This document shows, in pieces, positions 1-64,000 of a stretch of DNA of 64,000 nucleotides. This DNA comes from Siphonodentalium dalli (Eukaryota; Mollusca; Scaphopoda; Gadilida; Siphonodentaliidae): the NCBI GenBank assembly GCA_032622095.1, contig CP136061.1:21702991-21766990 (forward strand), in the 5' to 3' direction. Numbering within the stretch: position 1 is the stretch's first letter; the number at the start of each line of letters is the position of its first letter. The translations under genes and the position numbers were made by a program. A model generated the notes under the pieces. The model ran no database searches. It saw nothing but the letters and a program-made list of their open reading frames with translations, and was not told the origin of the DNA.

Positions 1-389
1 AGTACAACGAAAACGAAAGTAACTTTTAATTATTTTTTTGTTTGAGAAGATTGTTTCAAACCGTGAGATTAGGAGGTGTCGCGTGACACTGTGAGATGCA
101 TGCTGAAAGCGGGAGTCTCACGGCGAATCCGTGACAAGTAACAGGTCTGACTGGGGCATATTTTGGCTGAGAAAATGTTTTGAGAATATTAGGCAGACAG
201 TTTTACTCCCAAATTTCAGTAGACTTTGTAAGTTTTCGATACAATATCTTGACTTCCCTTTGTTGGATGCTATCGACTTATACATTAAAAGAAAGGAAAT
301 TTCATGGCCAATAAGACACATTGAAATATATTGTGACGGAGATGAATATTTTTGAGAATCTATGAGGAATATTATAGCTGGTGTGTTTT

Positions 390-542
390 CAAGCCTTGAA
401 ATAGTGAGTCTTGTCATTTGCAGAATGAGGTCCCCAGAGGGTGAATTTAGTGATGCTACCCCGCATAGCGGGCTAGCATCACCAAATTCACCCTCTGGGA
501 ACCTCATTCTGCAAATGACAAGACTCACTATTTCAAGGCTTG
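390..542. mobile_element. Hairpin MITE, CAAGCCTTG family, copy 1
   Basis: Near-perfect palindrome of about 153 bp from CAAGCCTTGAAATAG to its complement, with inner arms AGAATGAGGTCCCCAGAGGG. Flanked by TGTGTTTT on both sides, an 8-bp target-site duplication. This family accounts for at least twelve loci in the window. Confidence 0.9.
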
Positions 543-604
543 TGTGTTTTTCACAAAATCAAACTTGTGAACCTTGTCACTGAAGTATATATATAGAATA
601 TGTA

Positions 605-737
605 CAGTAATTCCCTAAGTAATCGACTCCTTAAACACAGCAGAATTATGGGTAACTTTTCAGGATTTAGTCGGAAATATGGCTTATTGCCATTCATCGG
701 AAAGCTCTCCCCGAGTCGATTACTTAGGGCATTACTG
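605..737. mobile_element. TA-flanked MITE (CAGTAATGCYCTAAGT termini)
   Basis: Inverted termini CAGTAATTCCCTAAGTAATC and its complement, directly flanked by TA on each side, as in Tc1/mariner/pogo-type elements. It lacks one arm of the long hairpin seen in the full copy at 56.9 kb. Confidence 0.75.
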
Positions 738-858
738 TAGCTAGTGTCGTCGCTTAAAATGTTTATGTCCGTGAGGGGGATTTGAGCATCTATTAGCCTC
801 GCCCAATAGATGCCAAATCCCCCGAGGGACATAACAGTTTTAGCGACAACATTAGCTA
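738..858. mobile_element. Hairpin MITE abutting the previous one
   Basis: Palindrome with arms TAGCTAGTGTCGTCGCTTAA and complement, central arms GAGGGGGATTTG. It shares the TA at 738-739 with the preceding element, suggesting one inserted at the target site of the other. Confidence 0.65.
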
Positions 859-1542
859 CATATTTTATTTATCCATCGCACAAAACATGCATTTTGTTCG
901 GTAAATCTGTCATTTTCCTCAGTTTTACATTCGTTACTTCGATGACGCCCTTACATTTATTAGGTCAAGCAAACTAATTAGTATTCATGACGTGGCAAAA
1001 CCGGAGTGCAGCTTAGAGAGAAATAGTTCATTGGGTTTTTTAATAGTTATTCTAAGCTGACCTTCAGCTAATGATTTATAGATGTTTTAGAGCGAAAACA
1101 CATATCCGATTACGAATTTTGTATCAATTGCGGTGAATTATGGACGATAAAAAGGTCCCAAAATCACAATGACGTCATTCAGGTCGGTTGATGTCCCTAG
1201 TTACCTGTGCAATTTGCATATAGAATTACGTCATGAAATTAGTACTAACCTAATAAGATACGTTGACCTAATAAAGCTACTTTGACGTAATAAACGTAAC
1301 GTTTATTAGGCAGGCTTTATGTAGGCAATAGAGGTAGTGAGCGGTGGATAAATTGGTATATCTGGTATTTCCCCCAGGGGCCTGTGACTAAACCTTGAAG
1401 ACTTAAAAAAATAAGAACATATTTAACCCAATAATTGACCAGGAAGTATGAACCATGCAATAACTCCCAGCGTGTACATACTAACAACAATTATTAAATA
1501 TTGAGAGAAATATTCCAAGTAAGAGTAATTTTCAGAACTGAT
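859..1542. other. No recognisable feature
   Basis: AT-rich sequence without a convincing open frame, repeat or splice-site pair. It lies in or beyond the STRIP intron after exon 9. Confidence 0.5.
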
Positions 1543-1589
1543 TCAGTGAATTATATACAAATATTCGATATTTGTATATAATTCACTGA
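1543..1589. repeat. Perfect 22-bp-arm palindrome
   Basis: Arms TCAGTGAATTATATACAAAT plus AT on each side of a TCG loop, perfectly complementary. It may be a remnant of a hairpin MITE or a cruciform-forming site. Confidence 0.8.
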
Positions 1590-1876
1590 TGCTATGAAAT
1601 CAGAGATGACAATTATGTCATTGAGAGTGCATAATTTTGCGTTTCTTAACACATTTTTATTGCGTTGTCATGCAGGATAAATTTCCCATAATATTTGTAC
1701 ATGCTTGGAATTGAGAGATAGAAGAAATCTAAAAAGTTACAAAATATAAATATATTAAGTATAAAATTGTTTACTATATTGATTACAATAACTATAGTAT
1801 TCAAATTTATTGAAAACTGATCCAAAGATATCATTTAAAAAAATATGATTAGATTTAGAAGAAAAAAAGTTTCAAC

Positions 1877-2274
1877 TTAACCCTTTACCCAACAGAAGGG
1901 CCCTGTGCCAATGCATTATCTTATATATGCGAGTCGACCATAGGTCGCCTCGCATATATAAGAGAATGCATTGGCTTAACAGATTAAAAATTATAAAATT
2001 GTTAAAGAATGTAAAATAAATGGTAAAAAGTGTTAAAAAAAGATTTTTTTAGGCCAATGTATTCTCTTATATATGCGAGGCGACCTATGGTCGACTCGCA
2101 TATATAAGAGAATGCGTTGGCACAGGGCATAACTGTAACCATCACAATGTGGTCAATGAACCGGTTCTAATGATATCCATATTTGTATGGTTTTATTGAG
2201 ACAGACCCAAGATATTTTAGGCTGTTGAAGCTTTATTTGGCCGGTTTTGGCCGGTTTGTTGGGTAAAGGGTTAA
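1877..2274. mobile_element. TTAA (piggyBac-like) MITE, copy A
   Basis: Starts TTAACCCTTTACCCAACA and ends with the complement TGTTGGGTAAAGGGTTAA, so TTAA is at both ends as for piggyBac-type target sites. Inside are two copies of a GCATATATAAGAGAATGC hairpin separated by about 60 bp of A-rich spacer, then an asymmetric 150-bp tail. Confidence 0.88.
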
Positions 2275-2520
2275 AGTTAATAATGTAGCCAATAAGGGTT
2301 TTTCAATTGATAACAATTTTCAAGATTGAACTGAAATACTGTCATATGAGTTCCTAAATGAATAGATAAACTATTAGTACTGTACACAATTGTTAACTGA
2401 TTACTTAGAGATTAGAATGAGAGTTTCTTGATAGTATTATTTACAAAGTCTGAAGTTATAAATGTTGAAATAGAACATGTGCTTGTATTGAAAACCAGCA
2501 GGATCTGCTGGGACCACTAT

Positions 2521-2920
2521 TTAACCCTTTACCCAACAGAACGGCCCTGTGCCAATGCATTCTCTTATATATGCGAGTCGACCATAGGTCGCCTCGCATA
2601 TATAAGAGAATGCATTGGCTTAACACATTAAAAATTATAAAATTGTTAAAGAATGTAAGAAAAAATGGTAAAAAGTGTTAAAAAAAGATTTTTTTTAGGC
2701 CAATGCATTCTCTTATATATGCGAGGCGACCTATGGTCGACTCGCATATATAAGAGAATGCATTGGCACAGGGCATAACTGTAACTATCACAATGTGGTC
2801 AAGGAGCCGGTTCCAATGATATCCATATTTGTATGGTTCTATTGAGACAGACCGAAGATATTTTAGGCTGTTGAAGCTTTATTTGGCCGGTTTTGGCCGG
2901 TTTGTTGGGTAAAGGGTTAA
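2521..2920. mobile_element. TTAA (piggyBac-like) MITE, copy B
   Basis: Same orientation and structure as the copy 250 bp to the left, almost identical over the whole length. This indicates recent activity or local gene conversion. TTAA is at both ends. Confidence 0.88.
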
Positions 2921-3266
2921 ACTAACTTTTGTTTTCTAAAGAAGCAATACGTAATGAAAGACATATGGTGAAATATGATAAGTTAGTATCCAACACTATC
3001 CCCATTTGAAGAATGTAGCAATGAACTAAGATTTCGAAAATTTCAACCACATCGACTAACATTTCAGAGAAAACAACGGTTGCACTACGCACAAAAGTAA
3101 ATATTTACATAAACATCACGGTAATGATTCCGCAAATAATAAACAGTCCATGTGATTTGTTTACAACAATGACAATGTTTTCTGTCTACATGGACATAAC
3201 AAAATGTTGAACTGACTAGCTGATATTGGTGTAAATTTTCTGGTTAAGTTGTTTTAGATATTAGTC
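2921..3266. other. No recognisable feature
   Basis: AT-rich intronic or intergenic sequence; nothing supported. Confidence 0.4.
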
Positions 3267-3274
3267 ATTAGACA

Positions 3275-3425
3275 CAAGCCTTGAAATAGTGTGTCTGTCA
3301 TTTGCAGAACGAGGTCCCCAGAGGGTGAATTTAGTGATTGCGGGCTAGCATCACCAAATTCACCCTCTGGGGACCTCATTCTGCTTACACCTCTGCAAAT
3401 GACAGACACCCTATTTCAAGGCTTG
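3275..3425. mobile_element. Hairpin MITE, CAAGCCTTG family, copy 2
   Basis: Complete palindrome with perfect 8-bp TSD ATTAGACA on each side (3267-3274, 3426-3433). A 12-base interruption in the right arm breaks the symmetry. Confidence 0.92.
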
Positions 3426-3433
3426 ATTAGACA

Positions 3434-3696
3434 ACAATAATTAGGACATTGCAAAGTCAATTTCCCCATTTGTCAGAACAATTTTTTAAGCATGCGAGAG
3501 CGCAGTTTTTTATTTCTGGGGTGCACGCTAACCAAGCTACCTCTGGGTTTAATATCAGTTGCCTGTGGCCATTATTACCCAAACAAATGTCCACAAAAGT
3601 TAGTTGATAGACGCCATATGATTTATTTCATCCAATAAAGTATCATTGACACATTTTTAATGAGTTTGCAGATGCAATCATTATGACTGTTGTGTA
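3434..3696. other. No recognisable feature
   Basis: Unique-looking sequence between two MITEs; nothing supported. Confidence 0.35.
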
Positions 3697-4169
3697 TTAA
3701 CCCTTTCAGTGCCAGGGGCCGATATCATCGGCCCTAATTTACGGTCTGTAAAATCGGCCCTAAAAAAATAAAAAAAATAAAAAATGTTTTTTTTTATTTT
3801 TTTAGATTTTTTTGGGTATGCTTAAGCATGCTATAGCGATTTTAAAAACAAACTGGATAAAACCTTAGGGGCACGTTATAACTCAAAACTATCACCAAGT
3901 ATTCATAGTAATAATGTTGATGCCCATGAAAAACGTAATATTTCCCTGGCACTAAACCTACAAAATAAGTCTGTTAAAGAATATAAGAAATAATTATTAA
4001 AATTGTAAAAAATTGTAAAAAATAATAACAAATGATGAAAAATTGTTAGGCCAATGCATTCTCTTATATATGCGAAGCGACCTATGGTCGACTCGCATAT
4101 ATAAGAGAATGCATTGGCACAGGGTATATGGGTTGATACAAAAATCGGTCCTGGCACTGAAAGGGTTAA
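3697..4169. mobile_element. TTAA MITE, subfamily with CCCTTTCAGTGCCAGG ends
   Basis: TTAA at both ends with inverted termini CCCTTTCAGTGCCAGG. It shares the GCATATATAAGAGAATGC hairpin with the CCCTTTACCCAACA subfamily but only one copy of it. The left third contains GGGCCGATATCATCGGCCC, a small palindrome, and a homopolymer-rich stretch. A 3' fragment of the same subfamily lies at 56.6 kb. Confidence 0.85.
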
Positions 4170-4492
4170 TCAGAAATTTGAATCCATAAACGGGTAAGTT
4201 TTATCTTATTTCGGATCAAATTTGTATAAACTTACCACAATTATTTCGTACGATTAAATTTTTTTTTGACATATAAACATTGAATAAAAAGGTATGCAGG
4301 GTATCGGGACCAAGTATGTGGGAAATTGAATTTGCGTGTCCTTACCATGTTACAGAATGAGTTAGAAGTTATTTAAACAGAATGTACAATATAGAGTTTC
4401 TTCAAATAGTTAAGTTCAGATAAATAAAACTTTATTTATCACAATACTTTCCATTAACCTCAACACTGCAGGAGGTCCATACACAGAGCACA
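4170..4492. other. No recognisable feature
   Basis: Nothing supported beyond AT-rich sequence. Confidence 0.35.
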
Positions 4493-4783
4493 AATGTCAT
4501 GTCATGTCATGTGCTACATGGCTATGTCATGTGTTATATCGCTATGTCATGTGCCATATGGCTATGTCATGTTCCATACGGCTATGTCATGCGCTATACG
4601 GCAGTCATGTGCTATATGGCTATGTCATGTGCCATATGGCTATGTCATGTTCCATACGGCTATGTCATGCGCTATACGGCAGTCATGTGCTATATGGCTA
4701 TGTCATGTTCCATACGGCTATGTCATGTTCCATACGGCTATGTCATGCGCTATACGGCAGTCATGTGCTATATGGCTATGCTG
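4493..4783. repeat. Minisatellite with 78-bp higher-order period
   Basis: About fourteen degenerate 20-mers of the type GGCTATGTCATGTKCCATAY. The variant GCGCTATACGGCAGTC recurs at 4591, 4669 and 4747, a 78-bp higher-order unit. The absence of stops gives open frames in all three forward frames (Cys/His/Tyr-rich), which are not genes. Confidence 0.9.
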
Positions 4784-5324
4784 AGTATGTAATTATTTCA
4801 TTGTAATCACAATCAGTCAAAACATTTATCAGCTAATCAGAATTGTGTGCCATGAAAAGAGTATCTTTAAAGTTTTGCATGATAGATGTTCAAGCAGAGT
4901 TTGTGATAAATCTTTAATAATATCGCCATTATACCCATGATGCATACATTTCGATAATGTGTATGAATATATATTTACATACTAAGTGTTGTCATCACTA
5001 AATCCAGCATTCTGATTGGTCGGCGCCCACGTGGCTAGTTGCAGTTATTTCTCGGTGAATGCGCTACGGCTCATAACACCAAGCTCATAACACCATTGAT
5101 ACGTCATTGGGTTTGGAAAGACGAACGCGTAATGTTTTGGGCGCATTTGGACTCGCACAGGATTGACTTAATACATCATCGGGTTTCAATATGAAGAGAA
5201 ATTGTTCCAATTAACTTTTGCCAAGAGTGCTATTGGGTATTTTGGGCTGTTTTTGTCACGATACACTTTTCGATTTAAATACATTTACAAAAGTGGCTTT
5301 TTCGCTACTGGTAAATGTATATAA
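4784..5324. other. No recognisable feature
   Basis: Nothing supported. Confidence 0.35.
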
Positions 5325-5490
5325 ATATAAGGATTAACTGTCATGTGGACTATTTTTTATGGAGATGTAACCGTGAGGTAAGTGGTCATAACTTGTATGT
5401 AAAACCCTTCGGGTTTTACACAAGTTATGTCCCCTTACCTCACGGTTACATCTCCATAAAAACAGTCCACATGACAGTTAATCCTTATAT
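5325..5490. mobile_element. Long hairpin MITE
   Basis: Arms of about 75 bp (ATAAGGATTAACTGTCATGT and onward) around a centre AAAACCCTTCGGGTTTT. Target duplication not identified, so this is classed as a MITE by structure only. Confidence 0.7.
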
Positions 5491-5573
5491 AACGCTAGTT
5501 AAAGTGACATAATTCACTAGTAAAATAATTGTTTATAATCACTCAAGAAATCAAGGTCAATCACACATAGGAA

Positions 5574-5753
5574 TGTAATAAATAGAGAGTAATCTATTGG
5601 TTTTGATGATTACGTGAAATAATTCACGAGGAGAGCCGGGTCTGGTAAAACCAGAGCGAACGGAATGAACGAGGGTTTTACAAATAGAACAGGTCCCCTG
5701 AGTGAATTTTGTCAGACAATCATCAAAACCAATTGATTATTCTGTTTATTACA
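5574..5753. mobile_element. TIR element, about 180 bp
   Basis: Inverted ends of about 50 bp, TGTAATAAA...GGTTTTGATGATT, with scattered mismatches, around a GC-richer centre. No clear TSD. Confidence 0.6.
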
Positions 5754-6002
5754 CATTTTCCACCACTGAAAGGCAGTAATCCTAAAGAAAATGTGAACAA
5801 ATAGTCCCTGATCTGCTGATCTTATGAGCTCACCCGGGACATAATTCACAAGTGTGACATTATCACCTTTAATTCACATTTAAATCTATTATATTTTTCA
5901 CTGCAAAATGGCCTTTATGCAAACGACATGGCACAACCTCATTCAGCAGTGAAATGGTTAAGAGTGTCGTTAATGAATATTATTATGAAGAAATATGTAG
6001 TA

Positions 6003-6450
6003 CAAGACTGATTATGGCGTGCCTGTCATTTACAGAATGAGGTCCCCAGAGGGTGAATTTAGTAATGCTATCCCGCACAGCAGGCTAGCATCACCAAATT
6101 CACCCTCAAGGGACCTCATTCGGCATGGCCTCATATGCTATGGGAGACATAGACTCAGATTGAAGATCCCAAATGGTGAATATTGTGATGTACACCCATT
6201 GGGAATATCTATTATGCAATGTGTCGTCTGCTAATTTGGGGACATAGAGAAACTAAACTAAAAAAGGAATATAATCTATGTGAATATGTTTCTATAGAAA
6301 TTTGATAATAAAAAAACTTCCCAGAGAAGATGAGGCCGAAGCAGAATGAGGTCCCCAGAGGGTGAATTTAGTGATGCTAGCCCAGCGTCACTAAATTCAC
6401 CCTATGGGGACCTCATTCTGCAAATGACAGGCACACTATACTCAGGCTTG
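6003..6450. mobile_element. Full-length composite of the CAAGCCTTG family
   Basis: Two hairpins (about 6035-6125 and 6341-6422), each with the AGAATGAGGTCCCCAGAGGG arm, flank a 210-bp non-palindromic core. The outer ends are degenerate CAAGCCTTG. Flanks ATGTAGTA and ATATAGTT match 6/8. This appears to be the longer form from which solo hairpins derive. Confidence 0.75.
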
Positions 6451-6574
6451 ATATAGTTAAAGACTATAAAGAATGTAGGTTACCTTATAAAGCAGAATGA
6501 TAAGTCTTTCATTGAACCACATTCAGTGATTGTCATAACAATAGAAATAACATGAAGTGAAATAATGTCATTAT

Positions 6575-7079
6575 CACCCCTGGTCCAGTAGTCCTGCTAT
6601 TGTGGTATGGTATTGGTGGGTCCTGCTGAATATCTACGACGCTGTTAGGGCAAATTGATGCTGTTAAGGAAAAGTAGTTATTTTTGTTTCAGTTGTCATC
6701 ATCGCTGTGTACGAAATAATCTGATTATATCCAGGCAAAGCCAACACGTGTATGAAACATTCAAAAACACATATTGGGAACTAGTTCAATACTGGTTGTA
6801 TTAGTTGTTGCAAATCGACAATAATCAAGATGGCTGTTCACGTCCATTTGCAAACACCAGCGCAGCCATTATTACATTTTTCAAAAATATATATGTTCTT
6901 GAATGTTTCATACAGACACAGGCTTTGCTCAAATTAGCCAAACAGCGCAAAAATGTCAACTTTAGAAAAAAATAATCGTACTTTTTCTTAACGACATTAG
7001 TTTGTCATAACAGCATCATAGCAATTCAGCAGGCACCACCAGCATAATAGCACATTAGCAGGACCACTTGGCCAGGGTG
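6575..7079. mobile_element. TIR element, about 500 bp
   Basis: Inverted ends CACCCCTGGTCCAGTAGTCC and its approximate complement at the right. Further inverted segments inside (CAAAGCCAACACGTGTATGA versus the complement near 6920) make most of the element a long imperfect hairpin. Confidence 0.65.
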
Positions 7080-7798
7080 AGTATGCACACAAGGACTGTC
7101 ATGAAAACTGAAAGCTAATCTGCTCAAAAGAGCACAAAATTTCACATGCTTTGTGTATTTTTATCACCGAAGCTTCATCTGCCGATATATGATATGATTA
7201 CATTTTATTAATCAGTCATTGTCTTCATCATGGACACCACAGGTCAAGTGAGATATTTTTTGGCAGGCAATAATTTGCATAGATCAGTTTTAGACACATA
7301 TTCAACCATATTTATATAAATGAACACCTCATCTTTGTCATAGCCGGAGTTGATCCAAAATTTATGATGGGATGGACAGGAAGACAGCCATTTACATGGC
7401 TATGTCCATTGCAGGCAAAATTCCACCAAGTTGGGAGTAAGTGTGATGTATTTTTTTATATAACACTTGCTCTCAAATGGGCGAGAAATTGGTTTGCAAA
7501 CAAATATCTGAATCCATTTTATATATATATCCATGCCTTGTATTTAATGTGTAACGTTCTTTTGCCAATAAATCATCTCTCTATCTTTAATAGGTAGCAT
7601 CATAATTTTAAAGCAGATGGAACAAAAATTGCACTAAAAGCATAGGCAGAGAGACAATCATAGAAACAATTAATTGACAGTGACCACATCAAAACTGCAT
7701 GCCACAAGAAGAATGTAATTACAGCGATATGCTGTACGAATATAACTTAGTGGGATATCTCAGATCTGCTCCCGGCTTCAATATTCAAGTGCAAATTA
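7080..7798. other. Unassigned; possible retroelement 3' tail near 7560
   Basis: No supported gene. CCAATAAATCATCTCTCTAT near 7566 resembles the short-repeat tails of some non-LTR elements, but no coding remnant supports this. Confidence 0.25.
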
Positions 7799-8576
7799 GG
7801 CCACGAAAAGTCAATTTCCAGTTTCTCAGGCCAAAAATATTTAAAATCATGTATGTGCGCGGTTTTAATTTTATCATTTATTTCCTGACGCACACACGAA
7901 CGATCATTGCACCGGTGGATCGGCTAGCTCTGAGGGTTTTATTGTTATTTTTTTCTACTCACCGACTGGCATCGAAAGCATGGGTTATTATACCTTCCCA
8001 GGTTCAGAAAATGTTGGGAGAACTTTGTAATGGATATAAACTAATTTAATCTGATATTAAGAATGACAAATTATGACATTGTACTACCCGTACATCATAT
8101 AGGGATTACCTAGAATGATATATTTTAATATCAGCACAATCACTTTTCCAGATAGCAGATTCATATAAAAAAAAAGATAAAGTGATCTTCCAAACTTCAT
8201 AGAAAGTCTTGGTTAAGTTATTCTGCTGACCAATTAGAGACTGTATATGTACCGCAATGGATGATAGACAATAAAACTTTTTTTAAAACATGGCCAATAT
8301 ACACTGATTGTCAAACTGAGTTTTTATTGCGTTCCGGTTTGCATTCCAGAACTTGTTTTTTATACCTTTTCGATTGATCCAACTTCCTGCTGACTGCAGT
8401 TTGAAATATTCAACACATTTGACCAATAAACAAGGGGGGTTTGGACAGCCTGTGGTGACAATATACATGATAGTTATCGTTGCCAATGGTCTTTTGTTGA
8501 ATATCCAAATCGTAATAAAATAGTCCAACGCGGGCCAACGCTATGCCTGAGAATCAAAACCCTTTTTTTTTTGGCC
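7799..8576. mobile_element. Harbinger-like non-autonomous element
   Basis: Ends GGCCACGAAAAGTCAATTTC and, at the right, the complement of GGCCAAAAAAAAAAGGG, directly flanked by TTA on both sides (7796-7798, 8577-8579). A 3-bp TWA target duplication and GGCC ends fit PIF/Harbinger. The right end resembles the larger element at 37.2-39.1 kb. Confidence 0.6.
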
Positions 8577-8579
8577 TTA

Positions 8580-8757
8580 CAGTAATAAATCAAGAATCTC
8601 AATTGGGAATGTTTGTATAAAAAATATAACACAAATATATTCGTACAGGTATAAAAAAAAAATTCCCAGCAGATTGAACGCGAATAAAAATGTTGCACAC
8701 GTTGGGTTTTGTGACCATGCGCAAAGGCCTGAGAAACGTGAATTTGACTTGGTGTGG
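8580..8757. mobile_element. Fragment related to the Harbinger-like element
   Basis: Carries AGATTGAACGCGAATAAAAA and ends AAATTTGACTTGG...GGCC followed by TTA, a right terminus similar to the neighbour. A second copy of this segment is at 11.29-11.40 kb. Confidence 0.45.
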
Positions 8758-8838
8758 CCTTATGGGGAAGATTTCCATATATATCACTGATGATTTGCCA
8801 CCAACTGCATGAGATATTCCACACAAAATAAATCCCAC

Positions 8839-9051
8839 CTGATCTGACGGACTATAACTCACTCTTTTGCCGCCTCGTAATGGCCGTCGGGGGAAATTCT
8901 GTTCGACCAAGTCTGTAGTGGATGCTGGAGGTGAAGACGCCCGCATGTTACGACACACTTCCAGGGGGTCTTCAGTTAATATAGGTAGATCGTGGTTCAA
9001 CCTCACCTGGTTTTTGGCATGATACTGATCCTCCATGCCGCCCAGAGACAT
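8839..9051 (-). CDS. STRIP1/2: STRIP coding exon 9 (last one in window)
   Basis: A 71-codon exon in phase 0 at both ends. It begins MSLGGMEDQYHAKNQVRLNH, contains LPILTEDPLEVCRNMRASSP and PASTTDLVEQNFPRR, and ends SYSPSDQ. It matches CTLGGFEELQ...LPPLPEDSIKVIRNMRAASP and PASASDLIEQ of human STRIP1. Acceptor TTGTTCAACAG; donor ATCAG/GTGGGA. A possible internal donor CCAG/GTGAGG lies 45 bases in and could give a shorter form. I found no further exons between here and position 1, so about 500 C-terminal residues (the DUF3402-type region) should lie outside the window. Confidence 0.93.
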
Positions 9052-9089
9052 CTGTTGAACAAATGTAAATATTACAGATGTATTCAGGG

Positions 9090-9491
9090 CAAGCTTGGAT
9101 ATAGTGTGTCTGACATTTGCAGAATGAGGTCCCCAGAGGGTGAATTTAGTGATGCTACCCAGCACAGCGAGATAGCATCACCAAATTCACCATCTGGGCA
9201 CCTCATTCTGCTCAGGCACATTGTTTTGGTTACTTTTTCCCTTCTGTTCAGTATCTAGATCGCCTGATTTGCAGAAGATAAATTGGATAATCGAGGGGAC
9301 AAATGGGTGAAAATCACTAACTTGGGATTTTCAATCTGATCCTAGGTCTCCCATAGCAGTTGACGCCTAAGCAGAATGAGGTTCCAGAGGATGAATTTGG
9401 TGATGCTAGCCCAATGTGTGAGATAGCATCACTAAATTCACCCTCTGGGGGCCTCATTCTGCAAATGACTGACACAGTATATCCAGGTTTG
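9090..9491. mobile_element. Composite element, CAAGCCTTG family, perfect TSD
   Basis: Two hairpins with a 200-bp core, as at 6.0 kb. Perfect 8-bp TSD ATTCAGGG (9082-9089, 9492-9499). It starts about 38 bases upstream of the STRIP exon 9 acceptor. Confidence 0.9.
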
Positions 9492-9765
9492 ATTCAGGGT
9501 TCAAGCCTTCAATATGAATCAGCCAAGGACATTATCCTAAACAAAATTTGAAATGACCTCGACTGAGTTTGTGTAGACAACAATGACTAAACTTCATTTT
9601 CCTCTGGTCTACGTAGGTTTAGCTATATTATAAAGAGATGACACATTTTGAAAAAACAAAGATATCCCCACTAATCCTGAATTCATTTCCTGTAAATTAT
9701 TATTTTAGTTTGAAAAAGAGGTCTGGTCATGACAGTGTTCTGCGGTATTAAGCTTATCTCAGACT

Positions 9766-9932
9766 TTAACCATTCCATGATGGGAGTTGCGCTGGGGCAG
9801 CATTAAAGATCCTATGCCAGCACATTCTCTTACACATGCGAGTCTCCCATTGGGAGCCTCGAATATATAAGAGAATGCTCTGGCTTGCAAGGCCAATGTA
9901 TTTTCTTAGATATGCATTGGCCGACTCCATGA
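9766..9932. mobile_element. Degenerate TTAA MITE, CATGATGGGAG subfamily
   Basis: Begins TTAACCATTCCATGATGGGA and carries a decayed GCATATATAAGAGAATGC hairpin; the right end is lost. Confidence 0.6.
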
Positions 9933-10106
9933 GAACAGATGTAAACAGACACAGCCTATTTATATAGCTAAAAGTGGCTTACTTATTTCTATAAAGAATC
10001 TAAATAGGTTTATATCAAATCCCGTCACAGCAGTCTAAGCAATTCTAGGAACTAAGAAAGAATTGTGTAAACAAAGAAACAGGGAACTTTATCCAAACAC
10101 ATCGAT

Positions 10107-10583
10107 TTAAAGGTACTCAACCCGTAAAGAGGGTCCCCATCTCAACAGATTCCAACAACAACAATCCGATCGGAGGGTCCTATATTACTATTTCTTTGGC
10201 TTTGGGGGTAAAAAATATTTGATTCGAGTCGAGGAACCCATCAAACAAAGCTCAGAGTTATTAGATATTGATTTTTGAAATTTGTTATAAACTCGAGATC
10301 AGTACTACTAACTGCCGTAATCTGCTCTGGATGTGTACTCCAAATCTATTCAAACAGACAAGGATGAATAACTCTAAAATCAAGTGGTAATTTTAACGCA
10401 ATTTTGACTGAGTTCTGGGCCAGATAGTATTCCCGATAATGAAAAATAATAGATTTCTAAAATCGATATCTAACAAATCTGAGCTTTGATGGGTGACTTC
10501 CTCGACTCGAATCAAATATTTTTGACCCCCGAAGCCATTGAAATAGTAATTGAGAGGAGTTTTATCGGGTTGAGTACCTTTAA
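10107..10583. mobile_element. TTAA element with AAGGTACTCAACCCG ends
   Basis: TTAA at both ends and inverted termini AAGGTACTCAACCCG. The arms extend about 170 bp (TTTGATTCGAGTCGAGGAAC and complement). A second copy is at 50.3-50.8 kb. Its right TTAA is shared with the next element. Confidence 0.82.
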
Positions 10584-10735
10584 CCTTTTTATGATGGGAG
10601 CTTCCTAACTTTTTGCAAAAAACCCTGTGCCAATGCATTCTCTTATATATGCGAGTTGACCATAGGTCGCCTTGCATATATAAGAGAATGCATTGGCCTA
10701 ACAAAGAATGTAAGAAATAATGATAAAAAAATACT
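10580..10735. mobile_element. Truncated TTAA MITE abutting STRIP exon 8 donor
   Basis: Begins TTAACCTTTTTATGATGGGA and contains a complete GCATATATAAGAGAATGC hairpin. It fades out four bases from the STRIP exon 8 donor and shares TTAA with the element to the left. Confidence 0.7.
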
Positions 10736-10738
10736 TAC

Positions 10739-10869
10739 TAAAACAATCTTCCATAAGAGCAGCAAGACTTTTTTCATTGGAAAATGTAATGCATTGCCAC
10801 TACAGAAGCGAGTAACCATTCCAAACAAACTAATGGCTAGGATCTCTTCTCCAGCTACCAGAGGAGTGG
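10739..10869 (-). CDS. STRIP1/2: STRIP coding exon 8, with duplicated acceptor
   Basis: Encodes [20 protein letters not shown] then [20 protein letters not shown] and IVL. It matches SPLYNNEPFAIMLFGMVTKF and [20 protein letters not shown] of human STRIP1. The acceptor ATTTCAG at 10870-10872 and the first exon bases lie in a 49-bp tandem duplication. A second intact copy of the acceptor sits 49 bases upstream (exon would start at 10918) and a third copy has AG changed to AA. Use of the distal site would shift the frame (49 is not a multiple of 3). The donor is TTA/GTAAGT, followed within four bases by a TTAA-type MITE fragment. Confidence 0.95.
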
Positions 10870-10990
10870 CTGAAATTAATACATACAGAATTAGATTGTC
10901 CAGCTACCAGAGGAGTGGCTGAAATTAATACATACAGAATTAGATTGTCCAGCTACCAGAGAAGTGGTTGAAATTCATTGATATGGATTT
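10851..10990. repeat. 49-bp tandem repeat over a splice acceptor
   Basis: Unit starting CCAGCTACCAGAGGAGTGGC at 10851, 10900 and 10949. Read on the minus strand, each unit contains TTAATTTCAG plus the first exon bases. The third has CAG changed to CAA. Confidence 0.92.
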
Positions 10991-11285
10991 AGAAAATGTT
11001 GATTCCTTGCTCTTGATTCATAATAATGAGTTTGATTCCAGTACTCAGAGCATCAGTTTACCTTGGAGATATTTTGTCCACACTTTTGGACTTTTTCAAT
11101 CATCTGAACGAAAAATAACTCACATCACCTTTGGAAGGTCATGTGACATCATGAGGCCACTGGAGATAGAAGGGAGCTCCAGTTAAATATTTGAACATAG
11201 TTAGCAATGACATTTATGAATCGGAAACCTGAACTGGGAATCTGTTCAATCTCAATTCTGCACATGTTTTTTACTGTAATTATTT

Positions 11286-11402
11286 CATGCCGATTAAAAT
11301 TTTCACCGACAGATTGAACGCAAATAAAAATGTTGTATGCACGATGTTTTGTGATTATGTGCGCGGGCATGAGAATTGGGAAATACATATTGACTTTGCA
11401 TG
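11286..11402. mobile_element. Harbinger-related fragment, second copy
   Basis: Carries AGATTGAACGCAAATAAAAA and ends GACTTTGCATGGCC followed by TTA, as near 8.7 kb. The left end is not identified. Confidence 0.4.
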
Positions 11403-11425
11403 GCCTTATACCAAAAACGTAGGGT

Positions 11426-11835
11426 CAAGCCTTGAAATAGTGTCTGTCATTTGTAGAATGAGATGAATTTAGAGATGCTACCTCGCAAGTGCGCAAGCAT
11501 CAACAAATTCAACCTCTGGGGACTTCATTCTGCTTATAACTTATCTTCTGGGAAGTACCTAGAGTCTCAAATTAACATTGTTTTTAGTAACTTTTTCTGT
11601 TCAGTTTCTATATCGCCTAATTTGCAGAAGATAAAATACATAATCGAGGTGACCAATGGATGAACATCATCAACTTCAACTGGAGAACTTCAATCTGATC
11701 CTACGTCGCCCACAGCAGTTTTGAGGCCTCAGAATGAGGTCCCCAGAAGGTGAATTTAGTGATGATAGCCCTTTTGCAAGGTAGTGTCACTAAATTCTCA
11801 TTCTGAATATGACAGACACACTACTTCAAGGCTTG
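11426..11835. mobile_element. Composite element, CAAGCCTTG family
   Basis: Two decayed hairpins around the same core as at 9.1 kb; ends CAAGCCTTGAAATAG and complement intact. The TSD is degenerate. It stops 26 bases from the STRIP exon 7 donor. Confidence 0.8.
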
Positions 11836-11861
11836 ATACAGGGTATAACTTCCTGACTCAC

Positions 11862-11965
11862 CTAGATCCTGTATGAGTAATTCTGCAATCTCCTTCATTT
11901 CCTCCGAACTGTCATCGGTCGTCCTCACAGTCTCAACCATGGTGTAGAGCACATTAATAATTAAC
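11862..11965 (-). CDS. STRIP1/2: STRIP coding exon 7
   Basis: Encodes LIINVLYTMVETVRTTDDSS then EEMKEIAELLIQDL, corresponding to VLLNIMYLIVETVHQECEGD of human STRIP1; the acidic linker is variable in the family. Acceptor TTTTCGCAG; donor CTAG/GTGAGT, a strong site. The intron to exon 6 is only 281 bases. A composite hairpin element ends 26 bases beyond the donor. The final G plus CC of the next exon gives Ala. Confidence 0.94.
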
Positions 11966-12246
11966 CTGCGAAAATAATATGTGAACCAAATTGAATAATG
12001 ATGATGAAGAGTCTATTCATCATATTCTGCTGACTTGTTCATACCTGCAACCAGTTTGTGATCATGTTATTACGAGGTTAGCTGAAAGCTACAACTGTAA
12101 ATGTATTTTCGACACAGATTTCTTATCAAAACCAACTGAAGTCAATCTACAGTTCTTGATCCGTCTATGTTCGACGACTTCATGTCTAGGCATGACAAAG
12201 CAATCCCAGTACGAAGAGGCCCTATGATTGGAAATTGATATCTTAC

Positions 12247-12315
12247 CTGAGATCTTTACTGTCAGCTATAGACACTGCAGGCTTCCGTAAAGCTGATGTA
12301 GCAGCTGTCACGTTC
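12247..12315 (-). CDS. STRIP1/2: STRIP coding exon 6
   Basis: Encodes NVTAATSALRKPAVSIADSK then DL, matching SAACSSAVRKPAISLADSTD of human STRIP1, one of the best conserved stretches of the family. Acceptor CTATTACAG; donor CTCAG/GTAAGA. The split AG+G codon gives Arg, giving DLR as in the human protein. A dimeric hairpin MITE lies 57 bases upstream. Confidence 0.95.
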
Positions 12316-12372
12316 CTGTAATAGTCATTACTACATTAGACCAAGTCTCCTTTATTTTACAAGAGGTTCCCA

Positions 12373-12633
12373 CAAGCCTTGAAAAAGGGACTAGGGTGTC
12401 TGTCATTTGCAGAATGAGGTTCCCAGAGGGTGAATTTATTGATGCTACCCTGCATAGCAGGCTAGCATCACCAAATTCACCCTCTGGGGACCTCATTCTG
12501 CTTACACCTCAGCAGAATGAGGTTACCAGAGGGTTAATTTGGTGATGCTAGCCTGCTATGCGGGGTAGCATCACTAAATTCACCCTCTGGGGACCTCATT
12601 CTGCAAATGACAGACACCCTATTTCAAGGCTTG
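12373..12633. mobile_element. Dimeric hairpin MITE, CAAGCCTTG family
   Basis: Two hairpins back to back with only CTTACACCTCA between them, one outer CAAGCCTTG end on each side. Flanks GGTTCCCA and GATTTCCT are a plausible decayed TSD. Intermediate between composite and solo forms. Confidence 0.82.
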
Positions 12634-12847
12634 GATTTCCTAAATATTCATTGGTGGGAGGAGCTTACAGTGGGTAGGAGACAAGGCAATTAATTTCTTG
12701 TTCAGACTGGTTCAGGTGAACATTTCAGTCAGATAGATTAATATAGAAAGTTTCATAAATGTTCATTAACTGGCATTTTGACATTATTAGTAGGTGTTCA
12801 CAAGCAGTAAAAATTTGGCCAAATGGATTTTTTTTGGGCCAAATTAA

Positions 12848-13411
12848 CAAGAGGTGTGCACTTGAGTGCTAGCATACCCCCACCGTGGCAAATTCAACCC
12901 GCATTATCCGTAAACCCAACAAAAAAGATTTTTAACTTTAAAGAAAAATTTGGACTACTAATATCGATATGGTGTCACAAGAAGCTTGTACAGAAAAAAT
13001 TATTCAAATTGGTTCATATTTGTTAAAGTTATTAAGTTGGACAGAATTTTCTAAGTCAAAATAAGTCGAAAATGAAGTGTAATATTACGAAAAACAGTCT
13101 GAGCCAATCCCTAGCCGCATCATGTAGAGAGGGTATTGTGAGCAGCATGTATACCAAATATTATTGAAATCGGTTCATATTTGTTAAAGTTATTAAGTCA
13201 AAATAAGTCGAAAATGAGGCGTAACTTTAAAAAAAAAAGTCGGACCAAACCACAATTAGCCTCATGCTGAGAGTCAGTCCTAAGGAGATTGCATACAAAA
13301 AATTATTGAAATCGGTTCATAGTTGTTCGTGTTATGAGGTCGGATGGACGGCTCGACGGACAAACGGAAGGATAAAGCGTGACGGACGGACGGACACAGT
13401 CAATCCAGTAT

Positions 13412-13445
<34 letters not shown>

Positions 13446-13475
13446 TTTTCTTCGAAAGTGGGGGTATAAAAAAAT
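12848..13475. mobile_element. Helitron-like (HINE/pearl-type) tandem-core element
   Basis: Starts ACAAGAGGTGTGCACTTGAG and holds two to three about 120-bp units (GGTTCATATTTGTTAAAGTT). It ends with GACGGACGGACGG, a C34 run and a hairpin around AGTGGGGGTATAA. The 5' ATACCCCCA complements the 3' end, the subterminal pairing known for Helentron-associated elements. No coding capacity. Confidence 0.6.
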
Positions 13476-14319
13476 TTGACCAAATTCTCATTTTCTGGGC
13501 TCACAATTAATGACTAAAATTTGTTTTAATTTATTTGTCACTCAGGATAAAATCATTATTTAAACAACATGAAAACAACTTTAAGAACCTAACATTATAC
13601 GAACATAGGTATGCGTTGTTATAAATCAACTTAAACAAGTGCAAATTAGCTCTATGTCGCTGGTCACCGTGTTCGCCAACTAATTAGCTGTATTAGTGTC
13701 ACCACTATTTTCGCGAAGATAAAAAATATGTTGCTTATGATCATGAGGTGTCATCTATGTGTTGGATTAAATCCTGCACAATGTGAAGCCAGGTTGTTGT
13801 TATTGTTAATCCTTAGCTAAATGGGAGGCAATTTATAACACATTATGTAACTGACATGCCATTGAGTGGTGCTGTTCCATGGTACATCCAATTATGGGAC
13901 AATGCATTAACGTATTATATCTTAGAGACAGACCAATCAACAAAAAATTACATAACGAGTGCATAGATTTAATCTTTTCAAGTTAACGAAGTGTTTAAAA
14001 GCCAATGCTAAATGAAGCATTTGGTTAAATGTTAAAGCTTAACTTCAATTAGAGTTTTCATGGTATGATGTTTCCGAAGTACGAAACTTGCATGTTCAAG
14101 ACCGGAGTATTGCGATACTGTTTGTCATCTAATTTCGTCAAGCTATTCGTCAAAATTGGCCATTGGCCAGCTTGAACACTGTTCACCAGGGCAACAGACA
14201 TGTCACTAGGTGTTAATGAGTTAACCCTCATAAAAAGATAAGAAAAATGAAAGGATAAACATAGATAAACCTCGATAAACACCACATTTTGTAGATGTAA
14301 ATTGATCTGTTGTATTATT
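13476..14319. other. No recognisable feature
   Basis: AT-rich intronic sequence; nothing supported. Confidence 0.4.
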
Positions 14320-16380
14320 ATACTTCCATGGTGTAACCAAGGAAGTATATTGTTTTTCTACTGCGGCCGTTTTCTGTTTAATTGGAAATACTCAGAAACT
14401 AATGTGAGGAGGACCGCGAAATCTCTAGCGAATATAGGCATCTAAGGTCTACTAAAAATAATGGTATCCGGATGTTGGTCCAATATCTTTTGACAGAGTT
14501 ATGGCCCTTTTTCGATTATTTTTCATTGTTATTATTATTATTATTATTATACTGGACACTTTTGCAACCCTTATTACTCGAAAAGTACCAGGAGTATCAC
14601 ATTAAAACTTGGCACGTATCTTGGGGTCAAAGAGTTGTATGCCATCGTCGCATAAAGAATATTGTCCGCGTTTTCCCCAAGGAGTTATCTCCCTTTATCT
14701 GAAAAAATGTCATTTTATTATCTCGGAAATTATAAGGAGCAGAGCATCGAAAATTGGACCGTATGCACACCTCGATATGCCCTACTGTCCACGGGCATCA
14801 AAACTTGTGTCCGCGCTTTCCCTGAGGAGTTACCGCCCACAAGTAGAGACACACTATACACCAGAATGAATAAACCAAGGTTTTTTTTTGTTTTTTTTTA
14901 TAAGTATAGAGCTCTAAATTTTTTATTGCAATATTCCGAATTGGACGATTAATCCTGACTCGAATATACCACCTATACACGTTTTTACCCAGGAATTTCT
15001 GCGTTACGGGGTACGGAAATATTGCAACTATTCTTCCCGCCAAATCCAAACCTGGTGATTAAAGAGCAAGATTGTGTCGTAGCAGGTACGTTGACATACT
15101 TTATGTACATCCCAGAAGTTTGACGGCTATACTATAAATATAACATACCCAACGGAGAATGCGTGTCAGGGTGGGTTGAGACTTTAGGAAAATTCCACGA
15201 AAATTGCAAAGGGGGGAAAATTCAAACATCGAGATAATTTTGTTTGATGAGTACATCTGATGGCTAGTGTTCACGCGCATCTAGAGGGCGATTTTCTAAT
15301 TTTTAGATGGAACGGTTTACTTGTGACAACACTATATATCATAAATATGTATACCTATGTAGTCTATCACTAACCGATTTTTAGCCCAAAATCAAAACGG
15401 GCTAATGTAGGAACGAGTTTCACGCAGGAGCATGTAAGCCGGTATACTGTTGGTACGCCTACAAAATTTGACCACTCTACTATAAACGCAACCTGCTCAA
15501 GGGAGTGTTTGTGTCGGGTGGGTTCAGATTTGGCAAATTCCACCGAAGATCAAATGGGGAAAATTACTCCGAAAATCAGATATTGAGATAAAAAATTTTC
15601 GACGAGTGGATGTGATAAGTAGTATCTAAACGCAAGATTAGTACGCTTTATAAAGATTTAGAGTGGACGGTTTAACCCTGGTAGCCTATAACGTTGTAAC
15701 GGGTGATATATATTATTCAAATTCAAACCCTCTCTTCATGACGCAAATTCAAACGGACTTGTCAAGAAGCAAGGCAAATGCATAAACATTCTCACCGATA
15801 TACTATATAGGTATGTCCGCTCTACTATAAAAGTAACCTGTTGTCACGATTTGACCTGTCCAAAACACTCCTCGGACAAAAGTTGCCCTAGGTATCAAAT
15901 TTTTTCGAAATCCGTTCGTTCTACCAGATTTGACCTTGAACTGACCATTTCGAAGGTCAATGTTAGGTCGGGGCAACAATTTGACCCATCCAAAAGACTC
16001 CCCGGACAAAAGTACCCCTACCTAGGTATCAAATTTCGTTGAAATCAGTCTGTTTTTCCCGATTTGACCTTGGATTGACCTTTTTGAAGGCAAAGGTCAG
16101 GTCGGGGTCACGATTTGACCCGTCCAAAACACTCCCTGAATAAAAGTATCCATATTTATCAAATTCTGTCAAAATCCGTCCAGCAGTTTTCCCGGTCATA
16201 GCTAACAGACAAACAAACAAACAGACAGAAGTCCCAAAATATATATTAAATTTAGAAATGACAATGCAAGTGCACCATCGATCATAAGGCACCAATATGC
16301 ATTCGCATAAAGAGGAACACACATATAAGCATAACACTCGCATGGGATGGGATGGGATGGGATACCATGGAAGTATATCT
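14320..16380. mobile_element. Nest of Helitron-like tandem-core repeats
   Basis: The left end TACTTCCATGGTG is the complement of the right end ACCATGGAAGTA, suggesting one large element. Inside is an (ATT)n tract, and units of the type GATTTGACCCGTCCAAAACA at about 130-bp spacing (15.85-16.15 kb) that end in ACAGACAAACAAACAAACAG. That inner family recurs at 48.1-48.6 kb, so it is probably nested. Confidence 0.5.
16343..16360 (+). other. Potential G-quadruplex
   Basis: Four GGG runs separated by AT (GGGATGGGATGGGATGGG). It lies at the right end of the preceding nest; formation in vivo is unknown. Confidence 0.6.
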
Positions 16381-16488
16381 GATTCCATGGAATCTGACCT
16401 CTAGTTTATATATAATTTTCACCATCGCCAAAATGACAGGTTAATTGTTAACATATTGAAGCTGAATGGTAACTAGTTATCAACATAC

Positions 16489-16609
16489 TCAATCTCCATA
16501 CATAGTAGTTCAACGAAGGAGACAAACAGTCCTTGTTTGTAAGCCAGTGCAATGTTGGCCCTTGTCCAATTAATCTGATCTTCAGCATTCTCGCTTTCAG
16601 CAAACACAC
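16489..16609 (-). CDS. STRIP1/2: STRIP coding exon 5
   Basis: Encodes VFAESENAEDQINWTRANIA followed by LAYKQGLFVSFVELLCMEI. It matches GTFGECSSEAEVQSWMRYNI...GTFNALVELLNMEID of human STRIP1. The acceptor TTATTATAG is unusually poor in pyrimidines, and an 8-bp-TSD hairpin MITE starts only 28 bases upstream of it. The donor is GA/GTATGT, and the split codon completes to Glu with the next exon. Confidence 0.94.
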
Positions 16610-16637
16610 CTATAATAATCGTAAACATACATATAGA

Positions 16638-16813
16638 TAAGCCTTGAAATAGGGTGTCTGTCATTTGCAGAATGAGGTCCCCAGAGGGTGAATTTAGTGA
16701 TGCTACCCCCGCATAGCGGGCTAGCATCACCAAATTCACCCTCTGGGAACCTCATTCTGCTGAGGTGTAAGGTGAGGTGTCTGCAAATGACAGACACCCT
16801 ATTTCAAGGCTTA
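16638..16813. mobile_element. Hairpin MITE, CAAGCCTTG family, next to exon 5
   Basis: Solo hairpin with terminal C/G changed to T/A on both ends, and perfect TSD CATATAGA (16630-16637, 16814-16821). It occupies the region where the branch point of STRIP exon 5 would normally lie. Confidence 0.9.
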
Positions 16814-17262
16814 CATATAGATAAAAATCGATAAGAACCTTGGATTAGATGTGTAAAATATTAGTAAAAAGTCCTTCATTTATATCAGGAGAGGACTTAG
16901 GAATAATCTTAGTATTCATTACTTTTGCTTTATTTTCTGAGGTTAAGTTTTTGTACATCAGTGAATTCTGTACAACGTCAGTGAATCAACCAGAGGGTAA
17001 ACACAAAGCAACAAGAGGTACAGGGTAATAAACTGAATATCATAAACACAAAACAACAAGAGGTACAGGGTAATAAACTGCATATATAGCATTAACCCTT
17101 TCTATACTAAATGGATTCTCCCATTCAGTTATAAAAGTATACATTGGAATGGTCTATTATTTATTTGAAGGGGTCTTCACATACATGTAATAAAATCAGA
17201 TGACAGACAGAAAAAACAGATAATACAAGAGGCGAATAATTCATATTCATAGGTGGGAAATA

Positions 17263-17497
17263 TTAACCCTGTCATGATGGGAGCTGCGCTGGTGCAGCAT
17301 TAAATATCCTGTCCCAGTGATTGCATTGGCTAACGTTATACACCTTGATCTTGTAAGCCAGTGCATACTCTTATATATGCGAGGCTCCCTATGGGAGACT
17401 CGCATATATAAGAGAATGCATTGGCACAGGGTTTTCGCAAAAATTCAGGAAGCACCAGTCATGAACGAGAGGCCGATCACGATCGGCAGATGTTTAA
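17263..17497. mobile_element. TTAA MITE, CATGATGGGAG subfamily
   Basis: Begins TTAACCCTGTCATGATGGGA; one good GCATATATAAGAGAATGC hairpin; right end diverged but TTAA present. Confidence 0.7.
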
Positions 17498-18030
17498 CCC
17501 ATCCCTTGGCGATAGTAAATTGTTAAGATCAGAATCATAATCTTTTAATGTTGAATTATAGAGTATACTGTTATGATCTAAAGTAGTATATGACAAATGT
17601 ACATAATAACCAGTAATAACACAAATTATTGGAATGTATGAGTCAATATAGAAGGGTTAATATAACATCTAAACTCTAGAGCCTGTCACCACTATCATAG
17701 TGTGAGCAGTTCTATTCATGTTGTTGCAAATTGCCATGTGAGATATCAAAATAATATAATTATTTATTTAATGGAAAAGGTTAAAAGACATGGAATGGGT
17801 AAAAGGGGTTAAATCACCTATCTCTGCCCTGTTTGATCCAATGTAGTCCCATCATCCAAGGACTTAGAGAGCTCCATTGGTCTAGTTAAATAAATTCACC
17901 TGGCTAAGTTGTGGTTAAAAAGATAGCTAAATCAATTTATCCAATAATTCACTGTGTCTCTTATACAGACCTAACATATGAGGGCTATAAATAACTCTCA
18001 AAGCAATAAACTATATTGTCTTTTATCTTG
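17498..18030. other. No recognisable feature
   Basis: AT-rich; nothing supported. Confidence 0.35.
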
Positions 18031-18968
18031 CTCACAGAGAAGCAGGTATTCATTAATTGTAAGTTACTTGGGTTATAATCTGGATAATTCTTAGTTTAAA
18101 AAGGGCCATATCTCTGGTATAACAAATTGGATCTAACCCATATTCAAACTCGTTCTGTATTTTGAGTTGAGAAACTCACATACCAAATTTGGTTCCTATC
18201 AGATGAAAAATGGTTGATTTATCGAAGTACATGTATGTGTGATTCATATGTCAAAGGACCATAACACCATTAAAAAAAATCAGATCAAACCCATATTCGA
18301 AATTAATCTGTATGTTGGTCTGAGAAACTCATACACCAAATTTGGTTCCAATCAGATAAAAAATGTTTGAGTTATGGCAGAATTCATGAATTCTAAGTCG
18401 AAAAAGGGCCATAACTCCGTAAAAAAAACTCCGATCAAACCCATATTCGAACTCGATCTGTATTTTGGGTCGAGAAACTCACATACGAAATTTGGTTCCG
18501 ATCAGATAAAAAATGTTTGAGTTATGGCAGAATTCATTAATTCTAAGTCGAAAAAGGGCCATAACTCCGTAAAAAAAACTCCGATCAAACCCATATTCGA
18601 ACTCGATCTGTATTTTGGGCCGAGAAACTCACATACCAAAGTTGGTTCCGATCAGATAAAAAATGTTTGAGTTATGGCAGAATGCGTGAATTCTAAGTCG
18701 AAAAAGGGCCATAACTCTGTCAAAAAAAGTTGGATCAAACCCATATTCGAACTCGATCTGTATTTTGGGCTGAAAACCCCATATACAAAATTTGGTTTTG
18801 ATCAGGTAAAAAATGTTTGAGTTATCGCATTACACGTAAAGTGTCTACGGACGGACAGACGGACGGACAGACGGACGGACGGACAGACGGCTCGACGCAC
18901 GACGAGTGGTCAATCCGGACAACGACACTATGTTTACCATACATGGTATGGGTAAACATAAAAAGTTA
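18031..18968. mobile_element. Helitron-like tandem-core element
   Basis: Five units of about 150 bp (AAAAAGGGCCATAACTCCGT ... CCATATTCGAACTCGATCTG), then an ACGG microsatellite (18848-18892), then the hairpin TATGTTTACCATACATGG... (18929-18960). The layout of tandem core, microsatellite, 3' hairpin matches the other Helitron-like copies. Confidence 0.6.
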
Positions 18969-19097
18969 AGTTGATTAGTTCAACAAAAGACCTATGGTCA
19001 GTTGTTGAACTTATTATCTGAACATTTCCTAAGAGAACTACTAATCAATGAGTATTTAGTATAGAATGGGTTAACTACCAACTGATTTGCTATACTA

Positions 19098-19272
19098 TGA
19101 GCCACATGATTTCTAATTTTCCCACTAGGAATCAATCATGTGGCTTGGTGTATGAGTAGCATCGAGGAACATAACTGCTATTGAGCCATGTGATTTCTAG
19201 TTTTTCCACTAGGAATCAAATTCAATCATGTGACTTGGTGTATGAGTAGCATCTCGAGCAACATAACTGCTA
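19098..19272. repeat. Tandem duplication of an 87-bp hairpin unit
   Basis: Two copies of GAGCCACATGATTTCTAATT ... TAGGAATCAATCATGTGGC followed by TTGGTGTATGAGTAGCATC. Each is itself a small palindrome. Confidence 0.8.
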
Positions 19273-19475
19273 CAATACCACACCAATTGCCTGAAGTAAT
19301 TGGTGTTATATTATATATACAAATACACATTAACAGCCATGTCACATGTGTGTCTTAGATTCCAATGCACCAGTTAATATATTAATGTTTCGCTTGAAAT
19401 GTCAACTATGTTGGGACAAGGAGAATAAAGACAAGTTCTGATGAGAGAAGTGGCTGGTATGATCTCAGCTATACC

Positions 19476-19625
19476 CAAGCCTTGAAATAGGGAGTCTGTC
19501 ATTTGCAGAATGAGGTCCCCAGAGGGTGAATTTAGTGATGCTACCCCGCATAGCGGCTAGCATCACCAAATTCACCCTCTGGGGACCTCATTCTGCAAAT
19601 GACAGACACCCTATTTCAAGGCTTG
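19476..19625. mobile_element. Hairpin MITE, CAAGCCTTG family
   Basis: Complete 150-bp palindrome with intact ends; flanking bases show no clear 8-bp duplication. Confidence 0.85.
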
Positions 19626-20127
19626 AGTGACACCTGGGCTCGTATTCACCAACTGGTTTTTTATATAATCCAGGTAGTTTATAACGGTTGGCGCTCACAC
19701 GCGAAGCTATCAGTGGTTGTCATTGGGAGAGAAATCGCCAAGGTATAAAATCAAGGGGATTTGACGGCGATCATAGATTGACAATTGATTATTGTTGATA
19801 GATTTCGCATAGCAGTATACAACATACTTGGTTCATTTAAAAGATGAACAGCATAAATTTGTTTGTGTTCTTATGTCCATATTCTTGACAACAAAGAGAC
19901 GGGAAATATCCACAATGCACAAGCCCAGTTATATACTCAGCACTAATTCCGCAGAAAGATTTAGTCTGAGTGTCTACTGCTAATTGATTGTTATATCGGG
20001 TGAATTTTCATGATTTAGTCGTGAGACATCGGCCGCTTCCATATAGACTACTCAGTTTATAAAATAAACCCAGCTGGTGAAGTTCCCTACTGGTCACCCA
20101 TAAATATACAGACAAGACTAGTCTTGC
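19626..20127. other. No recognisable feature
   Basis: Nothing supported. Confidence 0.35.
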
Positions 20128-20390
20128 TTAACCCTTTCATGACGGGAGCAGAGCTGGTGCAGCATTAAATATCATGTGCCAGTGCATTCTCTTATATATG
20201 CAAGTCTGGCATAGGGAGCATCACATATATTAGAGAATGCACTGGCTTACAAGGTCATGGTAATATTGTTAGGCCAATGTATTCTGCTATATATGCAAGA
20301 CTCTCAATGGGAGACTCGTATATAATAAGTGAATGCATTGGCACAGGGTTTTCTCATAATTTCAAGAAGCTCCAGTCATGGAAGGGTTAA
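20128..20390. mobile_element. TTAA MITE with two hairpins
   Basis: TTAACCCTTTCATGACGGGA at left and complement of TTAACCCTTCCATGACTGGA at right; TTAA at both ends. Two decayed GCATATATAAGAGAATGC hairpins inside. Ends about 95 bases from STRIP exon 4. Confidence 0.82.
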
Positions 20391-20484
20391 CTTCACCGAC
20401 TGTTGCAGGCCAGCCAACCACTGTCACCAACAATAAACATTTAACACATAACAAGATTGCTATGAAACTATATAATTTAAATAC

Positions 20485-20616
20485 CCTGAACCAAGTATAG
20501 GCAGGCTTGTACAGCAACTATGCGTCGTTGGTGGCTGGCAACTTCAAGTTCATTTTGGAGGTAAATGAAGAACTTCTTTCTTTTCTCGAGTGAAAGTGTA
20601 GTCCACTTCTCAATTT
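20485..20616 (-). CDS. STRIP1/2: STRIP coding exon 4
   Basis: Encodes IEKWTTLSLEKRKKFFIYLQ, continuing NELEVASHQRRIVAVQACLYLVQ. This matches DKKWTELDTNQHRTHAMRLL...ARAILYVAQ of human STRIP1, an armadillo-like helical segment. The acceptor is TTCTTTGCAG; the donor is CAGG/GTATTT. The last base G joins GT of the next exon to make Gly, as in the conserved Q-G junction. A composite hairpin element begins about 58 bases upstream of the acceptor. Confidence 0.94.
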
Positions 20617-20674
20617 CTGCAAAGAAATGTGGATTATGTGTGAGAACCGACTACTCCAGTGTCTCATACATATT

Positions 20675-21121
20675 ATTAGCCCTCAATATATGGTACTGCA
20701 CATTTGAAGAATGAGGTCCACAAAGGGTGAATTTAGAAACGCTATCCCAGATAGTGGGCTAGCATCACCAAATTCACCCACTGGGGACTCATTCTGCATG
20801 GCTTCATCTGCTATGGGAGACACAGACTCAGATTGAAGTTCCCAAATGGTGAATATTGTGATGTACACCCATTGGGAACCTAGATTATGCAATGTGTCAT
20901 CTGCCAATTTGGGGATATAGAGAAACTAAACTAAAAAAGAAATAGAATCTATGTGAATAAGTTTCTATAGAAATTTGATAATAAAGAAACTTTCCAGAGA
21001 ATGAGGTTCCCAGACTGAGAGGGTGAATTTAGTGATGCTAGCCCACTATGCAGGATAGCGTCACTAAATTCGCCCTCTGGGGACCTCATTCTGCAAATGA
21101 CAGACACACTATAATCAGGCT
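20675..21121. mobile_element. Composite element, CAAGCCTTG family (first of duplicated pair)
   Basis: Two hairpins with the 210-bp core as at 6.0 kb. Left end degenerate, right end AATCAGGCTTG. Confidence 0.75.
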
Positions 21122-21127
21122 TGTGCA

Positions 21128-21400
21128 GGAGATGTGGATTATGTGTGAGAACGGACTACTCCAGTGTCTAACTGTGTCTTATACATATTATCAGGCCTCA
21201 AAATATGGTGCTGCACAGTGGGCTGGCATCACAAACTTCACCCTCTGGGGACCTCATTCTGCATTGCCTCAACTGTTATGGGAGACCTATGCACAGGTTT
21301 AAGGTCTCAGATGGTGAAGATGGTGATGTGCACCCATTGAGGACTTCGATTATGCATTGTGTCACCTGCCAATTTCTGTTTAAACATCAGACTATCAAAA
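21128..21400. repeat. Partial duplicate of 20.63-20.90 kb
   Basis: Repeats ATGTGGATTATGTGTGAGAA plus the left hairpin half and core. The host flank is included, so this is a local segmental duplication rather than a new insertion. Confidence 0.8.
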
Positions 21401-21429
21401 AATAATATTATGCCCCTGTATTCAAAAAA

Positions 21430-22345
21430 CTAAACGAAAGTGTCAATTTAAATGGCGCGATAAGGAATGCCGAAAGTTTAAATGTCTAAGTAATACCAGA
21501 GGTCAATCCAATAAGAAGTTTGGGATCAATTGAATTTAAAATGTTGGCTGTAGAACATGCCATAATATTTAGGATGCAAAGTGTAAAATCCATTGATGGC
21601 TACCATCTGAAGATTCGTATAAAGTTTGGTGATGATCGGATGAGGGCAGTGGCCTGTAAAGGTGTACTGAAGGATTTAGTAATGCAAATAGTAAAATCCA
21701 AGATGGCCACTGGCGCCCATATTTTTCAACTTCAATTCTGAAAATTTTTATGCCCCCCCCCCCCCCCATCTACTAGTATTAGTCACCCAGAAGATCTGTA
21801 TGAAGCGGGTGAGAGATGTGGGCTGTAGAGTGTCCCAAAGGATTTAGTCATGCAGTCCAGTAAAATCCAAGATGGCCACTGGTGGCCATGTTTTCTACGA
21901 AATTCGGAAACATTTGGTGTTTTCCCTCTAGTGGTCACCCAAAAGATCCATATGAAGTTTGGTGACAATCGGATGAGGGATGTGGTCAGTATGGTGTGCC
22001 AAAGGATTTAGTCATGCAAAGAGCAAAATCTAAGATGGCTGCCAGTGGCCATGTTTTTTATTGAACATTTTTCAATTTCCCATCTAGATATTATCCTAAA
22101 CATGTCCATTAATTTTCAAAAGAATATTCCAATAAATGCGGGCCACAGGGTATGCTGATGGATTCAAATTTTAAATCAAAGATGGCTACTGGCAGCCATT
22201 TTTTTTTTATTTTGGAAAAATCAATATCTCCCATCCAGAGGTCACCCCGAAGATCCTTATGAAGTTTTGTGGTGATCGTATGAAGAATGTGGCATGTAGG
22301 CTGTGACGAAGGATTTAGTCATGCAAAGAGTAGAAGCCAAGATTC
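21430..22345. repeat. Tandem array, AAGATGGC family
   Basis: About five diverged units of 150-170 bp with AAATCCAAGATGGCCACTGG and GTCACCCAGAAGATC-type segments. Same family as the large array at 32.9-35.4 kb. A C-run interrupts at 21754-21768. Confidence 0.75.
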
Positions 22346-22870
22346 GATGCTAGAACAGCTGGAAGGGAGATTTCTATCTGAACTATTATTTGAGGAAGGT
22401 TATGAAGTGAAACATCAGCTCGTGACATCAGGGTCATGAGCTTTTGTGTGGGCGCCTTTGTTGTAAATTTTGAATTGCGAGCTCTTTTGTTCTGTCGATA
22501 ACACTATGTCCCCAAGGTGCTACTGTTGTGACCTATTGTCTGAGACATTTGATACCTCCACAGTTACGCACAGAACAAATGCTACAGCTTTAACAAAACA
22601 TAATACTCTACTAACGTTCTAATGCAATTATTGGCCAAGTTATGAAAGAATTTATCACACTAACATCATAATACGATATCCCGCATCGAACACTCCATGA
22701 AACAAATGACCCTGGTCCGAAATTCATCATGAAATGTCTTATTTTCACTTTGCAGAGAGAATTTTTCTACACAATGCAAATTCTTTACTGATCACATATG
22801 CTTACAACTCGTCTTATGACGAGCTGTGCTAAAACTTCCAAAGTTGGAAAGACTACCAATAGTTTCATAC
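22346..22870. other. No recognisable feature
   Basis: Intronic sequence upstream of STRIP exon 4; nothing supported. Confidence 0.4.
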
Positions 22871-22945
22871 CTTGAGATTTGGCTAATGTCTCGAAACATT
22901 CTTGATTGTGTACAAATTCTGCTTCTTCAGTGTAGCTGTATAACT
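22871..22945 (-). CDS. STRIP1/2: STRIP coding exon 3
   Basis: Encodes LYSYTEEAEFVHNQECFETL then AKSQ, matching LYSYTEGPEFLMNRKCFEED of human STRIP1. The acceptor is GATTTACAG and the donor CAAG/GTATGA. Both junction codons are split and both complete to Glu with their neighbours. It is a short 75-base exon in otherwise featureless sequence. Confidence 0.94.
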
Positions 22946-23342
22946 CTGTAAATCAGAAATTGTTAGAAGTTGTTTTAATATATTCTGCCATCAAGATAGT
23001 CACCAAAGTATCAGTTTTGATTGGATGGTCATTGAATATCAATTAAGTACCAAAGTTATGATTAGCCCTACACCCAGAAAGCCATTCAACAATTATAGAC
23101 TGTCCAAAGTTCTAACAAGTATTAAATACATAAAAGAGTGTGCCTAAACATTGGAATAAGGTAGCGACAGGAGGAAATGATTTTCCACCAGTCTAAACAT
23201 TGAATGTCAATTATCAGCTCATGTCAAATAAAATAATCTGAAAGTTTTAAATCTCATCAAATATCGAATCTCTGATAGTTACTGGAGGGTGTTACTAGAT
23301 TTTAGATGAATATCACATACACAGGAAAAGAGTATTAAAGTA
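22946..23342. other. No recognisable feature
   Basis: Nothing supported. Confidence 0.35.
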
Positions 23343-23781
23343 TTAACCTTACATGATGGGAGAACCGCTGGTGCAACATTAAAGTTCCACTGCCAGTGCA
23401 TTCTCTCCCATTGGGAGCCTCACATATATAAGAGAATGAACTGGCTTACAAAGTCAATGTAAATATAGTTAGGCCAATGTATTCTCTTATATATGCGAGG
23501 CGACATATGGGAGACTCACACATATAAGAGAATGCATTGGCACAGGGTTTTATATATAAGACAATGCATTGGCACAGGGTTTTATATATAAGACAATGCA
23601 TTGGCACAGGGTTTTATATATAAGACAATGCATTGGCACAGGGTTTTATATATAAGACAATGCATTGGCACAGGGTTTTATATATAAGACAATGCATTGG
23701 CACAGGGTTTTATATATAAGACAATGCATTGGCACAGGGTTTTCACAAAATTTCAGGAAGCTCCAGTCATGGAGAGGTTAA
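23343..23781. mobile_element. TTAA MITE with amplified hairpin arm
   Basis: TTAA at both ends and CATGATGGGAG/CTCCAGTCATGG termini. The right hairpin arm has expanded into six exact 32-bp periods (23541-23740) of TATATAAGACAATGCATTGG plus CACAGGGTTT. Its right TTAA is the left TTAA of the next element. Confidence 0.85.
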
Positions 23782-23858
23782 CCCTTTACCCAACAAACCG
23801 GCCAAAACCGGCCAAATAAAGCTTCAACAGCCTAAAATATCTTGGGTCTGTCTCAATA
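23778..23858. mobile_element. Left part of a split TTAA MITE
   Basis: TTAACCCTTTACCCAACA through GGGTCTGTCTCAATA, identical in layout to the tail of the copies at 1.9 and 2.5 kb in reverse. The rest of the element resumes at 27.58 kb after the inserted nest. Confidence 0.85.
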
Positions 23859-24980
23859 CAAGACAGTCAATGACTGTGGGGTCGCTCACCAGACTGCAAA
23901 GACTGATAAGACTGGGACTCTGGAGACCACAACAGTCAGAACTTTTCATAATCACTTTAAAAGAAGTAGATATCTAAAGAGATAAATCTAAAACAACAAA
24001 TTTGGAGTTATGTCCCTGGCCCCGCCCACATTTGACCCAGTGACCTGATTTGAACAAATCTGAACCCCAGTCACCCAAGGATCCTTCATACCAAATATGA
24101 ACCCATATAGCCTGATGGTATTTGAGAAGAAGTCACTTTAAGAATACTATGGAGGGAAAGAGTTATGGCCCTGGCTTCGCAACTATTTCAAGTAAACTCA
24201 TTTGAACAAATCTGAATGTGAGTCACCTAGGGAACATTCACACCAAATATGAAACCATTCGGTCTTATTGTTCTGAAGATGTTTAAAAGAATTACTATGG
24301 TGGGAAAGAGTTATGGCCCTGGCTTCGCAACTATTTGACCCAGTGACCGCATTTGAACAAATCTGAATGAGAATCACCTAGGGAACATCCACACCAAATA
24401 TGAACCCATTTGGTATTATGGTTCCAGAGGAGAAGATGTTCAAATAATTGTTGTCGGACGGATGGACGGACAGACGATAGACGGACGAGGAGTGATGACT
24501 ATAGCTCCGCCGGAGCACAGGTAGGGTGGCTGTTTGATAATTAAATCTCTTATCTCCGCCCCTATTTGAACAAACGTGAATCCCCATCTATGAGATCCAT
24601 TCATTTGGTAATTTCAGACATTAGATTTTAAGAGTTGAACTGAACTGATTTTCCTAAAATGACCCCAAATCTGAAAAAATCTAAACCCAGTCACCGAAGG
24701 ACCATCCATACCAAACATAATCTAAATAGTCCAGATGGTTCTTGAGAAGAAATTGTTTTAAGAATTACTATGGAAGGAAAGAGTTATGGCCCTGACTTCT
24801 CACATATTTGACCTGATGAACTCATTTGAACAAATCTGAATGTGAGTCACCTGGGGAACATCCACACCTAAATATATAAACCCATTTGGTCTTTAATATG
24901 TATCTGGAGAAGAAAACAATTGATGGACGGATAGAGACATAATGACAGATGGATGGATGGGAGAACAGTCTGACATAGAG

Positions 24981-26053
24981 ACTGACAAATTCAAACCAAT
25001 ATACCCCCCAAGTTTTCTTTGCAAAATCAGGGTATAATGAGTTCAACTGGATACTGGTGGTTAAGAACATAATATTCTAACAGACAAGCGTGAACATAGT
25101 GTCTGACATTTGCAGAATGAGGTCCCCAAAGGGTGAATTTAATGACACAATCCTGCAATGCGGGCTAGCATCACCAAATTCACCCTCTGGGGACCTCATT
25201 CTGTGTATGCCTCAACTGCTATGGGAGACATAGCATTAGATTGAAGTTCTCCAGTTAATGTTGGTGATGTGCACCCATTGGGCACCTCAATTATGCATTT
25301 TATATTCACAAATTAGGGGATATAGAAACTAAACAGAAGGGCTAAAGTAAGTAAAAATGTCAATTTAAGTGCCTATATACTTCCCAGAAGATGAGGCCTA
25401 AGCAGAATGAGGACCCTGGCTGGTGTATTTGGTGATGCTAGACTGCTGTGCAGGGTAGCATAACTAAATTCACCCTCTGGGGACCTCATTCTGCAAATGC
25501 CAGATAGAAGACAAATTTAATCCAATATATACCCCCCCCCCCCCCCATTTTTCTTTGAATATTAGTCGTATGATTTCATCTGGATAAGTGGTGATTAAAA
25601 CAATAATATGAAATGGCCAAACCTGAATTTAGTATGTCTGACATTTGCAGAATTAGGTCCCCAAAAATGTGGATTTAATGACAATATTCTGTAAGGCAGG
25701 CTAGCATCACCAAATTCATCCTCAATCTGATTAGGCCTCAATGGCCAATAAAACCAAGGAACAGATTGAAGTCCTACAGTTGAAGTTGGTGATACACACC
25801 CATTGAGCACCTCAATTATGCATTTTATCTTCTGCAAATTAGGGGGACATTGAAACTGAACAGGTGGAAAAAGTGACTAAATCAAACTGTCAATTTGATA
25901 CTTAGGATACTTCCAAGAAGATGAGGACTAAGCAGAATTAGGTCCCTGGCAGGTGTATTTGGTGATGCTAGCATGCTGTATGGAATAGCAACACTAAATT
26001 CACCATCTGGGGACCTCACTATGTAAATGTCAGACACACTATTTCCAGACTTG
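24981..26053. repeat. Tandem duplication of a composite MITE with its flank
   Basis: Two units of about 530 bp, each starting near an ATACCCCCC tract and GGGTATAATG-like end and followed by a composite CAAGCCTTG element (starts at 25085 and 25618). Because the flank is copied too, this is segmental duplication. Confidence 0.7.
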
Positions 26054-26375
26054 AAGAAATCAAAGCCATTCACAGTATCATTGAATGTCAGTCATTAAAT
26101 TGCTACAGATATGTTTAGATTAGAATAATACATGTCATCTGGCCAGTTTATATAATTAACATATATGGCAAATTTTGTATTAAATTGAGAGGTGATATGG
26201 CTTGGAAGGGATGTTGGTTGATGGCAGGGTTGGCCCTGGGCCATATGGGAGGGGGTGGGTGGGGGAGGGTGGAATGTTTCCATAATTTCATTAAAGAGTA
26301 AAGTTTCATAACTCTGCAGATGTTATATATAATGGTGTCACTTTTTTTCAAATTTAAAAAAAAGTTTTAAAACAA

Positions 26376-26519
26376 ATTGTCCCAGAAGATGAGGCCTAAG
26401 CAGAATAAGGTAATTGAGGTGTATTTGGTGATGCTAGCCTGTTGTATGGGGTAGCAACACTAAATTCACCATCTGGGGACTTCATTCTGCAAATGTCAGA
26501 CACACTATGTCCAGGCTTG
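26376..26519. mobile_element. Right-half fragment, CAAGCCTTG family
   Basis: Only the right hairpin and terminal CCAGGCTTG remain, with AAGATGAGGCCTAAGCAGAA of the core at its left. Confidence 0.75.
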
Positions 26520-27578
26520 GAGAAATGAACAATGGACTATTCCTTGTAGACTCTGGTAGTTGTTTAGCTAATGTCATGTCTTGTAATGACAGATGATAAA
26601 CTGGTCTGAAGCAAGCAGTATTCAGCAAGAGGATCGGGTGACCACACTATGATAAATTGGCTTTTTCAATAATACAGGCTAGAGTGTCCTCTTAAAAATT
26701 AATAGTGCATAGCAAAGGGGTGTGAATTATAAAGGGCCATAACTCTGTTAAAATATATCGGATCAAACCCATATTTTAACTTGATCTGTATATAAGCGTC
26801 AAAAATTCATATACCAAATTTGGTGTTGATCAGATGAAAAATGTTTGAGTAATCCTGTCTTGGATGAATTCTATATCAAAACAAGAGTGGAAGGGGTTAA
26901 ATAAACAATACCAAAATCCATACAGATGAAGAACATGCTAAGAAAAATCTAGGTAAGAAATATGAGGCTGTGATGTGTCCTAAACAAAAATTAAAGGTCA
27001 AAATGCAAAAATTAAATTTTTTGTTTTTAAAGTTATGTCCCTGGCTCTGCCCCTATTTGACCCAGTGACCCCATTTGAACAAATCTGAACCCCAGTCACC
27101 CAAGGTATATCTGTACCAAATATAAGCTAAATCGGCCAAATATTTTTTTAGAAGAAGTCATTGTAATAATCACTATGAGTTATGGCCCTGGTTTCTCAAC
27201 TAATTGACCGGGTGACCTCATTTGAACAAATCTGAACACCAGTCACCCAAGGACTCTCCATACCAAATATTAGCTAAATTGGCCCAATGGTTATGGACAA
27301 GAAGTTGTTGTAAGAATTACTATGGAGGAATAGAGTTATGGCCCTTGTTTCGCAACTATTTGACCCAGTGACCTCATTTGAACAAATCTGAATGTGATTC
27401 ACCTAGGGAACATCCACACCAAATATGAACACGTTAAGTCTAACGGTTCGGGACGAGAAGATGATTGTTGACGGACGGATGGACGGACGGACGGACGGTC
27501 AGACGGACGGACGGACGGACGACGGACGAGGAGTGATGACTATAGCTCCACCGGAGACTTCGTCTCAGGTGAGCTAAA

Positions 27579-27870
27579 AACCATACAAATATGGATATCA
27601 TTGGAACCGGCTCATTGACCACATTGTGATAGTTATAGTTATGCCCTGTGCCAATGCATTCTCTTATATATGCGAGTCGACCATAGGTCGCCTCGCATAT
27701 ATAAGAGAATGCATTGGCCTAAAATTTTATCTTACATTCTTTAACAATTTTATAATTTTTAATGTGTTAAGCCAATGCATTCTCTTATATATGCGAGGCG
27801 ACCTATGGTCGACTCGCATATATAAGAGAATGCATTGGCACAGGGCCGTTCTGTTGGGTAAAGGGTTGAA
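27579..27870. mobile_element. Right part of the split TTAA MITE
   Basis: Continues AACCATACAAATATGGATAT exactly where the left part stops, with both hairpins and terminus CTGTTGGGTAAAGGGTT. The final TTAA is changed to TTGA. Confidence 0.85.
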
Positions 27871-28203
27871 TATTAAATCACCAAAATAATATCAATGAAA
27901 CTTTGTTAGACACATGATGAGACTAATTTCTGATTGCAGCTATTCCAAGTCACCAGTCAGTCCACTCAGTTATAGTTCATAGCATGGCACAGACTTAAAA
28001 CTTAAAAGTATAAATGTATGCTACTTGTTTCTCTTATATAGTACTGTTTCTATTAGAGACAAACAAAAATTCTCAGAACAGTACTTTATAATACACATGT
28101 ATCCAGAGCAGTATCTTTCTTCTCCGATATGAAAACATATTCTGAACTCATATACAGGAATTGGATTGGAAGTTCATTATCACCCAGCTGCATCACACAT
28201 AAC
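27871..28203. other. No recognisable feature
   Basis: Nothing supported. Confidence 0.35.
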
Positions 28204-28965
28204 CAAGCCTTGAAACATTGTGTCTGTCAATTGCAGAATGAGGTCCCCAGAGGGTGAATTTAGTGACCTTACCCCACACAGCAGACCAGCATCACCAAAT
28301 CCCCCCTCTAGGGATCTCATTCTGCTTAAGCCACATCTCTGGGAAGTATCTACATGTATATAATAGTCTCAAATTAACATTGTATGTAGTCACTTTTTCC
28401 CTTCTGTTCAGTTTCTATATCCACTAATTTGTAGAAGATAAAATGCATAATCGAGGTGACTGATGGGTGAACATCACCAACTACAACTGGGGAAATTCAA
28501 TCTGATCCTAGGTCTCCCATAGCCAATGAGACTTCAGCCAGGGTTTCCTCTAGGGCAGCACATGCTCCATAAAATAGAGTTTAATGGACCCAGTTTCGAT
28601 TGTTAGACCTATAGATATAACCATCTGACAGTTCTGTTGAAGCATATAAAACAATACTTGCAGAAATAACGAGTATATTCAGGGGATATATCGATCTTAA
28701 ACTTCAGTACTCAAAGTTACATAACATAGTTCATTTCTAAACATGAATTCATAGAAAGATATATCATTTAAACCCAACCCACCCCGCTATGTTCGAGGAG
28801 TGATAACTCTATATTTTTGTCAATCGAATGACTTTGGGATTTTTTAAATGGAGGTGAAGAGCGAAACGCACATCAGCAGAATGAGGTTCCCAGAGGGTGA
28901 ATTTGGTAAATTAACCCTTGGGGGACCTCATTCTGCAAATGACAGACACAATATTTCAAGGCTTG
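28204..28965. mobile_element. Composite CAAGCCTTG element enlarged by insertion
   Basis: Ends CAAGCCTTGAAACA and complement of the family terminus. The core matches the others up to about 28535 and is then interrupted by about 330 bp before the right hairpin, which is shortened. Confidence 0.7.
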
Positions 28966-29103
28966 ATAGTGTTCATGTATTGAAATGTATCTTAGTTGAT
29001 TGTAAGTGATAAATAGTGATCAAATAACACATGCCAAACTGTTATTTGCGACATTGTGGATAACATTCAGTTGGTTAACTGAAAACCTAATGAGGCATAT
29101 TTA

Positions 29104-30264
29104 ACAAGAGGTGGCATCAGAGATGCTGTGTCTCGTTTTCGGTGGCTTGCCGCCGGTGGCTACCGCCAATTGGTGTGCATCAGTATCGGTAGACTAATTA
29201 ATAGGTAAAATCGGTTAATATTTGTTCAAGTTATCGCGCTAACGAGCTCAAAATTCGTGAAAAATGACTAATTAAGGGCCATAACTCTATCAAATTTTAT
29301 CGGACCAGGCCGGTTTTCAAACTCGTCCGAGATATTCTTGGGAGACACATATATCCCAAAGTTCAATCGAATCAGATAAAGTTTGTTGAAGTTATCGCGC
29401 TAACGAGCTGAAAATTCGTGGAAAAATGACTAATTAAGGGCCATAACTCTATCAAATTTTATCGGACCAGGCCGGTTTTCGAACTCGTCCGAGATATTCT
29501 TGGGAGACACCTATATCCCAAATTTCAATCGAATCAGATAACGTTTGTTGAAGTTATCGCGCATAGAGCTGAAAATTCGTGAAAAATGACTAATTAAGGG
29601 CCATAACTCTATCAAATTTTATCAGACCAGGCCGGTTTTCGAACTCGTCCGAGATATTCTTGGGAGACACCTATATCCCAAATTTCAATCGAATCAGATA
29701 ACGTTTGTTGAAGTTATCGCGCTAACGAGCTCAAAATTCATGAAAAATGACTAATTACTTAAGGGCCATAACTCTATCAAATTTTATCGGACCAGGCCGG
29801 TTTTCGAACTCGTCCGAGATATTCTTGGGAGACACCTATATCCCAAATTTCAATCGAATCAGATAACGTTTGTTGAAGTTATCGCGCTAACGAGCTGAAA
29901 ATTCGTGAAAAATGACTAATTAAGGGCCATAACTATATCAAATTTTATCGGACCAGGCCGGTTTTCGAACTCGTCCGAGATATTCTTGGGAGACACCTAT
30001 ATCCCAAATTTCAATCGAATCAGATAACGTTTGTTGAAGTTATCGCGCTAACGAGCCTAAAATCAGTGAAAAATGGCAAAGGGCCATAACTCTGTAATAA
30101 ATGTGGGGACGAACCCGATTTTTTGTCTGCAGCTTACGTGCATGGATATGTACTCACACACCAAAAAAAAATAAACGGTTGAGTTATAAGCAAAACACGC
30201 CGCCCGTCCGCCGCCTGCCGTCCCTCATCAAACTATAAGTCGAGTTTTGGAAAAAAACTCGACT
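29104..30264. mobile_element. Helitron-like tandem-core element next to exon 2
   Basis: Starts ACAAGAGGTGGCATCAGAGA, with five units of about 155 bp (AAGGGCCATAACTCTATCAA ... GACCAGGCCGGTTTTCGAAC). It ends in hairpin GTCGAGTTTT/AAAAACTCGAC followed by TAATA. The units are highly similar, implying recent amplification. No coding capacity. Confidence 0.65.
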
Positions 30265-30295
30265 AATAAAGTAGATGCTTGACACTAATACTGAC

Positions 30296-30365
30296 CTGCT
30301 ATTTCATTGTTCCATGTGTCTGCATCATCATATATAAATTCCAAGTCTGGAGTATCACAGAAACT
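30296..30365 (-). CDS. STRIP1/2: STRIP coding exon 2
   Basis: Encodes SFCDTPDLEFIYDDADTWNN and then EIA, matching SESPDLEFEYADTDKWAAEL of human STRIP1 at the start of the N1221-type domain. The acceptor is TTGCAG and the donor GCAG/GTCAGT. It begins in phase 0 and leaves one base (G) that joins AG of the next exon to give Glu. A Helitron-like element ends about 31 bases beyond the donor. Confidence 0.93.
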
Positions 30366-30555
30366 CTGCAAGTAGAAATATTTCATTTTGACACTCAAAT
30401 TATTGATTTGCAACTGGAAACTTGAAACCATAATTAAAGGTTGTTTGGCTTCAGCAATTCACTATGGCAACACTTTGCCGTGGCCCAGTTTGCTGCAGCA
30501 AATGGCATTGCTGATTGCCATAGCAATTATGAGGGTGACCGACTGACCCATTTTT

Positions 30556-30829
30556 GTCAATGAAACTATAGCTCAAATTGGAGGGTGGATAATTTCATGT
30601 GTTACAGTCGTCAATAGAGTGATTAGGAATGCGGAAAGTTGAAATGTCTGAGTAATACTAGATGCCAACTTGTAGAGATAAATACATATAGTAAAATCCA
30701 AGATGACCGCTGGCGGCCATGTTTACCAATGAAATTCCAAATTATTTGATAGTTCCCATCTAGTGGTCACCCTGAAGATCAATAAGAAGTTTGGTGACAA
30801 TCAGATGAGGGATGTGGTCTGTAGGGTGT
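30556..30829. mobile_element. 5' end of an AAGATGGC-family Helitron-like element
   Basis: GTCAATGAAACTATAGCTCA matches the 5' end of the element at 32.84 kb and is followed by one core unit. It is interrupted by the next TIR element and resumes at 31812 (CCAAAGGATTTAGTA). Confidence 0.6.
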
Positions 30830-31811
30830 CAGGGCCTGACCCAGCCCGTTTTCGACTCCCGTATGCCGGGTTTGGGGACATTGAGTTTGGGCGCCAAACA
30901 AATTGAAGGCAAATTTTTTTTTTTTTTTTTTATAAAATTCAGGTCCCAATTCATATTATAACAAGATACACAGCATTTATGTATTTATATATATTGACAC
31001 AAGACATTTAAGTTTACAAAAAGATTTAAGTTTAACAGTTTGAATCATACTGTAAAGTATGTTTGGTTCTATCTAGCTTTCATCTGTGAAAACTTCAAAT
31101 AGTTCAGGTTTGTTACCATTCAGCCTTCAGACTTTAGTATTTCAATCAAATTAAAGCGAAATTACACAATACAGTATAGGAACAGTGACATTTTTGATCA
31201 AATCAACCTGGTTATCAGGTGGGATCTCATAATACCAAATGAATAATTAACGTAGAGATTAGTTCTAATTACTAGGGCCCTAACATATACTGGTATATCA
31301 ATTAGAAACAAATAGAACAACACAACATAATTTTGAGAGTGTTTAACTACAAACCTAGAAATAAGAAATAATGAAAAATGTTGCAGGACTATTCATTCTA
31401 TCTTTTTCATCTCAGTCATACAATGGGGCATATTATACATTATTAGATTATATTATGCATTATTATGATAATATATTAATCTGTTATCATTATGTGTGAT
31501 TGTTTAATTCTGTTAAAAACAATGTTATCTTGTAAGTTGAAATAAATATGTTGGTTCATTGTGTCTTTTCTTTTGTGTATAAATATAAATTGACATCATG
31601 TATTAAATGAATTTTGTTTTCTAGCTTAAGTGACTCTGGTCATATTAATAGCTATTGAAAGTATAAAATTCTCTTTGGTTAAAAAATGAAAATCACCCTT
31701 CAGATATGCCCAAGATCACTCTCATACTCTCACCGGCTCCTGCCTTCGGCTGTTGGCGATGACCTTTGGTCATCGGGAGGTGTCCCCAAATAAAACCTGG
31801 ATCAGGCCCTG
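30830..31811. mobile_element. TIR element, CAGGGCCTGACCCAG ends, about 980 bp
   Basis: Left CAGGGCCTGACCCAG and right CTGGATCAGGCCCTG are inverted copies, with TTTGGGGACA also repeated inside both ends. It interrupts a repeat unit whose two halves are visible on either side. The TSD is too degenerate to read; hAT-like by size and termini. Confidence 0.65.
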
Positions 31812-32091
31812 GGAGTACCAAAGGATTTAGTATAAGTCGCACGGGACTTCATTTTGTTTGTACGAAAAGTTGTTGTATTTGCATTTCACTTTTATGTTTT
31901 GATTTTGGTATGGGGAAAATATTTGTAGTCGGAAAAAAGTTTAGGGTTCGCATCGAGAAATAGGGTCGGTCAGGTAACCGGAAACACACCATTTTTTTTG
32001 CCTCAGCCTGGACATCATTGACGGCATGGCGAACTAGGGGCAGCACATCCATAGGTTGCTTTCGCTGAACCCTTTTTGGCTTGGGATCTCG
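31812..32091 (-). other. Unassigned open frame next to a MITE
   Basis: Minus-strand frame containing MWRDPKPKRVQRKQPMDVLP then LVRHAVNDVQAEAKK. The frame extends into the MITE on its 5' side and into repeat sequence on its 3' side. I do not recognise it. Removing the MITE would join it to RRFPSLRECQLKG upstream, so it may be a fragment of an old transposon protein. Confidence 0.25.
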
Positions 32092-32387
32092 CCACATTTT
32101 GGTGTGTTGGGCACCCAGCTTTATGAAATGGTGTTTTGGGTACCCGCTTGATCTTTGCTGCATATACAGCACACATTTGACAACAAAATACTTCATGTAA
32201 TGACATGGCGCATGTGTAGTCATTTTGAAAACTGTTATTCCTGCCTCACAATCGCTTTTTATCAGCGACAGAACCGAAGAAATGTGATAATTTCTATAGC
32301 ATAAACCTGCAAAGGTCAAGCTGGGTACCCAAAACTCCATTTTGTAAAGCTGGCCCTTAGCTGGGTACCCAACACACCAAAATGTGG
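32092..32387. mobile_element. TIR MITE, CCACATTTTGGTGTGTTGGG ends
   Basis: Terminal inverted repeats of 29 bp with one mismatch (CCACATTTTGGTGTGTTGGG...), extended by a second inverted block (AATGGTGTTTTGGGTACCC) for arms of about 60 bp. No TSD apparent. Confidence 0.8.
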
Positions 32388-32504
32388 CCCCTTCAGCTGA
32401 CACTCTCTCAATGATGGAAATCTCCGAGGGAACCCCAAGGTCATTTCTAATTTTAAACTATTTTGGAGTGGAACTTGAAACTGTTTGTTAAATATAATAA
32501 TTAA

Positions 32505-32837
32505 TAATATTAAATCTATATACTATAGAAATACCAGTTGGGCAAGTAAACATTTTGTGATCTGGATTGTCATTGGCAGATCAACCGAACGAAATTAGAC
32601 AGTACGAATGTTCATGCCATACTGATACACACATTCACCCATTCTGAGTTTATATAATCATATTCCGTATTTTTTTCTTAAAATGCTGGTGTATTCAGAT
32701 TGTTACTATCTTTCCCCACTTACCAGAAAATGACTGTTAGTTACTCAAATATTCATTCAGGTCTAAGTGGTCGGGATTCCTCAGCATTTTTGAGAAAACC
32801 ACCCAATCACGAATAGCCAACCAGTGATAATCTGAAT
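32505..32837. repeat. Left half of a duplicated segment (paralogue at 39.34 kb)
   Basis: About 330 bp similar to 39341-39672 (GTGATCTGGATTGTCATTGG, CCAACCAGTGATAAT). The match resumes at 35453 after the Helitron-like insertion. Confidence 0.85.
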
Positions 32838-35452
32838 GAAAGTGTCAATGACACTGTAGCTCAACTTGGAAAGGGAATAATTTAATGTATTACAGTCAAT
32901 GGAGCCATTAGGAATGTGGAAAGTTGAATATCTAATACATGTTTATAGACATGAAGAGAAAAGTAAAATCCAAGATGGCTGCTGGCGGCCTTGTTTTCGG
33001 CCGAATGACCCCAAAATGAGTCGTTCCCATCTACATGTCATCGTTAACATCCATGACAAATTTTATGACAATCAGACTAAAGGTACGACCTGTAGCCCAT
33101 GCTAAAGAATTTAGTCATACAAAGAGTAAAATCCAAGATGGCTGCTGGCGGCCATGTTTTTTGGCCGAATGATCCCACAATGACTTGTTCCCATCAACAT
33201 GTCATTATTAACATTCATGACAAATTTTATGATGATCAGACTAAAGGTATGACATGTAGCCCGTGCTAAAGAATTTAGTCATACAAAGAGTAAAATCCAA
33301 GATGGCTGCTGGCGGCCATGTTTTCTGCCGATTGACCCCAAAATGAGTCGTTCCCATCTACATGTCATCGTTAACATCCATGACAAATTTTATGATGATC
33401 AGACTAAAGGTACGACCTGTAGCCCATGCTAAAGAATTTAGTCATACAAAGAGTAAAATCCAAGATGGCTGCTGGCGGCCATGTTTTTGGGCCGAATGAC
33501 CCCAAAATTACTCGTTCCCATCTACATGTCAATATTATCATCCATGACAAATTTCATGATCATCAGACAAACAGTACGACCTGTGGCCCGTGCTAATGGA
33601 TTAAATTTTTTAATCCAAGATGGCCACTGGCGGCCATGTTTTTTGTCCGAATGACCCCAAAATAACTCGTTCCCATCTACATTCCAATTTCAACAACCAT
33701 GAGAAATTTTATGATGATCAGACTAAAGGTACGACCTGTAGCCCGTACTAAAGGATTTAGTCATACAAAGAGTAAAATCCAAGATGGCTGCTGGCGGCCA
33801 TGTATTTTGGCCGAATGACCCCAAAATGACTAGTTCCCATCTACATGTCATTGTTAACATCCATGACACATTTCATGATGATCAGACTAAAGGTACGACC
33901 TGCAGCCCGTGCTAAAGGATTTAGTCATACAAAGAGTAAAATCCAAGATGGCTGCTGGCGGCCATGTTTTTTGGCCGAATGACCCCAAAATTACTCGTTC
34001 CCATCTACATGTCATTGTTAACATCCATGACACATTTTATGATGATCAGACTAAAGGTACGACCTGCAGCCCGTGCTAAAGAATTTAGTCATACAAAGAG
34101 TAATATCCAAGATGGCTGCTGGCGGCCATGTTTATTGGCCGAATGACCCCAAAATTACTCGTTCCCATCTACATGTCAATATTATCATCCATGACAAATT
34201 TCATGGTGATCAGACGAACAGTACGACCTGTGGCCCGTGCTAATGGATTAAATTTTGAAATCCAAGATGGCTGCTGGCGGCCATGTTTTTTGTCCGAATG
34301 ACCCCAAAATGACTCGTTCCCATCTACATTCCAATTTCAACAGCCATGACAAATTTTATGATGATCAGACTAAAGGTACGACCTGTAGCCCGTGCTAAAG
34401 GATTTAGTCATACAAAGAGTAAAATACAAGATGGCTGCTGGCGGCCATGTTTTTTGGCCGAATGACCCCAAAATGACTCGTTCCCATCTACATGTCATTA
34501 TTAACATTCTTGACAAAATTTATGATGATCAGACTAAAAGTAGGACCTGTAGGCTGTGCTAAAGGATTTAGTCATACAAAGAGTAAAATCCAAGATGGCT
34601 GCTGGCGGCCATGTTTATTGGCCGAATGACCTCAAAATTACTCGTTCCCATCTACATGTCAATATTATCATCCATGACAAATTTCATGGTGATCAGACGA
34701 ACAGTACGACCTGTGGCCCGTGCTAATGGATTAAATTTTGAAATCCAAGATGGCTGCTGGCGGCCATGTTTTTTGTCCGAATGACCCCAAAATGACTCGT
34801 TCCCATCTACATTCCAATTTCAACAGCCATGACAAATTTTATGATGATCAGAATAAAGGTACGACCTGTAGCCCGTGCTAAAGGATTTAGTCATACAAAG
34901 AGTAAAATACAAGATGGCTGCTGGCGGCCATGTTTTTTGGCCGAATGACCCCAAAATGACTCGTTCCCATCTACATGTCATTATTAACATTCTTGACAAA
35001 ATTTATGATGATCAGACTAAAAGTACGACCTGTAGCCCGTGCTAAAGAATTTAGTCATACAAAGAGTAAAATCCAAGATGGCTGCTGGCGGCCATGTTTT
35101 TGGGCTGAATGACCCCAAAATTACTCGTTCCCATCTACATGTCAATATTAACATCCATGACAAATTTCATGAAGATCAGACAAACAGTACGGCCTGTAGC
35201 CCGTGCTAATGGATTGAATTTTGAAATCCAATATGGCCACTGGCGGCCATGTTTTTTTTCCGAATGACCCCAAAATTAATTATTCTGGTCTAAATGTTGA
35301 TGTCAACAGCTATGACAAATTTCATAATGATCCGACGAAAGGTACGACCTGTAGCCTGCATTGTTGACGCCTTACGTACACACGTACACACAGACGACGG
35401 ACGACAAAGCCATGGCAATAGCTCAAACTTTACAAAGTAAAGTTGAGCTAAT
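32838..35452. mobile_element. Helitron-like element with 15-unit tandem core
   Basis: Fifteen units of about 163 bp built around CAAGATGGCTGCTGGCGGCC and GACTAAAGGTACGACCTGTA. Between 34.1 and 35.1 kb units recur every three (about 483 bp), a higher-order organisation. The 5' TAGCTCAACTT pairs with the 3' AAGTTGAGCTA, and a CAAACTTTACAAAGTAAAGT hairpin precedes the end CTAAT. The undisturbed paralogous site at 39.67 kb shows insertion without a duplication beyond AAT. Confidence 0.78.
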
Positions 35453-35640
35453 AATAGGGGTTACGGGTGCGAGTAAACGGACATCGGATGTGCAGAAACT
35501 GGCTCTATTAACTACAAGTGCTAACTCCTTTGCATAACTATATGCAACTAAAATAAAAAAAATTCAAGTAGGGGGTGGTGGGTACCTTGAGATAGGAATG
35601 AAATTGTTTGGGCCTTGTGTCAGCAAATTTTTTCCAGATC
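35453..35640. repeat. Right half of the duplicated segment
   Basis: AATAGGGGTTACGGGTGCGA through GGGGGTGGTGGGTACCTTGA corresponds to 39673-39850. Confidence 0.85.
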
Positions 35641-35681
35641 CCCCCCTCCACACTGGTGATGTTGCGAATATGCATTAAGGA

Positions 35682-36838
35682 TAGTGATGAGCCGATAATC
35701 GGGAACGACAATCGGAATCGGCCGATTGTGGCCCATCGGATGACAATCGGTACTCGGGTTTGAACATCGGGATTTCCGATTGTCTAAATAATAAATGAGT
35801 GCTTGTTTTTCTTTAATAAACTGTTTTAAATATGACGATGTTTTGTTGAATAAATGACCAGTAAATATGGGGAAAGTGATACCAAACACAAACTTGATAT
35901 ACATACATGCCCTCTGCAATACCCCGGCCGTACCTGGGTCCATGTGTGAACAATATATTAGTGGGGGTCGCCGGGAAGCACGTGACACTTTGAGTTAGAG
36001 TGAGGCAGCGAGCATGACGCCGTGATTGCGCATAATAATTCGATTGATTTCTTTAGCATTGTGATGTACACAACGTACATGTCATGTAACTTTATTGTTC
36101 GTCAACATGTAGACATTTTGATTTATGTATGTCAAACTATCAAAAATCAAAATGTATGCATACGCAGTACAACAAAGGTATCTATATAGTACATACAGCG
36201 TAACAGGTATAAACACTACTATAGAAACCGAAAGTGCATGTCACGTGACTTTAAATAGTTGAAGACAACACCTAATCATGGATAGCAGCTATCCTCTACC
36301 CATCCAGTCAGCCTCGTGTGACGTCACGTATATGTCACCACAAATGATTATTATGATGACCACGCCGAAATCGAATCGTGTCTGTGAAATTGACATGAAC
36401 ATGGTGTAACATGCAACTAGTTCAGTCGGCTCATTTCCTTTGACGTGATGTCTTTGAATTGGGATCAAAGAAAAATGCCGTTTGATGAATTGTTATCAAA
36501 AACGGACCATGGACATGTCGTCATGCACGTGGCTACATCAAACTTTCAAAAAATTTGTTGTGGAATAGCCTAGAATACATGGGTATGTTGCCTGTATTCG
36601 ATCACTAGTCTGCCCATACCCACCTATCTACTTACCCAAACATATACTTATGTATACAGTGTACTGGCATATTACTACGTTTGTTGATAGCTTCTAATTC
36701 TAAGTATTATATAACACATATAACATATTCTGCTATATATTATTGAAATAATCGGAATCGGCACCTGAATCGGCCGATTGTGATCTCAAATAATCGGCAA
36801 TCGGCGCACGGCTCTATTTGACAATCGGCTCATCACTA
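35682..36838. mobile_element. hAT-type non-autonomous element 1
   Basis: Ends TAGTGATGAGCCGATAATCG and, at the right, complement of TAGTGATGAGCCGATTGTC. Many CGATTGTCAATCGG-like subterminal repeats lie at both ends. Perfect 8-bp TSD ATTAAGGA. 1157 bp, no transposase frame. Confidence 0.93.
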
Positions 36839-37178
36839 ATTAAGGAATGTGCAATAGGTAACTGAATAAATAACTTCCTACTTTTGCAGAATTGTGTCAA
36901 CCGAAGGATCAATGCCACTTCATAAAATGTGAATTAAGCAGAATATATGGATGAAAAATTATGATTTCTGTACAACTCCGACAAGGTAGAGATTATCTGA
37001 CCTAACGAGCGCATCAAAAGTAATTTACTTAATTCACATATGTCAAACGAAAAAATCGACTTCTACATTTTAGTGATAATCACGGTGGGTGGTCTTCAGC
37101 CAATCAGATGATGGTACATAGTAACAACATCTGTAGCTGGCTATTAAACTGATATCTCTCTCTATGTAGTAGAGGTAA

Positions 37179-39052
37179 GGCCAAAAAAAAAAGTGTTTTG
37201 GTTCTCGGGCAATTTTTTTTTCAAATCAATGAGGGATGGAGGATTTTATTTTTATTTTTTATTTTTTTCTGTGCATAGTAAGCATGGACAAAGATACCTT
37301 CCTCTGCCTAGTAATAACCAGAAAGGTAGAGGGAACTGTTATACATATAAACTCATTTGGTCTTATATAAAAATGACATTGTACTACCAGTGTATGACTG
37401 GGATTACCTAACAATATATAATGCCCCTGACATTTAGGGCTGCCACGATGCGGAGGGGTCACGATGCGATGCGCATCGCGATTATTTGTCCACGATGCGA
37501 CGCGCATCGCGATGCAAGTTACCGGCAAAAACAGGTCTGCCGATTCAGAGTCATGACAGCGGCACTGTATCCCAGAAAGTCTATTTGAAAAATTAAATAC
37601 CATTCATGTATTGTGTCATGATACTGTCATCTATACTGCTATGTATGTATCCAATATGTAAATACTAAACAGCACTCGAGTTTTTAAACACTGTTAGTAA
37701 ATCAATTACCAAAAGCATTTCCAATGGTACGGTACCATTTACTTTTAGAGATGTTGTTCAATGTTCACGTATTACCCGGAATTTACCCCATAATGGCCAT
37801 ATGCCCATACTTGGGACTGAGTATGTGCGAGTCGACAGGTCCAATATCTCTGAATAACATGTACATGTACTTCTGGGATCCAATATTAAATTAAACCATA
37901 CTGTACATTGTGCAAGTGCCAACTTTCAAAGAAAGCCATGAAAGTGAGGTCCAGATTTGTATTTTTTGCAATTGATAAATGTAAATCCTCATTTTTTATT
38001 CAAATTTTATTGAATGATAGATATTTCGGGCTTATTTTCAGCAGACATTTTGATATCGCACACTGTGACTGCAGATAGTAAAACAACACGCATAACCATG
38101 CATTGGTTTATCGAGTGTGACCTTTGAGCTTTTGACCTATCAGAGCTCCGCTCGCAAAAGATTTTGAGTGTGTCACGTGTTTGACCCCGATTACCCGGTC
38201 GACTTTTAAAACAGGGCAGGTCATTGGTCAATAGTATGCACATTACCGAAATCAGCCTATCAAATCATTCTTCTCATGTTAGCTTTCGTCTGCACACTGC
38301 GGCAATTAGATAGCAAACGAAACTGCATCTATATTTAGAGTGGGAAATTCCAACGAAAATGGCGACAGTTACCGTATCGCAACGCCTATTCCAAACAAAT
38401 AAAACAGATCTCGTTTCACAAAAATTTCATCATATGGCTATACTTACCGATACACAGATACCTTCATAATTCGTACATAAAATAGGGGTGTCTTTATACA
38501 CTAGTAAATCACAAAAGATCGACTTATGCACCGGCCGGTGCGGTTCCATCCGCATCGAAACTATTCGATTATGGTTTTGGATAAATCGAAAATCGAATCG
38601 AAGCAAGCGCATCGCGATGCATCGAAATCTCGATGCATCGTGGCAGCCCTACTGACATTAACTACTGTTATTGTTGTCTAAAAACTGATACCTCCCCATT
38701 CTAATATGTGATCCTGAATTTAGTCCTGTGCCTTTCAATTGTATAAGTTGTTCACAATGACTAATTGTAAGAAGAGCATGAGGATCAGCTAATCATTTTC
38801 TTAATTGTAGTCACCTACTTCATGTTGTAAGCCTGCAAGTCACTTTTTAACACATTACATGTTAGAGCTCAATGCACACATATCAGCTATGGACATGTTG
38901 ATAAAATCCAACAAAAAAAACAAAACTTTTTTGGTTTTTTTTCTCCTAAGTCTTTTTGTCATAACATCAGGCATTGCAATAAAAAGGCCTAATGCGGCCC
39001 TTTTTATTCAATGCGGCGGGGCCTGAGAACCAAAACCTTTTTTTTTTTGGCC
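37179..39052. mobile_element. Harbinger-like element carrying a nested hAT
   Basis: Ends GGCCAAAAAAAAAAGTGTTT and complement of GGCCAAAAAAAAAAGGTTTT, flanked by TAA on both sides. The paralogous uninterrupted site at about 41757 (GAGGTAATATATTT) confirms the boundaries. Without the nested hAT it is about 650 bp. No transposase frame. Confidence 0.85.
37435..38651. mobile_element. hAT-type non-autonomous element 2 (nested)
   Basis: Ends TAGGGCTGCCACGATGC and complement, with GATGCGATGCGCATCGCGAT-type palindromic repeats inside both ends. Perfect 8-bp TSD CTGACATT (37427-37434, 38652-38659). Confidence 0.94.
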
Positions 39053-39340
39053 TAATATACTTAATTATTATATTTTAATCAAGTTGAATATTACATGGAC
39101 AATGACTCCCAGGTCTGTGATTGAAGGCGTCGGAGTAATATGTAGAAGTAGAAGGCAGGATCGTTTATTGAAAGGTGACTTCGACGAATCTTCAAGAATA
39201 TTGTAAGGTAAGTTTTCTTTTACATTCTTTGACTATTGCTTATAAAGTATAAAGCCTACACAACACAATTAGACTTTTATATTTTAGCTGAATTTTCACA
39301 TTTCTCAGACATTTTAGCACAGTCCCTAGGAATCAGTTTG

Positions 39341-39850
39341 TTAAATCAATATACTATAGTAATACTAGTTGGGCAAGTAAAAATTTTGTGATCTGGATTG
39401 TCATTGGCAGATGATTTGAACGAAATTTCACAGTACAATTTTTTATGCCACATACACATTCACACATTCTGAATTTATATAATCATATTCCGTATTTTTT
39501 CCTTGAAATGCTGGTGTATTCAGATTGTTTCTATCTTTCCCCACTTACCAGAAAATGGCTGTTAGTTCCTCGAATGTTCATTCAGATCTAAGTGGCGGGG
39601 ATTCCTCAGCATTTTAGGAGAAAACCAACCAATCTACAAATAGTTCATTCACGAATAGCCAACCAGTGATAATCCGAATAATAGGGGTTACGGATGCGAG
39701 TAAATGGACATCGGATGTGCAGAAACTGACTCTACTAACTACAAGTTTTAACTCTTTCACATAACTAGATGATGTAGGAATGGCCATTTCAAACTAAAAT
39801 AATTCTTTTTTCAAGTAGGGGGTGGTGGGTGCCTTGAGATAGGAAAGTAT
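39341..39850. repeat. Uninterrupted paralogue of 32.5/35.5 kb
   Basis: Contiguous version of the segment split by the 2.6-kb Helitron-like element. The junction reads GATAATCCGAATAATAGGGG. Confidence 0.85.
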
Positions 39851-39937
39851 TTGTTTGTGCCTAGTGTCTGTAAATTTTTTCTAGCAGCATACATGTAACT
39901 CAGCGGATCAATGGGAGATAACTCTACCATTATGCAT

Positions 39938-40000
39938 TAGGCCTTAAAAAAAAAAATTAACCGAGTTTCTGCTAACCCGACCGACCCATGTTCAACTGAA
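39938..40000. mobile_element. Possible Harbinger-like terminus
   Basis: TTAGGCCTTAAAAAAAAAAA then GCTAACCCGACCGACCC. Related termini occur near 31.96 kb and 51.77 kb (GGGTCGGTCAGGTAACC; ACAGGTATTTTTTTTGGCC). The other end was not found. Confidence 0.35.
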
Positions 40001-40396
40001 ATTTTATTTTTTTCCTGGACCACCTGGGACCACGGTAATTTCTTTGCTTTCGCCTGTCCAAATATGCAAAATCATCTTCCATTTTCTATTACTTGCAGTC
40101 ATTAATTTAATTCAATCAGTCATTAGTCTAATTAACTGTGAAAATCATGCTCACAAAACCCATGAAAAAAACCATGGTTAATTGGAAACAAACTTCCAAA
40201 AATGCAAATTTTCATCGCTGAACGGACTACCTCGAAAATAGGGATCATTAAACAAAAATAAAACAAAGTCTTTTGGTCCATATTTGGACCTACTATATAT
40301 ACCTTTATTAACTTTGATATGTGAAGGGGTGTTGGTTAATAGAACTTAAATGAGTTTGGACATATATGACAAGTGATTGTTTGTCTGTATTGTTTG

Positions 40397-41521
40397 TAGA
40401 GGTGCCACGATTATTGATTTTGATAGTCGATAATCGGTTGTCAATAATCGACTATCATCGATTAATATTAACAACATCAGTGGGAAGTATTCCGTAATAT
40501 GGCCTATTGGCTGGGTGCTGGTTAACTCAATAACTGCACGGTCGCTGGTTATTTGAGGCATCGGCTGATGCAATTTTTACGTTAATAAAATGCATCATAA
40601 ACCACTGTTAATGACGAATGAGCACAATGTATTGAATACCAGCACAGTTCTCGGCGATGTTATGGTTATAATAATTGTGAGTTCATTAGAACGAATGTAG
40701 CGATTAATTTCAGATTTATGAATAGCCAAATATACAAACAATATAAAAGTAGGAATGAACGATGGACCGCCGAAATAAAATGTTATGGAAACTATAAGTT
40801 TCATCAAAGTTCCAGAGAGTGGTTAACAATCACAAACGTGTGGCCCAACCCCCAAATTGCAGTACTCAGAACAAGCTAAGCATTTGATAATAGTCAGTTT
40901 CATTCAGCATTCACCACACGATATGCGATAGCTTTTACTAGTAACTTCTAAGTATACATGTACATTTGTACTTATGCAAACAAAGTACACTCACAATTAC
41001 ATTGGGAAGAACATCGCTGATTAAAATGACGTATATATTTGTTCCCTGGTTTTAGAGAGAATGTCAATCAACTTCCCATTGGTCCAATCAGATTCAAGGG
41101 CGAGTGCATTCAGTTCATTGAACACGGTGACAGTCGGCACATTTCAAAGACATAGTGTCACCTTTCATGTATAAATATACAACGACGTCGCAATGTGTTC
41201 AAATCTGCAGTGCCGCCAATTTGAAGAATATACAACGACCCGACAAGAAAACATGTTGCATCATCAAATGAACTGCCGACTGTTTGCAACATATATTAGT
41301 AGTACTCATGTTATTGGAATCTCTTTGATATGTGTTCAAAGGATGTTAACACCTTGGATGTAGATTAAACTGTGTAAAACAAACACGGTATTCAATAATA
41401 CCGGCATTTTCTGACGTCCGAAATAAATAACGCAGATTAATCGATGATGGAAATGGTAATCGATTATCGGCTTTATCAACGGTTAATCGATTAATTTATA
41501 AGATTAATCGTGGCACCCCTA
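40397..41521. mobile_element. hAT-type non-autonomous element 3
   Basis: Ends TAGAGGTGCCACGATTAT and complement of TAGGGGTGCCACGATTAAT, with ATCGATTAATCG-like repeats inside each end. Perfect 8-bp TSD ATTGTTTG (40389-40396, 41522-41529). Confidence 0.94.
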
Positions 41522-41649
41522 ATTGTTTGTAAATTTTGTCTGTCTATTTCAAATAAAATATTGTTTAAACTAAGTGATTGTTTCATACAATTTCTCGGTT
41601 TTACTAACTGGCTGAAGACATCAAATTATCACTAAAACTTTTAGTGTCA

Positions 41650-41815
41650 GATATAAATCACGGTGGGTCGTCTTCAGCCAATCAGATGATGGTGTACATG
41701 ATTAATAACAGCATCTGTCGTTTGCCTAACTGGTTGCTCTCTCAATCTAGTAGAGGTAATATATTTAATTATTATATTTTAATTAAGTTGAATATTACAT
41801 TGACAGTGATTCCCG
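41650..41815. repeat. Paralogous empty site of the Harbinger-like element
   Basis: Matches 37075-37178 joined directly to 39053-39115 (GTCTTCAGCCAATCAGATGA ... GTAGAGGTAATATATTTAAT). Confidence 0.85.
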
Positions 41816-41962
41816 GGACTGTGGTTTTAGTGTTATTTATTTGTTTTTTTGCAACAACATTTTTTTATATATCATTTTTGCAAATTTTAAATGCATTCTG
41901 GTGATTTAAATTTTTTTTTTTCGTTTAAAACATCGTTAACTTTGATCAAATATTGAAATTAC

Positions 41963-42040
41963 ATCACATTCTTCTCTTTGCCTCCGTAGTATTTCGCGTA
42001 ACTTTGGAACGCCTTTTCTTGTCGGATCTCCGCCGTCCAT
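41963..42040 (-). CDS. STRIP1/2: STRIP (striatin-interacting protein) coding exon 1, start codon
   Basis: First coding exon, 26 codons, starting MDGGDPTRKGVPKLREI and ending RRQREECD. It aligns with the REFNRNQRKDSE segment of vertebrate STRIP1. The start is supported by an in-frame TAA two codons upstream and a good context (AAAATGG). The exon ends GAT followed by a GTAATT donor, phase 0, which fits the next exon. STRIP proteins (FAM40; yeast Far11-like) are scaffold subunits of the STRIPAK phosphatase-kinase complex acting in Hippo signalling, cytoskeleton and trafficking. The N-terminal proline-rich stretch of human STRIP1 is absent, so the protein begins short. The intron to the next exon is about 11.6 kb and full of transposons. 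Assignment of this exon rests on a short match plus phase and order. Confidence 0.75.
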
Positions 42041-42257
42041 TTTTTAAGGGAAATAACTCTAGTTTTCTCACCGGAAATTCTATGGATTAGGAAAATGTAC
42101 TCTTGAAAAACGTACCAGTTGGTTAGTTAACGCGCACCTGCCAGGAACTTATATTGTGCATCGGTCTAAACAGAATTTATTCTTACCGAATCGTATAAGT
42201 ACAATATTTTATATGCACAATTTAAAAGTAAGATATATGGGAGGCCAAATTCACATT
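42041..42257. promoter_or_regulatory. Probable STRIP 5' UTR / promoter side
   Basis: Sequence directly upstream of the STRIP start codon on the minus strand. No TATA box or splice acceptor is evident, so the 5' UTR probably begins here or continues upstream. A palindromic repeat begins right after it. The assignment is by position only. Confidence 0.3.
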
Positions 42258-42260
42258 TAA

Positions 42261-42356
42261 TAATTAATTGCACTTAAGCGCAATCAATTGCGTTTAAGTT
42301 TGTATTGCGCTTAAGTTAAGCGCTATTAATTGCGCTTAAGCGCAAATAATTAATTT
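42261..42356. repeat. Palindrome with repeated GCGCTTAAGCGC-like arms
   Basis: Imperfect inverted repeat of about 96 bp built from TTAAGCGCAATCAATTGCG and close variants, with TAATTAATT at both edges. The same core recurs at 45208-45233 and nowhere else noticed, so the pair may mark the ends of an old 3-kb transposon. Confidence 0.55.
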
Positions 42357-42687
42357 TAAAGACCAGCTGAATAATACAATTAATTTAGCTCCAACATATC
42401 TAAATATGTCTTAACTCATGCTAAATAAGGTTTATAACATGTATCCTTTCCATTTTGTTCACATTTTTACAAAAAAGTACTATTTCCAGACATTTGAATA
42501 AAACGGCTTCTTTGTTTACAATAGTCATTTTTGAATCGGGTGTTTCCGTCGCGACTCGGAAATGACGTCACCGAGGGTACACAGACGGGAGAAATTTTAT
42601 GCGCCGTTTTTAAAATCACGTATTTTAAAATCGTCTTTTTTTTATTGTTTTTTATTTTTTTGAAGAATAAAACGTATTCGTCGATGC

Positions 42688-42853
42688 ATGGCTGCAAACT
42701 GTAGCCATAAATGTTCAAGTGGCACAAGAATTAATGCAGCCATTCAACAACAGTGGACGGCGTTTGTCCACAACCAGAGTTTGGAATGGACTGTCACAAT
42801 ACAGCTGCTTGTGTTCCAAGCACTTTGAAGAAGATCTTTCACAAATATTGTGA
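42688..42853 (+). pseudogene. Decayed THAP-type zinc finger
   Basis: MAANCSHKCSSGTRINAAIQ then QQWTAFVHNQSLEW, followed after a frame change near 42785 by NGLSQYSCLCSKHFEEDL. This gives the C-x3-C ... W ... C-x2-H-F order of a THAP domain, with the diagnostic LCSKHFEED end. THAP domains occur in host regulators and in P-element and related transposases. The frame change and immediate stop make this a relic. It lies between two copies of an AAGCGCAATCAATTGCG palindrome 2.9 kb apart. Confidence 0.6.
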
Positions 42854-44769
42854 AATGCAAGCTGGGACATACAACAGTGTGATTCACATTGTCAAACAAA
42901 ATGTTATCTACGTGAATACCGGTACCAATAAACACCCATGCACTCACGGTCCTTGTGGTGGGGGTGGGGGGGGGGTATCAGTATAGTCTAGTAGACCTAC
43001 GGCTACGTCGTAGTACATGGATCAGTTCATACATGAGGATTTACTTTCAGCGATGTGTAAATCGTGACTTGTTCTACTCAAGCGTGAATACATAAATCGG
43101 CACCTTGACAATACAAAATGTCAGCTATGCATGACAATATGCAAAATTAAGCATGATTTACAAGGCTACCAATCAACAATCAATCAGTGTAATATAAGTG
43201 ACTGTTCTACGTTAATTCTAGTCTAACATGACTTAAACATCGATTAGAACCTGAACTTGAAATGTAATGATTCAATGAAAATCATTAGTAAGTCTACTCA
43301 CCAGATTGAATGTTTCGAATAATTAAAATCCAATACGAATCACCAATGTATTAATCCATTTGTGAAAGCATATAAATGAAATCAGACGAAAAGGTACCGC
43401 ACTGCATCCACCGTGATTCCACGTGTTACGAGCTGTGACCTGTGTCGATCATCATCATGTCAGTTTGTCACGAATTTTCGCCAATATTTCCACCAACAAA
43501 ACATAAATTCCTTGTATTCCAATCGAATTGTTCAGAGAAATTCTTGACGGTACTTCGAATTATATACATGGCTACGAATTTATATGACTACATCAGTCAT
43601 TAAGCAGTAACCGAGCATTAACAAACTGGTATTTGAACTATAAACACAAACAAATATTATGCAGGTGATGTGACCTATACATCTGACCTTACCTCGACGT
43701 CATACACGTGCGTGTGCATATCCATACTCGACAATAATTTGTCTAAAGTTGACTATGAAACACCTACTATCGTAGAAGATAGATCAATTATGGAATTATG
43801 TTACCTTTTAACATGCCTTCAGTCCACTGCATGTATGGGTATTATTTTTAAAATAAGAACAGCAATCGCGAGGGACTATTTTGTTTTTGCGAACGTAGCT
43901 TGCGTAAAATATCGTTCGATTTGTGATCAAAGCGCAGTACCGTAGGCCTCGTAAGTACTACGTTCGTCATATGCACAGGAACGCCCACATTTCCACCGAG
44001 TGTGGTAGATATATAGGCCCTAGATAGTTGGTCCGTGTGGAGATTGTGCGTTACTGGTCTTGATTCATTTGAAACAATAAATTGAATAAACATAATACAT
44101 ACTGAAAATAATATAAATACGTACGCCTTTTGTGGTTTTTGTTTTGTTGACAGATTGTCAAAAAATGTGTTTTATATGATAATCTAAAGGCCATGCATGA
44201 TACTGCATTTATACTTCAGGTCAGTATCGGTACGTAGACAGCAGTTTGGAAATTCTTGATAGTATAAAATGTTTGATGTTTCACACTTATACCTATACCA
44301 TTAGTGACAAGACATTCTCAATGAGAACTTGGGTGTCTATATAAAGCCAGTTGAAAAATTTAAACATAAAGAGCATTTAATTGGAGGATTATAGGGTCTA
44401 CTAGTAATGGAATATATAGGTCAAGCTTTTGCGGATTTCTGCTCACTATGTTCATGACTGACTAGATGAAATAATTACATACCAACAAATCTAATACCCA
44501 GTATCGTGAATATCAAGTTAAAACATAATTGTTTATTTAATCATGGAGCGATCTACTTGTGATATGCAGTTTCTGCATAAATGGTGAAAGGGTGTCCCCC
44601 CCCCCCCCCCCCCCACCCGCAGTTAACTGCTTGACGTACACAACATAAGTTGAAAATTATACACCACATACAGCCATGATACAGGCTGAACTGTCTAACT
44701 GTTTGAATTTCAATTCAGTTATTGTTGAGGATTGGGAAATGTGTTGACGTTTAGACCAACGTACAACAG
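42854..44769. other. Interior of the putative THAP-bearing segment
   Basis: No recognisable domains. G-run at 42957-42975 and C-run at 44597-44615. A plus-strand open frame at 43670-43945 has no features that would support a gene. Confidence 0.3.
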
Positions 44770-45060
44770 CCTATCTTTCTACTTTTGGTCCGAAAGAGGG
44801 GGAACCGGTGCAAATGCATGCGATGATTTATTGTCGGATCGTCGGTCACCGGTCTCTCGCCGATATGTGGAGGATCATTGTCATCAGGCTCGAATGCAGC
44901 AAGATCAAAATCATCTTTACAGCGTTAGCGCTGACCTGCCATCGCCATTATAGCCGCACGTTGCCAATGACGCAAAGCAGAACTGTGCATTTGTGTTCCC
45001 TCCGTGACGTCATGTCACGTGCTCCTCCAGTAGCCATGTGCGCGCAGTGCAAAATGAAAA
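44770..45060. promoter_or_regulatory. CpG-containing patch with CRE and E-box
   Basis: A locally CpG-rich segment with a perfect CRE palindrome TGACGTCA (45005-45012), an adjacent CACGTG E-box (45016-45021) and a CCAAT-type motif (TTGCCAATGACG, 44960s). On the minus strand ATGGCGATGGCAG/GTCAGC could be a tiny first exon. It lies inside the putative THAP-element segment, so it may be a transposon promoter rather than a host one. Confidence 0.3.
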
Positions 45061-45207
45061 CAAATCTTCGGCGACTGTTTCGTTCCCAAGATATAAAAAA
45101 TAATTGCAGGATATTTTGACGGGATTTTTTGCGGATTTGTGTTAAGGGGACTTAGATACACACGGGATGATATATCAATACTCAAATTAGGTTACAGTTC
45201 AGCTGGA

Positions 45208-45233
45208 CTTTAAGCGCAATCAATTGCGCTTAA
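45208..45233. repeat. Second copy of the GCGCAATCAATTGCGC palindrome
   Basis: Contains AAGCGCAATCAATTGCGCTT, a near-perfect palindrome matching the cluster at 42.3 kb. Possible right boundary of the THAP-containing segment. Confidence 0.5.
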
Positions 45234-45550
45234 GCGCAATTCATGGTTATATGTAACTAAACACCCCTGGTGAATGAATAGGTTTATCCATAACTTAACC
45301 TTAACTCCTATTGACATATCACCTCTTGTTTTCATTGATTTGGATGGGTAGGGAGCTAGGCTCAGCTAGCCCAACATCTTTATCAAAATGGTTGACTCGC
45401 AATATTATCACCTTTTGTTTTAGTTGGAGCGACTCGTGATAGCATTATATTATCTTCGGTATATATTAGTTGGGGCTATTCGCAATAGCATTACTTTCTG
45501 TATTAGTCGAGGCGACTTTGATTTTCTTCAATTTTCGAGTATACAGGCAC

Positions 45551-45850
45551 ACCATATGAGGGAAGCAAGCCCTCGGTGACACCACATTCACACTATATGA
45601 CCATGGAAATACTATAGATTTGTGCAAGAGATGCTGATTTAATAAATAAAAAACTAGAGCTCGAGGACTGAGACAGTGCACCAAAGCTCCATGAATGAGA
45701 CTCCAATTTTTTGGGACAGGGATGCTGATAATATGAAAATATGTCCCCCCCCCTGATTTAAGTCAATAAGTAAACCATATGAGGTAAGCAAGCCCTCGTG
45801 CAGTGACATCACATGCATGCTATAGTATATGACCATAGTAATGGCCCAAA
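45551..45850. repeat. Tandem duplication, about 222 bp
   Basis: ACCATATGAGG.AAGCAAGCC then CTATATGACCATGG recur at 45551 and 45773. Confidence 0.6.
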
Positions 45851-46385
45851 CATGTGAACAATAATGAAACCTTACTCTCACTTTTCTCTCCTCCTCATGT
45901 TGCACTCTATACTTTTACACATGAAATGATTATGAATTCTGCAACTTCTGCCCACATAAATATATAACACATATTATTAATATTATGTAATCAGATCACA
46001 GACAAAATCTCAAGAAATAACCATTATTCTAGCGGTAAGCGAATTACCGTAAACAATCATCTAAAACTTATCTAAATTAGAAAAAACGGGGAATAGGGTG
46101 GGTGGGAAAACTTAATCGAAGTGCCATGTCGAAGAATTCGAAATCGAGTGAATGTTTTCGGCGCGAAAAGTATTTTATACCCGATATTAGAATTATGGGA
46201 AATCCAAGAGAATCATGGGAAGTTCAAAGGTCACTATAGTTCGTGTAAGAAATTTCGCATTTTTTATTTCAGATTTGTGTAGGCTACAATTAATTCTTCA
46301 TTATTCTGAGAAACTGAACTGTCCATATTCATTTGATAATGGGCCTCTTTTGTCAACTCATCTTTATTCTCCATTTCAAGGGGTG

Positions 46386-46596
46386 CGTCGAAATACCAAG
46401 CTGAACCAAGCTGGGGGGAAATAAGGCGGACCATGACATTTAAAGCATGTTTTGTGTATGTATAATCAAGAAATAAAACAAAATAATGCAACATGGCGTA
46501 ATTTTATTTGAGTTTTGATGACATATATATAGCGAGCGTAAATCTATAGCAAACAGTGCGGCGATCGCGAAAACTTCAGCTTGTATGGCATTTCGT
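46386..46596. mobile_element. TIR MITE, GTCGAAATACCAAGCTGAA ends
   Basis: About 210 bp with terminal inverted repeats, left GTCGAAATACCAAGCTGAA, right TTCAGCTTGTATGGCATTTC. An inverted second copy lies at 49.52 kb. Confidence 0.75.
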
Positions 46597-46599
46597 CAT

Positions 46600-47170
46600 T
46601 AACAGATGCTGTTTGGTACATACTACTTCGGCGATATATGTGATAATTGATGTCGGCCCACTATGACTGTGCAAACTCCCTTCATCGTCCTTTATCTGGG
46701 TTTGGGTCCGGCAGATATGATTTTCGGGAATTAACTGATCGACTTTAAGACGTACCAATCGTATCAATGGTCATTCCTGTCCGGGACAACGCGCCATTGG
46801 AATCAATTATCTGAACACAAAAAAGAATGAATTGAAATTGTTTTCTGACCTCCTATATATACCTGCATGCAGCCGTATAATTATAACAACACTATCATGG
46901 CCCTAAACTATTCAGATCGATCCAAAATCATTGTGCAGTCCCTTCGTGAATCCATCGCGAAAGAATCACCGAAAACGATGGAAACTCTATGTTCTATATA
47001 CCTGGTTCTATATACCCCTATATATAGATAATGTAGATCATCCGCGTGTCGTAAAAATTAACTAGTCTTTTATGTATCACTCACCATCTTAACGTCGAAT
47101 CAACGACAAAATAAAAATATGGAAGTATAGGGATCTTCAACTGACAGGAGAAATATTCAACTTTATATAT
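46600..47170. other. No recognisable feature
   Basis: Nothing supported. Confidence 0.35.
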
Positions 47171-48010
47171 AAAACTAGCCGATGAGCCCGACGTTGTCCG
47201 GGCTATTCAAAAACCAAATTTCAAGTCGATAGCTCCACCCGTTTCCGAGATCTGGTCTGCGCATGCGCGAAGCTGGCGTCGCACGGGCTCGGCGACCCGA
47301 TAAATTTCGTATCCGGGGCAAGATACATTCACATATCAAATTTCAAGTCGATAGCTCCACCCGTTTTCGAGATCTGGTCTGCGCATGCGCGAAGCTGCGA
47401 CGTTGTCCGGGCTATTCAAAAACCAAATTTCAAGTCGATAGCTCCACCCGTTTCCGAGATCTGGTCTGCGCATGGGCGAAGCTGGCGTCGCACGGGCTCG
47501 GCGACCCGATAAAATTCGTATCCGGGGCAAGATACATTCACATAGCAAATTTCAAGTCGATAGCTCCACCCGTTTCCGAGATCTCGTCTGCGCATGCGCG
47601 AAGCTGGCGTCGCACGGGCTCGGCGACCCGATAAAATTCGTATCCGGGGCAAGATACATTCACATACCAAATTTCAAGTCGATAGCTCCACCCGTTTCCG
47701 AGATCTCGTCTGCGCATGCGCGAAGCTGGCGTCGCACGGGCTCGGCGACCCGATAAAATTCGTATCCGGGGCAAGATACATTCACATACCAAATTTCAAG
47801 TCGATAGCTCCACCCGTTTCCGATATCTCGTCTGCGCATGCGCGAAGCTGGCGTCGCACGGGCTCGGCGACCCGATAAAATTCGTATCCGGGGCAAGATA
47901 CATTCACATACCAAATTTCAAGTCGATAGCTCCACCCGTTTCCGAGATCTCGTCTGCGCATGCGCGAAGCTGGCGTCGCACGGGCTCGGCGACCCGATAA
48001 AATTCGTATC
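47171..48010. repeat. CpG-rich tandem array, 122-bp period
   Basis: Units of exactly 122 bp (CTGCGCATGCGCGAAGCTGG, GATAGCTCCACCCGTTTCCG) repeated at least six times with very few differences. The preceding ACTAGCCGATGAGCCCGACG recurs at 48.69 kb. Open frames on both strands follow from the absence of stops and are not genes. Confidence 0.9.
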
Positions 48011-48690
48011 CGGGTGGACCCGACTTCGTCCGGGCTGTTTCCCCTCTGCTTTTCGGCGAATTGCGCGATTTGGCAAATTAATAGGCTTCGTCCGGGCTGT
48101 TTCCCCTCTGCTTTTCGGCGAATTGCGCGATTTGACCTTGAATTGTCCATTTTGAAGGTCAAGGTCAGGTGGGGTCACGATTTGACGCGTCCAAAACACC
48201 GCCCGGACAAAAGTACCCGTCGAAATCCATCCGGGTTTACCCGATTTGACCTCGAATTGATCGTTTTGAAGGTCAAGGTTAGGTCGGGGTCACGATTTGA
48301 CCCATCCAAAACACTCATTGGACAAAAGTAACCCCACGTATAAAATTTCGTCGAAATCCCATCAAAATTCGCGATTTGACCTTGAATTGACCAGATTTCA
48401 AGGTCAAGGTCATGTCGCACGGGCAAACGAAGAGGCTTAAGACACTAATTTTCATCGAAATCCCGTGATACTCGGGCGTTTGACCTTGAAATGACCAGAT
48501 TTCAAGGTAAAGGTCACGTCGCACGGGCAAATTAATAGACCCATGCCAGTCCCCGGCCGAAAGTACCCCCACATAACAAGTTTCATCAAAATTGGGTCGC
48601 CGTTTTCGAGATCATCACACACACACATACACACACCCTCACACACACACACCTCCACACACACATATCTTCCAAAATATATAATAGACT
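48011..48690. repeat. GATTTGACC-type tandem repeat and CA microsatellite
   Basis: Units GTCACGATTTGACCC.TCCAAAACAC at about 120-130 bp spacing, the same family as 15.85-16.2 kb. They end in an ACACACACAC-rich tract (48609-48666) and AAAATATATAATAGA. Confidence 0.75.
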
Positions 48691-49245
48691 AGCCGATGAG
48701 CCCGACGTTGTCCGGGCTATTCAAAAACAAAATTTCAAGTCGATAGCTTCACCCGTTTCCGAGATCTAGTCTGCGCATGCGCGAAGCTGGCGTCGCACGT
48801 GCTCGGCGACCCGATAAAATTCGTATCAGGGGCAAGATACATTCACATAGTAAATTTCAAGTCGATAGCTCCACCCGTTTCCGAGATCTCGTCTGCGCAT
48901 GCGCTGCACGGGCGTCGCACGGGCTCGCCAATACAACAACGACGACCGCCTGGTCAAACTACACACACGTACCAAGTTTCGTCCCGATCGGTCGAGAATC
49001 GTAGATTTGTATAAATGACATACAGACATACAGACAGACATACAGACATACAGACATACAGACAAACAGACAGAGGTCTTCAAAATATATATGAGATGAC
49101 ACCAATTATATGTGAAATTCAGTGTGGCGAGAGTGTTACGTTTTGTATTTCGTGACGGAGTCACACAGGTGCCATGACAGCATATAGACGCTCATATAGG
49201 CATGTTTCGGTCCGCCCGGACAAAGTCGGGTAGATTAGCTAGTAT
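48691..49245. repeat. Second ACTAGCCGATGAGCCCG copy with ACAGACAT tail
   Basis: Two more units of the 122-bp type followed by a (CATACAGA)n-like tract (49015-49075). An inverted related end, CCCGGACAAAGTCGGG then TTAGCTAGT, lies at 49217-49245. These inverted ends suggest a transposon-like boundary. Confidence 0.6.
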
Positions 49246-49520
49246 CTAATATTTTATACCCATTAACTATATAATTAGCTATATAGTATCTAATATTTTA
49301 TACCCCGGTAACCATATAAGACATGTTTATAAAGAGATATAGAAGAAACCTTAATTGCATGATTACACATTACTGTCAAAACGTCCCCGAAATCTTATTG
49401 GTATAAGCCAGCTAATCTGCGATGGCACACTGGTAATTATTCAACAACAAAGGCTACCATTATGCTGAGGAAAATTAATTATCACCTGTATGGTGCACCA
49501 AGAAGTACCGGTAAATGACG

Positions 49521-49745
49521 AAATACCAAGCTGAAGTTTTCGCGATCGCTGCATGCACTGTTTTCTATAGTTTTACGCTCGATATGTCATCAGAACTCAA
49601 ATAAAATCACGCCATGCATGTTGCTTATAATTTTTTTTTATTTCTTCAGTAAACACTACAAAATATGATTAAATATGTTCTGCCTTATATTCTTTTCTCA
49701 GCTTGCATGGTTCTGCTTGGTTCAGCTTGGTATTTCGACGTTCCG
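49521..49745. mobile_element. Inverted copy of the GTCGAAATACC MITE
   Basis: Left GACGAAATACCAAGCTGAAG and right TTCAGCTTGGTATTTCGAC. Orientation opposite to the copy at 46.39 kb, so the pair brackets the tandem-repeat cluster. Confidence 0.75.
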
Positions 49746-49950
49746 ATTTCAAGAGCTAATTTGGAGAACATTGTCTTTTGAAGGTATTTATGAACGTGTC
49801 AGGTAAATTTGTTTAAGGGATGGAATGTCCATGGTTGTATAAGCAAAGCAAAGTAAACTAGGCTCAAAATTAACTTGAATGTCGCCTATGCCTAAACCAA
49901 CATACCGGTATCAAATATTAGGGCACAAGACTCCTGTGCAAGTTTCCTAC

Positions 49951-50340
49951 AACCATGGTCATTGGGTGTGAATATTTATATTTTACATCGATCGATCGTT
50001 CGCCGATACAACACAGCCCAAAAAATGTCAATCAATCATAAAATCAGCACCCAGCCCTATATTTTATTGTCAATATCGATATGATACTAAACATACGATA
50101 AGTGTTCAAAGTATCCCCGCATCTGACGTAAATTGTTTCCCCAAACATACAACCATGGTCATTAATTGTGCGTGAATATTTAGGCCTATATACCGTACAT
50201 CGATCGAAAAAGCCCAAAAAATGTCAATCAATCATAAAATCAGCACCCAGACCAAATTTTGTCGGCAATATCGATATGATTCTAAAAATACGATAAGTGT
50301 TCAAAGTAGATCCACATGCATCTGACGTTAAAGGTACTCA
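49951..50340. repeat. 200-bp tandem duplication
   Basis: AACCATGGTCATT...GAATATTTA through CATCTGACGT recurs at 50151. The second copy is interrupted by a TTAA element, and its continuation TTGTTTCCCCAAA appears after 50798. Confidence 0.85.
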
Positions 50341-50798
50341 ACCCGATCAGACGGTCTCCATATCATCAAGATACAACAAGAACAAGAACAAGATTTCTTC
50401 ATAATACACTTTAGTTATCAGAATCGATTTATTGCAACAAAATAATGCTAACTGTCCACTATGGCATCAAATTTCCCAAAGCCTGTTATTTATCAACATT
50501 TTGTTCAACCAAATATGGCCGTATTATCACTTAAGTGTCACGTAATTTGGCCGTATTACCACTTGATTTTAGAGTTATCTATCTTCATCCACAATTTTGT
50601 CCTAGACCGTCCGCTTGACCACGTGTTCTCTGGGCCACATATAATTGCACATCTCGAGAAATAACAAACTTCAAAAATCGATATCTGATCACTCTGAGCT
50701 TTGATGGGTGGGTTCATCGACTCGAATCAAATATGTTTTACACCGAAGCCAAAGAAATAGTAATTTATGAACGCTAATTAAATTCGGATAATCTTTAA
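50338..50798. mobile_element. TTAA element, AAGGTACTCAACCCG family, copy 2
   Basis: Starts TTAAAGGTACTCAACCCG and contains the TTTGATGGGTGGGTTCATCG block of the 10.1-kb copy. The right end CGGATAATCTTTAA is diverged. The first tandem copy at 50.13 kb shows the uninterrupted site, GACGTAAATTGTTTCCCC. Confidence 0.75.
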
Positions 50799-50935
50799 TT
50801 GTTTCCCCAAAAAATTCCACTGTAAACAGTTTGTGACACCATTACATGTGAATGGTAATCAGTTGTTTACAGTTGACAGTTCTTGAACACGTGGGTTCCC
50901 AGGAATGTAAACAATGATGTAATAGAATATTCCAC

Positions 50936-51152
50936 GTGAGTACTAAGTATGTGGGTGTGTTCATCTTCTCTTCCGCGATTGGTTTACCGATTATTTTCTT
51001 GGCGGATATTCAAAGCACCCGGTTTCGCATTGCTTCGAGTGTTCATTGCGACATTTTTACAACAAACAATTGTGATCAGCAAACGACAAGCGTACATCAG
51101 ACTCCGAGATTCGACGATTGGAACATCGCGCATGAGACAGTGTCGCACTGCA
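50936..51152 (+). promoter_or_regulatory. Candidate promoter and non-coding first exon of AASS
   Basis: A GC-richer patch with a CCAAT-box complement (GATTGGTT), several CpGs, and CACTGCAG/GTAGAA at its end, which could serve as a splice donor. It precedes the AASS coding exon by about 1.0 kb on the same strand. The call is inference from composition and position. Confidence 0.3.
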
Positions 51153-51239
51153 GGTAGAATAATTATAGCTTTCGATTTTCTTGTATTGCATCAAATTGTT
51201 ACCGTAATCTGCATGTGGGTTGTGTGAAGGTCGTATCAT

Positions 51240-52192
51240 TGAGAGGGGTTCACGGAGGGAGATTGTTTACGTCGATCATGTGTTTTCTCTGATTGCTCGA
51301 CCGACTTTCGCTTTGACACTGCAGTGCACTGTTAACTGCACAAGTGTTGGCTTATCGACTATTTTAATCCCCAGAGCTTGTTGATTCTAATTATCCCTTA
51401 ACTTAAAAATTAATGATGTTATGGATTGACAGTTTTTAAAACATATGCGTATAATAATATCTCGAATCAACTTATTGAATCTTGAATTAATGTGGAAGGT
51501 ATGTGATATACCATAATCATATACATGTATATTATATTTTTCAGGATGTTGAGACCTTCTTAATTAATTGAAATGTTCAATATTAAATATTGTTAATCTT
51601 GAATTAGTCAGAGCACAAGACTAATACAAATTATAAATGTTTGTATAGCCTCATATATAGGAGAGTTTTGAAAATGGGTAAGATACCTTTCGATGCCCTT
51701 CCCACTGAGCAAAAAATAATTATCTGTGTCTACAGTCCAATACAAACTTTAGGGTAGGCACCCTTTTCTTGGGTAGGTAGGGAAACCCTGAACACAGGTA
51801 TTTTTTTTGGCCTGATGTATTTTACGATGTGAAATATTGATATTTCTTCTTTTGATATATTAATTCACACCATGGGATTTTTAAATCATCATCATCATTG
51901 TATTGTCAAATTGTCATCATCAACATTGTAATTGTCCTCAACATCATCTGCATATATCATCATCATCATCATCATCATTATCATATATCATATCATCACG
52001 TACCATTTATATATCATCATTATAGCGTCATCATAAATTTATAATCATCACTGAAAATGTTTTTCAATTTATTTTCTGTTTTGATAGACAATGAAATATT
52101 CAAGAATAACTTTCTAACACTATATAACAGCAATTTCTCATGCACAACATTATTTTCTATGTACAGTTGAAACTTATAATTTTTTTTTTCAG
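51240..52192. other. Intron upstream of the AASS coding exon
   Basis: AT-rich, with an ATC/CAT microsatellite at about 51885-52020. A possible transposon terminus (TTTTTTTTGGCC) lies at 51805-51816. Confidence 0.4.
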
Positions 52193-52306
52193 AAAAAATA
52201 CTGTCCAGGTGTGCATGACTGAAAAACTGTGGAAAATATCCAATTTCGATTTTGAAAAAAAAAATTGAAATTAAATTGACACTCAGAAGAAATTTAGAGA
52301 GTTAGA
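52193..52306 (+). other. 5' UTR part of the AASS start exon
   Basis: The exon appears to begin after a T-rich tract ending TTTCAG (AG at 52191-52192), which resembles a 3' splice site. This implies an upstream non-coding exon. It runs directly into the AASS start codon. Confidence 0.5.
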
Positions 52307-52528
52307 ATGCTCAGAAGGCCCTTGTCAGCAACATGTCGTAAAATTCGCCTGCAACACCATCTTGGTCAGATACGCTACCACTCACAACGTGTGCTTGCTA
52401 TCAGAAGAGAGACGGTTAATGTGTGGGAAAGAAGAGCACCGCTTTCACCAGCTCATGTCGGAAGACTTGTCAAGAAAAATGTCAAGGTCATTGTACAGCC
52501 GTCTAACAGACGGGCATACAACATGCAA
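52307..52528 (+). CDS. AASS: Alpha-aminoadipic semialdehyde synthase, first coding exon
   Basis: 74 codons. The first about 28 residues (MLRRPLSATCRKIRLQ...) are rich in Arg and lack acidic residues, as expected for a mitochondrial targeting peptide. Then VLAIRRETVNVWERRAPLSP and KVIVQPSNRRA match the start of the lysine-ketoglutarate reductase domain of animal AASS (VLAVRREDVN.WERRAPLAP, IQPSNRRA). The exon ends in phase 0 at GCAA/GTAAGT, a strong donor; the open frame continues 20 codons into the intron without meaning. AASS is bifunctional and performs the first two steps of lysine breakdown in mitochondria. The next exon (EDI.../FFSHT region) was not seen in the remaining 11.5 kb, so the intron is long or the gene is truncated. 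Confidence 0.92.
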
Positions 52529-52689
52529 GTAAGTTGTATATTTATTAATAATTTTGTGAAGGTTCCTTTACAGACTGGGGCTTCAAGTTAGTTCATATAA
52601 CATTATGTTATGTCCTTATGCGATTGACTTCAGGCAGAAAACCCCCCAAAAATGAATATGACTACCCAACCCAGGGACAACATCTGACC

Positions 52690-53075
52690 CAATGAACCCT
52701 GTAGGCCTACAGTCCAAACAGCAGGGATCTAAATGGGGGGGGGGGTCCAATTTCCAACTGCACCCCCTGTTTAGAAACATGGACGCTTGCGGCAATCTTG
52801 GATTTTACATTTGAACTCATTGGCACACCCTGCAGCTAATATTTACAGATGCAGGGATATTACTCTTTGCATCACAAAATACTTTGGCATGCCCTACAGC
52901 CAACATGTTTCATTCAATTGATCAAAAAATTCTTATGGCTTTTCGGTTTGACATCTGGTATTATTTAACCATTTAAAATTTCCGCATTCATTATCGCCCC
53001 TTTGACTGTAATGTAAGTAGGCCTAGGACATTTTCTCCTCCCCAAGTTGAGCTACATTTCATTGACCATTTTATT
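52690..53075. mobile_element. Fragment of AAGATGGC-family Helitron-like element, reversed
   Basis: AATCTTGGATTTTACATTTG and CCCCAAGTTGAGCTACATTT are reverse complements of the family core and 5' end. G-run at 52736-52747. Confidence 0.5.
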
Positions 53076-53158
53076 TTCACTTCATTTTTGTATGCAGACA
53101 ATTATTACATTGTGATAGAATAATTTACTTGTGTCTAACGTCATCAACTAACTGGCAT

Positions 53159-55233
53159 ATAATAAATGGTAAAATGTTCATCAACAAAAGCTTGATTAGA
53201 AAAGATGTTTATTTTATGAATGATCTTGTGGATGCCACCTCCACCTTTCTGGATTATAACACATTTTGTCAAAACTATGACATTAAAATTCCTTTCACCA
53301 CCTACCAGGGTCTTTTAGCAGCTTTACCTAAAACATGGAAAACATGCATAAGGGAAAATCAATTGAGACTCTGCACCGTGACATCCAAAAATGTTGAGAA
53401 ATTGAAAATTTGCGAAAAAGCATGCAGAACCTTTTATCCCAGTTTTTTGAGTCATTCCATCACATTTCCTGAAATATCTAAAAAAAAATTGCAGGAAAGA
53501 CTTGGGCAAACTTTCATGCCCACAGAATGGAAATCAATTTACAAAATGGCAAGTAGGATTACTAATGACACTAGTCTATTGTCTTTTCAATTCAAAATAA
53601 ATCATGATATTTTACCGGTATGTACTACCTAACTCCAAACTTATGAAATGTAAAATATCAGAAACAGAAATGTGCTCTTTTTGTCACACAGGAAAAGAAA
53701 CATGCCTACATCTATTTTATGAATGTCCGGTAACAAAATCTGTATTATTAGAATTTCAGCAGACTATTAAAGATAAATGTAACCTGCAATTTGAAGTGTC
53801 ACAAAATAATATTATATTTGGTGTACCTGATGGAAATCCAAATGAAGGAATAATAGAAATTGCTATACTTCTATTAAGAGATATATCTACTCATGTAAGA
53901 TAAGAACTATTAACCCTAATTCACATGGTTTTACAGAATGGTTAAAAACTTATAAGACAATTGAAACTGTGCCATTAAAGGGCTATTCCACAAAAAAGAT
54001 ATTTTATTCCAAGAGAGATGGAATATAATTGATGAATTATTTTTAGCATAAACGTGAGAGATGAAAAACCCACAAAAGTATCAACGGTGCAGAGTCTGAA
54101 TTGATCAATATCTTATACCATCTATTATAGACTATACTCATTCATATAAAATGATTTGAATATGTTTATTTCAGCCTATGACAAAACACTTTATATTTTA
54201 TAAGAAGAGAGGTGACTAAAAAGTCCTTCCTATTCAAGCCATAAGGAAATAGCATTCTGAGTAAAATGTAAAGTGTGTTTCCCTAATTTCGCAGACTTTG
54301 GTGTTTGTGTCATTATCTGAGTCCCCAGGCAGTATATCAATGATTTAGTATGTAAGGTGGGATATACTGTGACCGACTTGGTTGCAGTCCAATGCGACAA
54401 GTGTTGTCTGTCATGTTTGCAGCAGATATAATGTTATAATGAGTCTGTGATGTCATTAACTATCTCCATACAATCGTACAGGATCTCGTTGAAGTGTTCT
54501 CTGGTTATGTCCGGGGTGGGGGCTTTCCCTGGTGGTGTATTGGCGGTTAGCCCTTTGGGGCTTACTCCATTTGGAAGTGCATAATTCTAGGAAGCTGGAC
54601 TGTATGTTCAGTATCATTTCCTTTGCTGTCTTGTTGCCAATGGCTTTATACAGATTGATAATGTCTGTGGATATATCTGCCTTTGTGTAAAAATGGCGGG
54701 TTACAGACCATTATCTGGTGTCTGGTCAGTGCACTTAGTTTGTTCCTTGTTCTCAATAAAGGTAGTTTCAGAGGCACTCTCTAGTAGAGAGTCCATGCTA
54801 GTTTCGATGCTGGTTGGCTGTGATGTGGCCATTAACTGATGGTGGGTAAAGTGAATAAATATAAGGAGAGGTGAGAGGTTAATCTCCAGGGAAGATCACC
54901 ATCAACGAATAATCCTTTGCTAGAAATGGTCTACTAGTTTCGGATTGTTATTATCCTTCGTCAGGACCTGTGGGTGTGAGAAAAATAGGTTGCTGACTCC
55001 GTTTATATAGCCCTTGGTGCGGCATCCTTCCATGTGATTGGTTGAAACCGTATTATATTTTGAAACCATATTATATTTTATCCCACTCCTATTAATATCT
55101 TTGAAATATTTTTTTTATGATTTAACCAAGTGTATGTATTGTGTCCTTGATTCCTCACATGTCTGTATGTATTTATTTGTTTAGACCCGAATAAAAAAAA
55201 ATAAAATAAAAATAAAAAAAAAAAAAAAATTAA
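53159..55233 (+). pseudogene. 5'-truncated LINE (L1/Tx1-like) with frameshifts, in AASS intron
   Basis: The reading frame from 53159 carries INGKMFINKSLIRKDVYFMN, a C-terminal reverse-transcriptase region. It includes the zf-RVT pattern FQFKINHDILP then CSFCHTGKETCLHLFYEC (C-x2-C...H-x4-C). The frame shifts near 53610 and again near 53880, where it continues YIYSCKIRTINPNSHGF. The element ends in an A-rich tail at about 55188-55230. The 10-bp sequence TAACTGGCAT occurs just before it (53149-53158) and just after it (55234-55243), which looks like a target-site duplication. The stretch 54200-55080 may be a further insertion, with short minus-strand open frames (54701-54832, 54456-54683) that I do not recognise. 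Confidence 0.8.
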
Positions 55234-55243
55234 TAACTGGCAT

Positions 55244-56618
55244 CAACATCACATCTTATATTTAATCCCCATGGCTCTATCTATGGTGTTGTAAACTGAG
55301 TCACAGCCTTTTCTGTTTTAGCCTTTTCTGTTTTTTTGTGAGACAGGAATTCTTCGGAATGGAGACTATTGCTTGCTTTAAGAAATTGTGTAATTAATTG
55401 GTGTTTGATAATTTAACATTTTGAAGAAATTGTCGCAAATACAATCAAAAATAGTTGCAAAAAAATTCTTTAAAATACTGATACCGGTAAATCATAGGAT
55501 CATAGAACCTTTTAGTAGAGAGAAATTGTTGTCACTCAATACAATATGACATGTAATTGAAATGCTCATTGCTGAATGAAACTGTTCTATTCTTATATTC
55601 TATGGGTTTTGTAACTTTATTGTAAATGTTTGTATGCCCCATCATTCAGATTTGTTCCTGGTATAATGCTTGAGTGATTTTTTTGAGGGCTGGTATCAGC
55701 ATGAACTTGACAAATAATAATTGAAAAAAAAACTTTTACGAATGTCTATCAGTTCAAGCAGAGAGGTACCCATTCAAACTTGTCATGTGACTTTATCAGT
55801 ACCCACAAACTCAGCTGCAATGATTTGTAATGGTAAGGCCAAATGTTAAGGCCTAAAAACAATGCTTCCAGTATTAACCCACCACCCATAATTCGGACCT
55901 CGGAGCCTCTACTGATTTTATTGACAACCCCACCCCCACCTAAAAAACTAAATAACCAAGCTCTAATTACTTATCACATTATTTTTTGTTAACTGTTTTA
56001 AAAGTTAAAACAAAACAAAAAGTCAACCTATAGTTTGGCAAGGTCAGTTTGCAGGCAGGTGGTACGTTTTTTTTTTGGTTTTGTGATACCCATAATATAT
56101 GAGCAGGGGAATGCTCATATCCGGTCCCACAGTAGAGGCACCCCTGTCTTGGACTCTGGTAGTGGAAACTTCACTAATGGTGTCCAGAGCAGTCTACCTT
56201 GCGGCAGTTTACAATTGTCAGGATAAGAGTAACAAAAGCATAGAATATAACAGTCCAGACTACCTCGGATTAACCGATCTTTATCATATTCCTGTTTAAA
56301 AGCAACTGATAAATTAAATACTCTTTATTAAGGGCGTGGCATATTCCAAACTCGAAATTGACCCATACCACATACAGTGGCGAGAGTCTATAGATGAGGG
56401 ACCAGCCTAGAGGTTTAAAATTGGGAGAAGTCCCTATTTCATTATGAGGCAGAAGTGAATACTTATCAGGGAGAAGTAACAACAGCTGAAGTTTTAATTT
56501 ACACCCCAAACATCACCCTTCTATGATCCAATAAGTATAATGCAACACAAAAGCACGATTATAAAACCAGTATAGCATATATAGAAAGTAAGAACACCAT
56601 TATAATCATTAAATACTA
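55244..56618. other. No recognisable feature
   Basis: AASS intron or downstream sequence; short open frames only. Confidence 0.35.
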
Positions 56619-56703
56619 TGGTCGACTCGCATATATAAGAGAATGCATTGGCACAGGGTATATGGGTTGATACAAAAATCGGACCTGGCACTGAAAGGGT
56701 TAA
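56619..56703. mobile_element. 3' fragment of a TTAA MITE
   Basis: Half hairpin (TATGGTCGACTCGCATATAT) and terminus CCTGGCACTGAAAGGGTTAA, the subfamily of 3.7-4.2 kb. Confidence 0.75.
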
Positions 56704-56918
56704 GCATGCTGCTGGGACATATGTATACTGGTATATTGGTGAGAAGTCACTTCTCCCTGGCCCAAAAATAGGGAGAAGTGCAGCTGAGAAGTGATACATT
56801 TTAGGAAGAAGATGTCACCCAAGTCACCCTCTATTCTGGTCCCTGTCACCCAAGTCACCCTCTAGGCTGGTCCCTCTCACACAAGTCACCCTCTAGTCTG
56901 GTCCCTGCATTACAGATA

Positions 56919-57118
56919 CAGTAATGCTCTAAGTAATCGACTTCTTAACCACAGAATTACGGGTAACTTTTCAGGATTTAGTCGGAAATATGGCTTGTTG
57001 CCATTAATTGGAAAGCTCTCCCCGAGAGCTTTCCGGTGAATGGCAACAAGCCATATTTCCGACTAAATCCTGAAAAGTTACCCATAATTCTGTAAGTCGA
57101 TAACTTAGAGCATTACTG
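56919..57118. mobile_element. TA-flanked 200-bp hairpin MITE
   Basis: Almost perfect palindrome from CAGTAATGCTCTAAGTAATC, with TA directly on both sides; full version of the 605-737 element. The inner arm is TAGTCGGAAATATGGCTTGT. Confidence 0.88.
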
Positions 57119-57120
57119 TA

Positions 57121-57759
57121 GCAATAGTGCGATAACTTGAACAACAACAATGTCATGATCGAGTTTTAAAACTGGCCAGGTCTGTCTATTTTGGGCTGAG
57201 TTACGGCCCTTGAGGTGTTTCCATGCGTAGCCTATCCCCGGATGTGGAAAGATTAGATGGACTTATACGAAAACATATTTAATTGTTAAGCTAGTACACC
57301 ACCTGAAGGAATCTTTTCTATCTGAAGAACACATCATGCATATTGTAATAATTATATAACAATACAAATGTCAAAAAGATGACTTTGATAATATTTTTTT
57401 AAGAGAAAACTTGGGAAGAGCATTTTAAGCCTGTATACAAATGATTGGAAATTAATAACTGCCATAAAAAGTACATGATCTGAACTAGTGAAAGGCTCAA
57501 ATGACTATTTAGTTGAGAGTAACACTGCTTCAAGACAGTTAACATAATGAGCAGTCCAGATCATACATGTATGCTGGTACACATGTATGTGGTATCTTCA
57601 TGTAACAATCCACTCCTCCTACACTGTAGAATATTGAAACTTTTGTATAACGTTAACCACATATTTAAGATGCGCTCTATGTATAGATGACAAAAAAAAT
57701 CAATATTCTTACCGGTAACTATTACTGCCTCTTATCATTATGTTGAATGTGTAATTGGG
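57121..57759. other. No recognisable feature
   Basis: Nothing supported. Confidence 0.35.
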
Positions 57760-57939
57760 TTACTTTTATGGTGAAATCAATGTTTGGTGAGCCAACCTTT
57801 TATTATTTTATTGAAATACCAGCTGAAACAGGCTCACTTTGGGAGCCTTTACTCAGTGTCAGAGGGGCATGTGGCCCCATTGTGTGTTGGAACCTGCAGC
57901 CCCTGTGTGTACTTTGCGCACATGACAGACAGACCCTAC

Positions 57940-57972
<33 letters not shown>

Positions 57973-58160
57973 TAATATTTATTATGCTTTTTCAAATTAG
58001 ACTTCAATATATCCTCATGCAAATAGGTTCAAAATTTGCCAGGGTACCCCAAGTTACCACACCAAATTTGGTTGAAATCGGACCAGCAGTCTGGGAGAAA
58101 ATCCGGACAGACAGACAGACAGATAGACAGATCCTACTATTTTATATATATATAGATTCA
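57760..58160. repeat. Two microsatellite-ended repeat units
   Basis: Two related blocks, each ending in ACAGACAGA then CCTACTCTTTTATATATA; (TA)n at 57942-57972 and 58144-58155. Resembles the 3' ends of the Helitron-like tandem-core families. Confidence 0.5.
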
Positions 58161-59108
58161 GGGAATCAGGCCAGGGGGCACATAGTGTTTGCCAAACTCC
58201 AGGCAGAGTTATCTCCCATCGCTCTGCTGAGATACCACTGCCATAAGGACATTTGGTAAGGATTTCTTATGTGTTCTTAGTTCTTATGTTTTATGATTAA
58301 AATTTTCGATGTCTGGCTCAGTTCATATTGTTCTTATCAATACTGAAAGAATTACCATTATTGCAAACTTTTGGTGGTCAAAATAAGACATAGGTGACTA
58401 AATATAGTTCCGACGATACGTAAAAATAGATGTATCGGTCCACAAAGTACCATCCTTGTGGCAGTGCTATATCGCAGTGATAACATAGAGGGTGCTGCAT
58501 GGAGTTTGAGTGTTTGCTGGTATATAAAATACTAAAACTAGAATCAACATGTGAATGGAAATCATTTCTCTGGCAATTATTCAAATAACTTTCTTTAAAT
58601 TACTTGGCTGATTAATTTAATATTGTGTATGTGGAATATTTTTCATATGGTGGGGTCAGGGTCTGCACTGCATGACGCAAAATATTTTGTTGTTAACTGT
58701 TTTACCAAATGAAATATTATTTTCAAAATTTTCTAATAAGTTGCCAAATGATATCTGTGGAATATTGTTTTTTTTTAGGTTTTGATAACAGGCATTTCAA
58801 ATACTGCTGTTGTTATTAGCGGGGTCGTCCTGTTCACCTGGCGGCTATTGTTTCGGGTAGGTGTTGGGGCAGGTGTGATAATCCTCAACATCACAGAGCT
58901 GCCGACTATAGTTTTTATCATAATTGTTACGATGGCTAATTTCGACTGCGATGAGCGGCCGGACGATGAGGATAATTGGGGTTTTTGGAAAATTCAAAAC
59001 TCGAGGAATACAGCGCGTAGAGGGCTCATTTTGGTGTCTAACGAAAGGCCGATATTCGCCCTATCCATACATATTAACCCCGCCACTGAAAGGACACCGG
59101 AAGTTGCA
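58161..59108. other. No recognisable feature
   Basis: An open frame at 58782-59114 (plus) has no supporting splice sites or recognisable motifs; it overlaps the 3' end of the MULE relic. Confidence 0.35.
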
Positions 59109-60133
59109 TTATGAACTCTCTTGAAATGTCTGATGGATGTTCGTGTGTGAGCAAGATAACACCAACTGCAGTTTTCGGTTTGTCGTTCTTGGACCAATTG
59201 TGTCGTGGTGATTCCATAGCTGGCGGCCATGGCTCCCTTCCACCCAGAACTCGGTGATGTAATCCGTGAACTTGGTGACGTTTTCTTCGAGACCTGTGTT
59301 GCTTGTCGCAGGGTAATCGTCCAGCGCTTCGAACCAGGCATCACCAACCATCTCGACAGGAACCATAGGGAGGGCTAGAGCTCTTCTTATGAGGGTCTTT
59401 TGGTCGTTGCCTTCAGTGTCTTCGTATAGCTGCTGTAGGTGGCATTTCTTAACATTCTTCAGCACTGCTTGGCCGTAATGGAATAGGCATCCTTTCATTG
59501 TAGCTGACGGAAATGTAGCTGCCAGGGCGTTTTGGGCAGCTGTCTCACGTTCCATCACAGAAGATCGTTCCGGCAACAGCTAAATTTTCTAGATTTTCTC
59601 TGGTTGCGAATATCAGAATCTTTTCAGCATGGTTAAATTATAAACATTAATAGAGTTATTACTTGCTTAGTATTCTCTATTCTTTAATAATAATTATAAT
59701 ATATATAATATAACATTACACCAGTTTTACTTTAGTTATTACTTGCTTAGTTTTCTTTCTGAATACTAATATAAAGAGCGTTGCCAGATTAATGAGAATG
59801 CGAAATTAAATTTACTCAGTACATACTTCCTATTTCTTCCTGGTATAGCGTTGTTACTGGCTTGTTACTTGTCTTAACAAGCTTTTTGAGGTCTGCAATC
59901 CAGGAATCTGCTGCTACTTGGTTGAAATCAAGTTCGTGGTTATGGTTGCCGCTGTTGGATATCACCATATCGTTCTCAGTGTTGGTGGTTGCACGGCAGT
60001 CTTTCTTGCAACATCGCCAATGAATTCGATCATTTCTCCTTGATTTAACGGAGAATTTGTAGTCATCATATACCAGATACTTTCCACCTCTAGTATTTGG
60101 AATATAATTTACGTTCACTTGTGTGCTTGCCAT
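59109..60133 (-). pseudogene. FLYWCH / MULE transposase relic
   Basis: The 5' part (60133 to 59816, 105 codons) encodes a FLYWCH-type zinc finger: GGKYLVYDDYKF, RNDRIHWRCCKKDC, then a HNH end (GNHNHEL). The 3' part (about 59587 to 59109) encodes the C-terminal half of a MULE transposase: ERETAAQNALAATFPSATMK then GCLFHYGQA, including the conserved E of the FExAAxNA motif. The about 200 residues carrying the two catalytic Asp residues are missing; only 240 bases separate the parts. A possible donor (GAA/GTATGT near 59824) and acceptor (TTTAG near 59588) could splice the halves, so a domesticated fusion is conceivable, but internal deletion is more likely. No terminal repeats were identified. 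Confidence 0.75.
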
Positions 60134-60410
60134 CGAGTTTATGTCAGACCAGGGAATCTAACAGTATATATATTCAGTAGTGAACTCTACTTAAAACACT
60201 GATAATAATTCATAATACATCTTTACAAACAAATAATAAAACGTGTAAAATAAATAAACTGAATGTGGCTCACGCTATTAAACGTTATTCACCACCAACA
60301 GATATGGACTGTGACAACACTGGACCGCAGGTGTTTTGATATGGACTATAATCTCCGTCGGCCAAGTCGTTAATCTCTGCCTGCCGGGTAGACAGGATAT
60401 ACCCGTTATT

Positions 60411-60660
60411 AGCTGAACTTTACTTTGTAAAGTTTGAGCTATTGCCATGGCTTGGTATCCGCCGTACATGTCTGCATGTGTGAGGCGTCAACAATACAGG
60501 CTACAGGTCGTACCTTTGGTCGGATCATTATAAAATTTAGATGTAGATGGGAACGAGTCATTTTGGGGTCATTCGGAAAAAAAACATGGCCACCAGCGGC
60601 CATCTTGGATTTCAAAATTCAATCCATTAGCATGGGCTACAGGTCATACTGTTCGTCTAT
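60411..60660. mobile_element. Reversed fragment of AAGATGGC-family Helitron-like element
   Basis: ACTTTACTTTGTAAAGTTTG is the family 3' hairpin, followed by one reversed core unit (CCACCAGCGGCCATCTTGGA). Confidence 0.75.
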
Positions 60661-60800
60661 TACATTTACCTTTGCATGTATCAATTTTAAGCATGTCTAT
60701 TGAGAAAACTTGCTTTATACTAAAGTATACAAAAATAATTGTTCAAGTTACCGGTATTAAATATTGAAAAATGTCTATCTTCCACATGATATTGATTTTT

Positions 60801-60955
60801 GTGTGAGAATTGATATGTTTCCGCCACACGATGACCACACACTTCTATTCGGCCTGCACTATTATTACATTTTTCTGTGAGAATTGATATGTTTCCACCA
60901 CACGATGACCACTCTATTCCGGCCTGCACTATTATTACATTTTTCAGAAATTTCC
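60801..60955. repeat. 74-bp tandem duplication
   Basis: TGTGAGAATTGATATGTTTC ... GGCCTGCACTATTATTACAT twice. Confidence 0.85.
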
Positions 60956-61170
60956 ACTCTGCACTGCTCTGCACTTCTATTTGACACACAAGAGTACACG
61001 AAAAAAGAGATTGACTTTGTTCTTATTTTCATTATTAATAATTTTTCAATAATGCAACAGAACGAGGTACGCCCATTTAATTACATCCCTTAAATTAGGA
61101 TGGGGACAGCTATTCATTGGAGATATATTGAAAATATTCCTAATTACATTTTATACCAATGTACTAAAAG

Positions 61171-61321
61171 CAAGCCTTGAAATAGGGTGTCTGTCATTTG
61201 CAGAATGAGGTCCCCAGAGGGTGAATTTGGTGATGCTAGCCCGCTATGCGGGGTAGCATCACTAAATTCACCCTCTGGGGACCTCATTCTGCAAATGACA
61301 GACACCCTATTTCAAGACTTG
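61171..61321. mobile_element. Hairpin MITE, CAAGCCTTG family, intact
   Basis: 151-bp near-perfect palindrome with perfect TSD ACTAAAAG (61163-61170, 61322-61329). One of the best preserved copies. Confidence 0.93.
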
Positions 61322-61329
61322 ACTAAAAG

Positions 61330-63674
61330 TACCCTGTTGTCCCCACAACTGATAGTGTGGTCGTTGAAGCAGAATTTGGGGATCAACCCGGAATGAATTG
61401 GATACAAGCTGATGTTGGTGTCAATCGACACGGAAAAGCCTCAGGAACAACATATCCAAAATCCGCAAAAATCCGCTGTGGGGAAACTTTGTTATCCAAG
61501 ATGGCGTCCAACATGGTTGTCTATACTACATCAGTTCTCGAAACAAGTCATTATACGATATATTGTGGCATCGGAATTACGCCGTTATACCAGTTTGTGT
61601 TAAATTATAGCACGGGAGCGAATAGAGTGACACGCACAGAAAATTATACAATCGTGGCCATGAAATGGCTGTCAAAGTGGCCACAACTGCAAGCAATACA
61701 ACAAAGAAAGCAACATATTGGATAACCACATATGAGTGAAAATATGTATTGATAATATACAAGTCGGTTGTTGAATATCTTTAAAGGTACATACATCATT
61801 AAACAGATCCATCTGAAGGATTTATTGGCCACTGCACCGCAAGTCAAACCCCAATGATTTGCGTCTTTAAAGTTTGGGTGTTCTGCTTATCCAACATCCA
61901 ATTGTCGGGCCAAAAATAATAATATCGGACATGCAACACACGAACTAATGTTTCGCCTCACAGTTCATGGTAGTTTCATTCGGAATGATGATTAATTTTT
62001 GAATGTAACGCCGAAATTTAAGTGCACACTCTAGCGGTCTAAATGTTAGTTATATTTCCGGAATTGTCAACACTCCCGGTGATATTAAACAATACATATC
62101 TGTAGCAATGCTTATTATACTGTAAAGAAACACTCATATCTTCAATAGATTAGCACCACGTCTCACCAGATCAAAGAGACGGTACAACACACATTGTATA
62201 TAAGACTAATTTTCATGCTGCTAACAAACCGTGTTCTTAGTAGACAATTTTGTTCAAATTACTTCAATCACAACTTTACAACTGGAATATGCAGCTACGC
62301 AATGCACACTATTAGTTTTCAGTATATTTTTGTTTGAAAATATCTTACCATTACCACCCACATAATCATGCTAAATATCGAGTGATCACCGTTTAAGATG
62401 TTATTTCAACGTTAAACATTCACGCAATAGTATTAATTGTGGTTCTGTGTGTAGCAGCTATGTGTAACATTAGGGAGAAGGAGTAAACGTGGTGATGCGG
62501 TTGAAGAAAATGTAAGTTTCGCGTAGATGTGGCCTTGGTGAATTCAACCAAATATAATTTCCAGGTATAAACACAGTCTTTGTCACAGAGTATGTAGGCA
62601 ATTTTGGTCAAGTTTAGAATTTATTGACGATAGTCTATGGTACTCCTTCGTGTTTTAATATATTTAGTTCATGGTATACCACCATGCATTCTTGTGATAA
62701 AAGCGAAATATTCGTGTTTTATCACTTGATCTGAGGCAACTATGACCAATATTTTGAGACACGACAATGGAATATACGCATTTTACCCAGTACTATATGA
62801 ATATCTTTCATACCGTTTTATATCAGTTAATTTTTAAAGGTTTCATGCTGTAGATATCAAAATAAATGATGATCGGTCACATTCGTGAGACTGCTCGGAG
62901 TACACATTTTTCTGCTTCTAGAAAAAGGTCTCATAGTCAATACATCTCTACTAAATCCCATTTAGCTGTTTAATTACACATACATCACACGATTCAAGAT
63001 AAGCAGTACAGAAAAAACTGCGTTATGTTTCCGTTTCTGGGCGTACAAGAGTCAAGATTTAACCGTTTCATAAGACCCTGGTTTCGCTTGCTCTCTCGTG
63101 AGATACATCAGAGATATTTCGTACATCTCTAATCAAAGGTTTCTCTTATACTCTGCAATCATTCTTCCTCGCATAATTCGAGAGTTTGTTCACTCGTATA
63201 GGACTAGCTCATTCGATTTTGTCCATTTTGGTGGCCATTTTGGGAAATACATTCTACAGATATGGTTTACGACTAAGCATTGTTTGTATATATTTCAATT
63301 TATTACGAATTTGGCATTAATTGGAGCGCCTACCGCAGAAATTCAGTATTTTGCGATAACAACAGACATTATGGACGCCATCTTGGATCCTGAATTTTCC
63401 CATGAGCGGATTTTGGATATGTTGTTCCTGGTGTTTTTCCGCGTCGAATAACACAAAAATCAGCTTGTATCCAATTTATTCCGGGTTCAACTCTCCAACG
63501 ACCACACTATGAATAGGAAACCCTGTAGCAGAAGTCTGATGTGCTTAATCATGGTGCAAATGGTCTCGTGGAGTTGACTCTTGGTCAGATTTCAGGGATA
63601 TTGTATGATAATGTGCGGATCATGATTCATGAGTCAAGTAGGAACCTCTGTAGAAATTAGTAATATTAAACTTA
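61330..63674. other. No recognisable gene
   Basis: Longest open frames (61357-61725, 63098-63451, plus strand) lack recognisable domains, splice-site pairs or repeats. AAGATGGCGTCC at 61499 resembles a promoter-proximal YY1-type site but no gene was found next to it. Confidence 0.35.
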
Positions 63675-63825
63675 GTCACCTGCGGTCACATGTGATCACA
63701 TGTGGTCATGTGCGGTTATGACCTACACATGACATCACTAGATTCCATGTTGGATTAGTGATAGTATGACCAGCATGTGATATCATGTGATGTCAGGTGA
63801 TGTTATGTGATGTTATATGATTGGT
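63675..63825. repeat. Degenerate TGATGTCATG minisatellite
   Basis: Loose tandem of TGTGATCACATG and TGATGTYATG-type decamers with inverted members, able to form small hairpins. Confidence 0.6.
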
Positions 63826-64000
63826 CAAAATCATGAGGGCATTTTTCTCCTGCATAAAAGCATTGGTAAAATGACCATTGGTGTGTTCAGTTCAGCTCGC
63901 CTTACCTTACTTACAAGAGGTTTCATACTGTGGTCTGAAATACACAGAGAGAGCTATTCAGTCATCCTTAAATATACATATTGAAAACTCAAAAGACTTA

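Follow-up and report, generated by a model that had tools for sequence, protein, structure and literature searches.

The analysed window, a stretch of 64,000 nucleotides from Siphonodentalium dalli, carries on its minus strand a STRIP gene in which the 3' splice site of exon 8 is duplicated by a 49-bp tandem repeat. Two adjacent copies of the repeat, referred to as A (inner) and B (outer), each contain a branch-point-like site, a pyrimidine stretch, an AG and an exon start; the positions of these and related features are given in Table 1.

Table 1. Features of the STRIP gene and of the 49-bp repeat (positions are those of the window).
Feature	Positions	Strand	Remarks
Exon e2, first placed	30365-30296	-	
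Exon 7, 104 nt	11862-11965	-	Donor GTGAGT; ends in phase 1
Intron 7, 992 nt with the copy A acceptor	10870-11861	-	
Copy C, outermost, diverged	10948-10996	-	CAA for CAG, CTAAA for CTAAT; TAG retained at 10955-10953
Copy B, outer acceptor module	10899-10947	-	Possible branch A in CTAAT, 10940; CAG, 10921-10919; then 20 exon-like bases
Copy A, inner acceptor module	10850-10898	-	Possible branch A in CTAAT, 10891; CAG, 10872-10870; then the initial 20 bases of exon 8
Exon 8, productive form, 131 nt	10739-10869	-	
Exon 8 extended via the copy B acceptor, 180 nt	10739-10918	-	Frameshift; stop codon starts at 10832
Exon 9	8863-9051	-	

Identification of the STRIP gene

Eight exons (e2 to e9) were located on the minus strand between positions 30365 and 8863 with a human STRIP1 probe, and their splice sites were read from the sequence. 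Joined through the acceptor of copy A, these exons form a single open frame of 297 amino acids, which matched the Pfam family N1221 (PF07923) with an E-value of 3.7e-43 (148.2 bits versus a cut-off of 27) and human STRIP1 in PDB entry 7k36_I with an E-value of 2.5e-76 over query residues 2-289. Since both matches were obtained with the joined protein, the identification is independent of the probe, and it corroborates the preliminary description, which had named the gene as STRIP. The label 'exon 8' fits if the first placed exon is exon 2. A pseudogene or retrocopy was ruled out, as the eight intron-separated exons join in one open frame.

Intron 8 is 1687 nt long, and below position 8863 the human probe found no convincing exon in the window for the conserved C-terminal half; the remainder of the gene may lie beyond the window, past position 1. 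Identity to the human probe varied among exons, being about 33% for e4 (20616-20485), about 41% for e5 (16609-16489) and about 81% over 36 residues for exon 8 (67% over 45 residues in another comparison). Such uneven divergence may point to a fast-evolving STRIP copy.

Structure of the 49-bp tandem repeat

Tandem Repeats Finder detected a period of 49 bp at positions 10850-10975 (2.6 copies, 97% matches), and a separate repeat search delimited three 49-nt copies with spacings of 49 and 49 nt, arranged on the minus strand in the order C, B and A and followed by the remaining part of exon 8. Copies A and B are identical at 49/49 bases, and the best ungapped match to the unit elsewhere in the window reaches 27/49; an exact repeat of 49 bases cannot be due to chance. 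Both searches, together with this identity, uphold the earlier proposal that the repeat duplicates the acceptor. In copies A and B, the candidate branch A is located 21 nt before the last intron base, the pyrimidine stretch is moderate (11/17; the other acceptors of the gene have 8 to 12), and the exon part encodes ATPLVAG. The CAG sets the exon start at 10869 in copy A and at 10918 in copy B, the equivalent position in copy C (CAA) being 10967. Every copy also has a TAG 15 nt past the CAG position, which gives five AGs across the three copies; that of copy C would place a possible exon start at 10952. The earlier statement that two AG sites are intact and that the outermost copy has lost its AG is thus correct for the CAG, which is intact in A and B and replaced by CAA in C, but copy C still has its TAG and is not AG-free.

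Identical 49-bp copies would be prone to variation in number or to miscounting, which raises the question of an assembly error or of a segregating allele that partly impairs STRIP. We regard this as unlikely, with copy C differing at 11/49 bases and so being no mere repeat of the same reads. Very improbable, in our estimation, is a repeat-number switch, in which each 49-nt unit would shift the frame by one, and gain or loss of units between individuals, together with the share of splicing taken by the outer module, would set the level of functional STRIP; if this were true, the doubled STRIP acceptor would act as a length-variable splicing rheostat.

Reading frame according to the acceptor used

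Splicing at site A, the CAG of copy A (exon start 10869), preserves the reading frame across the eight placed exons, and between the two CAGs it is only this inner one that does so. From site B, the CAG of copy B (10918), exon 8 gains 49 nt and encodes ATPLVAG, then out-of-frame residues, up to a stop at 10832, located 91 nt before the exon 8 donor. The stop reached in the joined exons confirms that use of the distal site adds 49 nt and shifts the frame, as had been suggested. NMD acts on transcripts with a stop more than about 50-55 nt before the next junction, and by this rule the distance of 91 nt to the end of exon 8 is sufficient, so that the site B transcript is a predicted NMD substrate.

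A stop follows from each of the 12 AGs listed on the upstream side of site A (11118 to 10903, the upstream span tested for frame). Among the four AGs listed downstream of site A, the frame is kept by those giving exon starts at 10854, 10848 and 10845 and lost by that giving 10843; site A is not the sole frame-keeping AG. The residues ATPL at the start of exon 8 align with GSPL of human STRIP1, which favours site A over the TAG located 15 nt further in. This TAG (10857-10855) was considered as the true acceptor and is less likely; it would keep the frame at the cost of ATPLV, whose residues PL align with human STRIP1.

Strength and accessibility of the acceptors

With a position matrix built from the seven other acceptors of the gene, to which little weight is given because the sites are so few, the A/B acceptor obtained a score of -1.4, the lowest of eight (2.4 to 7.04 for the others), and several other AGs of intron 7 had higher scores, up to 6.66. 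With a consensus matrix, A and B scored 4.96, the third lowest of the eight acceptors (4.14 to 11.04), and they were exceeded by six of the 62 AGs to which the matrix was applied (11820 to 10740). The A/B acceptor is weak by both of these crude scores, which speaks against a strong site. RNA folding revealed no clear difference in access between the two modules, with unpaired probabilities of 0.46 in B and 0.48 in A for the tract plus AG, and of 0.57 and 0.62, respectively, for CTAAT.

Intron 7 also contains a pseudo-exon candidate of 42 nt on the minus strand (11062-11103), with an acceptor score of 9.68, near those of the stronger half of the gene's acceptors, and a donor, AAG/GTAAAC, scoring 7.38. 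When read on from exon 7, its third codon is TGA, which makes it a possible poison exon. Acceptor-donor pairs of comparable grade number nine on the minus strand of the window, real exons included, and seven on the plus strand, so that a chance origin of the candidate is likely.

Origin and history of the repeat

Copy C matches copy B at 38/49 bases, namely 19/29 on the intron side and 19/20 on the exon side, and its differences are accordingly uneven (10/29 in the intron part and 1/20 in the exon-like part; Fisher p 0.017). In the distal intron part the two copies share 12/21 bases, more than any of the 21 pairs formed among the seven other acceptors, for which the values range from 4 to 10. 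Copy C thus seems to be an old duplicate of the entire unit. We infer that a short tandem duplication took in 29 bases of intron and 20 of exon at the STRIP exon 8 acceptor, probably in at least two steps: an older doubling would have left copy C, which now has neither the CAG nor CTAAT, and later copying of the inner unit would have made B and A, the outcome being two complete and identical acceptor modules 49 nt apart. Copies B and A may derive from this later doubling or may have been homogenised by conversion; their identity argues for a fairly recent duplication or conversion rather than for an old, tuned switch. The better-kept exon part of copy C suggests partial conversion or a smaller first event, and a simple two-step history accounts for its uneven divergence only if conversion followed or the first duplication was smaller. 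The absence of a CAG from copy C would agree with selection acting against an outer acceptor that shifts the frame, although a single case is no evidence of it and the direction of the change is assumed.

The window is rich in tandem arrays, with 47 Tandem Repeats Finder rows. These rows were merged into 30 arrays, leaving out four simple arrays with periods of 1 to 4 (at 13413, 27470, 51938 and 57945), and the arrays were placed at random, on the assumption that repeats can arise anywhere with equal ease. In 61% of trials an array covered one or more of the eight located STRIP acceptors, and in 24% of trials when only arrays of at most 300 nt were used. An array on a STRIP acceptor is therefore unsurprising by itself, and the duplicated acceptor is probably accidental.

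These results bear on the view that the outer acceptor serves regulated unproductive splicing, as a switch that would lower STRIP output via NMD in some tissues or states. The stop reached from the outer site lies beyond the usual 50-55 nt limit, and the pseudo-exon candidate with its own stop is found in the same intron, both of which would suit such a function; the identity of A and B at all 49 bases, however, gives no sign of tuning between the sites, and the position of the array is not unlikely by chance in a repeat-rich window. We therefore hold this view to be very unlikely, and regulation of STRIP acceptor choice is not indicated.

Pattern searches for relatives of the locus yielded none from 8 matches in viral contigs and none from 108 in genome contigs, these virus and prokaryote collections being uninformative on animals.

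Other repeats in the window

A foldback element with 33-nt arms, 91% complementary, is located at 10629-10697, and similar elements occur at about ten further places (e.g., 1918-1964, 2064-2110, 17368-17414 and 27661-27707). The core pattern of these elements occurs 25 times in the window, in 22 instances as 11 close inverted pairs (expected 0.02), and the elements constitute a MITE-like family. The unit of a 32-bp tandem array at 23522-23743 (about seven copies, 99% matches) resembles the foldback arm by eye. Just upstream of exon 6, at 12409-12604, there is a tandem pair with a 103-bp unit and the motifs GCAGAATGAGGT and ACCTCATTCTGC; stretches similar to this pair recur in translated ORFs of the window.

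Proposed mode of acceptor choice

The account as a whole, in which a minisatellite-type duplication doubled the acceptor, site A makes STRIP, some use of site B is removed by NMD and the arrangement is tolerated rather than selected, appears to us likely, a judgement that overlaps with the one given below for a silent duplication, the duplication history being common to both. An active gene requires at least some use of site A, and any use of site B is expected to be waste cleared by NMD.

According to PMC9225289, when 3' splice sites are separated by more than 12-20 nt, each typically relies on a polypyrimidine tract and a branch point of its own and is defined at initial recognition, and the spacing in STRIP thus points to a competition between two equal modules. 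As a branch-point-like site is present in each module, acceptor choice would be set when U2AF and U2 snRNP settle on one of them, and not by AG scanning. Experiments described in PMC5389562 indicate that U2AF and U2 snRNP can bind both of two doubled strong 3' splice sites at once, with inhibition of splicing, and that three doubled beta-globin constructs were spliced very inefficiently and at the downstream site only. The classical result cited in PMC9225289 is instead the choice of the upstream 3' site, and the human transcriptome data given there favour upstream sites in general, less so when two equally strong sites lie between long introns, with no reversal stated. From these mixed published results, the direction of any bias between A and B would not be predictable with confidence. 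More general accounts deal with new introns and NMD (PMC2809761) and with selection against AG in the pyrimidine tract (PMC10946897).

The same literature allows a silent duplication, in which exon definition would send all splicing to the inner site and the outer copies would be inert intron. Introns 7 and 8 (992 and 1687 nt) belong to the long-intron class, for which PMC9225289 reports that choice across the exon gains weight, and the three beta-globin constructs, though spliced very inefficiently, used only the downstream site (PMC5389562). Set against this are the identity of both sites from -29 to +20 and the fact that, for equal 3' sites between long introns, the relevant part of PMC9225289 describes a reduced upstream preference and states no reversal. 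We consider a fully silent duplication to be possible, though doubtful.

The locus has value as a natural test of acceptor choice, as the preliminary description noted; it offers two intact and identical CAG modules, the outer one frameshifting. With identity from -29 to +20, any bias between A and B must stem from where they lie, from flanking sequence or from the remainder of the exon. Published doubled 3' splice sites point both ways, to the upstream site or to the downstream site only, and a natural animal case would provide an answer in vivo. If copy number varies between individuals, the locus would also show how splice-site duplications are tolerated.

Comparison with known systems

Literature searches found no published report of a doubled STRIP acceptor. 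Laboratory pre-mRNAs with duplicated 3' splice sites were reportedly described by Reed and Maniatis in 1986. In the globin constructs of PMC5389562, as in STRIP, a single donor faces two rival copies of the same 3' splice site, the exon piece after the upstream site being 14, 55 or 205 nt in one series described there and 20 nt in STRIP; the constructs are man-made and were tested in extracts, whereas the STRIP repeat lies in a natural gene, where the choice decides the reading frame.

The potato RdRp gene PGSC0003DMG402000361, as described in PMC4974935, likewise has a tandem duplication that includes a putative branch site, polypyrimidine tract, 3' splice site and exon start. There, the outcome was a new intron with a recruited GT donor and inserted exon sequence, whereas in STRIP the copies seem to enclose no adequate donor, and an alternative choice of acceptor is predicted. 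An intron gain in progress of the potato type, in which a short new intron would begin at a GT within the exon bases of copy B and end at the copy A CAG, would share with the potato case an origin by tandem duplication across an intron-exon boundary (PMC4974935) and could draw on CTG/GTAGCT, present in the exon part of A and B, whose donor score of 4.24 by a donor matrix falls among those of the gene's real donors (2.53 to 11.09). We judge it extremely improbable, as the intron of 38 nt and the exon of 11 nt would both be very short and the 11 nt would shift the frame.

NAGNAG tandem acceptors (PMC3250501) resemble the STRIP case in having two AGs at one intron end; the isoforms described there differ by three bases, whereas the STRIP CAGs are separated by 49 nt, each has its own branch-point-like site, and a change from one to the other alters the frame. 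Mouse Csn1s1 (PMC3048548), with an 18-nt exon array of 14 copies, is similarly an intragenic tandem duplication containing splice sites; according to the description given there, an exon and part of the downstream intron were multiplied, in contrast to STRIP, in which only the acceptor side of the junction is repeated. The STRIP case is best filed in the known class of tandem-duplicated 3' splice sites.
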